64,000 nt of DNA, from assembly GCA_016125555.1 (NCBI GenBank), contig WGLN01000015.1, forward strand, positions 44,125 through 108,124. The letters run 5' to 3'. Shown in pieces: positions 1-64,000 of the stretch (the stretch's first letter is position 1; each line of letters starts with the position of its first letter). Source of the stretch: Porphyrobacter sp. GTDB lineage: Bacteria > Pseudomonadota > Alphaproteobacteria > Sphingomonadales > Sphingomonadaceae. A model generated the notes under the pieces. It worked only from the letters and a program-made list of their open reading frames with translations, searched no databases and had not been told where the DNA came from. The position numbers were made by a program, and so were the translations under genes.

Positions 1-1
1 G

Positions 2-499
2 CAGCGCGCGGGCAAGCTGGCGTGGCCCGCCTTCGGCCTCGTCGCCGCGCCGTTCCTCGCCTTCGCGCTGATCGCCTTGCCTTCGGTCTACACGGTCAAG
101 GCAGGCGGCGGGGAGGCGAGCATCCTGTCGCCCGAGCCCTTCAGCCGCGAGGCGCTCGCCGCGGCGCGGGCCTCGGGCAAGCCGGTGTTCGTGTGGTTCA
201 CCGCCGACTGGTGCGTCACCTGCAAGGTCAACGAGAGCGTCGCGATCGAGCGCGAAAGCGTGCGCGACGCCTTCGCCAAGGCGGGGGTGGTGGCGATGGT
301 CGGCGACTGGACGGTGCGCGATCCGGAAATCACCGCCTTCCTCACCGAGCAGGGTGCCGCGGGCGTGCCGCTCTATCTGTGGTATGCGCCCGGAACGAGC
401 GCGCCGGAACGCCTGCCGCAGGTGCTTACGCCGGACCTGCTGGTTGCGCAGGCTTCCGGCAATCCTCCACCAGTTGCATCGGCAGCGGGCTCGGATTGA
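2..499 (+). CDS. Thiol:disulfide interchange protein DsbD family, C-terminal thioredoxin-like part (5' truncated by window edge)
   Basis: Frame open from the window start; FVWFTADWCVTCKVNE (WCVTC thioredoxin-like active site) and GVPLYLWY follow a TM stretch. Confidence 0.85.
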   Translation, partial: QRAGKLAWPAFGLVAAPFLAFALIALPSVYTVKAGGGEASILSPEPFSREALAAARASGKPVFVWFTADWCVTCKVNESVAIERESVRDAFAKAGVVAMVGDWTVRDPEITAFLTEQGAAGVPLYLWYAPGTSAPERLPQVLTPDLLVAQASGNPPPVASAAGSD

Positions 500-986
500 G
501 CCGCACCAGACCTGCGCCCGGCACGGTGACGGTCGCCTGAAGATTGCCGCCGAGCGTGTCCCAGTCCCGCGCCGAGGCCGGAAGCGCGCCCTGCCATACC
601 AGCCGCCCGTCAACCCTGGTGGCGTCGACCGGAATGCGCGCGATCCGGCGGTTGCCTATCAGCGCCAGCAGCGCGCCCGCGCCCGCGTCGGCCGGGGCCT
701 GCCGGGTGATCGTCAGCTTCGCCCCCGGCGACCCCGCTCCCGCGCACCGGAGTGAGACCAGCACCGGCTCTCCGGGAATGCCGTAGACGATGCGGCGGGG
801 CGTGGCGCTTGCCGTCCACACCGCGCCGGTGGTGTCGGGGGAGTCGATCGGCTCGGAGGGTGCGGGCGGGGCGATGACATTTGCGGCGCGCGCGCTGCCG
901 TCGTCGGTCGGGGGCGGCTTGCAGGCGGGAAGCGCCAGCACACCCGCCAGCGCGGCTGCGGCGGCTGCGTTCCTGATCCTGATCAT
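426..986 (-). CDS. Hypothetical lipoprotein
   Basis: MIRIRNAAAAAALAGVLALPAC lipobox-like signal; stop overlaps the convergent dsbD-like 3' end by 74 bp. Confidence 0.6.
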   Translation of the reverse strand: MIRIRNAAAAAALAGVLALPACKPPPTDDGSARAANVIAPPAPSEPIDSPDTTGAVWTASATPRRIVYGIPGEPVLVSLRCAGAGSPGAKLTITRQAPADAGAGALLALIGNRRIARIPVDATRVDGRLVWQGALPASARDWDTLGGNLQATVTVPGAGLVRLNPSPLPMQLVEDCRKPAQPAGPA

Positions 987-1120
987 GGGTTTTCTCGGGC
1001 GGTCATGTCTTGCGGGGCGACCCTATGCAGGGCGCACCCCTGCGGGTCAATCGCAAGGGCAGCGCTTTCCGGTGAGCCAGCGCAGCGGGCTGGCGAATGC
1101 ACTTTTCGCGCGGCGAAGCG

Positions 1121-3334
<2,214 letters not shown>

Positions 3335-3422
3335 CCATGCGTGAATGTGAAGGGCTGCCGGACGGGCCGCGATGCGCTATGCTGGCGCACCCCGGGCAGG
3401 CCCCGCACAGGAGAAACAGGCG

Positions 3423-3953
3423 ATGAAACGGATGATCATGGCGGCTGCGGCCGCGACACTGGTGGCGGGCTGTTCGGGCGGGGATGCCGATGCCGACGGC
3501 GACGGCAAGGTCAGCATGGCGGAGGCGCGCGATCAGGCGAAGGCGCAAGGCGTCATGCCCGAACCGGGGCAGTACAGGGCAACCATCACCATGACCGGGA
3601 TGGAAATCCCCGGCATGCCCGCAGGCATGGCCAACCACGGGGCGGGGGCGACCACCACCACCGAATATTGCCTCACCGAGAAGGACGTGGCCGACGGCTT
3701 CGAGGAGATGATGAAGCGCGGCCAGAACGGCGATTGCAGCTATGAGAAGTTCGCTCTCGACGACGGCAAGCTGGATGCGGTGATGGTCTGCAAGACCGAA
3801 CAGGGCGATGCGCGCATGACCATGAACGGCACCGCCACCCCGACCTCCTCGCAATTCGACGCGAGCATGAAGATGAACGTGCCCGAGATGGGCGAGGGCA
3901 CGATGAGCTTCACCGCCAAGCACGAGCGGATCGGCGACTGTCCGGCGAAATGA
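3423..3953 (+). CDS. DUF3617-type lipoprotein with EF-hand-like loop
   Basis: MKRMIMAAAAATLVAGC lipobox; DADGDGKVSMAE loop; YCLTEKDVADG, DUF3617-like. Confidence 0.7.
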   Translation: MKRMIMAAAAATLVAGCSGGDADADGDGKVSMAEARDQAKAQGVMPEPGQYRATITMTGMEIPGMPAGMANHGAGATTTTEYCLTEKDVADGFEEMMKRGQNGDCSYEKFALDDGKLDAVMVCKTEQGDARMTMNGTATPTSSQFDASMKMNVPEMGEGTMSFTAKHERIGDCPAK

Positions 3954-4024
3954 GGGGCGCTTCCGGGCGGAAGCGAATGTTACATTTCAGGGAACATTCA
4001 GCTACAATGGGGTTTCAGTGACAT

Positions 4025-4846
4025 ATGACCCCATCGCGCCTCTCCTCTGACATCGCCCGCATCCCGGCGCAGTTCGCAGCCGCCGGCGCGGGTGCGCGTC
4101 AGGCCTACGAGGCGAGCGAATTCGCCCGCCGCGTGGCGCTGGCGCGCGAGGTCTGCCCCGAAGAGCACGAGGCGGGCAAGCCGCGGCTGGTGCGCCTGCT
4201 CGGCGAGCTCGAGTTCCTGTTCGAGCCGGTCCGCCGCCGCACCCGCAAGCTCGACATCGCGATTACCGCCAACCCGCAGATGGTGATGCTGCTGCCCGGC
4301 TTTGCCGCCCACCCGGTGCGGATGCGCTATCTCGCGCGCCAGCTCGAGGCGGCGGGTCACCGCACCAAGCGCTGGGGCCTCGGCTTCAACTGGGGGCCGG
4401 ACGAGGCCCGCTTCGAACAGCTCGAGGCCCGGCTCGAGGAGCTTCACGCGCGCCACGGGCGCAAGGTGGTGCTGGTCGGCTGGAGCCTCGGGGGGCTGTT
4501 CGCGCGCGAGATCGCCAAGCGCCGGCCCGAGATGGTGGCCAAGGTCATCACCATGGGATCGCCCTTTTCCGGTTCGCTGCGCGCCAACAACGTGTGGCGG
4601 GCCTATCAGTTCATCACCGGCCATTCGGTCGACGCCCCGCCGATCGACGCCGATCTCCCCGCCAAGCCGCCGGTCGAGACGGTCGCCTTGTGGAGCGCCA
4701 ACGACGGCGCGATCGCACCGCGCTGCGCCGCCGGCCGCCCGGGCGAACGCGACCGGGCAATCGCGCTGCGCTGCACCCACATGGGCTTCACCTACGATCC
4801 GCAGGTGATCCACACCGTGCTCGAAGAGCTCGAAGCGACCCGCTGA
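4025..4846 (+). CDS. Alpha/beta hydrolase
   Basis: VLVGWSLGGLFAREIAKRRPEMV nucleophile elbow (GWSLGG); C-terminal HMGF histidine region. Confidence 0.8.
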   Translation: MTPSRLSSDIARIPAQFAAAGAGARQAYEASEFARRVALAREVCPEEHEAGKPRLVRLLGELEFLFEPVRRRTRKLDIAITANPQMVMLLPGFAAHPVRMRYLARQLEAAGHRTKRWGLGFNWGPDEARFEQLEARLEELHARHGRKVVLVGWSLGGLFAREIAKRRPEMVAKVITMGSPFSGSLRANNVWRAYQFITGHSVDAPPIDADLPAKPPVETVALWSANDGAIAPRCAAGRPGERDRAIALRCTHMGFTYDPQVIHTVLEELEATR

Positions 4847-4952
4847 CCGGCCGCGCGCGCGCGCGGCAATCGCGGTTTTCGGCACAGGCGCTTTCCTTTT
4901 GCGAAAGCCCCGTTAGGTTGCTGCATTGCACCCAAACCTATTGCAGGGGTCG

Positions 4953-6383
4953 ATGAACGACGACGGCGGAACTTTCGACGAGATGTTCGACGGCAGCGGA
5001 CAGACCCGGCCCGCCTATGCCGAATACTGCCGCTGGTTCGACGAGCAGCCGGGCGAGGTCCTGAAGCGCAAGAACCGCGAGGCCGACGACACCTTCCGCC
5101 GCACCGGCATCACCTTCAACGTCTATGGCGAGAACGAGGCCGAGGAACGCCTGATCCCCTTCGACATGGTGCCCCGGATCATCACCGCGGCCGAATGGCG
5201 CCGGCTGTCGCGCGGGATCGAGCAGCGCGTGCGGGCGCTCAATTCCTTCCTCTACGATCTCTACCACCGGCAGGAGATCGTGCGCGCGGGGCGCCTGCCC
5301 GAACGCCTGCTGCGCGCCAATGATGCCTGGCTCGCCAACATGGTCGGCTTCACCCCGCCGGGCGGCATCTACACCCACATTGTCGGCATCGACCTTGTGC
5401 GCACCGGTCCGGACGAATTCTTCGTGCTGGAAGACAACGCGCGCACGCCCTCGGGGGTCTCCTACATGCTGGAGAACCGCGAGACGATGATGGCGATGTT
5501 CCCCGACCTGTTCAGCCGGGTGGGGGTGGAAAGCGTCTCCAACTACCCTCGCCGCCTCGCGCGCAGCCTCGCCGCCTGCGTCCCGCCGGCCTTCCGCGGT
5601 GGCCGCGCCACGGTCGCGGTGCTGACGCCGGGGATCTACAATTCCGCCTATTTCGAACACGCCTTCCTCGCCGACCAGATGGGCGCCGAGCTGGTCGAGG
5701 GCAGCGACCTGCGCGTGGTCGAGGACCGGGTGCAGATGCGCACCACCCGCGGCTACAAGCCGATCGACGTGCTCTATCGCCGGGTCGACGACGAGTTCCT
5801 CGATCCGCTCACCTTCAACCCGGATTCGGTGCTCGGCGTGCCGGGGATCATGGACGTCTACCGCGCCGGCGGCATCACCATCGCCAACGCGCCGGGCACC
5901 GGGGTCGCCGACGACAAGGCGATCTATTCCTTCATGCCCGAGATCGTCGAGTTCTACACCGGCGAGAAGCCGCTGCTGCCCAACGTCCAGACCTGGCGCT
6001 GCGCCGATCCGGACAGCCTCGCCTATGTGCTCGACAATCTCGCCGAGCTGGTGGTCAAGGAGGTGCACGGTTCGGGCGGCTACGGGATGCTGATCGGGCC
6101 GACCGCCAGCCGGAAAGAGATCAAGGCGTTCCGCGAGAAGCTGGAGGCGCGGCCCGAGAACTACATTGCCCAGCCCACGCTCGCGCTGTCGACTTGCCCG
6201 ATCTATACCCGCGCAGGTCTCGCGCCGCGCCATGTCGACTTGAGGCCCTTCGTGCTGGTCAGCCCCGAAGGGATCGACATCACGCCCGGCGGGCTGACCC
6301 GCGTGGCGCTCAAGAAGGGTTCGCTGGTGGTCAATTCCTCGCAAGGGGGCGGCACCAAGGACACCTGGGTGCTCAAGGACTAG
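4953..6383 (+). CDS. Circularly permuted ATP-grasp family protein (DUF404/DUF407 type)
   Basis: FDEMFDGSGQTRPAYAEYCRWFDE, VLEDNARTPSGVSYMLENRE, VVKEVHGSGGYGMLIGP; followed by the alpha-E gene. Confidence 0.92.
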   Translation: MNDDGGTFDEMFDGSGQTRPAYAEYCRWFDEQPGEVLKRKNREADDTFRRTGITFNVYGENEAEERLIPFDMVPRIITAAEWRRLSRGIEQRVRALNSFLYDLYHRQEIVRAGRLPERLLRANDAWLANMVGFTPPGGIYTHIVGIDLVRTGPDEFFVLEDNARTPSGVSYMLENRETMMAMFPDLFSRVGVESVSNYPRRLARSLAACVPPAFRGGRATVAVLTPGIYNSAYFEHAFLADQMGAELVEGSDLRVVEDRVQMRTTRGYKPIDVLYRRVDDEFLDPLTFNPDSVLGVPGIMDVYRAGGITIANAPGTGVADDKAIYSFMPEIVEFYTGEKPLLPNVQTWRCADPDSLAYVLDNLAELVVKEVHGSGGYGMLIGPTASRKEIKAFREKLEARPENYIAQPTLALSTCPIYTRAGLAPRHVDLRPFVLVSPEGIDITPGGLTRVALKKGSLVVNSSQGGGTKDTWVLKD

Positions 6384-6401
6384 CATGGAGAGAGACGCAC
6401 C

Positions 6402-7346
6402 ATGCTAGGCCGCACCGCCAACGGGCTGTTCTGGATGTTCCGCTATCTCGAGCGGGCCGAGAACACCGCGCGCCTGCTCGAGGCGGCGCTGCGCATGGCG
6501 CTGACCCGCGACATCGTCGCTGCCGAGGCGGAATGGCGCTCGGTCATCGCCACGCTCGGGCTGCAGCAGGCCTACGAGGCGGCGAACGAGGGCTATGACG
6601 GGCTGTCCGTCTGGAACTTCGTGCTGCGCGGACCCTCGAACCCCGGCAACGTCCGCGCGATGTTCGGCGCGGTGCGGAGCAATGCGCGGATGGCCCGCAT
6701 CAACATCTCCTCGGACGTGTGGGAGGCGGTCAACGACAACTGGATGAAGCTCGACAAGCTGCTCGCGCGCCCCGTCGGCCAGACGGCGGTGGGCGAGGTG
6801 CTCGGCGCGATCCGGCGGGCGGGCACGCAGGTGCACGGCGCCTTCGACGGGTCGATGCTGCGCGACGAGGGTTTCCACTTCGCCCGCGCGGGCACCTTCA
6901 TCGAGCGCGCCGATTCCACCGCGCGCATTCTCGACATGAAGTATTTCCTGCTGCTGCCCTCGCTATCCTATGTCGGGTCGAGCCTCGATACCGGGCAGTG
7001 GGAACAGGTGCTGCGCTCGGTCGCGGGGGCGCGGGTCTATTCCTGGCTCAATGCCGGACAGATCGAGGCGCGCGGGATCGTCGACTTCCTGGTGCTCGAC
7101 GACCGCTTCCCGAGGAGCCTCGCCTTTTGCCGGGGCGCGCTGCGCGAGTGCCTCGGTGCGCTCGCGCGTGCGCACGGGGTGGAGGGCGGCTGCCACGCGC
7201 TGATGCGCGATGCCGACACCCGCATCAGCCACCTCAGCGTCGACCAGATCTTCGACCAGGGGCTGCACGAATTCCTCGTCGATTTCCTCGCCCGCAACGC
7301 CGCCATATCCCGGGCGATCGCCGAGGATTACCGGTTCCACGCATGA
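6402..7346 (+). CDS. Alpha-E domain protein (DUF403)
   Basis: MLGRTANGLFWMFRYLERAENTARLLE, typical alpha-E N-terminus; adjacent to ATP-grasp and transglutaminase genes. Confidence 0.92.
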   Translation: MLGRTANGLFWMFRYLERAENTARLLEAALRMALTRDIVAAEAEWRSVIATLGLQQAYEAANEGYDGLSVWNFVLRGPSNPGNVRAMFGAVRSNARMARINISSDVWEAVNDNWMKLDKLLARPVGQTAVGEVLGAIRRAGTQVHGAFDGSMLRDEGFHFARAGTFIERADSTARILDMKYFLLLPSLSYVGSSLDTGQWEQVLRSVAGARVYSWLNAGQIEARGIVDFLVLDDRFPRSLAFCRGALRECLGALARAHGVEGGCHALMRDADTRISHLSVDQIFDQGLHEFLVDFLARNAAISRAIAEDYRFHA

Positions 7347-7356
7347 GGACGCCCGC

Positions 7357-8217
7357 ATGAGCACCATGACCCTCTCGATCCGGCACACCACGCATTACGC
7401 CTTCGCCGAGCCGGTCATGCACGCGCTCCAGCGGTTGCGGCTGACCCCCAAGGAGACCCAGGGCCAGCGCATCGTCGAATGGCGGATGCTCTACGAGAAT
7501 GCCCGCCCCGAGCTCGCCTATGACGACCAGCATTTCAACCACGTCACCCTGATCGGGGTCGAACCCGGCGCGCGCGAGGTGACGGTGACCTGCGAGGGGT
7601 TGGTCGAGACCGAGGACAACAGCGGCGTGATCGGCCGCCATTCGGGCCACCTGCCGCTGTGGAGCTTCCTGCGCCAGACCCCGCTCACCCGCCCGGGGCC
7701 GAAACTGCGCGCGCTGGTGCGCGAATTGGGCACGCCCGCCGGCGATGCGCCGCTCGATTTCCTCCACGCGCTCTCCGCGCTGATCCGCGAGCGCGTCAGC
7801 TACGAGACCGGGCGCACCCACGCTGCCACCACCGCCGAGGAAGCGGTCGGCGACGGGGTGGGGGTGTGCCAGGACCACGCGCACGTCTTCATCGGCGCGG
7901 CGCGCGCCAGCGGGGTGCCGGCGCGCTATGTCAGCGGCTACCTGATGATGGACGACCGGATCGATCAGGAGGCCACCCACGCCTGGGCCGAGGCCCATGT
8001 CGAGGGGCTCGGCTGGGTCGGCTTCGATGTCTCCAACGGCATCAGCCCCGACCCGCGCTACGTCCGCGTGGCGACGGGGAGCGACTATCGCGACGCCGCG
8101 CCGGTGACGGGAATCAGCTTCGGCGCGACCGAACAGATGCTCAAGGTCGATGTCGCGGTCGCCGCGCAGTCTCCCGCCGCCTCACAGGCACAGTCGCAGG
8201 ACGGGTCGAACCAGTAG
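7357..8217 (+). CDS. Transglutaminase-like family protein
   Basis: GDGVGVCQDHAHVFIGAARASGVPARYVSGYL (catalytic Cys), THAWAEAHVEGLGWVGFDVSN (His, Asp). Confidence 0.93.
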   Translation: MSTMTLSIRHTTHYAFAEPVMHALQRLRLTPKETQGQRIVEWRMLYENARPELAYDDQHFNHVTLIGVEPGAREVTVTCEGLVETEDNSGVIGRHSGHLPLWSFLRQTPLTRPGPKLRALVRELGTPAGDAPLDFLHALSALIRERVSYETGRTHAATTAEEAVGDGVGVCQDHAHVFIGAARASGVPARYVSGYLMMDDRIDQEATHAWAEAHVEGLGWVGFDVSNGISPDPRYVRVATGSDYRDAAPVTGISFGATEQMLKVDVAVAAQSPAASQAQSQDGSNQ

Positions 8218-8308
8218 GGCTGCGGGCCGCGCCTGCGGCTTTGCGCTGCTGTGCCGATTGGGCTAGGGCGGCGCGCCGGTCCGGGCAGCGCCGAGAAAAG
8301 GAAACCAC

Positions 8309-9055
8309 ATGACCTATTGCGTTGGCATGGTGCTCGAGAAAGGCCTCGTGCTGATGAGCGACACCCGCACCAATTCGGGCGTCGACAATATCTCGACCTT
8401 CCGCAAGCTGTTCCACTGGCAGGTGCCGGGCGAGCGGATGATCGCGGTGATGACCGCAGGCAATCTTGCCACCACCCAGGCGGTGATCAGCCAGCTTGAG
8501 GAGCGCACCGCGGTGCCCTCCGAGCGCGACAACACGCTGCTCAAGGGACCGACCATGTTCCAGGTCGCGACCGAGATCGGCCGGCTGCTGCGCCACACCA
8601 TCGAGGACGTGCAACGCGCCAACGGCGACAGCGGGAAGGGCCGCTTCACCGCCACCATGATCCTCGCCGGACAGATCGCGGGGATGCAGCCGCGCCTGTT
8701 CATGATCTACCCCGAAGGCAATTTCATCGAGGCCAGCTGGGACACGCCCTTCTTCCAGATCGGCGAGACCAAGTATGGCCGCCCGATCCTGATCCGCGGC
8801 TACGAACCAGACATGAGCTTCGAGGACGCGGTCAAGCTGTTGATGGTGAGCTTCGATTCGACCCTCAAGGCGAACCTCTCGGTAGGGCTGCCGCTCGACC
8901 TGCTGGTGATCGGGAAGGACGAATTCGCGGCGACGCATGAACACCGCGTGACCGCCGAGGACCCCTATTTTGCAACGATTTCGTCAAGCTGGGGCGATGC
9001 GCTGCGTTCGGCCTTCCATTCGCTGCCGTCTTACAGCTTTACGGACGGGGACTGA
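8309..9055 (+). CDS. Proteasome-type protease, Anbu-like (bacterial proteasome homologue)
   Basis: MTYCVGMVLEKGLVLMSDTRTNSGVDN with Thr2 following Met; context with ATP-grasp, alpha-E and transglutaminase genes. Confidence 0.9.
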   Translation: MTYCVGMVLEKGLVLMSDTRTNSGVDNISTFRKLFHWQVPGERMIAVMTAGNLATTQAVISQLEERTAVPSERDNTLLKGPTMFQVATEIGRLLRHTIEDVQRANGDSGKGRFTATMILAGQIAGMQPRLFMIYPEGNFIEASWDTPFFQIGETKYGRPILIRGYEPDMSFEDAVKLLMVSFDSTLKANLSVGLPLDLLVIGKDEFAATHEHRVTAEDPYFATISSSWGDALRSAFHSLPSYSFTDGD

Positions 9056-9196
9056 ATCCAGGCGAAATCTAGGTTCGTTTCGGACTGATTTAAGTTAGAG
9101 AAATCAGGATTTTGAGAGCCATGCGATAGGGTAAACGCTCCGGATCGGCGCCGACCCTGCGTGAATTGCGTAAGGGGCTGGCGCAGTCATCCTCGC

Positions 9197-9817
9197 ATGA
9201 CACGCAAAGCCTCCCTCCACTTCATCGATTCGTGCAGCCGCCAGCGTGCCGAACTGGCGCGCGTCGGATTTGCCTTGGGCCACCATTGCGAGGTCTACGG
9301 AGACCTTTCGGAGCTGTCGGTTCACCCGCCGCGCGAAGGGATCATCGTCGCCCGCGATACCGCGGAAGAGGGTGGGGTGGGGATGATCCTCGACCGGCTC
9401 GGGCGCCTCGGGATCTGGCTTCCCCTGATCGCGGTCGAAGTCCAACCGCGTCCAAACCGCATCGTCGAGGCGATCAAGGCCGGGGCCCTCGATTACCTCG
9501 CCCTGCCGCTCGATCCCGAACGGTTCACCCGCTGCCTCATGCGCATCGACAAGGAGGCCGAGCAGTTCGGCGCCGCCCGCCGCCGCATGATCGAGGCGCG
9601 CGACCGCATCTCGACACTCTCGGCGCGCGAGCGCGAGGTGCTCGACTGGCTGGCCGAAGGCAGCAGCAACAAGGCGATCGCACGCGAACTCGACATCAGC
9701 CCGCGCACGGTCGAAATCCACCGCGCCAACATGATGAACAAGCTCGGAGCGCGGCATGCCGCCGAAGCCGTGCGGCTGCGGCTCGAAGCCAAGCTCGAAC
9801 CGAAATTGCGGGCCTGA
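9197..9817 (+). CDS. FixJ-type LuxR response regulator with degenerate receiver
   Basis: C-terminal LSAREREVLDWLAEGSSNKAIARELDISPRTVEIHRANMMNKLGA LuxR HTH; receiver-like N-terminus. Confidence 0.85.
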   Translation: MTRKASLHFIDSCSRQRAELARVGFALGHHCEVYGDLSELSVHPPREGIIVARDTAEEGGVGMILDRLGRLGIWLPLIAVEVQPRPNRIVEAIKAGALDYLALPLDPERFTRCLMRIDKEAEQFGAARRRMIEARDRISTLSAREREVLDWLAEGSSNKAIARELDISPRTVEIHRANMMNKLGARHAAEAVRLRLEAKLEPKLRA

Positions 9818-10018
9818 ACGCCTTCGGGCTTGCCAGGCACCCGCACAGGCCTTGCCCGCTCACCGCGCCACGACCTCCGGCGTCGCGGGCCGACATCGGG
9901 CCGGTACCCCCGGGCGGCTCCGGCGCTGCTGTCCCACTGCGTCGGGGTCGCCGAACCTTCACCAGCAGGATGGCCGATGCACCCGCCGGCGGCTCTGCGC
10001 AGCAATCGACCCGGCGGC

Positions 10019-10723
10019 TCAGCGGCAGAACTTCGCGCCGGTGCCTTCGAGGTGGAAGTGGTCCTCGTGGGCGGCATTGTATTCGGGGCCGAGCACCGTG
10101 GCGAAGCGCTTGCAGGCGCTTTCGTGCACCACCCGCAGGAACCGCCGCGTCGCCGCGTCGCCCCCTTGCCAGTCGCGCTTGAGCACGATGCGCCGCCCGT
10201 CCGCCAGCACGAAGCCCGCGACGTCGATCGCTTCGGCGCGGGCATGGGCCGAACGCCGCTCGGTGCCGGCGACGTTGCGGCACGAATAGGAGCCCATCGT
10301 CTCGATCCGGGCGATCGGGCTGCCGAGTATCTGGCGCGCGGCACGGTCCACGCCGAAGCGCGCCCAGTCGCCGAAGGCCTTGGCGACGTCGCAGCGCACC
10401 GCGCCGAGATTGCTGACCCCGAAACTGGAACGGTCCCCCGCCAGCGCCGAGAGCTGCACCGTGCCGAGCTTGTTGCAGCCGGGCGCGGCATAGGTGTCGG
10501 GAAGCGGTTCGAAGCGCGCGCCGCTCGCGCCGAGTTCGGCGAGGCAGGCGCGTTCCGCGGCATCGGGGGCATAGGTCTGCGGAGCCGAGGCCATTCGCGG
10601 CGCAGGGTGCGTCGGCGCGCCGGCGCTTCCCCCGCCGCCGCCCGGCACCAGCGAACCGCAGCCGGCCAGCGCCAGCGTGGCGGTCAGCAGGATCGCGCAG
10701 CGAAGGCGTGAGAGAGCCGTCAT
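10019..10723 (-). CDS. Extensin family protein (extensin-like C-terminal domain)
   Basis: Lipoprotein signal LLTATLALAGCG; CNKLGTVQLSALAGDRSSFGVSNLGAVRCDVA; HEDHFHLEGTGAKFC C-terminus. Confidence 0.85.
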   Translation of the reverse strand: MTALSRLRCAILLTATLALAGCGSLVPGGGGGSAGAPTHPAPRMASAPQTYAPDAAERACLAELGASGARFEPLPDTYAAPGCNKLGTVQLSALAGDRSSFGVSNLGAVRCDVAKAFGDWARFGVDRAARQILGSPIARIETMGSYSCRNVAGTERRSAHARAEAIDVAGFVLADGRRIVLKRDWQGGDAATRRFLRVVHESACKRFATVLGPEYNAAHEDHFHLEGTGAKFCR

Positions 10724-10817
10724 CCCGCCGGATTATTGCGCAGAAACAGGCATTGCGCGAGCCTCAAATGCGCCGCGGCGGGGCGGTGCGGCGTCCGCCG
10801 CCCGCGTGCCGGCCGGC

Positions 10818-11213
10818 TCAGGGCAGTTCGTCGGCTACCTGTTCCCACAGCTCGATCTTGACCCCGTCGGGATCGAGCAGCCAGGCGAAGCGGCCATAGC
10901 CTTCGTCCGCCTCGCCGAGGATCGTCACGCCCTTGGCCTCGAGCCCGGCGATGAAGCCGGGCAGGTCGTCGACCCTGAGGTTGATCATGAAGCCGCCCCT
11001 GCCGGGCTTGATGTATTCCGCGTCGGCGAAGTGACTGATCAGCGAATAGGGGTTGGCGCGCGGTTCTTCGCTCCACGCGAGCTGCGGACCGAACGGACCG
11101 TCGATCCCCAGAATGTCGCGATACCAGGCGCGGGTCGCCTCGGGATCGCCGACCACGTAGAACACACCGCCGAGCCCCGTGACGCGCGGTCCTGTCATGC
11201 TGCCATTGTCCAT
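10818..11213 (-). CDS. VOC family (glyoxalase-like) protein
   Basis: VFYVVGDPEATRAWYRDILGIDGPFG and WLLDPDGVKIELWE; GGAGGAGC ribosome-binding site upstream of ATG. Confidence 0.85.
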   Translation of the reverse strand: MDNGSMTGPRVTGLGGVFYVVGDPEATRAWYRDILGIDGPFGPQLAWSEEPRANPYSLISHFADAEYIKPGRGGFMINLRVDDLPGFIAGLEAKGVTILGEADEGYGRFAWLLDPDGVKIELWEQVADELP

Positions 11214-11285
11214 CGCCTGCTCCTCCCCGCCGCGCATCATGCGCCTTGGCGCAGGCGGAGGGAAGGGACTTCGGCAGCGATCCGG

Positions 11286-12755
11286 CTACACGGCGATGCG
11301 GGTTCGCTCGGTCGCCTTGCTGACCACCACGATCGCCAGCATCGAGGCGGCGAAACCGGGCACGATCTCGTAGAGGCCGGGGCCGCCGAGGAAGGACTGG
11401 TTCCAACCCAGCCAGATCCAGCCCGCGACCACCGCCGCTCCGACCACCAGCCCGGCGACTGCGCCGGTGCCGGTCATCCCGCGCCACATCAGCGCCAGCA
11501 GGATCAGCGGGCCGAAGGCCGCGCCAAAGCCCGCCCAGGCGTTCGACACGAGGCCGAGCACCTCGCTGTCGGGATCGCTCGCCAGCAGACAGGCGGCGAT
11601 CGCCACCAGCGCCACCGCGACCCGGCTGACGTTCACCGCCTCGCGCTCCGAGGCGTTGCGGCGCAGGAACAGCCGGTAGAAATCCTCCGTGAGCGAACTC
11701 GACGAGACCAGCAGCTGCGAGGAAATCGTGCTCATGATCGCCGCCAGCAGCGCGGCGTAGAGGAAGCCGGTCACCGCCGGGTGGAACAGCAATTGCGCGA
11801 GCACGATGAAGATCGTCTCGGGGTCCTCGATGACGAGGCCGTTGCGCTCGACATAGGCGCGCCCCGCGAGACCCAGCCCGATCGAGCCGGCGAGCGCGAT
11901 GCCCATCCAGCCCATCCCGTAGCCCGCCGCGCGCGGCACGTTCTTGATCTTGTCGATCGCCATGAAGCGCACGATGATGTGCGGCTGGCCGAAATAGCCC
12001 AGCCCCCAGGTGACCGCGCTGATGAAGCCGATCGCGGTCAGGCCGTGGGTGATGTCGAGAAAGCCCGCCACCGGCACGTCGGACAGGCTTTCGCCGGCCG
12101 AGCCGCCTGGGCCGAACATCACCACCAGCGGCATGAAGATCAGCGCCACCATCATGATCAGCCCCTGCACGAAGTCGGTGAGGCTGACCGCCAGAAACCC
12201 GCCGATCATGGTGTAGGCGAGCACGATCCCGGCGGTGATGAGAATGCCGAGCATGTAGTCGCTGAACATCGTGTTGGGCAGGATGCCGGCGAAGGCGGTC
12301 TCGAACAGCTTGCCCCCGCCGACCAGGCCTGCAGCGGTGTAGACGGTGAAGAAGGCGACGACGATCACCGCCGAGGTGACGCGCAGCATGGTCGCGCGTT
12401 CGGGGAAGCGGTTGGCGAGGAATTGCGGGATGGTGAGCGCATTGCCCATCCGCTCGGTCTGCTCGCGCAGGCGCGGGGCGACGAGGATCCAGTTGGCAAG
12501 CGCGCCGAGGAACAGCCCGATGCCGATCCACGCCTCGACGAGGCCCGCGGCGTAGAGCGCGCCGGGCAGGCCGAGCAGCAGCCAGCCCGACATGTCCGAT
12601 GCCCCGGCCGAAAGCGCCGCGACGGCGGGCGGCAGGTTGCGTCCGGCGAGCAGGTAGCCTTCCGAATCGTCGGTCGACTTGCGCCAGGCATAAAGCCCGA
12701 TCGCGAGCATGAGGATGAAATAGGCGGCGAGAGAGGCGAGGGTTGCGGTGTTCAT
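11286..12755 (-). CDS. putP: Sodium/proline symporter
   Basis: SSS family: LAGRNLPPAVAALSAGASDMSGWLLLGLPGALYAAGLVEAWIGIGLFLG; IMSTISSQLLVSSSSLTEDFYR. Confidence 0.9.
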   Translation of the reverse strand: MNTATLASLAAYFILMLAIGLYAWRKSTDDSEGYLLAGRNLPPAVAALSAGASDMSGWLLLGLPGALYAAGLVEAWIGIGLFLGALANWILVAPRLREQTERMGNALTIPQFLANRFPERATMLRVTSAVIVVAFFTVYTAAGLVGGGKLFETAFAGILPNTMFSDYMLGILITAGIVLAYTMIGGFLAVSLTDFVQGLIMMVALIFMPLVVMFGPGGSAGESLSDVPVAGFLDITHGLTAIGFISAVTWGLGYFGQPHIIVRFMAIDKIKNVPRAAGYGMGWMGIALAGSIGLGLAGRAYVERNGLVIEDPETIFIVLAQLLFHPAVTGFLYAALLAAIMSTISSQLLVSSSSLTEDFYRLFLRRNASEREAVNVSRVAVALVAIAACLLASDPDSEVLGLVSNAWAGFGAAFGPLILLALMWRGMTGTGAVAGLVVGAAVVAGWIWLGWNQSFLGGPGLYEIVPGFAASMLAIVVVSKATERTRIAV

Positions 12756-12931
12756 GGCGCGGGTGCGTAACAAGCCGGGGCGTGCTTGACCACAGCCGGG
12801 CCGAAATTCGCAAGGATTGCTGCCGCTGTACGCGCTTCAGCTAAATACCTGTCCCAAGCCTTGCGCGGCGGGCAAGATAATGTCGCGGGGCGGGGTGGGA
12901 GCCGCCGCTCCCTCCCCGCGTTCGCCGCGGC

Positions 12932-14770
<1,839 letters not shown>

Positions 14771-15162
14771 TTTTTCGGAAAATCCGTTCTGGGTGCCGGA
14801 CGCGGCCGGCAGGCAGGTCAAGGGCATGGCGCACGGCCATGCGCGCGGGGTTAGGCCGGGTTCGTGGCGGGTTGGCGACAGGCCGCGACGCTACGGCATG
14901 CGCCGTGGGCGTGCTGCTTGCTGCGTTGCAACATCGCCGCGCGCCTAGCGCAAGCGCGCCGCCACGGCAAGCGCCGGGGTGCATCGGGGCGGATCGAACA
15001 CTGTTGCGTCCGCGCCACACAGAGCCGATTTGCCCCGGAAAAGCGCGGGTCTTGCGCTTGTCGCGGTTTCGTCACTCGCTTATCAACTCGCGCGACGACC
15101 ACGGGAGAGCACGCACAGGGGCTGCGTGCCGGGGGTCGAGGGATTTGAGGAGAGGAGCTTCC

Positions 15163-17778
15163 ATGCGTTCGACCTTTACCGGCAATGCCGGCTCGTACCG
15201 ATTCACCCTGCTCGCGGGTGCTGCCGCCTTCGCTCTGGCCGTGCCCGGCACCGCATTTGCGCAGGACCAGGATCAGGATCAGCAGCCCGATGTTGAGGCG
15301 CCGGAGAGCAGCAACGTCATCATCGTCACCGCCTCAAAGCGCGAACAGACGCTTCAGGAAACCCCGATTTCGGTCTCGGTGACCAGCGGCGAAACGCTCG
15401 AGCAGGCGCAGATCCGCGACGTGCTCGATCTCCAGACGGTCACCCCGTCGCTGCGCGTCAGCCAGCTGCAGAGCGCGTCGAGCACCACCTTCATCATTCG
15501 CGGCTTCGGCAACGGCGACAACAATTTCGGCATCGAGCCTTCGGTCGGCGTGTTCATCGACGGCGTGTTCCGTTCGCGCTCGGCCGCGGCCCTTTCCGAC
15601 CTCAACATGGTCCAGCGCATCGAAGTGCTGAACGGACCGCAATCGACCCTGTTTGGCAAGAACGCCTCCGCCGGCGTGATCTCGGTCGTCACCAAGGAGC
15701 CGCAGTTCGAGTTCGGCGGCCAGGTCGAGGCGAGCTACGGCAACTACAATGCGGTGGTGCTGAAGGGCGAGATTACCGGCCCGATCAGCGAGAACATCGC
15801 GTTCTCGCTCGACGGCAGCTACAACCGCCGCGACGGCTATGCCACGATCGTGAACCTCGACGAGGGCGTCTCGGACCGTAACCGCTGGTCCGCTCGCGGC
15901 CAGTTGCTGATCGAGCCCACCCCGGATTTCAAGATTCGCGCGATTGCCGATTATTCGAAGATCGACGAATCCTGCTGTCAGGTTTCCACGCTGGTCGCCG
16001 GCCCGACCGCGCCGGCGGTGTTCGCCGTTGGCGGTGCGCTGGATACCGATTTCTTCAGCTACAACACCTTCCTCAACCAGGTTCCGTTGAACAAGGTCGA
16101 TAACTACGGCGGTTCGGTGCAGGCCGACTGGAACGTCGGCAGCCTGACGGTGACTTCGATCACCGCCTATCGCGAACTCAAGAACCTGCAGGACCAGGAC
16201 GTCGATTTCACCAGCGCGGACATCGTCAGCGAACTGCGGGACCAGCGCGTCAATACTTTCACCCAGGAACTGCGGATCACGTCGGATTTCGACGGCCCGA
16301 TCAACTTCCTGCTCGGCGGCTTCTACTTCGATGAGAGCATCAAGCAGGACAGCAGCCTGACGACGGGCACCGCCGCGCGCAACTTCTTTACGCTGCTGGC
16401 CCAGGCTGCTGCGGGTGATCCGACCTTCAGCTTCGCCGGGGTCGAGGCTCCGCTCGGACTTCCGATCGGGTCGATCTTCTCGGCTGGCCCGTTGACCGCC
16501 GAGCAGTTCTCGATGGACAACACTGCCAAGTCGGTGTTCGGCACGATCGATTTCGAGCCGATCGATGGGCTCGTGTTCACTGCCGGCTTCAACTACACCG
16601 ACGACAAGAAGAACTTCGCGCTGAGCCAGCAGGCATTCGACGAACTGGCGAACATCAACCCCATCGATACCTTCATCACGCTGGCGACCAGCGGTGCGGT
16701 GACGACCGCCAACCAGTTCCGCGCGCTGCCGGCCGCCAGTCAGCAGGCGCTATCGACCCTCGCCTTCACGCAGTGTTCCGCGAGCGCGCCGCCTCCGAAT
16801 TGCAACCCGCTGCTCCCGCTGGTCGGCCTGTCGCCGTTCCAGTTCCAGCCGCCGTTCCTGAATCTTCCGAACGCGGTCGAACCGGGCCGGACCAACGACG
16901 ACAAACTCACCTACCTGCTGCGCGCGTCGTACCAGTTCTCGAACGAGGTGAACGCCTATTTCAGCTACGCGACCGGCTTCAAGGCAAGCTCGGTCAACCT
17001 GTCGCGCGATAGCCGTCCGGTGTTTGGCGACTACATCCCGGGTCCTGCCCGCTCGAACATCCTCGCCCCGTCGTCGCCGATTTCGGACGCGGGCCTCGCG
17101 GTGCGCAACCTCGGCACCGGCTCGCGCTTCGCCGGACCGGAAAATGCCGAGGTCTACGAACTCGGCGTCAAGGCACAGTGGCCGGGCTTCGGCTTCAACC
17201 TCGCGCTGTTCGACCAGACCATCAAGGGCTTCCAGAGCTTCCTGTTCACCGGCACCGGCTTCCAGCTGAACAATGCCGGTCAGCAGTCGGTGAAGGGCTT
17301 CGAACTCGACAGCACGATCAACCCGACCGACGGTCTGGTGTTCACCTTTGCCGCGACCTATCTCGATGCGGTTTACGACAGCTTCACCGAAAGCCCGGTG
17401 GGCGACCTGAGCGGCCTCCGTCCGGGCGGGATCCCCGAGTGGAACCTCGCCACATCGGCGACCTACACCTACGAATTCGGCAGCAGCGGCAACAGGCTGG
17501 TATCGCGTCTCGACTACTCGCATGAGAGCAACACGCCGATCAACAACGGCCTGCCGACCTTCGGCAGCAACCCGATCTTCCAGCGTGAAGTGAATCTGGT
17601 GAACGCCTCGATGATGTTCCAGCTGCAGAACGGCCTGGAAATCGGGGCGTGGGCGCGCAACCTGTTCGACGACCAGTACATCATCACGGTGTTCGACGGC
17701 GTCGCGCAGGCCGGCACGGTCTCGGGCTACCCGAGCCAGCCGCGCACCTATGGCGGCATTGTGCGCTTCAAGTTCTGA
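15163..17778 (+). CDS. TonB-dependent receptor
   Basis: Signal peptide; VTASKREQTLQETPISVSVTSGETL plug; terminal beta-strand ending QPRTYGGIVRFKF. Confidence 0.95.
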   Translation: MRSTFTGNAGSYRFTLLAGAAAFALAVPGTAFAQDQDQDQQPDVEAPESSNVIIVTASKREQTLQETPISVSVTSGETLEQAQIRDVLDLQTVTPSLRVSQLQSASSTTFIIRGFGNGDNNFGIEPSVGVFIDGVFRSRSAAALSDLNMVQRIEVLNGPQSTLFGKNASAGVISVVTKEPQFEFGGQVEASYGNYNAVVLKGEITGPISENIAFSLDGSYNRRDGYATIVNLDEGVSDRNRWSARGQLLIEPTPDFKIRAIADYSKIDESCCQVSTLVAGPTAPAVFAVGGALDTDFFSYNTFLNQVPLNKVDNYGGSVQADWNVGSLTVTSITAYRELKNLQDQDVDFTSADIVSELRDQRVNTFTQELRITSDFDGPINFLLGGFYFDESIKQDSSLTTGTAARNFFTLLAQAAAGDPTFSFAGVEAPLGLPIGSIFSAGPLTAEQFSMDNTAKSVFGTIDFEPIDGLVFTAGFNYTDDKKNFALSQQAFDELANINPIDTFITLATSGAVTTANQFRALPAASQQALSTLAFTQCSASAPPPNCNPLLPLVGLSPFQFQPPFLNLPNAVEPGRTNDDKLTYLLRASYQFSNEVNAYFSYATGFKASSVNLSRDSRPVFGDYIPGPARSNILAPSSPISDAGLAVRNLGTGSRFAGPENAEVYELGVKAQWPGFGFNLALFDQTIKGFQSFLFTGTGFQLNNAGQQSVKGFELDSTINPTDGLVFTFAATYLDAVYDSFTESPVGDLSGLRPGGIPEWNLATSATYTYEFGSSGNRLVSRLDYSHESNTPINNGLPTFGSNPIFQREVNLVNASMMFQLQNGLEIGAWARNLFDDQYIITVFDGVAQAGTVSGYPSQPRTYGGIVRFKF

Positions 17779-17796
17779 GCCTGCCGTCACCGCAAC

Positions 17797-17837
17797 ACGA
17801 AAAGGCCCCGCGCTGCACAGTGCGGGGCCTTTTTCGT
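17797..17837 (+). terminator. Rho-independent terminator after TonB-dependent receptor
   Basis: acgaaaaggccccgc-gctgcacagt-gcggggcctttttcgt GC-rich hairpin plus T-run. Confidence 0.9.
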
Positions 17838-17902
17838 TTGTGCCTCACAGAACATTGTGATGAGTTGCAGGCGCTTACCAAGCAAACAGGGGGATCAAGC
17901 AG

Positions 17903-18382
17903 ATGGAATGGATGATTATGCCGTTTCGGCGCTATGCCGATTTTTCGGGGCGCTCGCGGCGCAAGGAATACTGGATGTTCCAGCTGTTCAACTTCCTGGT
18001 GGGCCTGGTGCTCGCAGGGCCGTTCTTCATTTCCTATTTCGGCGCAATTTCAGCGGCCTCGGGTAACCCGGAGCAGGAAGCCGCCGCGGTCGAGGCCATT
18101 GCGGCAGGCGGGTTCGGCCTGTCCTTCATCGGCCTGGCACTCTACGGCCTTTACCTGCTCGCAGCCTTCATTCCCTCGATCGCGGTCACCGTGCGCCGCT
18201 TCCACGACCGCGACATGTCGGGCTGGTGGTATCCCGGGCTGATCGTGGCGAGCCTCATCCCGCTCATCGGCTTCGTCGCCAGCATCGCCTTGATCGTGTT
18301 CATGGTCCTGCCGGGAAGCTCGGGCGCGAACCGCTTCGGCCCGGACCCGAAGGATCCTTACGCCGAGGACGTCTTCGCCTGA
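17903..18382 (+). CDS. DUF805 family membrane protein
   Basis: FRRYADFSGRSRRKEYWMFQLFN; RRFHDRDMSGWWY. Confidence 0.93.
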   Translation: MEWMIMPFRRYADFSGRSRRKEYWMFQLFNFLVGLVLAGPFFISYFGAISAASGNPEQEAAAVEAIAAGGFGLSFIGLALYGLYLLAAFIPSIAVTVRRFHDRDMSGWWYPGLIVASLIPLIGFVASIALIVFMVLPGSSGANRFGPDPKDPYAEDVFA

Positions 18383-18416
18383 CCTTTGCGCCGGTGCGGT
18401 CGGCTTGCGCGGGGCC

Positions 18417-20954
18417 TTACAGCTCGCGCAGCGCCCGCGCCGGCTTCGCTCGCAGCAGCGGCAGCGAGCCCGCCAGCGCGAAGCCCAGCACCAGCGCGAT
18501 GCCCAGGCCGAGCACGCCGGCCACCTCGCCCCAGTCGGGCAGCCAGTCGAATTCGAACAGCTGGGTGATCACCACCCAGGCAAGCCCGCCGCCGAGCGCG
18601 AGCGCGACCACTGCCAGCACCGCGGCAAGCAGGCCGTATTCGGCCAGTTGCAGCAGCAGGATCTGCCGCCGGCTCGCCCCGAGCACGCGCAGCATCACCG
18701 TGTCATAGGTGCGTGCCGCCCGCGCCGCAGCGATCGCGCCCATCAGCACCGCGAGCCCCGCCAGCACCGTCACCGCCGCGGCGGCGAGCGTCGCGAGGCT
18801 GACCTGTTCCAGCAGCTTGCGTGCCTCGACAAGGATGCCGCCGACCTCGATCACCGAACTCGACGGGAACTCACGGACCAGCGCACGCAGCAGCCGCCCG
18901 CGTGCCGCGGGGTCCGCACCCTGCGGCAGGTCGATTGTCGCGGCGAGGTTGTGCGGCGCATCGCTGATCGCGTTGCGGCTGAATACCAGCACGAAGTTGA
19001 AGCCGAGGCTCTCCCAGTCGATTTCGCGCAGGTTGGCGATGCGCGCGGTGCGCTCCACCCCGAGAATGCCGATGGTCAGGTAATCGCCCACCTTCAGCCC
19101 CGTCGCCCGCGCGAAATCGGCATCGACCGACACCAGCGGCTCGCCATCGTGGAAGGGGCTCCACCAGCTCCCGGCGACCACCCGGTTGCCCTCGGGCAGG
19201 CGGTCGGCGAAGGTCAGCCCGCGTTCGCCGCGCAGCGCCCAGGCGCCCTCCGGGATTTCCTTGAGATCGGCGACGCGGGTGAGCTTGTTCTTCGGACCAT
19301 AGGCGAGCACCGCGCCGCGCATCGTCGGCACGGTGCGGATCGCCGCCTCGGGAAACTCGGCCTGGACGAGCGCGAAGAAGCGGCTCTCCTTGGCGGGCGG
19401 CACGTCGAGGACGAAGTAGTCTGGCGCACGTTCGGGGACACGGGCGCGGATGTTGCCGTCGATCGCGCTCTGCACTGCCGCCAGCAGCACGAAGGCGGCG
19501 AGCCCGAAGCCCAGCGCGGTGACCAGCGCCGCGGTCGGCGCACCGGGGCGGTGAAGATTGGCGAGTGCGCTGCGCAGCAGCGGATTGGCGGGGCGCGGCA
19601 GCCGCCGTGCGAGTGCGCGGATCGCCCAGCCAAGCCCGGCAAGCAGCAGCAGCGCGCCTCCTGCGCCCGCCAGGAACCCGCCCGACAGCATCGGCTGTTC
19701 GGTGGTGGCCAGCGCCAGCGCGCAGATCGCGGCGAGGCCCAGCCCGGTCGCGGCGAGCGCCCGCCGGTCACGCGCCAGCGGAATGATGCCCGATCGCATC
19801 AGCGCCATCGCCGGGAAGGTGCGCGCGCGCAGCAGCGGCGCGGCGGCGAAGGCGAAGGCGACCAGCAGGCCATAACTCGCCGCAAGTGCCAGCGCGCCGG
19901 GCGCGATCAGGAACCCGCTTTCCACCGGCAGCAATCCGGACAGCGCGGCGGCGAGCAGCGGGGTGACCGCCACCCCCGCGGCGAGCCCCGCAAGGCTGCC
20001 CACCAGCGCCGCGGCGCCGATCTGCAGGGCATAGATGCGCAGGATGTCGCCGGATGTCGCTCCCAGCACCTTGAGGGTGGCGATGCCCGCGCGGCGCTGG
20101 TCGAGATAGGAGGAGACGCCCCCGGCGATGCCGATCCCGGCGATGACCAGCGCGGCCAGCCCCACCAGCGTGAGGAAATCGCTCATCCGCCGCACGAAGC
20201 GGTCCGCCCCGGGCGAGGCGCGGTCGCGGGTGCGGATGTCGAAGCCGGCCTCGGGAAAGGCCTTGGCGATAGCCTCCTTGGCCGCCTCGGGGCTGCGGCC
20301 CGCATCGGCGAAGGCGACGCGGTGCTTGCTCTGGTAGAGCGCGCCGGGCGCGAGCAGCCCGGCCTCGGCGGGGATGCCCTGCGCGACGATCACGGTCGGT
20401 CCGAGCTGGAATCCTTCGGAAAGGCGGTCGGGCTCGTCGGCGATCACCCCTGCGGCCCTGAGCGTGACGGTGCCGACCTTGAAGCTGTCGCCGACCGCGA
20501 TGCCGAGCCGTTCGAGCGCGCTTTCGGCGATCCAGGCGTCCTTGCCCGAAGGCGCGCCGACCTTGCGCCCGTCGGCGAGCCGCAGCGTGCCGAACATCGG
20601 CCACCTGGCATCCACCGCCTTCAGTTCGATCGGCGCGGCGGCGGTCGGCGTGCTCGCCATCGCCTGCATGCGGTAGCCGCTCGAGAGGGTGCCGAGCTTT
20701 TTCAGCGCGGTCCGTTCGGCGGGCCTGAGGTCGCGCTGCCACACCTCGACTTTGAGATCGCCGCCGAGCAGTTCCTGACCCGACGCGGCGAGCTCGCGCT
20801 CGATCGCGGCGGTCAGCGAGCCGATCGCGGCGAGCGCGGCGGTGCCGAGGAAGATGCACACCAGCAGCAGCCGCAGCCCCTTGAAGCGCGCGTTGAGATC
20901 GCGCCGGGCGATGGTCCAGGCGGTGCTCCAGGGCAGTTTGGGCGGCAGGCTCAT
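18417..20954 (-). CDS. ABC transporter permease (FtsX/MacB-like, YbbP type)
   Basis: About 845 aa with FtsX-type TM repeats; 4-nt overlap with the upstream ATPase gene. Confidence 0.88.
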   Translation of the reverse strand: MSLPPKLPWSTAWTIARRDLNARFKGLRLLLVCIFLGTAALAAIGSLTAAIERELAASGQELLGGDLKVEVWQRDLRPAERTALKKLGTLSSGYRMQAMASTPTAAAPIELKAVDARWPMFGTLRLADGRKVGAPSGKDAWIAESALERLGIAVGDSFKVGTVTLRAAGVIADEPDRLSEGFQLGPTVIVAQGIPAEAGLLAPGALYQSKHRVAFADAGRSPEAAKEAIAKAFPEAGFDIRTRDRASPGADRFVRRMSDFLTLVGLAALVIAGIGIAGGVSSYLDQRRAGIATLKVLGATSGDILRIYALQIGAAALVGSLAGLAAGVAVTPLLAAALSGLLPVESGFLIAPGALALAASYGLLVAFAFAAAPLLRARTFPAMALMRSGIIPLARDRRALAATGLGLAAICALALATTEQPMLSGGFLAGAGGALLLLAGLGWAIRALARRLPRPANPLLRSALANLHRPGAPTAALVTALGFGLAAFVLLAAVQSAIDGNIRARVPERAPDYFVLDVPPAKESRFFALVQAEFPEAAIRTVPTMRGAVLAYGPKNKLTRVADLKEIPEGAWALRGERGLTFADRLPEGNRVVAGSWWSPFHDGEPLVSVDADFARATGLKVGDYLTIGILGVERTARIANLREIDWESLGFNFVLVFSRNAISDAPHNLAATIDLPQGADPAARGRLLRALVREFPSSSVIEVGGILVEARKLLEQVSLATLAAAAVTVLAGLAVLMGAIAAARAARTYDTVMLRVLGASRRQILLLQLAEYGLLAAVLAVVALALGGGLAWVVITQLFEFDWLPDWGEVAGVLGLGIALVLGFALAGSLPLLRAKPARALREL

Positions 20955-21646
20955 GCCGGGTGCGCCGTGTCCGAGACGATCCGCCCGTCGGCCATTGTCA
21001 GCACCCGCTCGCAGCGCGCGGCGAGTTCCGCGTCATGGGTGATGATCAGCAGCGTCGCCCCGGTTTCGGCCCGCCGCGCGAACAGAAGGTCGATGATCTC
21101 CGACCCGGTGCCGGCATCGAGGTTGCCGGTCGGCTCGTCGGCGAAGATCAGTTCGGGGCGCGGCGCGGTGGCGCGGGCGATGGCGACGCGCTGCTGCTCC
21201 CCGCCAGACAGCTGGGCAGGGTAGTGCCCGGTGCGGTGGCCGAGCCCCACCGCCTCGAGTTCGGCCTGCGCGCGCGAGGCGGCGTCGGCCATCCCGGCGA
21301 GTTCCATCGGGGTCGCGACATTCTCGGCGGCGGTCATCGTCGGGAGCAGGTGGAAGGCCTGCAGCACGATGCCGATCCGCCCGCGGCGCGCGGCGGCGAG
21401 CCCGTCCTCGCCGAGCGCCGCGAAATCCGCCCCCGCGACCGTCAGGCTCCCGCCCCCGGCGCGTTCCAGCCCGGACAGCACCGCCATCAGCGAGCTCTTT
21501 CCCGAACCCGAAGGGCCGAGCAGCGCGACCACCTCGCCGCTGGCGATGTCGAGGTCGATCCCGCGCAGGATCGTCACCGGCGCGGCCTGGCTGCCGAGGG
21601 TGAGGGTGAGGTTGCGGGCGCTGATCGCGAGAGAGGGGCTTGTCAC
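20951..21646 (-). CDS. ABC transporter ATP-binding protein (YbbA/LolD-like)
   Basis: GPSGSGKSSLMAVLSGLE Walker A, LSGGEQQRVAIARA signature, ELIFADEPTGNLD Walker B; GTG start inferred (VTSPSLAISARNLTLTLG). Confidence 0.9.
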   Translation of the reverse strand: MTSPSLAISARNLTLTLGSQAAPVTILRGIDLDIASGEVVALLGPSGSGKSSLMAVLSGLERAGGGSLTVAGADFAALGEDGLAAARRGRIGIVLQAFHLLPTMTAAENVATPMELAGMADAASRAQAELEAVGLGHRTGHYPAQLSGGEQQRVAIARATAPRPELIFADEPTGNLDAGTGSEIIDLLFARRAETGATLLIITHDAELAARCERVLTMADGRIVSDTAHPA

Positions 21647-21706
21647 AGGGTCTCGATGGCATAGGTGGAAGGTTGCAGGCAAGATACCGGCAGGGAAGGT
21701 CGAAGG

Positions 21707-22438
21707 ATGCATAGGCGCGCTTGGTCGAAAATCGTGATGGTCGGCGCGCTGGCGCTCGCGCTGGCGGGATGCGGTGATGCGGCGGACGACGCGACCGTGC
21801 CGCCCGCATCGGGCGCGGCGCTCGGCTCGGGCGAGGACGCGCCGCCGCCGATCCCGGTGATGGGCCCGGAACGCCGCATCACCGCCTTCGGCGACAGCCT
21901 GTTCGCCGGCTACGGGCTCGATCCCGAGCAGAGCTATCCCGCGCGGCTCGAAGCGGCGCTGAGGGCGAAAGGCATCAACGCGCGCATCGCCAATGCCGGG
22001 GTGTCGGGCGATACCACGGCAGCGGGTCTCCAGCGGCTCGACTTCACGCTCGATGCGCAAACCGAAAAGCCCGATCTGTTCATTCTGGAGCTGGGCGGCA
22101 ACGACCTGCTGCGCGGCCTTTCGCCCGAAGAGACCAGGGCCAATATCGACAAGATGCTGGACACCCTCGACGCGCGCGGCATCCCGGTGCTGCTGATGGG
22201 GATGCGCAGCCCCCCGAATTACGGGCCCGAATACCAGCAGCGCTTCGATGCGATCTACCGCGAACTTGCCAAGAAGCACGGGGCGGCGCTGATCCCCTTC
22301 TGGCTCGAGTCCATCTACCGCGAACCCGCGCTGTTCCAGGACGATCGCATCCACCCGACCGAACAGGGGGTCGAGAAGCTGGTGGATTCGACCATCGACG
22401 AGGTCGCCGCGGCGCTGCCCAAGACGGCGGCGCGCTAG
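21707..22438 (+). CDS. Arylesterase, GDSL/SGNH family (TesA-like)
   Basis: ITAFGDSLFAGYGL block I, LELGGNDLLRG, DDRIHPTEQGVEKL; lipoprotein-like N-terminus. Confidence 0.92.
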   Translation: MHRRAWSKIVMVGALALALAGCGDAADDATVPPASGAALGSGEDAPPPIPVMGPERRITAFGDSLFAGYGLDPEQSYPARLEAALRAKGINARIANAGVSGDTTAAGLQRLDFTLDAQTEKPDLFILELGGNDLLRGLSPEETRANIDKMLDTLDARGIPVLLMGMRSPPNYGPEYQQRFDAIYRELAKKHGAALIPFWLESIYREPALFQDDRIHPTEQGVEKLVDSTIDEVAAALPKTAAR

Positions 22439-23523
22439 AGGCGCTCGACCTTCCCGCCGCTCACCCGCCAGATCGCCGCCTCCTCGCGGATTGCGGCGAA
22501 GGGGGCGAGCTCGGTCCCGGTCATCCACACCTGCGCGCGGCCCTGCCGCAGCCGGGCGAACAGCTCGGTGCGGCGCACCGGGTCGAGATGCGCTGCGACC
22601 TCGTCGAGCAGCAGCACGCTGGGGCGTCCGGCGGCGGCAAGGATGCCGTGGGCCAGCGTGATCGCGATCAGCATCGCCTTCTGCTCGCCGGTCGAGCAGG
22701 AAGCGGCGGGCTGGCGGTTGCTCGCCATCACCACTTCAAGCTCGTCGCGCTGCGGACCCGACAGGGCGCGGCCCGCCGTCCGGTCGCGCGGGCGCTGGCG
22801 GGCGAGTTCGGCGCGCAACGCCGTCTCGTCGGTCGGGCCGCCGGGACGGTAGGAGAGGGCGGGACGCGCGAAGGGCTCCGGGGGAAGCGCCGATAGCTCG
22901 TCGGTCAGGCGCGCCACGAGTTCGGCGCGGTTCGCCGCCACCGCCGCGCCGTGCTCGGCCGCCTGCGCCTCGACCGCATCCATCCAGCGCGCCTCGCCGC
23001 CATGTTCGAGCAGCCGCCCGCGTTCACGCAAGGCCGCCTCGAGCGCGTTGACCCGCCGCGCATGATCGGGCGCGAGGGCGAGCGCCATTCGGTCCATGAA
23101 GCGCCGCCGTGCGCCCGCGCTGTCGGTGAACAGCCCGTCCATCGCCGGGGTGAGCCATGACAGGGCCAGCCATTCGGCGAGGCTCGCCGCGCTTGCCGGA
23201 GCGCCGTTGACCCGCACCAGCCGGCGCCCCGGCTGGCCCGCCTCGGTATAGGTGCCGAGCCGTGCGGAAACGGTGCCCGCCTCGGTCAGGCTCGCGCCGA
23301 TCGCGAAGGGCAGGGGGGCATCGCCGGGCGCAGGCCGGCGCGCGAGATCGGCGAGGTTCGCACGCCTGAGGCCGCGCCCGGGGCCGAGCAGCGAAAGCGC
23401 TTCGAGCAGGTTGGTCTTGCCCGCCCCGTTCTCGCCCACCAGCAGGTTGAAATGCGCTGTCTCGGCCAGCTGCGTCGCCGCGTGCTTGCGGAAGTTCTCG
23501 AGGCTGATGCGGCTGAGACCCAT
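22435..23523 (-). CDS. recF: DNA replication/repair protein RecF
   Basis: MGLSRISLENFRKHAATQL; LVGENGAGKTNLLEALSLLGPGRGLR; SVLLLDEVAAHLDPVRR. Confidence 0.95.
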   Translation of the reverse strand: MGLSRISLENFRKHAATQLAETAHFNLLVGENGAGKTNLLEALSLLGPGRGLRRANLADLARRPAPGDAPLPFAIGASLTEAGTVSARLGTYTEAGQPGRRLVRVNGAPASAASLAEWLALSWLTPAMDGLFTDSAGARRRFMDRMALALAPDHARRVNALEAALRERGRLLEHGGEARWMDAVEAQAAEHGAAVAANRAELVARLTDELSALPPEPFARPALSYRPGGPTDETALRAELARQRPRDRTAGRALSGPQRDELEVVMASNRQPAASCSTGEQKAMLIAITLAHGILAAAGRPSVLLLDEVAAHLDPVRRTELFARLRQGRAQVWMTGTELAPFAAIREEAAIWRVSGGKVERL

Positions 23524-23593
23524 GGCGCCTGCGCGGTAGCGGGAGGGGCGCGACTTGGCCAGTGCGGGCATCGCGGATCGAGCAATCCCAACC

Positions 23594-23612
23594 CTTGGGA
23601 ATATTTCCCAAG
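23594..23612. promoter_or_regulatory. Perfect 19-bp palindrome, candidate upstream activator site
   Basis: CTTGGGAA-TAT-TTCCCAAG, centred about 85 bp upstream of the -24 element at 23687. Confidence 0.5.
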
Positions 23613-23685
23613 CTTTCGGGATGGTGAACGAAGCGTAGCCAAGGCGAAAGTTGAAAAACGGCGGAAAACCGCGCTTTTTCGAGTT

Positions 23686-23701
23686 TGGCACGCCTCCTGC
23701 A
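23686..23701 (+). promoter_or_regulatory. Candidate sigma-54 (-24/-12) promoter
   Basis: TGGCACGCCTCCTGCA: GG-N10-GC spacing, close to the TGGCAC-N5-TTGCA consensus. Confidence 0.65.
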
Positions 23702-23764
23702 ATCTCTTTTGCGTCCCCGGGATGGTCCCGAAGGACAGTGAGAAAAACCAAAGGAGATACCCCA

Positions 23765-23878
23765 ATGTTCGCCATCGACGCTTCGAACCGCCTCTTCGCC
23801 GCCGCCTTCTCGGTCGTCCTTTCGGCCGCGTTCCTGGCCTACGCGATCCTTCCCGCCAGCCCCGGCCTCGTTGCCTGA
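23765..23878 (+). CDS. 37-aa single-TM peptide, tandem copy 1
   Basis: MFAIDASNRLFAAAFSVVLSAAFLAYAILPASPGLVA; AAGGAG RBS 9 bp upstream; homologous to the next ORF. Confidence 0.75.
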   Translation: MFAIDASNRLFAAAFSVVLSAAFLAYAILPASPGLVA

Positions 23879-23920
23879 TCCGGCACCTGCCAACCTCGTT
23901 TCACAAAGGACCAATGACCC

Positions 23921-24034
23921 ATGTTCGGCTCTGACCAATCCGCCCGCCTCGCTTCCGCCGCCTTCGCGGTGGTCCTGACGATCGCGAGCTTCGCCTATGC
24001 GATCCTGCCCGCAAGCCTCGGCCTCGCGGCGTAA
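23921..24034 (+). CDS. 37-aa single-TM peptide, tandem copy 2
   Basis: MFGSDQSARLASAAFAVVLTIASFAYAILPASLGLAA; 24 of 37 residues identical to copy 1 with no gaps. Confidence 0.75.
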   Translation: MFGSDQSARLASAAFAVVLTIASFAYAILPASLGLAA

Positions 24035-24066
24035 GCCGCCGGCCCGACAACAGGAGTGACCTGCAA

Positions 24067-24282
24067 ATGAACAACGTGACACGCAATTCCGGCGGCAAGC
24101 CGCCCCGCACAGGCTTCCGCCTCGACAAGACCCACGCCAAGGTCTTCGGCGTCTGCGCCGGGATTGCCGACTACACGGGCTTTGATGCAATGTTGGTGCG
24201 GATCGGCTTCGTGGTCGGCGCGATCGCCAGCTTCGGCACGGCGGCGCTGATCTACCTCGCGATCGCGTTGATCGCCGATTGA
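24067..24282 (+). CDS. PspC domain protein
   Basis: FRLDKTHAKVFGVCAGIADYTGFDAMLVRIGFVVGAIASFGTAALIYLAIALI matches the PspC domain pattern. Confidence 0.92.
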   Translation: MNNVTRNSGGKPPRTGFRLDKTHAKVFGVCAGIADYTGFDAMLVRIGFVVGAIASFGTAALIYLAIALIAD

Positions 24283-24345
24283 GTGCAGCGCCAGACAAGC
24301 GGTTCCCGGTTTATCGGGCCGCTGCACCTGATTGAACGAACCGGG

Positions 24346-24374
24346 AAGGGGCCTCATCGGCCCCTTTCTTTTTC
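24346..24374 (+). terminator. Rho-independent terminator after pspC-like gene
   Basis: AAGGGGCC-tcatc-GGCCCCTT followed by tctttttc. Confidence 0.88.
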
Positions 24375-25155
24375 AAATGGCGGAAATGCCGCCATCCAGC
24401 TTGAGCTCTGCGCCGGTCATGAAGCGGCTTTCGTCGCTCGCCAGATAGACCACCGCATTGGCGATGTCGTTGGGCTCGCCAACGAACTTCAAGGGGATCT
24501 GGCGCGCGAGCTTTTCCATCAGCACCTCCTTGTCGAGCGCATGGGCGCGCGCCGTCCCGTCGAGGATCGGGGTGTCGACAAAGGTCGGATGGACCGAGTT
24601 GCAGCGGATGTTCATGCCCTTTTTGGCGCAGTGCAGCGCGATCGACTTCGACAGCATCCACACCGCCGCCTTGGAAGAATTGTAGGCGGGCATCGTGTCG
24701 CTGGCGATCAGCCCGGCGATGGACGAGATGTTGATGATCGAGCCCGGTGCGTGTTCGCGCATCAGCGGCAGCGCCTTCTGGCAGCCGTGGAAGATCGAAT
24801 TGACGTTGATGTCGAAGCAGCGCTGCCAGTCCTCGAACTTGCAGGTCTCGATATTGCCCGCAACCCCGATCCCGGCATTGTTGACGAGCACGCTGAGCCC
24901 GCCGAGGTGCTCGCGCGCGGCATCGACCGCGGCTTCCCACTGCGCGGGATCGGTGACGTCGTGAGCGATGCTGAAGGCCGTGCCGTCGCCCATCTCGGCA
25001 TTGATGATCGCCGCGGTTTCCGCTGCGCCTTCACCGTTGATGTCGGTCGCCAGCACCCGCGCGCCTTCCTGCGCCAGACGGATGCAATGCGCGCGGCCCA
25101 GGCCCTGCGCGCCGCCGGTCACCAAGGCCATCTTGCCCGCTACACGTCCTGCCAT
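24373..25155 (-). CDS. SDR family oxidoreductase
   Basis: KMALVTGGAQGLGRAHCIRLAQEG, VNNAGIG, YNSSKAAVWML, FMTGAELKLDGG. Confidence 0.95.
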   Translation of the reverse strand: MAGRVAGKMALVTGGAQGLGRAHCIRLAQEGARVLATDINGEGAAETAAIINAEMGDGTAFSIAHDVTDPAQWEAAVDAAREHLGGLSVLVNNAGIGVAGNIETCKFEDWQRCFDINVNSIFHGCQKALPLMREHAPGSIINISSIAGLIASDTMPAYNSSKAAVWMLSKSIALHCAKKGMNIRCNSVHPTFVDTPILDGTARAHALDKEVLMEKLARQIPLKFVGEPNDIANAVVYLASDESRFMTGAELKLDGGISAI

Positions 25156-25158
25156 TTT

Positions 25159-25740
25159 TCAGTCCTCTCCCAAGAATCCCGGTGTCAAAAGCATCGCGAT
25201 GCGCACGTCGACCGCGTGTCCGGCGCGCCGCCACTCGGCCACGAAGCGCGAAAGATCGCGCAAGGCAACCCGGTGGACGGTGATATCCTCGCTGTCGGTG
25301 CCGCCGCCTTCGCCGACGCGCACCAGCTCGCTGGCGCGCAGCAGGGTGAAGGCTTCCGAGACCATGCCCGGAGATGAGTAGAACTCGCCCAGCACCTCGA
25401 GCCTGCCGGCGCGGTAGCCGGTTTCCTCCTCGAGCTCGCGCGCGGCAGCGGACAGCGCGTCCTCGTCCTCGGCGCCCTCGTCATCGCCGATCAGACCAGC
25501 GGGAATTTCGAGGCTGAAGCGACCGAGCGGCACGCGATACTGGCTGACCAGCACGACATGGCGGGTGCCGTCCTCGTCCGCATCGAGCGCGATGATCGCC
25601 GCGGCGCGGATGCCGCGCGCGCGGCCGACATATTCCCAGCGGCCGCGTTTCTTCGCGGTGATGAAGCGCCCCTCCCACATGACCTCTTCGGGCAGGTCGG
25701 CGTCGCGGTCTTTGTGCAAGGGGGAACTCCGTCGGGGCAA
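25159..25740 (-). CDS. NUDIX hydrolase (ADP-ribose pyrophosphatase-like)
   Basis: Nudix box region SAAARELEEETGYRAGRLEVLGEFYSSPGMVSE. Confidence 0.9.
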   Translation of the reverse strand: MPRRSSPLHKDRDADLPEEVMWEGRFITAKKRGRWEYVGRARGIRAAAIIALDADEDGTRHVVLVSQYRVPLGRFSLEIPAGLIGDDEGAEDEDALSAAARELEEETGYRAGRLEVLGEFYSSPGMVSEAFTLLRASELVRVGEGGGTDSEDITVHRVALRDLSRFVAEWRRAGHAVDVRIAMLLTPGFLGED

Positions 25741-25795
25741 TGGGCGAGCGCCCTTCGACAGCCTTGCGGGGCGCGGGTCAAGGGCGAAGCGAGGC

Positions 25796-26470
25796 CTAGA
25801 CCTCGATCAGCCGGTCGGGCAGCTCGTTCTCGTCATCCGCACCGCGCGGGAAATGTTCGGCAAGGACATGGCCGACATCGGCGATGCCCACTGCCAGCCC
25901 CTCGGCGACGCGGCCCTTCCCGATGTGGGCAAGCATGTCCCCCATCGCCTCCCCCCACACTTCGGGCGCGACCTTGGCGGCGATGGTCTCGTCGGCGACG
26001 ATCTCGGCGCGGTGTTCGCGCATCGAGAGGTAGATCAGCACGCCGGTGCGCCCGGTGGTGCGCCGCTCTGCCCCGACCTTGAACTGGCGCACCGCCTGGT
26101 CGTGGACGCGCGCGGTCTTTACCGGTGCGGGGATGAGGAGGAACTTGAGCGGTTGCCACTGCTGCACCAGCATCACCGCCGCGAACTTGAGAAGTCCGAG
26201 CACGACGACCATGCTGGCAATCTCGCCGGTGGTCCATTGGTGGCCCCACCCGCCCAGCAGCGCATCCCATGTCTCGAGGAAGGGAAGCGGGACGGCGGCG
26301 AAGACGCTCATCGCGGTGAAGGCCGCCGCGCTCGCCCACAGCAGCGCGACATCGGTGTAGCCGTCCGAACGGTCGGCAAGAACGGTCACGATCTCGCCCG
26401 AGGTGGCGCTTTCCGCGGCGGTCACCGCTTCGGCGACGCGCCTGCGGCCTTCATCGTCAAGCCAAGCCAT
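25796..26470 (-). CDS. TPM domain membrane protein
   Basis: TSGEIVTVLADRSDGYTD, two TM stretches, TGVLIYLSMREHRAEIVADETIAAKV. Confidence 0.85.
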   Translation of the reverse strand: MAWLDDEGRRRVAEAVTAAESATSGEIVTVLADRSDGYTDVALLWASAAAFTAMSVFAAVPLPFLETWDALLGGWGHQWTTGEIASMVVVLGLLKFAAVMLVQQWQPLKFLLIPAPVKTARVHDQAVRQFKVGAERRTTGRTGVLIYLSMREHRAEIVADETIAAKVAPEVWGEAMGDMLAHIGKGRVAEGLAVGIADVGHVLAEHFPRGADDENELPDRLIEV

Positions 26471-26473
26471 GAT

Positions 26474-26600
26474 CTACCATCCCCCCGAGGCGCCGCCGCC
26501 GCCCGAGCTGCCGCCGCCGAAGCCGCCGAAGCCGCCCCCGCCGCCGCCGAAGCCCCCGCCGCCGCCGAAGCCGCCCCCGAACCCGCCGCCGCGATGGCCG
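26474..26600 (-). repeat. Low-complexity Gly/Phe-Gly coding repeat
   Basis: Repeated ccgccgccgaag-type triplets encoding GGFGGGFGGGGGFGGGGGGFGG. Confidence 0.8.
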
Positions 26601-27364
26601 CGATCCGACAGGGCGCCGCGCGCGATCGCGCTGCCGACTTCCCACAGGATCACGTCGCGCGCCGTGTCGCCGAGGCCGCGGCTGCCCCAGGGGCCGCTGC
26701 CCCGCGAACGATACCGTCGCCGGCCGCGGCCGCGCAGCAGCGGCAGGACGAAGAAGAAGAACAGCACCACCAGCCAGATCAGCATGCCGAACGGAAAGCC
26801 GCCGTCGCTGCGGCTCTTCTGCGCCTCGGCGGCCTGCGCGGCTTCCTCGATGGCGATGGCGTCTTCCGGGCTCTTGGCAAGGTGCGCGAGGATCGCGTCG
26901 ACCCCGGCGGTCACCCCGCCATCGAAATCGCCCTGCTTGAAGCGCGGCGCAATCACGTCGTTGATGACGCGCCCGGCCATGATCCCGCCGAAATAGCCGT
27001 GGAGGCCATAGCCGACCTCGATCCGCATCTTGCGCTCGTTGGGCGCGATCAGCAGCAGCAGGCCGGCATCGCGCTTGGCCCCGCCGATGCCCCACTTGTC
27101 GGTGAAGAGGGTGGTCGCGTAGCTCTCGATGCTGGCCCTGCCGAGGCTCGGCACGGTGGCGACGATGATCGCGCGGCCGGTCTCCTTGTTGTAGGCGCGC
27201 AAGGTGGCATCGAGGTCAGCCTCGGTCGCGGGCGAGAGAATGTTCGCCCCGTCATAGACCGGCCCGTCGGGGCGCGGGGGATAGTCCTGCGCCTGCGCGG
27301 TTGCGGAAAAGACGAGCAGCAGTGCGGCCAACCAGAACGGGAGCAAGGCGCGTAACCGGCTCAT
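26474..27364 (-). CDS. TPM domain protein, YgcG family, Gly-rich C-terminus
   Basis: ETGRAIIVATVPSLGRASIESYATTLFTDKWGIGGAKRDAGLLLLIAPNERKMRIEVGYGLHGY; C-terminal GGGFGGGGGG...SGGW. Confidence 0.92.
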   Translation of the reverse strand: MSRLRALLPFWLAALLLVFSATAQAQDYPPRPDGPVYDGANILSPATEADLDATLRAYNKETGRAIIVATVPSLGRASIESYATTLFTDKWGIGGAKRDAGLLLLIAPNERKMRIEVGYGLHGYFGGIMAGRVINDVIAPRFKQGDFDGGVTAGVDAILAHLAKSPEDAIAIEEAAQAAEAQKSRSDGGFPFGMLIWLVVLFFFFVLPLLRGRGRRRYRSRGSGPWGSRGLGDTARDVILWEVGSAIARGALSDRGHRGGGFGGGFGGGGGFGGGGGGFGGFGGGSSGGGGASGGW

Positions 27365-27894
27365 GCGGCCTCCTTCATGATCTCGACGCAGAACGGGCTG
27401 ACCGGACCCGGCGTGACCTTGGCGGTTTCGATGCGGGTCATCAGCGCCGCGACCGCCTGCGCGGTCCCCCCGTCGAAATCGCCCGCCGCGAACCGCGGCA
27501 GCAAGTCGTCGTCGAGGATCTGGCGCGCCGCGTCATTCGTCACCACGGTTTCCAGACCGCAACCGACCTCGATACGCGCCTGCCTTTCGGCAGGGGCGAT
27601 CAGCACGAGCACGCCGCGTTGGGTCTTGGCCGAGCCGATGCCCCATTGGTTATACATCCGCTTGGCGATGATCTCGATGCTTTCGTTCTTCAGTTCCGGC
27701 ATGGTTGCGATCACGATCGCGGTTTCCTTCTCGTCCCAGTAGCGCCGCAGCTTCTTGTCCAGCGCCTGTTCTGCGGCGGGCGAGATGATGTCGGCCTCGT
27801 CGACCACCGGCTCGCTCGGACGTTCCGGCCCGGCCTCCGCCGCGCAGGCCGAAGCCAGCAGCGTGAGGCCGAGAAGCGCGGATCGCCCGATCAC
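27361..27894 (-). CDS. TPM domain protein
   Basis: KETAIVIATMPELKNESIEIIAKRMYNQWGIGSAKTQRGVLVLIAPAERQARIEVGCGLE; overlaps the next gene by 4 nt. Confidence 0.9.
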   Translation of the reverse strand: MIGRSALLGLTLLASACAAEAGPERPSEPVVDEADIISPAAEQALDKKLRRYWDEKETAIVIATMPELKNESIEIIAKRMYNQWGIGSAKTQRGVLVLIAPAERQARIEVGCGLETVVTNDAARQILDDDLLPRFAAGDFDGGTAQAVAALMTRIETAKVTPGPVSPFCVEIMKEAA

Positions 27895-27895
27895 C

Positions 27896-28525
27896 TCAGT
27901 TCGCGGCCGCGGGCGTGGCGCTGCCGGTGATGGCGCTCATGTCCACCTTGGGGTTGGCCTTCGCCGCCTCGGCCGCCTCGAAATATTCGAGCGGCTTGGC
28001 GCCGTGGATCACGTTCGCCCCGATGCTCGAGGGGAAGGTGCGAATCTCGGTGTTGTAATCCCGCGCGAGGTCGTTGTAGCGCACCCGCTCGGTGTTGATC
28101 TGGTTGTTGGCCTCGTCGATCGCCACCATCAGGTCGGCAAAGCGCGGCTGGCTGGCGAGCTGCGGGTAGTTCTCCACCACGGTGCGCAGCTGGCCCAATG
28201 CCTGCGTCAGCTGGTTCTGCGCCTGGTTGAACTTCTGGAACTCCTCGGGGTTCGAGAGGTCGTCGGTGGTGATGTTGATCGAGGTGGCGCGGGCGCGGGC
28301 ATCGATCACGCCTTGCAGGATGTCCTTCTCCGAAATCGCGGCGGCCTGCACCACGGAAACGAGGTTGGGGATCTTGTCGGAACGGTTCTGCAGCGCGCTT
28401 TCGACATTGCCCCACTGGGCCTTGGCGGCCTCTTCCTTGGTGGGCACCGAGTTGATCCCGCAGGCGGCAAGCGCGAGCGCGGCGACGGCGGCGAGCGCGC
28501 CGCGCAGCATGGTGGTGAACGTCAT
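27896..28525 (-). CDS. lemA: LemA family protein
   Basis: AQWGNVESALQNRSDKIPNLVSVVQ; ERVRYNDLARDYNTEIRTFPSSIGA. Confidence 0.94.
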   Translation of the reverse strand: MTFTTMLRGALAAVAALALAACGINSVPTKEEAAKAQWGNVESALQNRSDKIPNLVSVVQAAAISEKDILQGVIDARARATSINITTDDLSNPEEFQKFNQAQNQLTQALGQLRTVVENYPQLASQPRFADLMVAIDEANNQINTERVRYNDLARDYNTEIRTFPSSIGANVIHGAKPLEYFEAAEAAKANPKVDMSAITGSATPAAAN

Positions 28526-28700
28526 TGATCGATCCCTCCTCAAGGCGCGCGGTCCGGCGGGGCCGGAGCGGCAGGTTCCTGTATTGCCGATATAGCACAC
28601 CGCTCCCCCGGTTCAAGCGGTGGAAGGGGCGGCGCCTGCCGCTTGGCAGGCCGCGTCGGGAGTGCCAGAAGGGCGCAATCAGCGGACAAAGGGGATTGCC

Positions 28701-29138
28701 ATGCTGTCGGAATTCAAGGCCTTCATCGCCAAGGGCAACGTGATGCAGCTGGCGGTCGCGGTGATCATCGGGGCGGCCTTCGGGAAGATCGTCACCTCGC
28801 TCACCGATGACGTGATCATGCCGCTGGTGGGCGCGATCTTCGGCGGCGCGGATTTCTCGTCCTACTTCATCCTGCTCTCGGCGCCCGAGGGCTACGAGGG
28901 GGCGATGAACGACTACGCCGCCCTGAAAGAGGCGGGGGCCGCCATGATCGGCTACGGCGCCTTCATCACGGCGATCATCAATTTCCTGATCCTCGCCTTC
29001 ATCATCTTCCTGCTGGTCCGCTATGCCAACAAGGTCACCGCGCAGTTCGAGAAGCAGGAGGAAGAGGCCGCGCCCGCCCCGGTAGGGCCGACCGAGACCG
29101 AACTGCTCACCGAGATCCGCGACCTGCTCAAGAAATAG
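28701..29138 (+). CDS. mscL: Large-conductance mechanosensitive channel
   Basis: [46 protein letters not shown]. Confidence 0.97.
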
Positions 29139-29152
29139 CGGCGCGCGCTCAC

Positions 29153-29180
29153 TTCACATTAAGGCTGCAATCGCTATATC
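29153..29180 (+). promoter_or_regulatory. Candidate sigma-70-type promoter of ssrA
   Basis: TTCACA - 16 bp - TATATC just upstream of the tmRNA acceptor piece. Confidence 0.5.
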
Positions 29181-29186
29181 GGACGG

Positions 29187-29555
29187 TGCCGGTTTCGGCC
29201 GGCTATGGCGATAAATTGCTGCGTGCAATAGATGCAACGGACCCGGGGGCAGTACCCGGCGGCTCCACCAGAAGCGGCGGCCCCTTCAAAGGGCGCCGCA
29301 CCTCCTGACGGGGCCGAACCAGGATCGACGTGTGTTGAAAAGCGTGGTTTTCGCCCGGGCTGAGTAACCCGTTAAAGGCTCAAAACCCATAAGTGCCAAC
29401 GACAACGAAGCACTTGCTCTCGCTGCGTAATGTGACGGCCTAACGGCCTGAATCTACAAAGCCTAGAGCACGGTTCGGACCGAACCGGGTAACAGAATCG
29501 GAAACCGGGGGCCCGGGGGAGCCTAGCAACAGAATCCCCCACCTTACCCGGAGAT
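29187..29555 (+). ncRNA. ssrA: Two-piece (permuted) tmRNA; ends approximate
   Basis: Acceptor piece ends GGACCCGGGGGCAGTACCCGGCGGCTCCACCA (29270); coding piece begins GGGGCCGAACCAGGATCGACGTG (29310); GGGGCCG pairs with CGGCTCC; tag GCC AAC GAC AAC GAA GCA CTT GCT CTC GCT GCG TAA (29395-29430) = ANDNEALALAA. Confidence 0.95.
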
Positions 29556-29682
29556 TTTTTGCTCAGGATTGCGTGATCTTGCTGACCTTCTGAGTGGTCA
29601 GCACCGAACGGACCGGCGGCGGCGCGCTTGTCAGTGCTGGCGATCGGTGCCTTTTGCGCAAAATCTAGCGAAAGAATTGCCC

Positions 29683-30153
29683 ATGACACATTTTGCCATT
29701 CGTCCGCTCGCGCGCGGCGATCTCCCCCGCGTTGCCTATCTGGTCGATAAGAACGCAATGTTTCCATCCGAGATGCTCGATGAGATGACATCGGCCTATT
29801 TCGACGGAGATGGCGGTAGCCAGCACTGGATCGTTGCTGACCGCGACGGGACCGTCGAAGGGGTGGCCTACACTGTCCCCGAACCGATGACCGAGGGCAC
29901 GTGGAACACGCTTCTCATCTGTGTCGACCCGGAGGCCCATGGGAACGGGATCGGTACAGCCATGATGCGGCACATCGAGCACGAACTGAGCAGCCTGCGC
30001 GCCCGCGTCTTGCTGGTCGAGACGTCGGGGACACCCGGATTCGAACGCACGCGCGGGTTCTATGATGGCCTCGGTTATGAGCGCGAAGCGCGAATTCGAG
30101 ACTACTACGCCGCTGGAGACGACAAGGTCATCTTCCGCAAAGCGCTGCTTTGA
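29683..30153 (+). CDS. GNAT family N-acetyltransferase
   Basis: LLICVDPEAHGNGIGTAMMRHIE acetyl-CoA motif; GFERTRGFYDGLGYEREARIRDYYAAGDDKVIFRK. Confidence 0.9.
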   Translation: MTHFAIRPLARGDLPRVAYLVDKNAMFPSEMLDEMTSAYFDGDGGSQHWIVADRDGTVEGVAYTVPEPMTEGTWNTLLICVDPEAHGNGIGTAMMRHIEHELSSLRARVLLVETSGTPGFERTRGFYDGLGYEREARIRDYYAAGDDKVIFRKALL

Positions 30154-30193
30154 GACGTCGGGGCCGGGTGGAGGTTTCGGCGGCTGCCCGGCC

Positions 30194-30445
30194 CTAATCC
30201 TGACCGGCGACCCTCGCGCGCAACTCTGCGACTTCCTTTTCCAGCTTGAGGCAATCGAGCATCTTCGCGCCCGCGAGGAACACCGATCCGGTGGTGGCGA
30301 GGAACAGCAGGTGCCCGCCGAAGCCGGGAAACTGGTGAAGATAGGCGGTGCCGCGCGCGGTCGAACCCAGGGCGAGGGCATAGATGATCAGGAACGCCTC
30401 GAAGCGGGTCTTGATCACGAACAGCCGACCGATCTTGCGCAGCAT
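30194..30445 (-). CDS. Small membrane protein of unknown function
   Basis: 83-aa ORF with TM stretch FEAFLIIYALALGSTARG and C-terminal KLEKEVAELRARV helix. Confidence 0.65.
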   Translation of the reverse strand: MLRKIGRLFVIKTRFEAFLIIYALALGSTARGTAYLHQFPGFGGHLLFLATTGSVFLAGAKMLDCLKLEKEVAELRARVAGQD

Positions 30446-30537
30446 GGGCTCTCCCGGGACAGGCGGGCGTCGCTTGTGGCGGCGCCGTTTAACGATGTCG
30501 TAACCCTACCCTGCGCCGCCCCGAGTCGGCAAACGCG

Positions 30538-31788
30538 TTAACCAAGCTGTCCCAGATCGAGCGCGTCGAGCAGGGCGAGCCGTGCGGCGATCACGCTCGA
30601 CGCGAGCGCATCGGTCCCGACGTCGGACGGGTCGATCTGCTCGGGCCAATAACGGGCGATCACGCTCTCGATCAGGTCGGCGCGGGCCTCGTCGAGCAGG
30701 AAGCGCGGGTCGACGGTCGCGGGATCGCAGACGACCCGCAGGCGCAGGCACGCGGGCCCGCCGCCATTCGCCATCGACTGGCGAACGTCGACCGGGATCA
30801 CCTGCCGGATCGGGCCGTTCCCCGCGAGCATCCTCTCGCACCAGCTCCACACGGAGTCGCTCTCGCGGCACTCCTCGGGAACGACCAGCGCCATCGTGCC
30901 GTCGGGCAAGGTGAGCAACTGGGCGTTGAAGAGGTAGGTGCGGATCGCTTCCTCGAGGCTGACCGCGGAAGAAGGCACCTCGACTACTTCGAGCGCGGGG
31001 AAGGCCGCGCGCATTGCCTCATACGCGCCCTGCCGGTCGGCGAAGGCCTGTTCGTGGGTGAACAGCACCCGGCCGTTCGCCACCGCCACCACGTCATTGT
31101 GGAAAGCGCCGGCGGCGATCGCCTCGGGGTTCTGCTCGATGAACACGGTGCGTTCGGATGCGAGCCCATGGGCGCGCGCGACGAGGCGGCTCGCCTGTTC
31201 GTGCTGGCGCGCGGGAAAGCGGCCCCCGAGGCGCCCATAGACGAACACCTCGACACCCGGAGCATCGTGGCTTTTGCACAGCCGCATGTGATTGGCGGCG
31301 CCCTCGTCCCCGAAAGTCGGCGGCACGGCTTCGTGCACCGCGAAGTGCTTCGGGTCGGCGAAAGCGATGTCGAGCTGGCGCTTGGTGTCGGGCCATTCCT
31401 GCGCGCGGTGGAGCATGGTGACGAGATTGGCGGGCGTCAGGTGGCAGCGCCCGTCGGCGGTGTCGGGCGCGGGGCTGACGGTCGCGGCATTGGCGGTCCA
31501 CATCGAGGAGGCCGACCACGGCGCGGCGCGCAGCTGTGCGGGCTCGCTCCCGTCGAGCGCAAGCGCCTGCTGGAGCGCGCGGTTGGGGCGGGGGAGCGGC
31601 AGCAGGTAGCCCTGCACGCCCAGCCGCGCGAGATTGCCGCGCATCTTCGCCACCCCCTGCAAGGCCGCCGCGCGCGGATAGGAGGGATCGCCCGCATGGC
31701 TCGCGCTGGCGATGTTGCCGAGGCTGAGGCCGGCATAGTTGTGGGAGGGCCCGACGATTCCGTCGAAGTTGATTTCCGTGAGGCTCAT
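30538..31788 (-). CDS. astB: N-succinylarginine dihydrolase
   Basis: EINFDGIVGPSHNYAGLSLGNIAS; FHNDVVAVANGRVLF; SMANGGGPACLRLRV. Confidence 0.96.
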   Translation of the reverse strand: MSLTEINFDGIVGPSHNYAGLSLGNIASASHAGDPSYPRAAALQGVAKMRGNLARLGVQGYLLPLPRPNRALQQALALDGSEPAQLRAAPWSASSMWTANAATVSPAPDTADGRCHLTPANLVTMLHRAQEWPDTKRQLDIAFADPKHFAVHEAVPPTFGDEGAANHMRLCKSHDAPGVEVFVYGRLGGRFPARQHEQASRLVARAHGLASERTVFIEQNPEAIAAGAFHNDVVAVANGRVLFTHEQAFADRQGAYEAMRAAFPALEVVEVPSSAVSLEEAIRTYLFNAQLLTLPDGTMALVVPEECRESDSVWSWCERMLAGNGPIRQVIPVDVRQSMANGGGPACLRLRVVCDPATVDPRFLLDEARADLIESVIARYWPEQIDPSDVGTDALASSVIAARLALLDALDLGQLG

Positions 31789-32801
31789 CGCGCCACGCTC
31801 CACACCATGTCGCCCTCGCACACGTCGAGCAGGTCGGCGCTCGCCGAATCGATCGCGATGCCGCCGTCCGCATCCACCACCCGCGCGCCGAAGCAGGCGC
31901 GGAAGGTGCCGAGCCGTCCGGTGGCAAGGATCGCCTTCTCGCCCTCGCTCACCGATAGCGCGGTGACGCGCGCCTCGGCGCTCGCCTTCACACTGGCGAC
32001 GTCATCGGTATGCGCGACCATTGTCGGCCCGCCGTCGAAGATGTCGACATAGCCGTCGAAGCGGAAGCCCTCGTTCTCGAGCATCCGCATCGCCGCGCGG
32101 CCCGTGGGGTGCGGCACGCCGATGACGCTCCGCGCATCGTCGTCGAGCATCGCGACATAGACCGGGTGCTTGGGCATCAGGTCGGCGATGAACTGGTTGC
32201 CGTTGATCGCGTTGAAATAATCCGCGTCCTGGAAGCTCATCCCGAAGAAGCGGCCCGCGACCCCTTCCCAGAAGGGCGATCCGCCGCGCTCGTCGATGAT
32301 CCCGCGCAATTCGGCGAGGATGCGGTCGGCGAAGCGTTTGCGGTGCATCGCCACGAACAGGTACCGCGAGCGCGCGAGCAGCAGGCCGAGGCCTCCGGCG
32401 CGCTCGTTGGGGTGGAGGAACAGACCGCCGACCTCGCTCGACCCTTCGAGATCGGTGACGAGGCTGAGCAGCTCGGCGCGCACCGTGCGGTCGAGTTCCT
32501 GCGAATACTGGGTGAGGGTGTTGAGCCGATAGGAATAGAACGGCCAGCGCTGGCCGACCTGGGTCATCAGCTGGCAGGTCCCGCGCACCGCACCGGTGCG
32601 GGCATTCTCGAGCACCAGCACGAACTGCTCGTCGACGATCCCGTCCGCCTCGTTGGCGAAGGCGGCCTCGGCGCGCTCCAGCTTGGCCTTGAGCGCCGCG
32701 CGGTCGGGCGGGAGGTTGGTGAAGCCCCCGCCGGTCAGCTTGGCCATCTCGTAGAGCGCCTCGAGGTCTTGGGCGCGCGCGGCGCGCAGGCGGAAGCTCA
32801 T
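31785..32801 (-). CDS. astA: Arginine N-succinyltransferase
   Basis: MSFRLRAARAQDLEALYEMAKLTGGGFTNLPPDRAAL; FLHPNERAGGLGLLLARSRYLF; FWEGVAGRFFGMSFQDADYF. Confidence 0.95.
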   Translation of the reverse strand: MSFRLRAARAQDLEALYEMAKLTGGGFTNLPPDRAALKAKLERAEAAFANEADGIVDEQFVLVLENARTGAVRGTCQLMTQVGQRWPFYSYRLNTLTQYSQELDRTVRAELLSLVTDLEGSSEVGGLFLHPNERAGGLGLLLARSRYLFVAMHRKRFADRILAELRGIIDERGGSPFWEGVAGRFFGMSFQDADYFNAINGNQFIADLMPKHPVYVAMLDDDARSVIGVPHPTGRAAMRMLENEGFRFDGYVDIFDGGPTMVAHTDDVASVKASAEARVTALSVSEGEKAILATGRLGTFRACFGARVVDADGGIAIDSASADLLDVCEGDMVWSVAR

Positions 32802-34003
32802 GCCGGTGTTCCTTCGTTGAGCGCGCCTTCGGCAAGGCGCGCGATCACGCGGGCGGAGAGCGCCGCGCGCGATGCGAGACTGGGGACGATCAGGTATTCG
32901 TTCGGGGAATGGATCGCGCCGCCGCACACGCCCATGGTATCGACCACGGGGACGCCGCAGGCGGCGATGTTGTTGCCGTCGCACACCCCGCCGGTCGATT
33001 GCCAGCGGATGTCCTGCCCGAGTTCGGCGCCGCATTGCCGCACGAGATCGAACAGCTTCTGCGCGCGCGCATCGACCGGCTTGGGCGGGCGGGTGACCCC
33101 GCCGTGACGATGGGCGAAAACCTCGTGCACTTTCTCGATTTCGGCGAGCAAGGCATTAAGACGATGGTCGAAACTCTCCATCGCAGCGGTCGACTTCGGG
33201 CGGATGTTGAAGCGCAGCACGGCATGATCGGGCACGACGTTGTTGGCCGCGCCGCCCTCGAGCTTCGCCGGGTTGACGGTGAGGTCCTCGGCCTCGAGCG
33301 CCTTCAGCCGCAGGATCAGGTCGGCCGCCGCGACGATCGCGTTGCGTCCTTCGTGCGGATTGCGGCCGGCATGGGCCGACTTGCCGGTCAGCGTGATCGA
33401 ATAGTTGCCCGTCCCCCCACGCTCGTGCGCCAGCGTGCCATCGGGCAGGGCGGCAGGTTCGTAGGTCAGCGCGGCAAGCTTGCCTTGGGCGAGCTGCGCA
33501 ATCAGCGCCGCGCTGGCGAGCGAGCCGGTCTCCTCGTCGGAGTTTATGAGCACGTCATAGCCGAGCGAGCCCGCGTACGCCGTCTCCTCGAACGCCATCA
33601 GCGCGTGGAGCATCACCGCAATGCCGCCCTTCATGTCTGCGACTCCCGGCCCGTTGAGGGTGTCGTCGTCGAGCCAGTGCTGGTGCTGGAAGGCGTGGTC
33701 TGAGGGGAACACGGTGTCCATGTGACCGGTCAGCAGGATGCGCCGGTTTTCCTCGGGGCGCACGCGCAGCACGAGGTGCTTGCCATGCGGCTTTTCGAAG
33801 GACGAGCCGTCGGCGGCAATGGCGGTGACCGAGGCGGGGTCGACCAGTTCGACCTTACCGGGCAGCGCAGCGAACGCTTCGGCCAGCGCATCCGCCTGCT
33901 GGGCGAGGCCGGCGAGGTTTGCGGTGCCGGTGTTGATCGCGCTCCAGGCGCGCACCTGCGCCAGCATGGTTTGGGCGTCGATCGAGGTGGAGGGGGCTGT
34001 CAT
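32798..34003 (-). CDS. M20 family metallopeptidase/hydrolase
   Basis: RILLTGHMDTVFPSDHAFQ, GVADMKGGIAVMLHAL, NSDEETGS; 4-nt overlap with astA. Confidence 0.93.
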   Translation of the reverse strand: MTAPSTSIDAQTMLAQVRAWSAINTGTANLAGLAQQADALAEAFAALPGKVELVDPASVTAIAADGSSFEKPHGKHLVLRVRPEENRRILLTGHMDTVFPSDHAFQHQHWLDDDTLNGPGVADMKGGIAVMLHALMAFEETAYAGSLGYDVLINSDEETGSLASAALIAQLAQGKLAALTYEPAALPDGTLAHERGGTGNYSITLTGKSAHAGRNPHEGRNAIVAAADLILRLKALEAEDLTVNPAKLEGGAANNVVPDHAVLRFNIRPKSTAAMESFDHRLNALLAEIEKVHEVFAHRHGGVTRPPKPVDARAQKLFDLVRQCGAELGQDIRWQSTGGVCDGNNIAACGVPVVDTMGVCGGAIHSPNEYLIVPSLASRAALSARVIARLAEGALNEGTPA

Positions 34004-34128
34004 GCCGGCCACCTCTAGCGGGCCTCGCCTGACAGTCCAACCCGTTGCAATTCGCCTTCCCCTGCGCCATAGGGCGCCCCGTCCTCTCCTCCCCAGGCCC
34101 GCTTACCGCCAGCCCCAAGAGGACCATA

Positions 34129-36225
34129 ATGACCGACATGACCACCCGCGCCGGACTTTCCGTGGATGCCCGGCTGGCGCGCTTCCTCGAAAGCGATGTG
34201 CTGGCGCCGCTGGGGCGCGACGTGGAGGCCTTCTGGACGGGTTTCGCCGCGCTGCTGGCGGACTTCGCACCGCGCAACCGCGCCTTGCTGGCCAAGCGCG
34301 AAGAATTGCAGGCGGCAATCGACGCGTGGCACATCGAGCGTGCCGGAAAACCCCATGATCCCGCGGCTTACAAGGCGTTCCTCACCGAAATCGGCTACCT
34401 CGTCCCCGAGCCGGAAGCTTTCACCATCGGCACCACGAGCGTCGATCCCGAGATCGCGACCATGGCCGGCCCGCAGCTGGTCGTCCCGATCCTCAACGCG
34501 CGCTTCCTCCTCAACGCGGCGAACGCGCGCTGGGGGAGCCTCTATGACGCCTTTTACGGCACCGACGCGCTCGATGCGCCCCCGGCTCGCCCTGGCGGCT
34601 ATGACGAGGAACGCGGCGCGGCGGTGATCGCGCGCGGGCGGCGGTTCCTCGACGAGACCTTCCCGCTGGCCGAGGGCTCGTGGGCGGACCTGACCGGCCG
34701 CGATGCCGTGCGGCTCGCCGATTCCGGCCAGCACGTCGGTGCGACGGACAAGGGTATTCTTCTCAAGAACAACGGCTTGCATGTCGAAGTTGTGTTCGAT
34801 CCGAGCACCCCTGTCGGCGCCACCGACAAGGCGGGAATCGCCGACATCATCGTCGAGGCCGCGCTCACCACCATCGCCGATTGCGAGGATTCGGTCGCGG
34901 CGGTCGATGCCGAGGACAAGCTCACCGCCTACACCAACTGGCTCGGCATCATCCGCGGCGACCTGGAGGAAAGCTTCGAGAAGGGCGGAAAGACGCTCAC
35001 CCGCAGGCTCGCGCCCGACAAGACCTACACCGCGCCCGATGGCAGCACGCACAGCCTGCCGGGCCGCAGCCTGATGTTCGTGCGCAATGTCGGCCACCTG
35101 ATGACCAACCCCGCGATCCGCCTCCCCGACGGCAGCGAGATCCCCGAAGGCATCATGGACGCGGTCTTCACCTCGGCGATCAGCACACTGGATGTCGAGG
35201 GCCACGGGCGTTTCGGCAATTCGCGTTGCGGGAGCATCTACATCGTCAAGCCGAAGATGCACGGGCCCGAGGAATGCGCCTTCACCAACGACCTGTTCGA
35301 CGCGGTTGAGGATCTGCTCCAACTTCCGCGCCACACGATCAAGGTCGGCGTGATGGACGAGGAGCGCCGCACCAGCGCCAACCTCGCCGCTTGCATCCAC
35401 GCGGTGAAGGACCGGATCGTCTTCATCAACACCGGCTTCCTCGACCGCACCGGCGATGAGATACACACCGCGATGCGCGCCGGGCCGATGCTGCGCAAGG
35501 GCGCGATGAAGGGCTCGGACTGGCTCAAGGCCTACGAGGCGCGCAACGTCGCCATCGGCCTTCGCCACGGCCTGTCGGGCAAGGCGCAGATCGGCAAGGG
35601 GATGTGGGCCGCGCCGGACCTGATGGGCCAGATGATGGTCGAGAAGATCGGCCACCTGAAGGCGGGCGCGAACACCGCCTGGGTGCCGTCGCCCACCGCC
35701 GCGACGCTCCACGCGCTGCACTACCACCAGCTCAACGTCTTCGAGGTGCAGAAGGAACTCGGCGATGCGCCGGGGCTCGACGCGCTGCTCACCATTCCGC
35801 TTGCCGAAGGCACCAACTGGTCGGAGGCGGAAATCGGCGAGGAGCTCGACAACAATTGCCAGGGCCTGCTCGGCTACGTGGTGCGCTGGATCGATGCGGG
35901 CGTGGGCTGTTCCAAGGTGCCCGACATCAACGACATCGGCCTGATGGAGGACCGCGCGACGCTGCGCATCTCCTCGCAGCACATCGCCAACTGGCTGCTG
36001 CACGGCGTGGTGAGCGAGCGCCAAGTGATGGATTCGCTCACCCGCATGGCCGAGAAGGTCGATGCCCAGAACGCCGGCGATCCGTTCTACCAGCCGCTGA
36101 CCGGCAACGAGGAGGGACCCGCCTTCAGCGCGGCGCGGGACCTGATCTTCAAGGGCGTGGAGCAGCCGAGCGGCTACACCGAGCCGCTGCTGCACCACTG
36201 GCGGCAGGTCAAGAAAGCGGGCTGA
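34129..36225 (+). CDS. glcB: Malate synthase G
   Basis: [67 protein letters not shown]. Confidence 0.97.
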
Positions 36226-36301
36226 ACGCGCCTCGCGACGAAGCGCGATTCGCACGCGACCGGCGGGGAACATCGGCGAGGGCGGGGCGGTTGCCCTCCC
36301 C

Positions 36302-36739
36302 ATGACCGAAGCCGAAATCTCGATGCTCGGCTGGGGGGTCGGGCTGCTGTTCGCCTATGGCGCCCTGCACCTTGCCGGACTGGAGTTCATCCGCTGGGTG
36401 CGGCCCGATCGCCAGAGCCAGACCCCGATGGGCCTGCTGCTGACCTTCTGGGGCCTTGCCCTCCTGCACCTCGTCGAGATCGCGCTCGCGGCGGGGCTGC
36501 TCGCGCACCTGCTCGCCGATCCGCGCAACGGGATGCTGAGCGAGGGCTTCGGAAGCTCGGCGGCGGATTACCTCTATTTCGCGGGCGTGTCCTTCGCGAC
36601 GCTCGGCTACACCCAGCTTGAGGCGCACGGGGCGATCCGGCTGCTGGTGATGCTGCTCTCGCTGAGCGGCTTCATGCTGATCACCTGGTCGGCAAGCTTT
36701 ATCTACACGGTGTGGGGCGAAACCTTCAGGCAGGAGTAG
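36302..36739 (+). CDS. Small ion-channel-like membrane protein
   Basis: Pore-like SFATLGYTQLEAHGAIRLL between TM helices. Confidence 0.7.
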   Translation: MTEAEISMLGWGVGLLFAYGALHLAGLEFIRWVRPDRQSQTPMGLLLTFWGLALLHLVEIALAAGLLAHLLADPRNGMLSEGFGSSAADYLYFAGVSFATLGYTQLEAHGAIRLLVMLLSLSGFMLITWSASFIYTVWGETFRQE

Positions 36740-37562
36740 CTGCGCCCAGCGTGCGCGCCAACGCGACGAATTCGGCGACGCCGACTGTCTCGGCCCGCCG
36801 CGTCTCGTCGATGCCGAGGCGGGCGAGCGCGTCCAGCGCGCCGGGCACGCCCTTCAAGCTCTGGCGCAGCATCTTGCGGCGCTGGCCGAAGGCGGCTTCG
36901 GTGAGGCGTTCCAGCAGCCGCGCCGACACGCCTTCGGGCATGGCGGCAGGGGTGACGTGGACGATCGCGCTCATCACCTTGGGCGGAGGGGTGAAGGCGC
37001 TGCGGTGGACCTTCATCGCCAGCCTTGCCTCGGCGCGCCACTGCGCGAGCACGGCAATGCGGCCATAGGCATCCTCACCGGCCGCCGCGACGATCCGGTC
37101 GGCTACCTCGCGCTGGAACATCAGCGTGAGCGAACGCCATTGCGGCGGCCAAGCCTCGCCGGAGAGCCAGCGCACGAACAGCGCGGTGCCGACATTGTAG
37201 GGCAGGTTTGAAAGCACGTGGAACGGCCCGCCCTCCATCAGCGCGCCGTGATCGAGCTTCAGCGCGTCGCCCTCGATCACTGTGAGCTGGCCCGGAAAAG
37301 CCTCGTCCAGTTCGGCGAGTGCGGGCAGGCAGCGGCGGTCCATCTCGATCGCGGTGACCTTGGCGCCGGCGCGCAGCAGCGCGCGCGTCAACCCGCCGGG
37401 ACCGGGGCCGACTTCGAGCACCCTCTGTCCGGAAAGGTCGCCGGGCAACGCGGCGATGCGCGCGAGCAATTGTTCGTCGAGCAGGAAGTTCTGCCCCAGC
37501 GCCTTGGAGGCGGCGAGGCCGTGGCGGGCGATGACCTCGCGGATCGGCGGCAGGTCAGCCAC
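36726..37562 (-). CDS. rsmA: 16S rRNA (adenine(1518)-N(6)/adenine(1519)-N(6))-dimethyltransferase
   Basis: KALGQNFLLDEQLLARIA; VLEVGPGPGGLTRALL; LSNLPYNVGTALFV. Confidence 0.97.
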   Translation of the reverse strand: MADLPPIREVIARHGLAASKALGQNFLLDEQLLARIAALPGDLSGQRVLEVGPGPGGLTRALLRAGAKVTAIEMDRRCLPALAELDEAFPGQLTVIEGDALKLDHGALMEGGPFHVLSNLPYNVGTALFVRWLSGEAWPPQWRSLTLMFQREVADRIVAAAGEDAYGRIAVLAQWRAEARLAMKVHRSAFTPPPKVMSAIVHVTPAAMPEGVSARLLERLTEAAFGQRRKMLRQSLKGVPGALDALARLGIDETRRAETVGVAEFVALARTLGAATPA

Positions 37563-38562
37563 GCGCCGCCGCCATGTCGGCCGCCATCGCGATTGCCGCC
37601 GCCATCGCGCCCGGATCGGCCATCCCGCGTCCCGCGATGTCGAAAGCGGTGCCGTGGTCGGGCGAGGTGCGGATGATCGGCAGGCCGAGCGTCACGTTCA
37701 CGCCCGCGTCCACCTCGAGCGCCTTGAGCGGGATCAGCGCCTGGTCGTGATACATCGCCAGCGCCGCGTCGTAGGTCGCCCGCGCGCGCGGCGTGAACAG
37801 CGCGTCGCCCGGCACGGGGCCGACCGCGTCGATCCCTTCGGCCTGAAGTGCGGCAATGGCCGGGGTGATGATCCGCGCCTCCTCGTCGCCGAACTGTCCG
37901 CCTTCGCCCGCGTGCGGATTGAGCGCTGCGACGGCGAGACGCGGGGCGGCGATGCCGAAGTCGCGTGCGAGCCCGGCAGCGACGATCCGCGCCTTGTGGA
38001 CGATCAGATCGATCGAGAGCAGCTCCGGCACCTCGGCCAGCGCGACATGGACGGTGAGCGGCACGGCGCGCAAGCTCGGTCCGGCGAGCATCATCACTGC
38101 GTCGCGATAGGGCAGGGCGCAGGCATCGGCGAGGAACTCGGTCTGGCCGGGATAGTCCCAGCCCACCGCCGCCAGTGCGCCCTTGGCGACCGGCGCGGTG
38201 ACGAGGCCCCCGGCGACGCCCGACAGCGCGAAGCGTGTCGCCCAGGTGAGCGAGGCAAGCGCCAGCTTCGCGCCTTCGGGCGCGGGTTCGCCCGGCGTCC
38301 AGCGCGCGTCGAGCCCGGCCATCACCGGCAGGCCCGCACCGCAGGCGAATTGCGCCTCACCCGGCTCGGCAATCGGCACCAGCGGGCAGTCCACCCCCAG
38401 CGCCTCGGCTGCCGCGCGCAGCACCGCATGGCCGCCGACCACGAAGGCGGGAGGAAAGCGCCCCTCGGCCCGCAGCCGCGCCCACGCGCCGAGGATCACC
38501 TCCGGGCCGATGCCCGCCGGATCACCCAGGGTGATCGCGAGGGGAGCGCGAACGGAATTCAA
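37555..38562 (-). CDS. pdxA: 4-hydroxythreonine-4-phosphate dehydrogenase
   Basis: LAITLGDPAGIGPEVILGAW; MYHDQALIPLKALEVDAGVNVTLGLPIIRTSPDHGTAFDIAG; TTG start overlapping surA stop (TTGA). Confidence 0.95.
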   Translation of the reverse strand: MNSVRAPLAITLGDPAGIGPEVILGAWARLRAEGRFPPAFVVGGHAVLRAAAEALGVDCPLVPIAEPGEAQFACGAGLPVMAGLDARWTPGEPAPEGAKLALASLTWATRFALSGVAGGLVTAPVAKGALAAVGWDYPGQTEFLADACALPYRDAVMMLAGPSLRAVPLTVHVALAEVPELLSIDLIVHKARIVAAGLARDFGIAAPRLAVAALNPHAGEGGQFGDEEARIITPAIAALQAEGIDAVGPVPGDALFTPRARATYDAALAMYHDQALIPLKALEVDAGVNVTLGLPIIRTSPDHGTAFDIAGRGMADPGAMAAAIAMAADMAAARG

Positions 38563-39926
38563 TTGTATTCGATATAGGCGTCGTTGCGCAGGTCGCGCAG
38601 GTAAAGCTGCGCGCGCTTGTTGATGCGGTCCTGCTCGATCTGGTCCATCACCGTCGCGAAGGTCGGTGCGCCGGCATCCTTGGGATCGTCGCGACCGCAC
38701 AGCATCAGCACGCGCACGCCCTCCTCGATTCCGCCAAACAGCGGGGTGGTCTGTCCGATCTGGAGGTTGAGCACGATGTTGCGCAGCTGCTCGGGCAGGC
38801 CCGCCGCCTTGATCTGGTCGTTCGAGACCACCTGCGCGCCAACCGCCGCCGCACCGTTCTCGACGTCGCCGCAGCCCCGCAGGCCGTCGACATACTTGCC
38901 GAAGGCGTTGACCTTGGCTTCGGCATCGGCCTGGGAAATGCCCGGCGGGAAGCTGATCGAGATCTGCTTCAGGCTGAGCACCGCCTCGCTGGGGTCGGCC
39001 ATCAGCACCTGGCGCTTGTTGATGAAGTAGATGATCGAGAAGCCGCCGGGGACCTCGATCGGCCCCTGGAGCTGGCCGGGCTGCATGTTGCGCGCCGCGG
39101 CGGCGAGCTGCGGGGGCAGCTGGCCGAGCCGCACCCAACCGAGATCGCCCCCAACCACCGCCGTGCTCGCCTCGGAGAACTGGCGCGCATAGGCAACGAA
39201 GCTGCCGCCCTGCTGCAACTGCTGGACGATCGCCTGCGCGTTGGCGAGCTTCTGCTCGCGGTTTTCGGACGTGGCCGACAGGTAGATTTCGCCGAGCCGG
39301 TATTCGTCGGTGCCCTTGTCCTCGTTCATCCGCTTGAGCACGTCGTTGACCTCTTCGGCGGAGACGTTGACGAAGGGGATGATGTTGCGGCGCAGGAGGT
39401 TCTCCCACGCCATTTCGCCCTCGATCTGGCGCTTGAGCGCGGCCGGCGAGGAGCCGATCGAGAGGAGGTACTGATCCATCTTCTCGGGGTTCGACCCGAA
39501 GTTCTGCGCGGCGAGCTGCTGGTAGGTCTGGTTGACCTCTGCCGGCGTGACCTTGAGATCGGCGGCCTCGGCGGCCTGGATCTTGAGCGTCTCGTCGATG
39601 AGGTTGCGCAGCACCTGGACGCGCAGCCGCAGCAGTTCCTCGCCTTCGATGGGGGATTCGGAGGCCGAGGTGACGAGGGCGACGCGCTGGTCGATGTCGG
39701 TGCCCGTGATGACATAGCCGTTGACCACCGCGGTGGCGGTGCGGCGGTCGGGATCGCTCTTGCCGAAGATCGTCACGTCGTCGGGCAGGCCGAAGGGGTT
39801 GTCGGCGGTGGGCACCGCGACCGTCTGCGCCGGCGCGGCGGCCGGCGTCAGCACGAGCGCCGCGAGCCCCGCTCCCATCGCAAGCTTGCGCCCGGCCCCG
39901 AGGAACTTGTCGGAAAACAGCTTCAT
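38559..39926 (-). CDS. surA: Peptidylprolyl isomerase / periplasmic chaperone SurA
   Basis: Signal peptide; SurA N-domain RVQVLRNLIDETLKIQAAE; parvulin region GGDLGWVRLGQLPPQL. Confidence 0.93.
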   Translation of the reverse strand: MKLFSDKFLGAGRKLAMGAGLAALVLTPAAAPAQTVAVPTADNPFGLPDDVTIFGKSDPDRRTATAVVNGYVITGTDIDQRVALVTSASESPIEGEELLRLRVQVLRNLIDETLKIQAAEAADLKVTPAEVNQTYQQLAAQNFGSNPEKMDQYLLSIGSSPAALKRQIEGEMAWENLLRRNIIPFVNVSAEEVNDVLKRMNEDKGTDEYRLGEIYLSATSENREQKLANAQAIVQQLQQGGSFVAYARQFSEASTAVVGGDLGWVRLGQLPPQLAAAARNMQPGQLQGPIEVPGGFSIIYFINKRQVLMADPSEAVLSLKQISISFPPGISQADAEAKVNAFGKYVDGLRGCGDVENGAAAVGAQVVSNDQIKAAGLPEQLRNIVLNLQIGQTTPLFGGIEEGVRVLMLCGRDDPKDAGAPTFATVMDQIEQDRINKRAQLYLRDLRNDAYIEYN

Positions 39927-40154
39927 TTGCACTCGTTCAATCCCGCCTTTGGTAATCCCCGCCCGCGGGAGCCCGCGCGCATCGTGTGCCGCGGTTGCCC
40001 TCGCGCGGCTGAATGGAAGCTGAGTCCTGCCGCTTCGCCCAGCGCGTCCGGCTGCCCCGCGCAAGAGCCCTTAGACCGATTTGCCCGCCCTGCCAATTCG
40101 TCGCGGCCCTGTCGCAAGCCGAGATTGCGCGATGCGAAGAACAGCTGGCCCGCA

Positions 40155-42422
40155 TTAGCGGAAACCCAGATTCCGCAAGGCAAAGAACAACTGAAAGGTG
40201 TTGCCGCGCGCCGCGTCGCCCGCGGTGATGAAGTCGCGCCGCCAGGTCGCGCCGAACTCGATGCAGTCGTCCTGGTAGGCGACGCCGAGCCGGGTGCGGA
40301 TCGGCTCGAAACCGTTGGGCTGGAAGATCGGGTCCTCGGCGGCACTGGTGAGGTTGAATACGCCCGAGCCGAACACCGACCAGTTGCGCCGGATCGCGAT
40401 GCGCGCGGCGGCGCGCAGTTCCTCGCGGTCGCGCAGGTCCTCGACGGTCTGGATGTTGCGGTTCAAACGCAGGTAGCCGACCTCGAGATAGGTGCGGCGC
40501 GAACCGATCGCGGCGTCGATCTCGTTGCGGCGCACCGCCAGGCTGTCCTTGTCGAGCCGGAAGCGGTGGGTGAGGTTGAGGAAATCGCGATAGCGGATTT
40601 GGGTGCGTCCGACGAAGTCCGAGACGCGTTCGGACAGGCCGGTGCCGACGGGGAGAATCTGCTCCTCGGGATTGTCGAAGCGGTAGGACTGGCCGATCGT
40701 GGTCGAGATGCGCCAGCCGGGGCGCTGCAGTTCCCAGTCGACACCCCAGGTGATGCGGGTGCCGTCCTCGACCCGGTCGTAGCCCGAAAAGCGGTTGAGC
40801 GCGAACAGGTTCGAATCCTCAAGGTCGATCGCCCGCGCGTCCTCGTTGGGCAGGTCGATGTTGCGCAGCTTGGGGCTGGCGACCAGCTGGATGCGCGGCT
40901 TGAACACCTGGGTCCCGCCGAAGGCCTCGCCCACGAAGGGCCATTCGATGTCGAGCGCCGCGGTGGCGATGCCGCGGGTCGACCAGCCCTCGGTGCCGCG
41001 ATAGCTGGGGGTGGCGGTGGCGAGGACGTTGTCGGTGTTGTAGATATCGCCGCGCACCAGCGCGGTCAGCGTCACCACCTGGCCGAGCGGGGTCAGGCGC
41101 GTGAGGTCCCACTTCGCCCCGGCAAAGGCGCGCTGGGTGTCCTGCCCCTCGTTGCGCAGCAGGCTGAGGGTGTTGACCTGGAACTCCACCTCGCCGCCGA
41201 GCCACGGGTCCTCGACGATGCGGCGATAATCCATCGCCGGCAGGGCAAGCGGGATCTGCCCCTGCTCGGCGTTGATGCGCAGCGTCTGGGTCGCCCAGCC
41301 GGCTAGCGAGAAATAGGAATTGTCGGTGATCCGCTCGAGATTGATGGTCGAGCGCAGCCGGTCGTCGCGGCTGAGGTCGTAGCGGCGCAGGAAGGTGCGG
41401 TCGCTGGCGAGCCTGACCGAGCCGGTGAGGCTCCACTCCGGAGAGAACTGGAAGCGCCCGTTGCCCTCGACATAGCCGCGCAGCCGGTTCTGGAAGGCTT
41501 GCCCGCCGGTGAAATCGGTGAGCCGGTCGCTGGCGGTGACATAGCCGGTGATCTGGTAGGCACCCTTTTCGGTGAGGTGCCGCCACTTGGCGCTCGCCAT
41601 GGGCGCGACATTGGAGAACACGTAGGCGCCCAGCGTCAGGTCGCGGTTTTCGGCGAGGCGCCAGTAATATTCGCCGGACACCTCCAGCCCGTTGACCTGG
41701 GTGACCCGGAAGTCGGGAACGAGAAAGCCGGATTCGGCTTGGCCGTCGGTGCGCAGGGCGAGGCCCGGCAGCGGCAGGATGCGCGCCCCGAACAGCTCGA
41801 GCATCGCGCCCTTGAAGCGCACCCGGTTGGCCTTCTGGTCGTAGGTCACCCGGTCGGCGGTGATCCGCCAGCTCGGGTCCTTCGCGCAGCCCTCGGCATC
41901 GGTGACCGCGCAGGCGGTGTAGGCCGCGTCGGTGAGCACCGCGACCCCATCCTCGCGGCGGGTTGCCGAGCGCGCCGCGAGGCGCCCTCCGGCGCGCAGC
42001 GCGATCAGGAGTTCGGACATCGCCCCCGCATCGAAGGCCTCGGTCAGTTCGACGCGGTCGGTGAACAGCTGGTTGCCCGCATCGTCGACCAGCCGGATGT
42101 TGCCGGTGGCGAGGATCGTGCCCGCCTTGCGGTCCCAGCGCACCTCGTCGGCGCGCACCGAGCGGTCCTCGGAGCGCAGGATGACATTGCCGCTGGCGGT
42201 GACGACCTCCGCCTCGCTGTCATAGGAGAGCTGCTCGGCCTCGAAATCGATGACCGCGGCGGGCGCGACTTGGTCGGGCGCGGGAGCAGGCGCGGGGGCA
42301 GGATCGGCATCGGTCCGGTCCTGCGCGTGAAGCGCGGCGGGCGCGGCCAGCCAGATCAGCGCGAGCGCCACGCGCGAGGCGGCGACCCGCGCCGGGAAGC
42401 GCAAGGCTGGGCGCGCAGGCAT
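40155..42422 (-). CDS. lptD: LPS-assembly protein LptD
   Basis: OstA-like FEAEQLSYDSEAEVVTASGNVILRSEDRSVRADEVRWDRKAGTILATGNI; beta-barrel ending FQLFFALRNLGFR; upstream of surA. Confidence 0.95.
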   Translation of the reverse strand: MPARPALRFPARVAASRVALALIWLAAPAALHAQDRTDADPAPAPAPAPDQVAPAAVIDFEAEQLSYDSEAEVVTASGNVILRSEDRSVRADEVRWDRKAGTILATGNIRLVDDAGNQLFTDRVELTEAFDAGAMSELLIALRAGGRLAARSATRREDGVAVLTDAAYTACAVTDAEGCAKDPSWRITADRVTYDQKANRVRFKGAMLELFGARILPLPGLALRTDGQAESGFLVPDFRVTQVNGLEVSGEYYWRLAENRDLTLGAYVFSNVAPMASAKWRHLTEKGAYQITGYVTASDRLTDFTGGQAFQNRLRGYVEGNGRFQFSPEWSLTGSVRLASDRTFLRRYDLSRDDRLRSTINLERITDNSYFSLAGWATQTLRINAEQGQIPLALPAMDYRRIVEDPWLGGEVEFQVNTLSLLRNEGQDTQRAFAGAKWDLTRLTPLGQVVTLTALVRGDIYNTDNVLATATPSYRGTEGWSTRGIATAALDIEWPFVGEAFGGTQVFKPRIQLVASPKLRNIDLPNEDARAIDLEDSNLFALNRFSGYDRVEDGTRITWGVDWELQRPGWRISTTIGQSYRFDNPEEQILPVGTGLSERVSDFVGRTQIRYRDFLNLTHRFRLDKDSLAVRRNEIDAAIGSRRTYLEVGYLRLNRNIQTVEDLRDREELRAAARIAIRRNWSVFGSGVFNLTSAAEDPIFQPNGFEPIRTRLGVAYQDDCIEFGATWRRDFITAGDAARGNTFQLFFALRNLGFR

Positions 42423-42604
42423 GCGCGTGTCCACTGGCGAGCCTCCCGACATGGCCTTGCCTATTGCACCGCTCGCGCCTAATCGCAATCGCGTTTGCGG
42501 CCTTGTGCGCGCCCGCATCGGCAGGTGCAAAGCCGCGCCCTTCCAGGGCATCGGACCGGCTCCCCGTGCTGCGCCCGTTGTCTGCCCCATCCAGCGGAGA
42601 CCCC

Positions 42605-44065
42605 ATGCAGATTCACTTCACCGCCTCGCCGCCCGCCGCCGTCCGCCTGCACGCGTATATCGTGAACCAGGGTGCGATCCCCTCGGGCCTCGACGCCGCG
42701 CTGGTCGAAGGCGCGGATGCGGCGCGCTTCTCGGGCCGGGCGGGACAGGTGTTCGAAGGCTTCGCAAGCGTGGGCGGCACCCTGCGCCGCATCGCCATGG
42801 CAGGCGCGGGCGAGACGGGTTCGGCCGACCGGGCCCACCACCTCGAGCGCGCCGGAGCCGCGCTCACAGCCAAGTACCTCGTCTCGGGCGAGAGCGCGAT
42901 GGTGCTCGACCTGTCCGATGCCGGGCTTTCGGCGGAGGAGGCCGCGGCGGTGCTGCTCGGTCTGCGCCTGCGCGCCTGGCGGCACGACAAGTATCGCACC
43001 CGCCTTGCCGCCGAGAAGAAGCCGACCCTTACCGAGGTCCACGTCGCCGGCGCACCCGAAGGCACCGAAGCCGCGTGGCAACGCGAGGCGGCGCTCGCCG
43101 AGGGCGTGGAGTTCACGCGGATGCTCGTCACCGAACCGGCCAATGTCATCTACCCGGCAAGCTTTGTCGCGGCCTGCGAGAAAGCCTTCAAGGGCACCGG
43201 GGTCGAGATCACCGTGCTCGGCGAGGCTGAGATGGAAAAGCTCGGCATGGGCGCGCTGCTCGGCGTGGGGCAGGGCTCGGACCGCGAATCGAAGCTGCTC
43301 GCGATCCGCTGGAACGGCGGCGCGGCGGGCGAGAAGCCGACGGTGTTCGTCGGCAAGGGCGTGACCTTCGACACCGGCGGCATTTCGCTGAAGCCGCCGC
43401 CGGGCATGGAGGACATGAAGTGGGACATGGGCGGCGCGGGTGCGGTCGCAGGCGCGATGCTGGCGCTGGCCGGACGCAAGGCCAAGGCCAACGTGATCGG
43501 CGTCATGGGCCTCGTCGAGAACATGCCCGACGGCAAGGCCCAGCGCCCCGGCGATGTCGTGACCACGATGAGCGGCCAGACCGTCGAGGTGCTCAACACC
43601 GATGCCGAAGGCCGACTGGTGCTGTCCGATGCGCTGCACTGGGCGCAGGAGCAGTTCGAGCCCGCGCGGATCGTCGACCTCGCCACGCTCACCGGCGCGA
43701 TGATCATCAGCCTCGGCAACGAATATGGCGGGATGTTTGCCAATGACGACACGCTTGCCGATCAGCTCGCCGCGGCGGGCAAGGCCAGCGGCGACAAGCT
43801 GTGGCGCATGCCGCTGGGTCCGGCCTACGACAAGCTGATCGATTCGCCGATCGCCGACATCAAGAATGTCGGCCCGCGCGAGGCCGGTTCGATCACCGCG
43901 GCGCAGTTCCTGCAGCGCTTCGTCAAGAACGGCACGCCCTGGGCGCATCTCGACATCGCCGGGATGGTGTGGGCCTCCAAGCCCGGCCACACCTGGGACA
44001 AGGGCGCGACCGGCTATGGCGTGCGGCTGCTCGACCGCTTCGTGCGCGACGTGGTCGAGGGTTGA
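42605..44065 (+). CDS. pepA: Leucyl aminopeptidase (M17)
   Basis: VGKGVTFDTGGISLKPPPGMEDMKWDMGGAGAV; NTDAEGRLVLSDAL. Confidence 0.97.
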   Translation: MQIHFTASPPAAVRLHAYIVNQGAIPSGLDAALVEGADAARFSGRAGQVFEGFASVGGTLRRIAMAGAGETGSADRAHHLERAGAALTAKYLVSGESAMVLDLSDAGLSAEEAAAVLLGLRLRAWRHDKYRTRLAAEKKPTLTEVHVAGAPEGTEAAWQREAALAEGVEFTRMLVTEPANVIYPASFVAACEKAFKGTGVEITVLGEAEMEKLGMGALLGVGQGSDRESKLLAIRWNGGAAGEKPTVFVGKGVTFDTGGISLKPPPGMEDMKWDMGGAGAVAGAMLALAGRKAKANVIGVMGLVENMPDGKAQRPGDVVTTMSGQTVEVLNTDAEGRLVLSDALHWAQEQFEPARIVDLATLTGAMIISLGNEYGGMFANDDTLADQLAAAGKASGDKLWRMPLGPAYDKLIDSPIADIKNVGPREAGSITAAQFLQRFVKNGTPWAHLDIAGMVWASKPGHTWDKGATGYGVRLLDRFVRDVVEG

Positions 44066-44195
44066 TCGGATTGGCGGGTCTCGGCCCGCAGGGCCGCAAG
44101 CGCGCCCGCGCGCCCGCAGCGATGCGACCTTCAGGTCGGGTGAGCGAGGATAGCCAAGGGCGCGGATGCGCCCGCCGGCGCTTGAGGCATCAATA

Positions 44196-44351
44196 ATGCC
44201 AAAGATGCGGAAGAAGTCCGAGCTGCCGACCAAGACCTGCCTCGCCTGCGGGCTGCCCTTTGCGTGGCGCAAGAAGTGGGAGCGCGACTGGGACAGCGTG
44301 AAATACTGTTCCGAGCGTTGCCGGAGGTCTAAGCCCGATGCCCTCAAGTAG
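44196..44351 (+). CDS. DUF2256 zinc-ribbon-like protein
   Basis: [32 protein letters not shown]. Confidence 0.9.
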
Positions 44352-44378
44352 CTACGCGACAGGACGGCAAGGACTCGC

Positions 44379-44813
44379 ATGAAGCTCGATTTCTGGCAGG
44401 TCACCGAGGACCCGGTCGAAACGGTGGTGGCGCTGATTGCCCGCCGCGTGGCCGATGCGGGCGAGCGGCTGCTGGTGGTCAGCCAAGACGAGGCGCAGCG
44501 CGTAGGAATCGCGCGCGCCTTGTGGCAGGCTGGGCCGGAAAGTTTCCTCGCCAACGGCGCTGCCGATGCCGCGGGTGCGGAACGCCAGCCGATCCTCCTT
44601 GCGGCCGACTGCACCCCGGCCAATGGCGCCACGCACCTCGTCCTCGCCGACGGAATCTTCCGCGAGACCGAAGGGTTTTCGCGGGTGTTCCTGTTGTTCT
44701 CCGCGGACGGTGCACCCGCCGCGCGAGCCGCGTGGCGGGCGCAGGACGACCGTTCGGACGTGACCCGCGCCTATTACGAGCAGCAGGGCGGGCGCTGGGT
44801 GAAGAAGGCCTGA
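44379..44813 (+). CDS. holC: DNA polymerase III chi subunit
   Basis: MKLDFWQVTEDPVETVVALIARRVADAGERLLVVSQDEAQ; downstream of pepA. Confidence 0.92.
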   Translation: MKLDFWQVTEDPVETVVALIARRVADAGERLLVVSQDEAQRVGIARALWQAGPESFLANGAADAAGAERQPILLAADCTPANGATHLVLADGIFRETEGFSRVFLLFSADGAPAARAAWRAQDDRSDVTRAYYEQQGGRWVKKA

Positions 44814-44882
44814 GGCATCCGGGGCTTGCCGCCGCCGCCGGGATGCGAGATGCTGGCGGCAGGGCGTGAAGGGGACAGCGGG

Positions 44883-45395
44883 ATGCGCAGACTGGCACTG
44901 GTTCTGGCGGGCGGTGCAGCGGTGGGGCTGGCTGGCTGCGGCTCGGAAACTTCCGGCGAATTCACCACCGAGGACGGCGGCAATGCCGAATACACCATCG
45001 ACAAGGACAGCGGCGAAACCTCGATGACCATCAAGGGCGAGGACGGCACCGCGACGCTGCGGTCGGGCGCGGATGTCCCGATCAGCCTGCCGGACGGGTT
45101 CAGCCTCTATCCCGGCGCCAGGGTCATCACCAACACCGTGGTCGATCAGCCCGACGGCAAGGGCACGATGGTGATGTTCGAGACCACAGAGGCCGCCGAC
45201 GAAGTGATTGCCCATTTTCGCGAGCAGGCCCGGCAGGCGGGGTTCGACATCCAGATCGACGCGAAGATGGGCGAGAGCCTGATGATCGGCGGCGAGCGCA
45301 AGACCGATGGCGCGACCCTTTCGGTCACCGCCAATGCCAATGCCGGCGATGCCACGACCGGGCAGTTGATCATCGGGACGAAGAAGCCCGGCTGA
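44883..45395 (+). CDS. Hypothetical lipoprotein
   Basis: LALVLAGGAAVGLAGCGSE lipobox; soluble remainder. Confidence 0.8.
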   Translation: MRRLALVLAGGAAVGLAGCGSETSGEFTTEDGGNAEYTIDKDSGETSMTIKGEDGTATLRSGADVPISLPDGFSLYPGARVITNTVVDQPDGKGTMVMFETTEAADEVIAHFREQARQAGFDIQIDAKMGESLMIGGERKTDGATLSVTANANAGDATTGQLIIGTKKPG

Positions 45396-45548
45396 AGCCC
45401 GCCGGCGCAGGCGCCCCGCACGGGCGGCAAGCGCGGCGCGCACCCCGTGCGCAGAGGCCCGCGCGCGAGGCTTGCCATTCTGCAGCGCAGCATCTACGGG
45501 GCGCGGCCGAGATCCCCCATAAAAAAATCGGTTCACAGGAGCATACTC

Positions 45549-45971
45549 ATGGCGGTCACCCGCACCTTCTCGATCATCAAGCCCGATGCCACCCGCCGCA
45601 ATCTCACCGGCGCGGTCACCAAGATGCTGGAAGACGCCGGCCTGCGCGTCGTCGCCTCCAAGCGCATCCACATGACCCGCGAGCAGGCCGAAGGCTTCTA
45701 CGCGGTCCACAAGGAACGTCCCTTCTTCGGCGAACTCGTGGAATTCATGATGAGCGAGCCGGTGGTGGTGCAGGTGCTCGAAGGCGAGGACGCCGTCGCG
45801 AAGAACCGCGAAGTGATGGGCGCCACCAACCCCGCCGACGCCGCGCCGGGCACGATCCGCAAGGAACTCGCTCTGTCGATCGGCGAGAACACCGTCCACG
45901 GTTCGGACAGCGAAGAAAACGCCGCGATCGAGATCGCCTTCTTTTTCAAGCCGGAAGAAATCGTCGGCTGA
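45549..45971 (+). CDS. ndk: Nucleoside-diphosphate kinase
   Basis: [40 protein letters not shown]. Confidence 0.98.
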
Positions 45972-45995
45972 TCCTGTCCGCCGGATGGAAATGCG

Positions 45996-46026
45996 AAGGG
46001 CCGTCCCCCCGGGGCGGCCCTTTTTG
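45996..46026 (+). terminator. Rho-independent terminator after ndk
   Basis: gggccgtccccccggggcggccctttttg hairpin plus T-run. Confidence 0.88.
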
Positions 46027-46034
46027 CTTTGCGA

Positions 46035-47243
46035 CTATCTCGCCCCCGCAAACCGCGCGAGCTGCTCGCGGTGGGCATGGTGGTGCCCATCCTCGCTCGC
46101 CGCCATCATCCGCCGCATCGCTCCGAGCGCCTGCGGGGTGAGGGCGAGGCCGAGATCGGCATAGATATTCGCCATGGCACCCTCCCAGTCGGCGTTGAGA
46201 TCGTCGAAGGATGCGCGCGCGACCGGCCCCTGCCAGCCTTCGAGCGCCGCCGCGATGCGCTCTTCGCGAAGCGCGATCTTGTGCTGCCAGCGCGCCTCGA
46301 TCGCGGCGAGGTCGCAGGTGTCGGACTGCACCGCCATCTGGTTCGCCGCGAGGCTCACCGCGCTGGTCAGCACCGCGCCGAGTTCGCGCCGGGCGAGCAC
46401 CAGCCGCGCATCGGGGAACAGGGAAAGCAGGGTGGCGAGGTCCTCGGCGAAGGCGGGGACCTTGAGCACCCGCGGGCGCTCCGCGATCCCGCGATGCGCG
46501 GCATCGGTCTGCAGGATGCGCCGGAACTCGCGGTAGATCGGCAGGGACCCGCGGCTCTCGCTCCACGCGGAGTAGGACGGGATGTGCCATTGCGATTCGT
46601 AAATCGAGTGGTGCAGCGCGGCGGAAATCCACGCCAGCTCCTCCTCGACCTCGGCAGGGGCCATCGGGTGGATCGACTGCATCCAGGGGTTGATGAGGCC
46701 GAGCATGGCCAGCTCCAGGCCGCTCCTGACCCGGTTCAGGCCCCAGCGCGCCGGGACCGGGTGATAGGCATCGCAATAGCGGGTGTGCGAAAACGCCGGG
46801 TCGGCGGCGAGCAGCTTGTGGATGCGGGTGGTGCCTGAGCGCATGTGACCGATGACGATGATCGGCGGGGCGAGGGGGGTGGCGAGCAGATCGGGCTTGT
46901 CCCGCCACAGCGCCCCGAAGGCGAGGCGGTTCTTCACCTGCCGCGACAGTTGCCCCCAGGCCATCACCCGGCCCAGCGGGTTGAGATCGGCCTCGGCCTT
47001 CAGGCTGGCGATCATCCGCGCCAGCCGCTCGCGGAAATCGGCGACATCCTCCGCGCTCCGCCCGCCATGCTCCGCCGCTTCGGCCTGTGGGCCGCAGGAC
47101 TTGGCCGCCAACGCCCACAACGCATCGGGATCGAGGTCGGGCGGGGGGAGCCAGCCCCTCTCCCACGCGCGCCCGAGAAAGTCGCTCGCCCGCTGCGCCA
47201 GCTTGCCCCGCGCAAGCGGATGGGGGCGCGGCGGGGGCGCCAT
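46035..47243 (-). CDS. Sulfotransferase family protein
   Basis: PIIVIGHMRSGTTRIHKLLAADPAFSHTRYCDAYHPVP (5'-PSB-type PAPS motif). Confidence 0.88.
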   Translation of the reverse strand: MAPPPRPHPLARGKLAQRASDFLGRAWERGWLPPPDLDPDALWALAAKSCGPQAEAAEHGGRSAEDVADFRERLARMIASLKAEADLNPLGRVMAWGQLSRQVKNRLAFGALWRDKPDLLATPLAPPIIVIGHMRSGTTRIHKLLAADPAFSHTRYCDAYHPVPARWGLNRVRSGLELAMLGLINPWMQSIHPMAPAEVEEELAWISAALHHSIYESQWHIPSYSAWSESRGSLPIYREFRRILQTDAAHRGIAERPRVLKVPAFAEDLATLLSLFPDARLVLARRELGAVLTSAVSLAANQMAVQSDTCDLAAIEARWQHKIALREERIAAALEGWQGPVARASFDDLNADWEGAMANIYADLGLALTPQALGAMRRMMAASEDGHHHAHREQLARFAGAR

Positions 47244-48220
47244 CAGAACTGGTCCGCTGCGTCCATCAGCCGGGTGAGCCGCCTGGGCGCGGCCCCGCGC
47301 CAGCTGCGTTCGAGCCATTCGCCGACCGCGTCCCAGTCCACCCCCGGCCGATTGAGGATGATCCCGACCCACCCAGTCGCGCCGTAGTAGGCGGGCTTGA
47401 AATAGATATCCGGCTGGCTCTCGACGAGGTTCATCAGTTCGTCCATCGAACCGGTGCGCACCAGCAAGGCGATGTGCGGCGTGCCGTGATGCTGGTCGGC
47501 GAAATAGGCGAAGAACTTGCCCGATTTCTCGCCGCCGACGCGGAAGCCCGGGCTGCCGTGGCTCTCCCGCTCGTCGGTTTCGGGGAGGGCGAGGGCGAGC
47601 GCGCGCACCCGTTCGAGCAGCGCCGCAGGGTCACGCCAGCGGCTGACGTAATCGGCGACAGCGCGCGGGTAGAGCTGGTGTTCGGCCAGGCGCACCCGCT
47701 CGGCGAGGGTCTCGGGCGTGTCCCCGGGCGCGATCGCCACCCGCGCCTGCGCCAGCACTTCGCCCGCGTCGAGTTCGCTCGTGACCAGATGGACGCTCGC
47801 GCCCGCATGGCTGTCCCCGGCGGCGATGGCCCGCGCGAAGGTGTCGAGGCCCTTATATTGCGGCAGCAGCGAGGGGTGGATGTTGAGCATCCGCCCCTCC
47901 CAGCGCGCGACGAAGCCATCCGACAGGATGCGCATGTAGCCTGCGAGCACGATATGGTCCGCGCCCGCTTCCAGCACCGCGGCGTCCATCGCAGCGTCAT
48001 GCGCCTCGCGGGTCATCCCCTTGTGTGAAAGTGCGAAGGTCGACACCCCTTCGAGCGCGGCCAATGCCAGACCGGGAGCGGCAGGATCGTTGCTCGCCAC
48101 CAGCACCACCTCGTAAGGGCATTCGCCCATCCGGCTGGCATAGAGCAGCGCGGCCATGTTGGTTCCCGCGCCGGAGATCAGGATCGCGATGCGCGCCTTC
48201 TCGCTCACCTCGTCAGCCAA
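47243..48220 (-). CDS. purN: Phosphoribosylglycinamide formyltransferase fused to a C-terminal MmcQ/YjbR-like domain
   Basis: [55 protein letters not shown]; then [32 protein letters not shown] YjbR-like domain. Confidence 0.93.
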
Positions 48221-49334
48221 GATGCGTCGCGCTCCAATCCGCCTTGGCCGACCAGGTCTCGATGCTGCCGCGCACGGTGCAGCCCTTGTCGCCCGGCTCG
48301 ATCCGGCCGACCGGGAACACGCTCTCGCCCGCCGCCTCGAGCCGCTGCGTGACCTCCGCGACCTCGGAATCGGACACCGCCAGCACCATGCCCACGCCGC
48401 AGTTGAAGGTGCGCGCCATTTCCTCCGGCTCGATATTCCCCTGCGCCTGCAGGAAGGCCATCAGCCGCGGCTGCGGCCACAGGTCGGCCTCGACCACCGC
48501 GTGCGCACCTTGCGGAAGGATGCGCGGGATGTTCTCGAGCAGCCCGCCGCCGGTGATGTGGGCCAGCGCGTTGACGCGGCCCTCCCGGATCAGCGGCAGC
48601 AGGCTTGCGACATAGATGCTGGTCGGCGCGATCAGCGCGTCGATCAGCAGCTGGTCCTGATCGAACAGGGCGGGACGGTTCAGCTTCCAGCCCTTGTCCG
48701 CAGCGAGCCGCCGGACGAGCGAATAGCCGTTGGAATGCACCCCGCTCGACGCAAGGCCCAGCAGCACGTCGCCCGGCGCGACCCTGTCGCCGGTGAGCTG
48801 CTGCCCACGCTCCACCGCGCCGACGCAGAAGCCGGCAAGGTCATAGTCGCCGGGCGCATACATCCCGGGCATTTCCGCCGTCTCGCCGCCGATCAGCGCA
48901 CAGCCGGCCTGTTTGCAGCCCTCCGCGATCCCCGCGATCACCCTTTCGGCAACCCCGTTCTCGAGCTTTCCGGTGGCGAAATAATCGAGGAAGAACAGCG
49001 GCTCGGCGCCCTGCACGATGAGGTCGTTGACGCACATCGCGACAAGGTCGATGCCGACGGTGTCGTGGCGGTCGTGCTCGATCGCGAGCTTGAGCTTCGT
49101 GCCCACGCCATCATTGGCGGCGACCAGCAAGGGGTCGGTGTATCCGGCAGCCTTGGGGTCGAAGAACCCGCCGAACCCGCCCAACTCGCTGGTCGCGCCG
49201 GGGCGCGCGGTGGCCTTCGCCAGCGGGGCGATGGCCTTCACCAGCGCGTTGCCCGCGGCAATCGACACGCCGGCATCGGCATAGGTGTAGCCGGCTTTGT
49301 CCGGCGCGGCGCGATCGATTTTCCCCGAAGTCAT
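48213..49334 (-). CDS. purM: Phosphoribosylformylglycinamidine cyclo-ligase
   Basis: [64 protein letters not shown]. Confidence 0.97.
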
Positions 49335-49404
49335 GCCCATCGCCATAGCCATTCGCGCTTGGAATTCCACTCGCCATTGGGCAAAGGACAAGCGATTTTC
49401 CCCG

Positions 49405-50685
49405 ATGAGCCCGTCTCTCCCCCTTTCGCGCCGCGATGCGACCCCGGACCGCCCGCTGTTCCGCCATCTCGGCGGGGCGATTCTGGCGCTGGCGCTGCTC
49501 GGCGGCGGTTACGCGCTCCTCGCCCAGGTCGCGGGCGACCGCGGTATCGCGCCGACCGCAGCGAGCGCCGATATCGAGGTGCGCGGGATCACGGTCGACG
49601 TGACCGCCGACAGCGCCGAAGAGGCCCGCGCGAAAGGCTGGCGCGAGGCGCAGCGCAAGGCTTGGGACAAGATCAAGGGACCGAAAATCTCCGACAGCCA
49701 GCTCGACGGGCTGGTGTCCGCGGTGGTGATCGAGCGCGAGCGGCTCGGGCCGCGCCGCTATATTGCGACGCTCGGCGTGGTGTTCGATCGTCAGCGCGCC
49801 GCGGCCTGGCTCGGCGGAGCGCAGCAGGCGACCCGCTCGGCACCGATGCTGCTGATCCCGGTCGAGATCAGCGGCGGGACCTACATCACCTTCGAACAGC
49901 GCAACCCCTGGCAGCGCGCCTGGGCCGAGTTCAACCCGGGATCGAGCCGCATCGATTATGTCCGGCCGAGCGGGGCGGGGGGCGATTCGCTGCTGGTCAA
50001 TTTCGGCCAGACCGGGCGGCACAGCCGCGCCTGGTGGCGCTCGACGCTCGACCAGTATGGCGCGGCCGACGTGCTGACCAGCTTCGCGCGGCTCGACTAC
50101 CAGTTTCCCGGCGGTCCGGTGAGCGGCACCTTCACGGCGCGCTACGGCCCCGACGACAAGCTGCTCGACAGCTTCACCATGACCGCCGCCGGACCGGACG
50201 CGCTGCCCGACATGCTGAGCCGCGCGGTCGAGCGGATGGACACGATCTTCACCGCGGCGCTCGAGAGCGGCAAGCTGCGGCCCGATCCGACCCTGCGCCT
50301 CGGCGGCTCGGGCGTGATAGACCCGGCGCTCCAGCGGCTCATCGAGATCGGCCGCGCAGCGCGCGAACGGGCGGCGGCCGAGGCTGCCGCAGGGGTTGCG
50401 CGCATCGATTCCCAGCCGGTCACCGGAGAAGCAACGGCCGAGGCGGCAGTGCGCAGCATTGTCGTGCAGTTCGCCACGCCCGATGCGGGCGCCTTCGATG
50501 GCGCGCTCGGCGCGGTGCGCGGCACGCCGGGGGTGCGCGGCGTCGGCGTTACCAGCACCGCGATCGGCGGCACCTCGGTGATGAGCGTGAGCTATGCCGG
50601 TTCGCTCGAGGAGCTTGCCGCCGCGCTCGAGGCCCGGGGGTTCAATGTGCGGCGGGGGGCAAACGCGCTCGCCATCAGCCGCTGA
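49405..50685 (+). CDS. Conserved exported protein with C-terminal HMA-like (ferredoxin-fold) domain
   Basis: N-terminal TM; C-terminal [37 protein letters not shown] pattern without CxxC. Confidence 0.65.
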
Positions 50686-50703
50686 GGGCCTGAGGATGCC
50701 CGC

Positions 50704-51375
50704 ATGAGCCGCACGCCGCCTTCGCAGATCGCCCTGCCGCTGGCGGCGCGCAGTTCCGATGGCGCGCGCCGGATCGTGGTGGGCGCTGCCAATGCGCACG
50801 TCGTCGAGGCGCTGCAGGACCCGGCGCGCTGGCCCTTCCATGTGGCCGTCCTCACCGGGCCGCCGCGCGCGGGCAAGAGCCTGCTGGCGCGCTGGGCGGC
50901 GGGGCTCCCCGGCAACGAGAGGCTCCCCAAGCCCCTTGAGGTGATCGACGATGCCGAGACGCTCGACGAGACCGCGCTCTTCCACCGCTGGAATGCGGTG
51001 CAGCAGGGCGGGTCGCGTGAGGGCGGGGCGCTGCTGCTGGTGGTCAATGCCGACGGGGAGAACGGCGGGTGGCGGATTGCGCTGCCCGATCTCGCCTCGC
51101 GCATCGGCGGCTCGCTGCATCTCGAGATCGGCGCGCCGGGCGATGCCATGGCCGCCGAGCTGATCCTTGCCCATGCCGAGCAGCGCGGGCTGACCCTGCC
51201 CGAGGGGGCGACCGAGTATCTCGTCCCGCGCACCACCCGCAGCTTCGCCGCGCTCGAGGCGCTGGTGGCGACAATCGACCGCATCTCCCTTGAACGCCAG
51301 TCGCCCGCCACCATGTCGGTGTGGCGCGCGGCGCTCGAGGCCCTCCACGGACCCGAGCAACAGCGGCTGTTCTAG
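50704..51375 (+). CDS. DnaA-related regulatory inactivation protein (HdaA-like)
   Basis: [52 protein letters not shown]; no DnaA domain IV. Confidence 0.85.
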
Positions 51376-51419
51376 GGCGCAAGTTGCATCGCGCGCCGTT
51401 TGGTGGGAATGTCGTCGTC

Positions 51420-52154
51420 ATGTTCGAGCGCCTGATCAGCTACCTGGACTCGGTGCGCGCCCGCGATCCCGCGCCGCGTTCGCGCTGGGAAATCCTGCTC
51501 TATCCGGGCGTCTGGGCGCTGGCCTTCCACCGCGCCGCGCACTGGCTGTTCGAGGCGCGGATGTATTTCCTCGCGCGGCTCGTGAACCACGTCTCGCGGC
51601 TGCTGACCGCGATCGACATCCATCCGGGCGCGACCATCGGGAAGAACTTCTTCATCGACCACGGCTTCACCGTCATCGGCGAGACCGCCGAGATTGGCGA
51701 CAACGTGACCATCTATCAATGCGTGACGCTGGGCGGCACCAACCCCGCCAACGGCAAGGGCGGAAAGCGCCACCCGACGATAGAGGATAACGTCATCATC
51801 GGTTCGGGTGCGCAGATCATCGGCCCGATCGTGGTCGGCGAGCGCGCCCGCATCGGCGCCAACGCGGTCGTCACCGACGATGTGCCCGCAGGCGCTACGA
51901 TGATCGGTTTGAAGGCCCGCTCGACGCTGGTGCCGGCCGAACAGTGGCTGCGCGAATTCATCCCCTACGGCACGCCCTGCGACGATCCGCCCTGCGACGA
52001 GGAAGGCCGCCCGCGCCGCGATTGCGTCGAGAAGCTCGAGGCCGAGCTTGCCGGGGTCAAGGCCGAGCTCGCCGAGATGAAGGCGCTGCTCGCCGCGCGC
52101 GGGCCCGCGCCCGCTCCTAACGAAATCCCCCTCAAGAGCGGGACCGAGGATTGA
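51420..52154 (+). CDS. cysE: Serine O-acetyltransferase
   Basis: [72 protein letters not shown] hexapeptide repeats. Confidence 0.94.
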
Positions 52155-52519
52155 AGAACAGCGGACAGATTGCGGGGTTCGCCGGGCAGGTCGTCGCCTT
52201 TCCGGGGCGCGCAGCGGGGCAGGTCGGCTTCGAGCGGCCCGAGCTGATGCGCATCCTTGATCTTTATGGCCGCATGGTCGCCGCGGGCGAGTGGCGCGAC
52301 TACGCGATGGATTTCGACAAGCACGCCGCGACCTTCGCCGCCTTCCGCCGTGCTGCCGAGCGCCCGCAGGCACGGATCGAAAAGCGTCCCGCGCTGCGTT
52401 CCAAGCAGGGCATGTGGACGCTATTCGGCGAGCACGGCCAGGTGCTGAAGCGCGGGCATGATCTCGCAGGGGTGCTCGCCCCGATGGAGCGGCGGCTGCT
52501 GAAGGCGGTCGAGGACTAG
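52151..52519 (+). CDS. DUF2794 family protein
   Basis: [42 protein letters not shown] start overlapping cysE stop. Confidence 0.85.
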
Positions 52520-52538
52520 GCGCGCGCGAGCGCCGACG

Positions 52539-53189
52539 TCATTCGAATACCCCTGCACCCGCCACGCTGTCGCGCTGCGCCGCGGTGATCGCGCGGATGA
52601 TCCCGAGCAGCAACCAGGCCGAGCCGATCACACACAGGCTCGAAGCCAGGCCGATCACGATCGCCACCTGCAGGTTGCTGCCATCCCCCATCATCTCGAG
52701 CCGCGTGCTGATATTGCCGAGGATGTTCCCGGCGATCCACAGCCCCCACCACGCCGGCAGATTGCCGGGAGCCGGGGCGCTATAGCTGTCGGCGAGACCG
52801 TGGCTGGTGTTCCACAACTCGCGCATTGCCTGGAACGGTTTGAACAGATTGGCGATCGGGACGAAATACCAACCCACCGCCCAGCCGGGGGTGAAGTTGA
52901 GCGGTTCGAATCCTGCTTCGTGGAGGTTCGCATGGGCGCGGTGGATCCACATCGCGACCGCGATCACCGAGGCGCTGAAGATCACGAAATTGGCGAGCAG
53001 CAGCCCGGTATAGACGAGCGCCAGCGGCTCCTCGGGCCGGTTGAGCAGGTCGATGGTTCCGGCGAGTTCGAGCACTTCGCCCAGCAAGGTCATCGCGAAG
53101 ACCGCGATCACCCCATAGATGGCGAAACTCGCGATCCGCTCGCGCTGCATCAGCGTGGCCATGCCGGCATCGGCGCTGTAGGTTGTCAT
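52539..53189 (-). CDS. DUF4328 domain membrane protein
   Basis: WIHRAHANLHEAGFEPLNFTPGWAVGWYFVPIANLFKPFQAMRELW. Confidence 0.9.
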   Translation of the reverse strand: MTTYSADAGMATLMQRERIASFAIYGVIAVFAMTLLGEVLELAGTIDLLNRPEEPLALVYTGLLLANFVIFSASVIAVAMWIHRAHANLHEAGFEPLNFTPGWAVGWYFVPIANLFKPFQAMRELWNTSHGLADSYSAPAPGNLPAWWGLWIAGNILGNISTRLEMMGDGSNLQVAIVIGLASSLCVIGSAWLLLGIIRAITAAQRDSVAGAGVFE

Positions 53190-53220
53190 CTGCGATCCCC
53201 CTTCAGGGCATCGCCCGATA

Positions 53221-53256
53221 CGAAACGCCCCCGCACATTTCTGCACGGGGGCGCTT
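53221..53256 (-). terminator. Rho-independent terminator downstream of SDR gene
   Basis: Minus strand: CGCCCCCGTGCA-gaaa-TGTGCGGGGGCGTTTC. Confidence 0.75.
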
Positions 53257-53288
53257 CAAAAGCAAGGGCTTGCCGCCCGCCTCGTGGA

Positions 53289-54218
53289 TTATCCGCGGGC
53301 CGAGGCAGGCCCCGTGCCGGTGACCTTCTGCATGGCCTTCAGGATATTGCCCGACTGCTCGCTCCCCGATTGCGGGGCGACGAGGTTGGTGAAGGCGTTG
53401 ATCTGGTCCCAATGCGCGGCGAAGCCTTCGACCGTGCGCTCGCCCTCGGGCAGCCAGACGGCCTCGTTCATCACCGTCCACGAGGAGTGGAAGCCGCCCG
53501 CACCCGCGCCGACGATGGCGTTGGTGGGCGCGTCTTCACTGACGAGGAACAGCGCGGCGGGGACCACGTTCTCGGGCGCGAACAGCTTGAAGGCCTCTTC
53601 GGGGAAGAGGTCCTCGGTCATGCGGGTGCCCGCGACCGGCGAGAGGGTGTTGACGCGCACGTTGTACTTCGCGCCTTCGAGCGCCAGCGTCTTGGTGAGG
53701 CCGGCGAGGCCGAGCTTGGCCGCGCCGTAATTGGCCTGGCCGAAATTGCCGAACAGGCCGGTCGAGGACGCGGTCATCAGAATGCGGCCATAGCCCTGCT
53801 CGCGGAAGGTCTCCCAGCACGCCTTGGTGGCGAAGGCCGATCCGGTGAGGTGCACCTTGACGACGAATTCGAAGTCGGCGGGGTCCATCTTGGCGAAGGT
53901 CTTGTCGCGCAGCACGCCCGCATTGTTGATGAGGACATGGACGCCGCCCCACTTCTGCTTGGCGTCGGCGACCATCTTTTCCATCTGCTCGAACTCGGTG
54001 ACGCTGGCACCGTTGGCGATCGCCTCGCCGCCCGCCGCCTCGATTTCCTCGACGACCTTGAGCGCGGCGTCCGAGTGGCCGGTGCCGTCGCGCGAGCCGC
54101 CGAGATCGTTGACGACGACCTTCGCGCCGCGCCGCGCCAGTTCGAGCGCATAGGCCTTGCCGAGGCCCCCGCCTGCGCCGGTGACGATCGCGACCTTGTC
54201 CTTGAAGTCGATGCTCAT
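53289..54218 (-). CDS. SDR family oxidoreductase
   Basis: [62 protein letters not shown]. Confidence 0.95.
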
Positions 54219-54358
54219 GCCTGTCTCTCCTGTCTTGCGGTGAGGGGCGCCGCGCGTGGGAGCGCTTTACGCCCGCGTAAACCCGATTGCGCGCGCTGCG
54301 TGGCACTTTCGGCAGCGCGTTGCAACAACCATACTGACAGGGGGCCGATGCCGTAGGG

Positions 54359-55054
54359 TCAGGCGCTGCGGCCCAGCGCCTGGAGCGCGGGGATCAGGGC
54401 ATCGAACGAATCGATCACCGCGTCCGCGCCGAGATCCTGCGGGGGCGCGTCGCAATAGCCGTAGGCCGCCGCGATCACCGGAACGCCCGCCGCTTTGGCC
54501 GCGCGCACATCATAGGACGAATCGCCGACGAAGGCGAAGCTGCCCGATCCGGTCGCCTCGTGCGCGGCGAGCACCGGCGCGGGGTGCGGCTTGGCGAGGA
54601 ACCTGCCATTGGCGTCCTTGCCCATCGAATCCCCGCCGATCACGGCGTCGAAGGCGTCGATCAGGTCGAGGTGGGTGAGCACCTGCCGGGCGAAGCTTTC
54701 GAACTTGTTGGTCACCACCGCCATGCGCACGCCCGCGTCCCCGAGTGCGGCGAGGGCCTCGCGCACGCCGGGATAGGGGGCGGTGTGGACCGCGTTGTTC
54801 TCGGCATAGAAGGCGAGCATCGCCTTGTAGAGCCGCCGGAACTCCTCCTCGGGCAGGCCCCCTTGCGCCTCGACCGCGCGGGCCAGCATGATCTTCGCGC
54901 CCCCGCCGATCAGGTCCTTGCTGGTTTCCACCGAAACCGGCTCGAGCCCGCCCAGCGCCAGCGCGTGGTTCACCGCCGCGCCGAGATCGCGAAAGGTGTC
55001 GAGCAGGGTGCCGTCGAGATCGAAGCCGAGTCCGTCAAATGGGATTTGCGCCAT
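54359..55054 (-). CDS. gph: Phosphoglycolate phosphatase-like HAD hydrolase
   Basis: GLGFDLDGTLLDTFRDLGAAVNHAL; VVTNKFESFARQVL; FVGDSSYDVRAAKAAGVPVIAAAYGY. Confidence 0.9.
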   Translation of the reverse strand: MAQIPFDGLGFDLDGTLLDTFRDLGAAVNHALALGGLEPVSVETSKDLIGGGAKIMLARAVEAQGGLPEEEFRRLYKAMLAFYAENNAVHTAPYPGVREALAALGDAGVRMAVVTNKFESFARQVLTHLDLIDAFDAVIGGDSMGKDANGRFLAKPHPAPVLAAHEATGSGSFAFVGDSSYDVRAAKAAGVPVIAAAYGYCDAPPQDLGADAVIDSFDALIPALQALGRSA

Positions 55055-55130
55055 GCTGCGCCCGGTGGCCGATGCATCTCCATATCGCAAGCATTTGCTG
55101 GCGGGCGCTGCATCACTTAGAGCGGCGGAC

Positions 55131-56510
55131 ATGAATCAGACCACGCATCCCTTCGCCGCCGTCATCCTTGCCGCAGGGCGCGGCACCCGCATGAAGAGCG
55201 ACACCCACAAGGTGCTCCACCCGATTGCCGGGCGGCCGATGCTGGAACACCTCCTGGCGAGCGTGGCGGAGCTCGGTCCGACGCGGCTCGCGGTGGTGGT
55301 CGGCGCGGGGCGCGAACAGATCGAGGCAGCGGTGGGCGGCCGCGCGAAGACCTGCCTCCAGGAACCCCAGCTTGGCACGGGTCACGCGGTGCAGCAGGCC
55401 GAGGACGCGCTCGAAGGCTTCGCGGGCGACGTGCTGGTGCTCTACGGCGACGTGCCTTTCGTAAGGCCCGAAACGATGCGCGCCATGCTCGAACGGCTCC
55501 ACGGCGAGGATCACCCGGCCGCCGTGGTGCTCGGCTTCGAGCCCGAGGACCCGCTCGCCTATGGCCGGGTCATCGCCGATGATGACGGGCGGATCATCAA
55601 GATGGTCGAATACAAGGATGCGGACGAAAGCGAGCGAGCCTGCCACCTGTGCAATTCCGGGCTCATCGCGGCGCGCGCGGGCGACCTGTTCGGCCTGCTC
55701 GCGCGGGTCGGCAACGACAATGCCCAGGGCGAATACTACCTCCCCGACATCGTCAACATCGCCATCGCCGACGGCAAGAGCTGCGCCGTGATCGTGGCGG
55801 AAAGCGCCGACGAGGTCGCCGGGATCAACAGCCGCGCCGAACTCGCCGCCGCGGAAAGCCGCTGGCAGGCGGCGCGGCGCCTCCGGGCGATGGAGGAGGG
55901 CGCGACGCTGATCGCGCCCGAGACGGTGTTCTTCGCCTACGACACGCAAGTCGGCCGCGACGTCACCATCGAGCCCAACGTGTTCTTCGGCCCCGGCGTG
56001 ACGATCGCCGACAATGTCCTCGTGCGCGCCAACTCCCACATCGAGGGCGCGACGCTTGCCAGCGGGGTCAAGGTCGGACCCTTCGCGCGGCTGCGCCCAG
56101 GCACGGTGCTGGAGGAGGGCAGCTTCATCGGCAATTTCGTCGAGGTGAAGAACGCCGTGCTGCACGAAGGCGCCAAGGCGAGCCATCTCACCTACCTGGG
56201 TGACGCCGAGATCGGTGCGAATGCCAATATCGGTGCAGGGACCATCACCTGCAATTACGACGGCTACTTCAAGTATCGCACCACCATCGGCGAGCGCGCC
56301 TTCGTCGGTTCCAACTCCGCGCTGGTCGCCCCGGTCACGATCGGCGCCGACGCGATCGTTGCCGCGGGCAGCACCGTCAGCCGCGACGTGGCGCCGGGCG
56401 AACTGCGCATGGTGCGCGCCGAGCAGCTGGTGAAGCCGGGCTGGGCCGACCGCTTCCACGACACGATGAAGAAGAAAAAGGCCGCCGAGAAGGACAAGGC
56501 CAAGCGGTGA
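55131..56510 (+). CDS. glmU: Bifunctional UDP-N-acetylglucosamine pyrophosphorylase / glucosamine-1-phosphate N-acetyltransferase
   Basis: AVILAAGRGTRMKSDTHKVLHPIAGRPMLEHLL; NFVEVKNAVLHEGAKASHLTYLGDAEIGANANIGAGTITCNYDG. Confidence 0.97.
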   Translation: MNQTTHPFAAVILAAGRGTRMKSDTHKVLHPIAGRPMLEHLLASVAELGPTRLAVVVGAGREQIEAAVGGRAKTCLQEPQLGTGHAVQQAEDALEGFAGDVLVLYGDVPFVRPETMRAMLERLHGEDHPAAVVLGFEPEDPLAYGRVIADDDGRIIKMVEYKDADESERACHLCNSGLIAARAGDLFGLLARVGNDNAQGEYYLPDIVNIAIADGKSCAVIVAESADEVAGINSRAELAAAESRWQAARRLRAMEEGATLIAPETVFFAYDTQVGRDVTIEPNVFFGPGVTIADNVLVRANSHIEGATLASGVKVGPFARLRPGTVLEEGSFIGNFVEVKNAVLHEGAKASHLTYLGDAEIGANANIGAGTITCNYDGYFKYRTTIGERAFVGSNSALVAPVTIGADAIVAAGSTVSRDVAPGELRMVRAEQLVKPGWADRFHDTMKKKKAAEKDKAKR

Positions 56511-56779
56511 GCGAGGAGGCCGCGCTCACCTGCTGGCTGTGCGAGCGCCCCTTGGGCGAGATCGTCCAGTGGCATCACCCTGTCCCCAAGTCCAAGAAGG
56601 GCAAGATCAAGGTCCCGGTCCACCCGATCTGCCACAAGACCATCCACGCGAACTTCACCAACAGCGAGCTTGCGCGGATCGGCGCGGATGCAGACGCGAT
56701 CCGCGCCAACCCCGCGATCGCGAAGTTCGTCGCCTGGGTGAGCGGCAAGCCGCCCGATTTCAACGCTCCGACGCGCTGA
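56507..56779 (+). CDS. HNH-like small protein
   Basis: TCWLCERPLGEIVQWHHPVPKSKKGKIKVPVHPICHKTIHANFTNSEL; GTG start in a GTGA overlap with glmU stop. Confidence 0.8.
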   Translation: MSEEAALTCWLCERPLGEIVQWHHPVPKSKKGKIKVPVHPICHKTIHANFTNSELARIGADADAIRANPAIAKFVAWVSGKPPDFNAPTR

Positions 56780-56850
56780 ACCGGCGCAAGCGGAACAATC
56801 GCGCGCGTCGTGGACTGATCATGCGGGGGCCGGACAAAGGAGAACTCGCC

Positions 56851-57459
56851 ATGAAAACCGGACGCCTGATCACCGCGGGGCTCGGCCTCGTCGTCGCCGG
56901 AGCCGCCGTTGGCGCGGCGACTGTCTACGGCCAGAAGCGCCACACCGAACAGCCCGATTACACGACCATCCGCAGCGACGGGGACGTCGAGCTGCGCGAT
57001 TATCCCGCGCTGGTCGTCGCCGAGGTCACCAGCAGCGGCGACCGTGAAGGCGCCAGCCGGCAGAGCTTCCGCCGCCTCGCCGCCTATATCTTCGCGCAGG
57101 ACCGGCCGCAGGGCGGCGAGAAGATCGCCATGACCGCGCCCGTGCTGCAGGAGGAGACCGAGCCCGGCGAATGGCGGATGCGCTTCGTGATGCCGGCGAA
57201 ATATTCGCTGGCCACGCTGCCGCCGCCGCCCGCCGACATCGCGCTCACCCAGGTGCCCGCGCGGCGCATGGCGGCGATCCGCTTCTCGGGCAATGCCTCC
57301 TCGCGCGATCTGGCGATGATGGAGGCGCGCCTGCGCGACTGGCTTGCGGGGCAGGGCATCGAACCTGCAGGCGAGGCGGAATACGCCTTCTACGATGCGC
57401 CGATGGTGCCCGGCCCCTTCCGCCGCAACGAGGTGCTGATCCCCGTCGCGGCGCGCTAG
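56851..57459 (+). CDS. SOUL heme-binding family protein
   Basis: RSDGDVELRDYPALVVAEVTSSG; GGEKIAMTAPVLQEE; MRFVMPAKYSLATLPPP. Confidence 0.93.
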   Translation: MKTGRLITAGLGLVVAGAAVGAATVYGQKRHTEQPDYTTIRSDGDVELRDYPALVVAEVTSSGDREGASRQSFRRLAAYIFAQDRPQGGEKIAMTAPVLQEETEPGEWRMRFVMPAKYSLATLPPPPADIALTQVPARRMAAIRFSGNASSRDLAMMEARLRDWLAGQGIEPAGEAEYAFYDAPMVPGPFRRNEVLIPVAAR

Positions 57460-57471
57460 CCCTGTCGCGCG

Positions 57472-57708
57472 TCAGGCGTCCTGCATCTGGCGGGTGCCGC
57501 CGCTCGAGACATAGTCGGCCTCCCACTGTTCGAACTCGGTGCGGCTGAGCAGGTAGCGCTGGCGTGCCTCGTGGAAACTGATCGCGCGTTCGTGCACGGC
57601 GCGCACCACGTCGTCCTTGCGCGCCTTCGACCAGTGCACGCGGTGGCTCTTGGGCAGGCCGTAACGCTTGATCGCCTCGGCGATGGAAATATCCCTGGGG
57701 TAAGCCAT
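57472..57708 (-). CDS. DUF1153 family protein, SciP-like (CtrA inhibitory protein family)
   Basis: VHWSKARKDDVVRAVHERAISFHEARQRYLLSRTEFEQWE. Confidence 0.8.
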   Translation of the reverse strand: MAYPRDISIAEAIKRYGLPKSHRVHWSKARKDDVVRAVHERAISFHEARQRYLLSRTEFEQWEADYVSSGGTRQMQDA

Positions 57709-57897
57709 GTCGTCATCCCTTCATCGGTTCATCGCCCCCGATGGCCCGAATGTTGACGGGCAGGCTTAACGACTCCCTGCGCAACAGGGTTAAGATCGCC
57801 TTCACCGACTGCTCCGTGCCCCGCCTGCGACGAGCCGAGGGCAAAGCGTCGGCTTGTTTTACAGGCAGTTGCGTTATCCGGCGCAGCTAACGCCAAA

Positions 57898-57926
57898 GGG
57901 GCGGCCCCGCACCCGGAGCCGCCCCC
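57898..57926 (-). terminator. Hairpin downstream of prolyl oligopeptidase gene
   Basis: Minus strand GGGGCGGCTCCGGGTGCGGGGCCGCCCCTTTGG; short T-run. Confidence 0.5.
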
Positions 57927-57949
57927 TGTTCCATGCCGCGAGGGCGAGG

Positions 57950-60091
57950 TTACTTCGGGGGGGAGTCCATCAGCCGCTGCATCAGGTAGACGAATTGCAG
58001 CGCCTGGAGCTTGGCGCGCTGGTCGTTGTCGACCCCGCCCGAATGGCCCCCGGTGGTGTCCTCGAAATAGTAATAGGGCTGGCCCAGCGCCTTCAGCTTC
58101 GCCGCCGCCTTGCGGGCGTGCGCGGGGTGGGTGCGATCATCCGCGGTCGAGGCCCACAGGAAGGGCTTGGGATAGTCCACCCCGGCGACGATCTTCTGGT
58201 AGGGGGAATAGCCCTCGATCCACTTGCGCTGCTCGGGGATGCGCGGATCGCCATATTCGCCGATCCACGATGCCCCGCGCCCGATCAGGTGATAGCGCAG
58301 CATGTCGAACAGCGGGATCTGCACGATCGCCGCGTTCAGGAGGTCGGGCCGCTGGGTGAAGAAGGTGCCGACCAGCAGCCCGCCCTGCGAGCCGCCCTGG
58401 ATGCCGAGGTGCTGGGGCGATGTGAAGCCGCGCTTCACCAGGTCCTCGCCCACCGCGATGAAATCGTCCCAGGTGCGCTGCTTGTTCTCGCGCATTGCGG
58501 TCTGGTGCCACTGCGGTCCGAACTCCCCCCCGCCGCGCAGGTTGGCGAGCACATAGGCGCCGCCGCGCTCCAGCCACAGCTTGCCGGTCGAGCCGAGGTA
58601 GGAGGGCAGGCGCGGCACCTGGAAACCGCCGTAGCCGGTCAGCAGCGTGGCGGTGCTGCCGTCCATCGCCATGCCCTTGGGCTTGACGATGAAATAGGGG
58701 ATCTTCGTCCCGTCCCTGCTGGTCGCCTCGTATTGCTCGACGTCCATCCCGGCGGGGTCGAAATAGGAGGGCGAGGTTTTGAGCACCGCGGGCGGGCTGG
58801 CGCCGTCCGAATAGTACAGCGCGGTCGGCTCGAGGAAGCCGCTCACCGTGTACATGATCTCGTCGGTCTCGTTCGAGGAGGCGGCGATGCCCAGCGTCGC
58901 GTTGTCCGGAAGCGGCACTTCGCGGCTGCGCCATGCGCCGTCATCGTAGTTGAACTCCAGCACCTTGCCCACGACATTGTCGAGCAGGGTGACATAGAGC
59001 GCGTTGGCGGTGACCGATCCGCCCTGCTTCGTCTGGCGCGGACCCGGCGCCCACACGAGCGTCTTCTTCGCGCCGTTCGGGTCCTTTTTCCACTCCTCGA
59101 GGTCGACCGCGATCAGGCTGTCGGCGGGGAAGGTTTGGCCGTCCACGGTCCAGTCGACATCGGTCGAATAGAGCAGGTGGTCATCGACGATCCCGTAGAT
59201 CGAGGCTTTCTCCGGAATGTCGAGCTTGAGCCACGCGCCGTCCTTCCACACGTAGGAAAGGTTTTCGAAGAAGCTCACCGAGCGATAGGCGGTGCGGGCG
59301 TGGATCGTGCCGCTGTTGTCGCGCAGCAGGCTGGCGCCCGCGGACACGTCGGACGGCTCACCGCGGAAGATCTCCTCGGCCGCGGCGATCGGCGTGCCGC
59401 GTTTCCAGATGCGGGTGGAGAGCGGGTATTCGCTTTCGGTGAGCGTGCCTTCGCCGAAGTCGCGGCTGACCAGCAGGGTATCGGCATCGAGCCACTGCAC
59501 CCCGCCCTGGCTCTTCGCGTCGAGCATGAAGCCGCCCTCGACGAACTGCTTCGTGCTTGTGTCGAATTCGCGCAGGATGGTGGCGTCCTCGCCGCCGTCG
59601 GACAGGGCGACCATGCACTTGGTAAGCGCGGGCGGCAGGCAGCTCATGCCCTTGTAGACCCACTCCTTGCCTTCCGCCGCGGCGAGCGCGTCGATATCGA
59701 GCACGACCTCCCATTGCGTGTCCTCGGTGCGGTAGCTCTCCAGCGTGGTGCGCCGCAGCAGGCCCTTGGGATTGTCCTTGTCCTGCCAGAAATTGTAGAG
59801 CCCGTCCGGCCGGAAGCTGACGAAGGGGATGCGGTCGGTGCTGTCGAAGATCGCCAGCGCCTCGGCCTTCAAGTCGGCGAAGCGCGGATCGGTCTCGAGC
59901 GCGGCGAGCGTGCGTTCGTTTTCCTTCGCGACCCAGGCGAGCGCTTCGGGAGAGCGCGCTTCCTCGAGCCAGATGAAGGGGTCCTGTTCGGGTCCCGGCA
60001 CGCCGTCTGCGGGAGCGTCCTGCGCTGCTGCGCCGGTGGTCGAGGCGATGGTCATGGCGAGGGCCAGTGCAAGAGTGGAGACAAGTTTCAA
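57950..60091 (-). CDS. Prolyl oligopeptidase family serine peptidase (S9)
   Basis: GVPGPEQDPFIWLEEARSPEALAWV; GIQGGSQGGLLVGTFFTQRPDLLNAAI (GGSQGG); TADDRTHPAHARKAAAK, DTTGGHSGG; TTG start inferred after AGGAGAGG. Confidence 0.93.
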   Translation of the reverse strand: MKLVSTLALALAMTIASTTGAAAQDAPADGVPGPEQDPFIWLEEARSPEALAWVAKENERTLAALETDPRFADLKAEALAIFDSTDRIPFVSFRPDGLYNFWQDKDNPKGLLRRTTLESYRTEDTQWEVVLDIDALAAAEGKEWVYKGMSCLPPALTKCMVALSDGGEDATILREFDTSTKQFVEGGFMLDAKSQGGVQWLDADTLLVSRDFGEGTLTESEYPLSTRIWKRGTPIAAAEEIFRGEPSDVSAGASLLRDNSGTIHARTAYRSVSFFENLSYVWKDGAWLKLDIPEKASIYGIVDDHLLYSTDVDWTVDGQTFPADSLIAVDLEEWKKDPNGAKKTLVWAPGPRQTKQGGSVTANALYVTLLDNVVGKVLEFNYDDGAWRSREVPLPDNATLGIAASSNETDEIMYTVSGFLEPTALYYSDGASPPAVLKTSPSYFDPAGMDVEQYEATSRDGTKIPYFIVKPKGMAMDGSTATLLTGYGGFQVPRLPSYLGSTGKLWLERGGAYVLANLRGGGEFGPQWHQTAMRENKQRTWDDFIAVGEDLVKRGFTSPQHLGIQGGSQGGLLVGTFFTQRPDLLNAAIVQIPLFDMLRYHLIGRGASWIGEYGDPRIPEQRKWIEGYSPYQKIVAGVDYPKPFLWASTADDRTHPAHARKAAAKLKALGQPYYYFEDTTGGHSGGVDNDQRAKLQALQFVYLMQRLMDSPPK

Positions 60092-60163
60092 GCGTCCTCT
60101 CCTCAAGGGGAATTGCTGGCGGTGTTGTGCCGAGGGACTGCGCGAAAGGGAAGGGGATACAAG

Positions 60164-60196
60164 CAAAAAGGGCGGACCTGCGTGGCCCGCCCTCTT
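60164..60196 (-). terminator. Rho-independent terminator of atp operon
   Basis: Minus strand AGGGCGGGCC-ACGCA-GGTCCGCCCTTTTTGC. Confidence 0.88.
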
Positions 60197-60218
60197 GGCA
60201 TGTTCCCGATGGAGAGCC

Positions 60219-60476
60219 TCAGCCCTCGACGTGTTCGGCGAGGACCGTGAGGCCCTTCTCGTTCACTTCGGCGAAACCGCCGCGGACCTGGATCACCTCG
60301 GGCGCGGCGTTGGCGCTGGCATAGACCTGCACCGCGCCGTCGCGGATGGTGCTCATGAAGGGCGCATGGCCCTCGAGCACCCCGAATTCGCCCTCGCTGC
60401 CGGGGACGACCACCATGTGGACGTCCTCGGAACGGACGAGCTTGGCCGGAGTGACGAGTTCGAAGTGGAGCGGCAT
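60219..60476 (-). CDS. atpC: ATP synthase epsilon subunit, short form (beta-sandwich domain only)
   Basis: [49 protein letters not shown]; stops at 85 aa. Confidence 0.95.
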
Positions 60477-60482
60477 GATGCC

Positions 60483-61958
<1,476 letters not shown>

Positions 61959-62252
61959 TCACTGCACTTGGCAGTGGTTGGGTATGTCAATCAGGACGAA
62001 CTTGTCGCCGTCGGCGGCAATAAAGGTCTGCTGCGGAATACCTTCAAGGCTCCCGTCACGGAGACGGTAATTGCAAGAGAATTCCGAAGGATCATCTGTT
62101 GCGCGGCACTGGGCGTCATAAACGACCGGTTTGCCGGCACAGACAGACAGAGCTTGCTGCACTTCTTGCGCGCCGGGTGCATCCACGGCGGCGCTGCCTT
62201 GTGCAACGCATGCCGTCGAAGCGAAAACAAGAAGGGCTGCCAGATGCCTCAC
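61959..62252 (-). CDS. Small exported protein of unknown function inside atp operon
   Basis: [21 protein letters not shown] signal; Cys-containing mature part; ATGA overlap with atpG stop. Confidence 0.75.
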
Positions 62253-63118
62253 AATGCCTCCGCCCCAGCGATGATTTCGATGAGTTCGGTGGTGATCGCG
62301 GCCTGGCGGCTGCGGTTGTACTGGATGGTGAGCTTCTGGATCAGCTCGCCCGCGTTGCGCGTGGCGTTGTCCATCGCGGTCATCGAGGCGCCCTGTTCGG
62401 AAGCCTCGCGCTCGAGCAGCGCGCCGAACACCTGGGTGCGCACGTAGCGCGGCAGCAGCTCCTCGAGGATTTCCTCCTCGCCCGGCTCGTAATCGACCAC
62501 GGCATCGGCGGCGATCGTCTCTTCGGGGGCGGGGACCGGGATCAGCTGGTTGACGGTCGGCTCCTGCGCCAGCGCCGACTTGAAGGTCGGGTAGATCAGG
62601 TGGGCGACATCGAACTTGCCGTCCTCGAACATCGCCATCAGCTCATCGGCGATCGCCTCGGCCTCGTCGAAGCCGGGGGTCTTGACCGTGCTGGTGTCGA
62701 ACCCGCCGGTGATCTGCTTGGCATAGTCGCGCTTCAGCGGCGCGCGGCCCTTCTTGCCGACGAGGTAGAACTCGATGCTCTTGCCCTCTGCCTGCAACTC
62801 GCGCGCCTTGGCCTTGGCGGCCTTGACGAGGTTCGAGTTGAGGCCGCCACACAGCCCCTTGTCGGTGTTGACCACGACGAGGAGGTTGCGCTGGTCCGAG
62901 CCGGTGCCCGCGAGCAGCCGCGGCGCGGCCGAGCCCGAGACCTTGCCCGCGAGGCTGGCCATCACCGCGGTCAGCCGCGAGGCATAGGGCCGCGCCGCCT
63001 CCGCCGCGCTCTGGGCACGGCGCAGCTTGGCCGCCGCGACCATCTGCTTGGCCTTGGTGATCTTCTGGGTCGACTTGACCGAGTTGATCCGGCCCTTGAG
63101 TTCCTTGAGCGATGGCAC
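62249..63118 (-). CDS. atpG: ATP synthase gamma subunit
   Basis: [34 protein letters not shown]-terminal [26 protein letters not shown]. Confidence 0.98.
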
Positions 63119-63130
63119 CGGGGCGTGTCC

Positions 63131-64000
<870 letters not shown>

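Follow-up and report, generated by a model that had tools for sequence, protein, structure and literature searches.

The window analysed here, a single stretch of 64 kb, comes from a 3.07 Mb genome that is 99.99% complete, and contains a small operon reading away from recF, in which two short membrane-peptide genes are followed by a gene for a short PspC-domain protein (Table 1). Among the 29 other orthologous loci, from related genomes, 27 have recF beside the operon. In 27/29 loci the promoter is followed by one to three peptides of 35-52 aa, each with a single hydrophobic span and a ribosome-binding site, and no family in either Pfam or NCBIfam was matched by these small peptides. The PspC product scores 48.5 bits against the full-length PspC equivalog, below its cut-off of 104 bits, and is, judged by its sequence, a minimal PspC-domain protein and not a full-length PspC; its nearest named relatives by similarity come from Erythrobacter and Qipengyuania. 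The products of the operon are probably effectors or tuners of the envelope-stress response that work in the inner membrane. We found no published description of an operon combining such peptides with a short PspC in the literature searched, which was mostly non-subscription.

The operon appears to end at a hairpin that was not flagged in a terminator pattern scan, and no sigma-70 promoter was found for either recF or the operon. Elsewhere in the window, at 29149-29506 on the + strand, lies a two-piece tmRNA gene of the alphaproteobacterial type.

Table 1. Features of the intergenic region, the operon and its neighbour, in window positions
Feature	Position	Strand	Basis
recF	22435..23523	-	RecF/RecN/SMC domain; divergent neighbour, outside operon
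Probable second UAS, of degenerate sequence, exactly 20 bp upstream of main UAS	23575..23591	+	conservation peak -98..-95
Main PspF-type UAS (predicted), CTTGGGAATATTTCCCAAG	23594..23612	.	TTGG-N9-CCAA, start 91 bp upstream of -24 element
Possible third half-site (TTCGG), 20 bp downstream of main UAS	23615..23631	+	weak, inferred
Conserved promoter-proximal element, consensus AAAATGGCGGAATTCCGCCGTTTTTC	23654..23680	+	conservation island, 6-32 bp upstream of TGGCAC
Sigma-54 -24/-12 promoter (predicted), TGGCACGCCTCCTGCA	23686..23701	+	TGGCAC...TGC kept in aligned orthologues; rpoN in genome
First small peptide (37 aa, a single membrane span predicted)	23765..23878	+	AGGAG ribosome site ~23752
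Second small peptide, 37 aa, paralogue of first	23921..24034	+	
Short PspC, 71 aa, PspC membrane domain alone	24067..24282	+	Pfam PspC 2.7e-15
Terminator hairpin then T-rich run, operon end	24343..24369	+	fold -22.7 kcal/mol for 24318-24380, z -2.47

A promoter and a palindrome held at fixed spacing

A first-pass annotation of this DNA had proposed a sigma-54 promoter about 65 bp upstream of the first peptide ORF. The element is present with the expected GG-N10-GC arrangement and a single mismatch to TGGCAC-N5-TTGCA, so that it agrees with the sigma-54 consensus (GG-N10-GC, TGGCAC...TTGCA), and its -12 end lies 63 bp before the ATG. The mismatching base is also variable among the orthologues (0.28 bits at that column) and hence is not a promoter defect. 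Taken on its own a -24/-12 match of this quality is at chance level: the window has 10 matches at ≤2 mismatches where 14.6 are expected, and at ≤1 mismatch the genome has 21, compared with 29 when the control pattern, its reverse, is used.

The palindrome upstream is perfect, as had been claimed, and is the sole perfect copy in the genome; within 3 mismatches, only 0.09 matches are expected in the window. Its TTGG start is counted from the T of TGGCAC. The earlier estimate of about 85 bp between palindrome and promoter holds as a rough centre-to-promoter distance but not edge to edge, where the gap is 73 bp, and its placement near -110 agrees with a centre at approximately -109 from an expected transcription start at ~23712, a start that is itself inferred. 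When the window was scanned with a matrix derived from the orthologues, the palindrome was the best match at 19.4-20.9 bits, compared with 10.9 for the next. A scan of the whole genome for further pairs of palindrome and promoter (TTGG-N9-CCAA-N(50-80)-TGGCAC) returned exactly two, with none for the control, and the only one besides the present pair is the pspA promoter beside pspF. The TTGG-N9-CCAA site of that pspF-pspA gap is found in this genome and in many relatives.

Phylogenetic footprinting, which the first-pass annotation had suggested as a check, reveals that the motif is retained upstream of the orthologues at a fixed spacing. The footprint set comprised 30 orthologous loci including that of our own genome, which are related by descent and so are not independent observations, and 29 of these 30 carry a TGGCAC-type -24/-12 element with TTGG-N9-CCAA 90-92 bp upstream (26 at ≤1 mismatch and three at 2). 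Anchored on the promoter, column conservation forms islands at -98..-95, -92..-74, -71..-68 and -32..-6 and at the promoter itself, while the upstream flank (-160..-116) has diverged to background with approximately 29% pairwise identity. In a second set of loci, about half of them from congeners, the UAS was found at 90-91 bp in 19/19 testable loci, one further locus having no promoter in reach, and in a public genome collection the spacing was exactly 91 in eight of nine loci (Erythrobacter, Qipengyuania, Tsuneonella, Altererythrobacter and others). One-mismatch -24/-12 matches should arise by chance many times per genome, and the promoter and palindrome could in principle be chance matches in intergenic DNA, but conservation peaks exactly at both elements (UAS columns average 1.04 bits against 0.19 in the upstream flank, over 29 genomes) and the second locus set agrees throughout; the footprint refutes chance, and we regard this explanation as having a negligible probability.

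The palindrome also lies 71-89 bp upstream of the start codon of recF, the usual neighbour of the operon, and might be read as a recF operator whose position relative to the promoter is incidental. This is very improbable given that the spacing between palindrome and sigma-54 promoter is fixed at 90-92 bp, that the same motif occurs at pspA, far from recF, and that recF of genomes lacking PspF does not have the motif.

The palindrome does not stand entirely alone. Of the probable degenerate UAS upstream, conservation extends just to the right half, CCAA (23588-23591), and at the possible third half-site downstream there is a T at -71 in 23/29 and a G at -68 in 26/29 genomes. From these columns the palindrome looks like the strongest member of an array of half-sites spaced by 20 bp (approximately -111, -91 and -71). 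The pspA promoter of this genome has two matrix sites, again 20 bp apart, at -91 and -71; its upstream site places the palindrome in exact register with it, and the half-site array is in register with both.

The element between the palindrome and the promoter (-32..-6) is strongly conserved and also precedes an unrelated sigma-54 small RNA promoter of the genus that has a different activator motif, so that it probably belongs to the sigma-54 promoters of this lineage in general and not to the PspF site. Covariation of the two arms of its dyad was considered and rejected, as complementarity was 0.60 compared with 0.58 when arms were shuffled between sequences, leaving only a symmetric consensus. 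No IHF consensus (≤2 mismatches) was found in the promoter region of the window; such a site, lying between enhancer and promoter as at E. coli pspA, is an accessory and non-defining feature, and DNA looping here may consequently depend on a different bender or on curvature, or may need no such aid.

PspF, rpoN and the other sigma-54 activators of the genome

The first-pass annotation had predicted that the operon is controlled by RpoN and a PspF-like activator encoded elsewhere. Both are encoded: rpoN is identified by a Sigma54_DBD match of 218 bits (G000:C4:186670-187155), and a PspF orthologue lies on another contig (G000:C8:50144-51142), scoring 476.3 bits against the NCBIfam equivalog TIGR02974 (cut-off 443.55). 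This PspF is 52% identical to that of E. coli, and the C-terminal helix-turn-helix LGLTYxQxR is common to both. Its gene is divergent from a psp operon with genes for a small peptide, PspA, PspB, a PspC of 124 aa and additional small membrane proteins. Within that operon (L132 1194-4601, on G000:C8) the peptide that precedes pspA has a single span, and the proteins after pspC are several, small and membrane-anchored. Another genome (G108, locus L040) has two PspC-domain genes in tandem near its psp operon, without the promoter described here.

Across the 115 near-complete genomes of the family, PspF and PspC always occur together or are both missing (108 with both, seven with neither; Fisher p 2e-11), although PspC in this count is any PspC, that of the psp operon included, so that the co-occurrence ties the Psp system together and is less specific to this operon. 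All seven PspF-less genomes retain rpoN, and neither the promoter nor the UAS was found beside their recF genes (recF being split between contigs in one).

Seven proteins in the genome have a strong match to the sigma-54-activator domain, and the six other than PspF, with roles read from translated ORFs, raise the question of whether the promoter is served by a different enhancer-binding protein, such as NtrC/NtrX, PrsR, DctD, a flagellar-type activator or the response regulator near alanine dehydrogenase. We consider this very unlikely, since the same site is present in the pspF-pspA gap of this genome and many relatives as well as at both PspF-regulated promoters of E. coli, the module is missing from the seven genomes that have kept rpoN and have no PspF, and the sigma-54 small RNA promoter of the genus carries a different upstream motif.

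That small RNA is a side observation of this work. On the minus strand at ~890-740 of locus L133 (G000:C15:124800-126200) lies a sigma-54 promoter, TGGCACGCGCCATGCA, and after it a conserved RNA, ~115 nt long and containing hairpins and a terminator, which is present in 20 of the 41 genomes searched within the genus. The RNA matched no Rfam family at its gathering score and is probably an undescribed sigma-54-dependent small RNA. At the small RNA loci (L165-L176) the sequence TGTCGG...CTTTACA is conserved 82 to 65 bp upstream of the -24 element in place of the PspF site, pointing to another activator, for which PrsR is a candidate. Membership of this promoter in the PspF regulon was considered and rejected, as the PspF site is absent.

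A probable PspF-controlled operon for small membrane proteins

The presence of rpoN and pspF, the conserved motif at fixed spacing, and a UAS resembling those upstream of pspA and pspG together strongly support the predicted control by RpoN and PspF. We have high confidence in reading 23594-23701 as the enhancer and sigma-54 promoter through which PspF controls the operon, making the latter a second, orphan PspF target with a placement like that of pspG, and the region is very probably a switch that turns on the small membrane-protein operon upon damage to the cell envelope, with the activator and DNA signal known from the classic phage-shock system of E. coli. In unstressed cells PspA would keep PspF inactive, and damage to the inner membrane would release it. 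PspF would then bind TTGG-N9-CCAA, aided by the neighbouring half-sites 20 bp away, loop to sigma-54 RNA polymerase at the -24/-12 element and open the promoter by ATP hydrolysis, giving a single transcript that would encode both small membrane peptides as well as the short PspC and would end at the terminator hairpin.

More broadly, and with a modest preference over other possibilities, we propose that pspA is not the only target of PspF in the Erythrobacter group and related genera, where the activator would also control an orphan operon, present lineage-wide, for tandem micropeptides with one span each and a minimal PspC; this operon would form an effector branch of the phage-shock response that has not been described. 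We propose also that the -32..-6 element looks like a lineage-specific extension of the sigma-54 promoter. The PspF site of an alphaproteobacterial family is in this way defined from sequence evidence alone and is essentially the E. coli site; a conserved second operon would be added to the PspF regulon, and the known control extended to this undescribed operon of the Erythrobacter group. Since no family is annotated for the small peptides and they are easily missed, their promoter offers a direct hint at a function in envelope stress.

Comparison with known sigma-54 promoters

A UAS matrix built from 28 relatives, with our own genome left out, was applied blind to E. coli loci. On 4.5 kb of E. 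coli its top two matches both fell in the pspF-pspA gap, 20 bp apart, and on 7 kb around pspG the top match was directly upstream of pspG, in keeping with the two UASs at pspA and one at pspG in that organism (PMC3709507). In E. coli, PspF-based activation of the pspA promoter has been reported to depend on helical phase (PMC6710252). The UAS spacings of -71, -81, -91 and -101, which are offset from one another by multiples of 10 bp, agree with this, with -91 at the present promoter, -91/-71 at pspA of the same genome and -101/-81 at E. coli pspA.

In the literature searched PspF is named as the Psp regulator in Enterobacteriaceae only, with pspG as the sole other E. coli target (PMC9239133), and nothing specific was found on PspF in sphingomonads in the mostly non-subscription literature searched. 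A 2024 survey of Psp systems describes duplicated pspB and Alphaproteobacteria with altered PspC (PMC11237479), and a term search of it gave no mention of this operon.

The PEP-CTERM/PrsR promoters (PMC1569441) share with the present one a sigma-54 element and a conserved activator motif upstream, in proteobacteria, and a PrsR-like regulator is encoded in this genome (L002). They differ in the activator, the genes and the signal, the site described here being of the PspF type.

Like the E. coli pspA promoter, which drives pspABCDE with sigma-54, PspF and two UASs, the promoter described here has a -24/-12 element and an orthologous activator, and the 17-bp form of the UAS is common to both (GTTAGTGTAATTCGCTAAC and CATGATGAAATTCGCCACT at E. 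coli pspA, CTTGGGAATATTTCCCAAG here), as is the 20-bp step between sites. The UAS positions differ, with -101 and -81 at E. coli pspA as opposed to a strong site at -91 and weak flanking half-sites here, and E. coli pspA has an IHF consensus whereas this promoter has none. Unlike the pspA promoter it does not lie beside pspF and has other genes downstream. With the E. coli pspG promoter, an orphan PspF target, it shares a single main UAS and a sigma-54 promoter far from pspF, and at both loci the product is a small membrane protein, although pspG is one gene and the operon here encodes small peptides together with a short PspC.

Follow-up and report, generated by a model that had tools for sequence, protein, structure and literature searches.

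Organization of the locus

The window analysed in this study, a stretch of 64 kb, corresponds to G000:C11:44125-108124 in a 3.07-Mb genome, for which Erythrobacter and allied genera are the nearest relatives with a name; the host family is Sphingomonadaceae, according to the GTDB lineage of the source. The initial annotation had described two 37-aa ORFs, a 71-aa PspC-domain gene and a terminator at this locus, and all of these were found in our analysis (Table 1). AGGAG-like ribosome-binding sites precede all three ORFs, and the hairpin downstream of the short pspC has a folding energy of -22.4 kcal/mol (z -4.6). A simple terminator scan made no call at this hairpin, probably because the T tract is partly absorbed into its stem. 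No structured RNA family was matched in an Rfam search of the locus. The locus is, however, larger than originally described, with an enhancer and a sigma-54 promoter added upstream of the genes. We refer to the arrangement of enhancer, sigma-54 promoter, peptide genes and short pspC as a satellite operon or mini-operon. The region 3' of the operon (25796-29138 of the window) appears by eye to contain an MscL-like channel gene as well as TPM-domain and LemA-like ORFs.

Table 1. Features of the satellite operon, in window positions
Feature	Position	Strand	Basis
PspF-type enhancer dyad 1, core CCCAACCCTTGGGAA at 23587-23601	23585-23608	-	Matrix score 18.5, top of the 64-kb window
PspF-type enhancer dyad 2, CCCAAGCTTTCGGG	23598-23621	+	Matrix score 11.8, third in the window
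Conserved element AAAAnGGCGGAAttCCGCCgTTTTTC between enhancer and promoter	23654-23680	+	Position-specific consensus, 69 loci
Sigma-54 promoter (-24/-12), TGGCACGCCTCCTGCA	23686-23701	+	Sole perfect match in the window
Peptide 1 (37 aa)	23765-23878	+	ORF; one transmembrane helix, predicted N-in/C-out
Peptide 2 (37 aa), tandem paralogue of peptide 1	23921-24034	+	ORF
Short PspC (71 aa), PspC domain without C-terminal region	24067-24282	+	Pfam PspC; TIGR02978 partial
Intrinsic terminator hairpin, T-rich tail	24343-24374	+	Folding energy

Coding evidence for the peptides

Peptides 1 and 2 are identical at 24 of 37 residues (65%) and have the block AYAILPAS in common. Neither matched any family in Pfam, NCBIfam or PHROGs, including the PspB, PspD and PspG models of the first two, and no relative was found among solved structures. 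The absence of a PHROGs match also led us to reject a phage origin.

That the peptides are real genes had been proposed from the sequence of this locus, together with dN/dS as a way of checking it, and the comparison with relatives bears this out. In an Erythrobacter metagenome-assembled genome (MAG) and a second MAG (L114 and L115), both peptides keep their frame and their length of 37 codons without gaps. Pairwise dN/dS values among the three loci are 0.18-0.41 for peptide 1, 0.26-0.38 for peptide 2 and 0.11-0.33 for pspC; single estimates from such short sequences are noisy, and all nine comparisons agree. These values indicate that the peptides are under protein-level constraint, much like pspC. 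The arrangement is also recurrent. By an automatic rule, 1-3 one-helix ORFs lie between the promoter and pspC in 68 of the 70 loci where a short PspC gene is distal to the psp operon, and the promoter-to-pspC distance peaks at approximately 200, 350 and 505 bp, corresponding to one, two and three peptides. The stop codon of the last peptide overlaps the pspC start in 52 of the 68 loci. A reading of the peptides as chance ORFs was rejected on the basis of both the dN/dS values and this recurrence, and we consider it nearly certain from these comparisons that the peptides and the short pspC are real coding genes.

Peptide sequences diverge strongly from genus to genus, and a specific binding surface is therefore not evident. 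Other properties recur. Among 98 satellite peptides, 104 Lys/Arg residues were counted in the N-terminal flank and 3 in the C-terminal tail. Under the positive-inside rule, this asymmetry places the N-terminus in the cytoplasm, so the predicted topology is N-in/C-out, with a short hydrophobic C-terminal tail that would lie outside. The final residue is Ala in 80 of the 98 peptides and Val, Ile or Leu in the rest; the penultimate residue is usually V, I, L, M or F, and Gly occupies position -4 in 62.

Sigma-54 promoter and PspF-type enhancer

The perfect sigma-54 promoter match at this locus is one of 10 in the genome; the other sites include those of glnK, flagellar genes and the full psp operon. 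The predicted transcription start is at approximately 23712. This promoter is kept in all 70 distal short-PspC loci, 69 of which were identified by a script with a threshold of at least 14 of 16 points (reverse strands of the same stretches scored 13 or less) and one of which (L067) was recovered once its start codon had been corrected.

Enhancers were sought with a 24-bp matrix trained solely on the region that separates pspF from the psp operon, taken from 20 genomes. The matrix gave a score of 14.7 in the enhancer region of the Escherichia coli pspA promoter, a known PspF target. In the 64-kb window, the three top sites all lie at 23578-23621 (18.5, 13.9 and 11.8), and the next site scores 7.0. 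The two dyads in Table 1 overlap, and the centre of dyad 2 is 76 bp 5' of the -24 box, which is the commonest enhancer position in the host family. In 66 of 69 mini-operons, the matrix score was higher than the 99th percentile of shuffles, in most cases at -76 or -89. This test covered both strands of the real sequences but one strand of the shuffles, which preserve base content only; the window-wide and genome-wide tests are free of this weakness. Genome-wide, there are exactly two copies of the core CCCAANNNTTGGSAA, one in the pspF-pspA gap and one in the satellite operon, and a reversed control gave none. The matrix scan found no enhancer at the glnK and flagellar sigma-54 promoters of the genome.

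Both presumptive regulators are encoded in the genome, pspF at G000:C8:50144-51142 and rpoN at G000:C4:186673-188118. The host PspF shows 49% identity to E. coli PspF, in an alignment reaching through the C-terminal HTH. Taken with the control region, these genes make it very probable that the satellite operon is switched on by PspF and sigma-54; PspF would bind at the dyads, and the operon would be induced by stress.

The conserved element between enhancer and promoter is weaker in psp operon promoters when judged by the consensus derived from the 69 loci. In mini-operons, the same interval contains a conserved near-palindrome, GGCGGAATTCCGCC, with a T-tract, and GCATC is conserved near the transcript start. 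Elsewhere in the genome, a candidate third PspF target at G000:C15:125660 was rejected because its enhancer score was -1.0. This sigma-54-like site (L012, 125660-125674) is followed after approximately 100 nt by a terminator-like hairpin and has no clear gene; it may represent a small RNA.

Distribution in the host family

Within the host family, 70 genomes representing 47 genera have the layout of enhancer, sigma-54 promoter, 1-3 one-helix peptides and short PspC, at loci that are unlinked. Among 151 genomes of this family, PspF scored above the curated cut-off in 140 and rpoN was present in 150. Nine genomes of seven genera that are at least 90% complete lack PspF; all nine have rpoN and none has a PspC match. 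Only one further genome lacks a PspC match, and it is 66% complete. The mini-operon is thus missing in every near-complete genome without PspF, which fits the behaviour of a PspF target.

Elsewhere in the order, most of the top PspC matches are genes of the full-length type, and the order sample yielded no peptide match beyond the host family. Scores near those of the short PspC were reached by no genome beyond the host family in the class sample. One other family of the order (L135-L138) has a second short PspC gene directly after the full-length pspC inside the psp operon, with no peptides. It is possible that this gene represents the ancestor of the satellite pspC.

Short PspC and the main psp operon

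The short PspC passes the Pfam PspC model (PF04024) with 56.3 bits against a cut-off of 25. It fails the PspC equivalog model TIGR02978 (48.5 bits, cut-off 104), matching model positions 6-59 of 121 only, whereas the PspC of the main operon passes it with 122.9 bits over positions 2-121. In Yersinia, the C-terminal region of PspC captures PspA (PMC5596341). Given this role, and because the match stops at position 59, the short PspC appears to end after the membrane domain and to lack the PspA-binding C-terminal part, and with it, apparently, the regulatory arm. An AlphaFold model of the short PspC contains three helices (28-37, 41-56 and 58-69), with a mean pLDDT of 68 and a pTM of 0.40, values too weak for interpretation.

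The initial annotation had also placed the locus in envelope-stress physiology, and the PspF-type enhancer and sigma-54 promoter that it has in common with the psp operon agree with this. The accompanying idea of a module without PspA and PspB did not hold: pspF-pspA-pspB-pspC is present in the same genome on a different contig, with the same type of enhancer and promoter. An independent, PspA-free stress module was therefore rejected.

The main psp operon has small proteins of its own. In 17 of 21 genomes examined, including the host, a one-helix leader peptide of 48-66 aa is located between the sigma-54 promoter and pspA. The host leader peptide lies at L003:4323-4508 (on contig G000:C8) and reads MIDRNTAQSSFW...VEIA; counterparts are present at L095-L106 and L109-L112. 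These leader peptides did not match Pfam or NCBIfam. Leader and satellite peptides are alike in their position after the promoter, their single helix and their hydrophobic C-terminus. Homology between the two groups was not established by profile comparison, which yielded an hhalign probability of 19%; one borderline match (E 7e-4) fell on a psp operon leader in G074. Downstream of pspC in the psp operon (L001:1889-2876), three further small proteins of 103, 120 and 106 aa are encoded; the 103-aa protein is weakly PspB-like, and both it and the 120-aa protein give weak matches to the C-terminal portion of the PspC model.

In two relatives, a further locus (L127, from the same genus, and L128) consists of two tandem peptides behind a sigma-54 promoter with no pspC; the enhancers at -76 score 18.8 and 18.0, respectively. 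They qualify the link between peptides and pspC that had been proposed from the present locus: pspC follows 1-3 peptides in 68 of the 70 loci, and as judged from these sequences the linkage is common, not obligatory. The peptide-only operons suggest that peptide function does not depend on a linked pspC and that the peptides need not form a fixed complex with PspC.

Proposed role and alternative explanations

We propose that the locus is a satellite operon of the Psp response which supplies membrane effectors without extra PspA-titrating feedback, and we assign this explanation as a whole a probability of roughly 0.6. Membrane stress would release PspF from PspA; PspF would then bind both upstream dyads and drive sigma-54 RNA polymerase at 23686-23701. 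The resulting transcript would yield two single-pass inner-membrane peptides and a short PspC with the membrane domain only. These small proteins would insert into the inner membrane, where the peptides would probably sit next to the short PspC or together with it, and would help to keep the membrane sealed, so that effector capacity could grow without an added PspA-titrating regulator. The genes, the protein-level selection on them, the PspF/sigma-54 control region, the truncation of PspC and the recurrence of the layout are strongly supported by sequence evidence, which also supports the dependence of its presence on PspF. Association of the peptides with PspC, protection of the membrane and the lack of feedback on PspA are what we infer from this pattern, and a role as stress-induced membrane effectors is put forward tentatively, at slightly under even odds. 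In E. coli, YohP both dissipates the membrane potential and triggers the Psp response (PMC12719787); its case indicates that small hydrophobic peptides may also harm membranes, which counts against an effector role.

The strongest rival to the effector arm, in our view still rather unlikely, is a feedback arm in which the peptides tune the PspB-PspC sensor: bound to the full-length PspC of the main operon or to the short PspC, they would determine the threshold of the response or its shut-off. Peptides with a single helix frequently act on larger membrane proteins, PspF control of the peptides would suit feedback, and the PspC domain is common to the short and full-length proteins. However, the C-terminal region tied to PspA binding is missing from the short PspC, and the peptide-only loci and the sequence drift of the peptides speak against a tight, specific docking surface. 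The frequent overlap of the last peptide stop with the pspC start (52 of 68 loci) could mean instead that the peptides serve mainly as upstream ORFs for translational coupling to pspC, with their amino-acid sequence of little weight. A purely translational role of this kind is very unlikely, in view of the peptide dN/dS of 0.18-0.41, the tandem duplication and the operons in which peptides occur without pspC; moreover, the helix, the charge asymmetry and the C-terminal residues (Ala in 80 of 98) are kept even in copies that do not overlap pspC.

Growth arrest deserves mention as well: the peptides might lower membrane potential or rigidify the membrane on stress, with the adjoining PspC counteracting or confining them. 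We regard this as quite unlikely. The small size, hydrophobicity and tandem copies of the peptides, the adjacency of pspC and the YohP precedent are in its favour, but the operon shows no antitoxin-like partner and no known RNA family, the genes are widely retained on chromosomes, and the controlling system, Psp, is known to preserve membrane potential. A separate and decidedly improbable reading would unite the psp leader, the peptide-pspC satellite and the stand-alone pairs as three settings of one family-wide PspF-controlled micropeptide class, whose conserved hydrophobic C-terminus, G-x-[VILMF]-A, would lie outside the membrane and be recognised by a periplasmic partner, for example a PDZ-type protease; the peptides would then be an output or reporter of membrane damage, not passive stabilisers.

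Comparison with known systems

Compared with canonical pspF-pspABC, the satellite operon has the same PspC domain, the same predicted dependence on PspF and a sigma-54 promoter, and enhancer dyads at equal spacing; it differs in lacking PspA and PspB, in the truncation of PspC past the membrane domain and in that the peptides come first. Very small size, a single pass and a link to stress are features that the satellite peptides have in common with the stress-induced membrane peptides of E. coli, YohP among them. However, YohP production induces Psp, whereas the satellite peptides are predicted PspF targets. PspC neighbourhoods free of PspA, with PspC domains outside psp operons and in several copies per genome, have been described by Ravi et al. 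2024 (PMC11237479) and in a 2022 phyletic survey (PMC9239133). Term searches of these two papers found no mention of the peptides or of PspF-controlled satellite pspC operons, and no description of either was found in the open-access literature searched, so far as its main journal articles are concerned. The arrangement is therefore provisionally regarded as novel.

This alphaproteobacterial family seems to have a second PspF output that combines micropeptides with a PspC devoid of the PspA-binding part. It offers a natural experiment in which the protective role of the PspC domain is set apart from its regulatory role, and it provides, for testing, dozens of short peptides whose inducing system is defined. 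The locus also illustrates that a control region can place small proteins without a Pfam or NCBIfam match in a regulon.

The closest known system in logic is pspG of E. coli and Yersinia, an unlinked target of PspF whose product is a small inner-membrane effector (PMC9239133, PMC2763126, PMC3709507) and which is described as the sole known unlinked PspF target in E. coli (PMC9239133). Both are unlinked units with their own PspF enhancer and sigma-54 promoter and with small inner-membrane products, PspF binding at the satellite operon being predicted. The proteins differ: the satellite operon encodes tandem one-helix peptides and a PspC-domain protein, none of which contains the PspG domain (Pfam), and it is confined to the host family among the samples searched.
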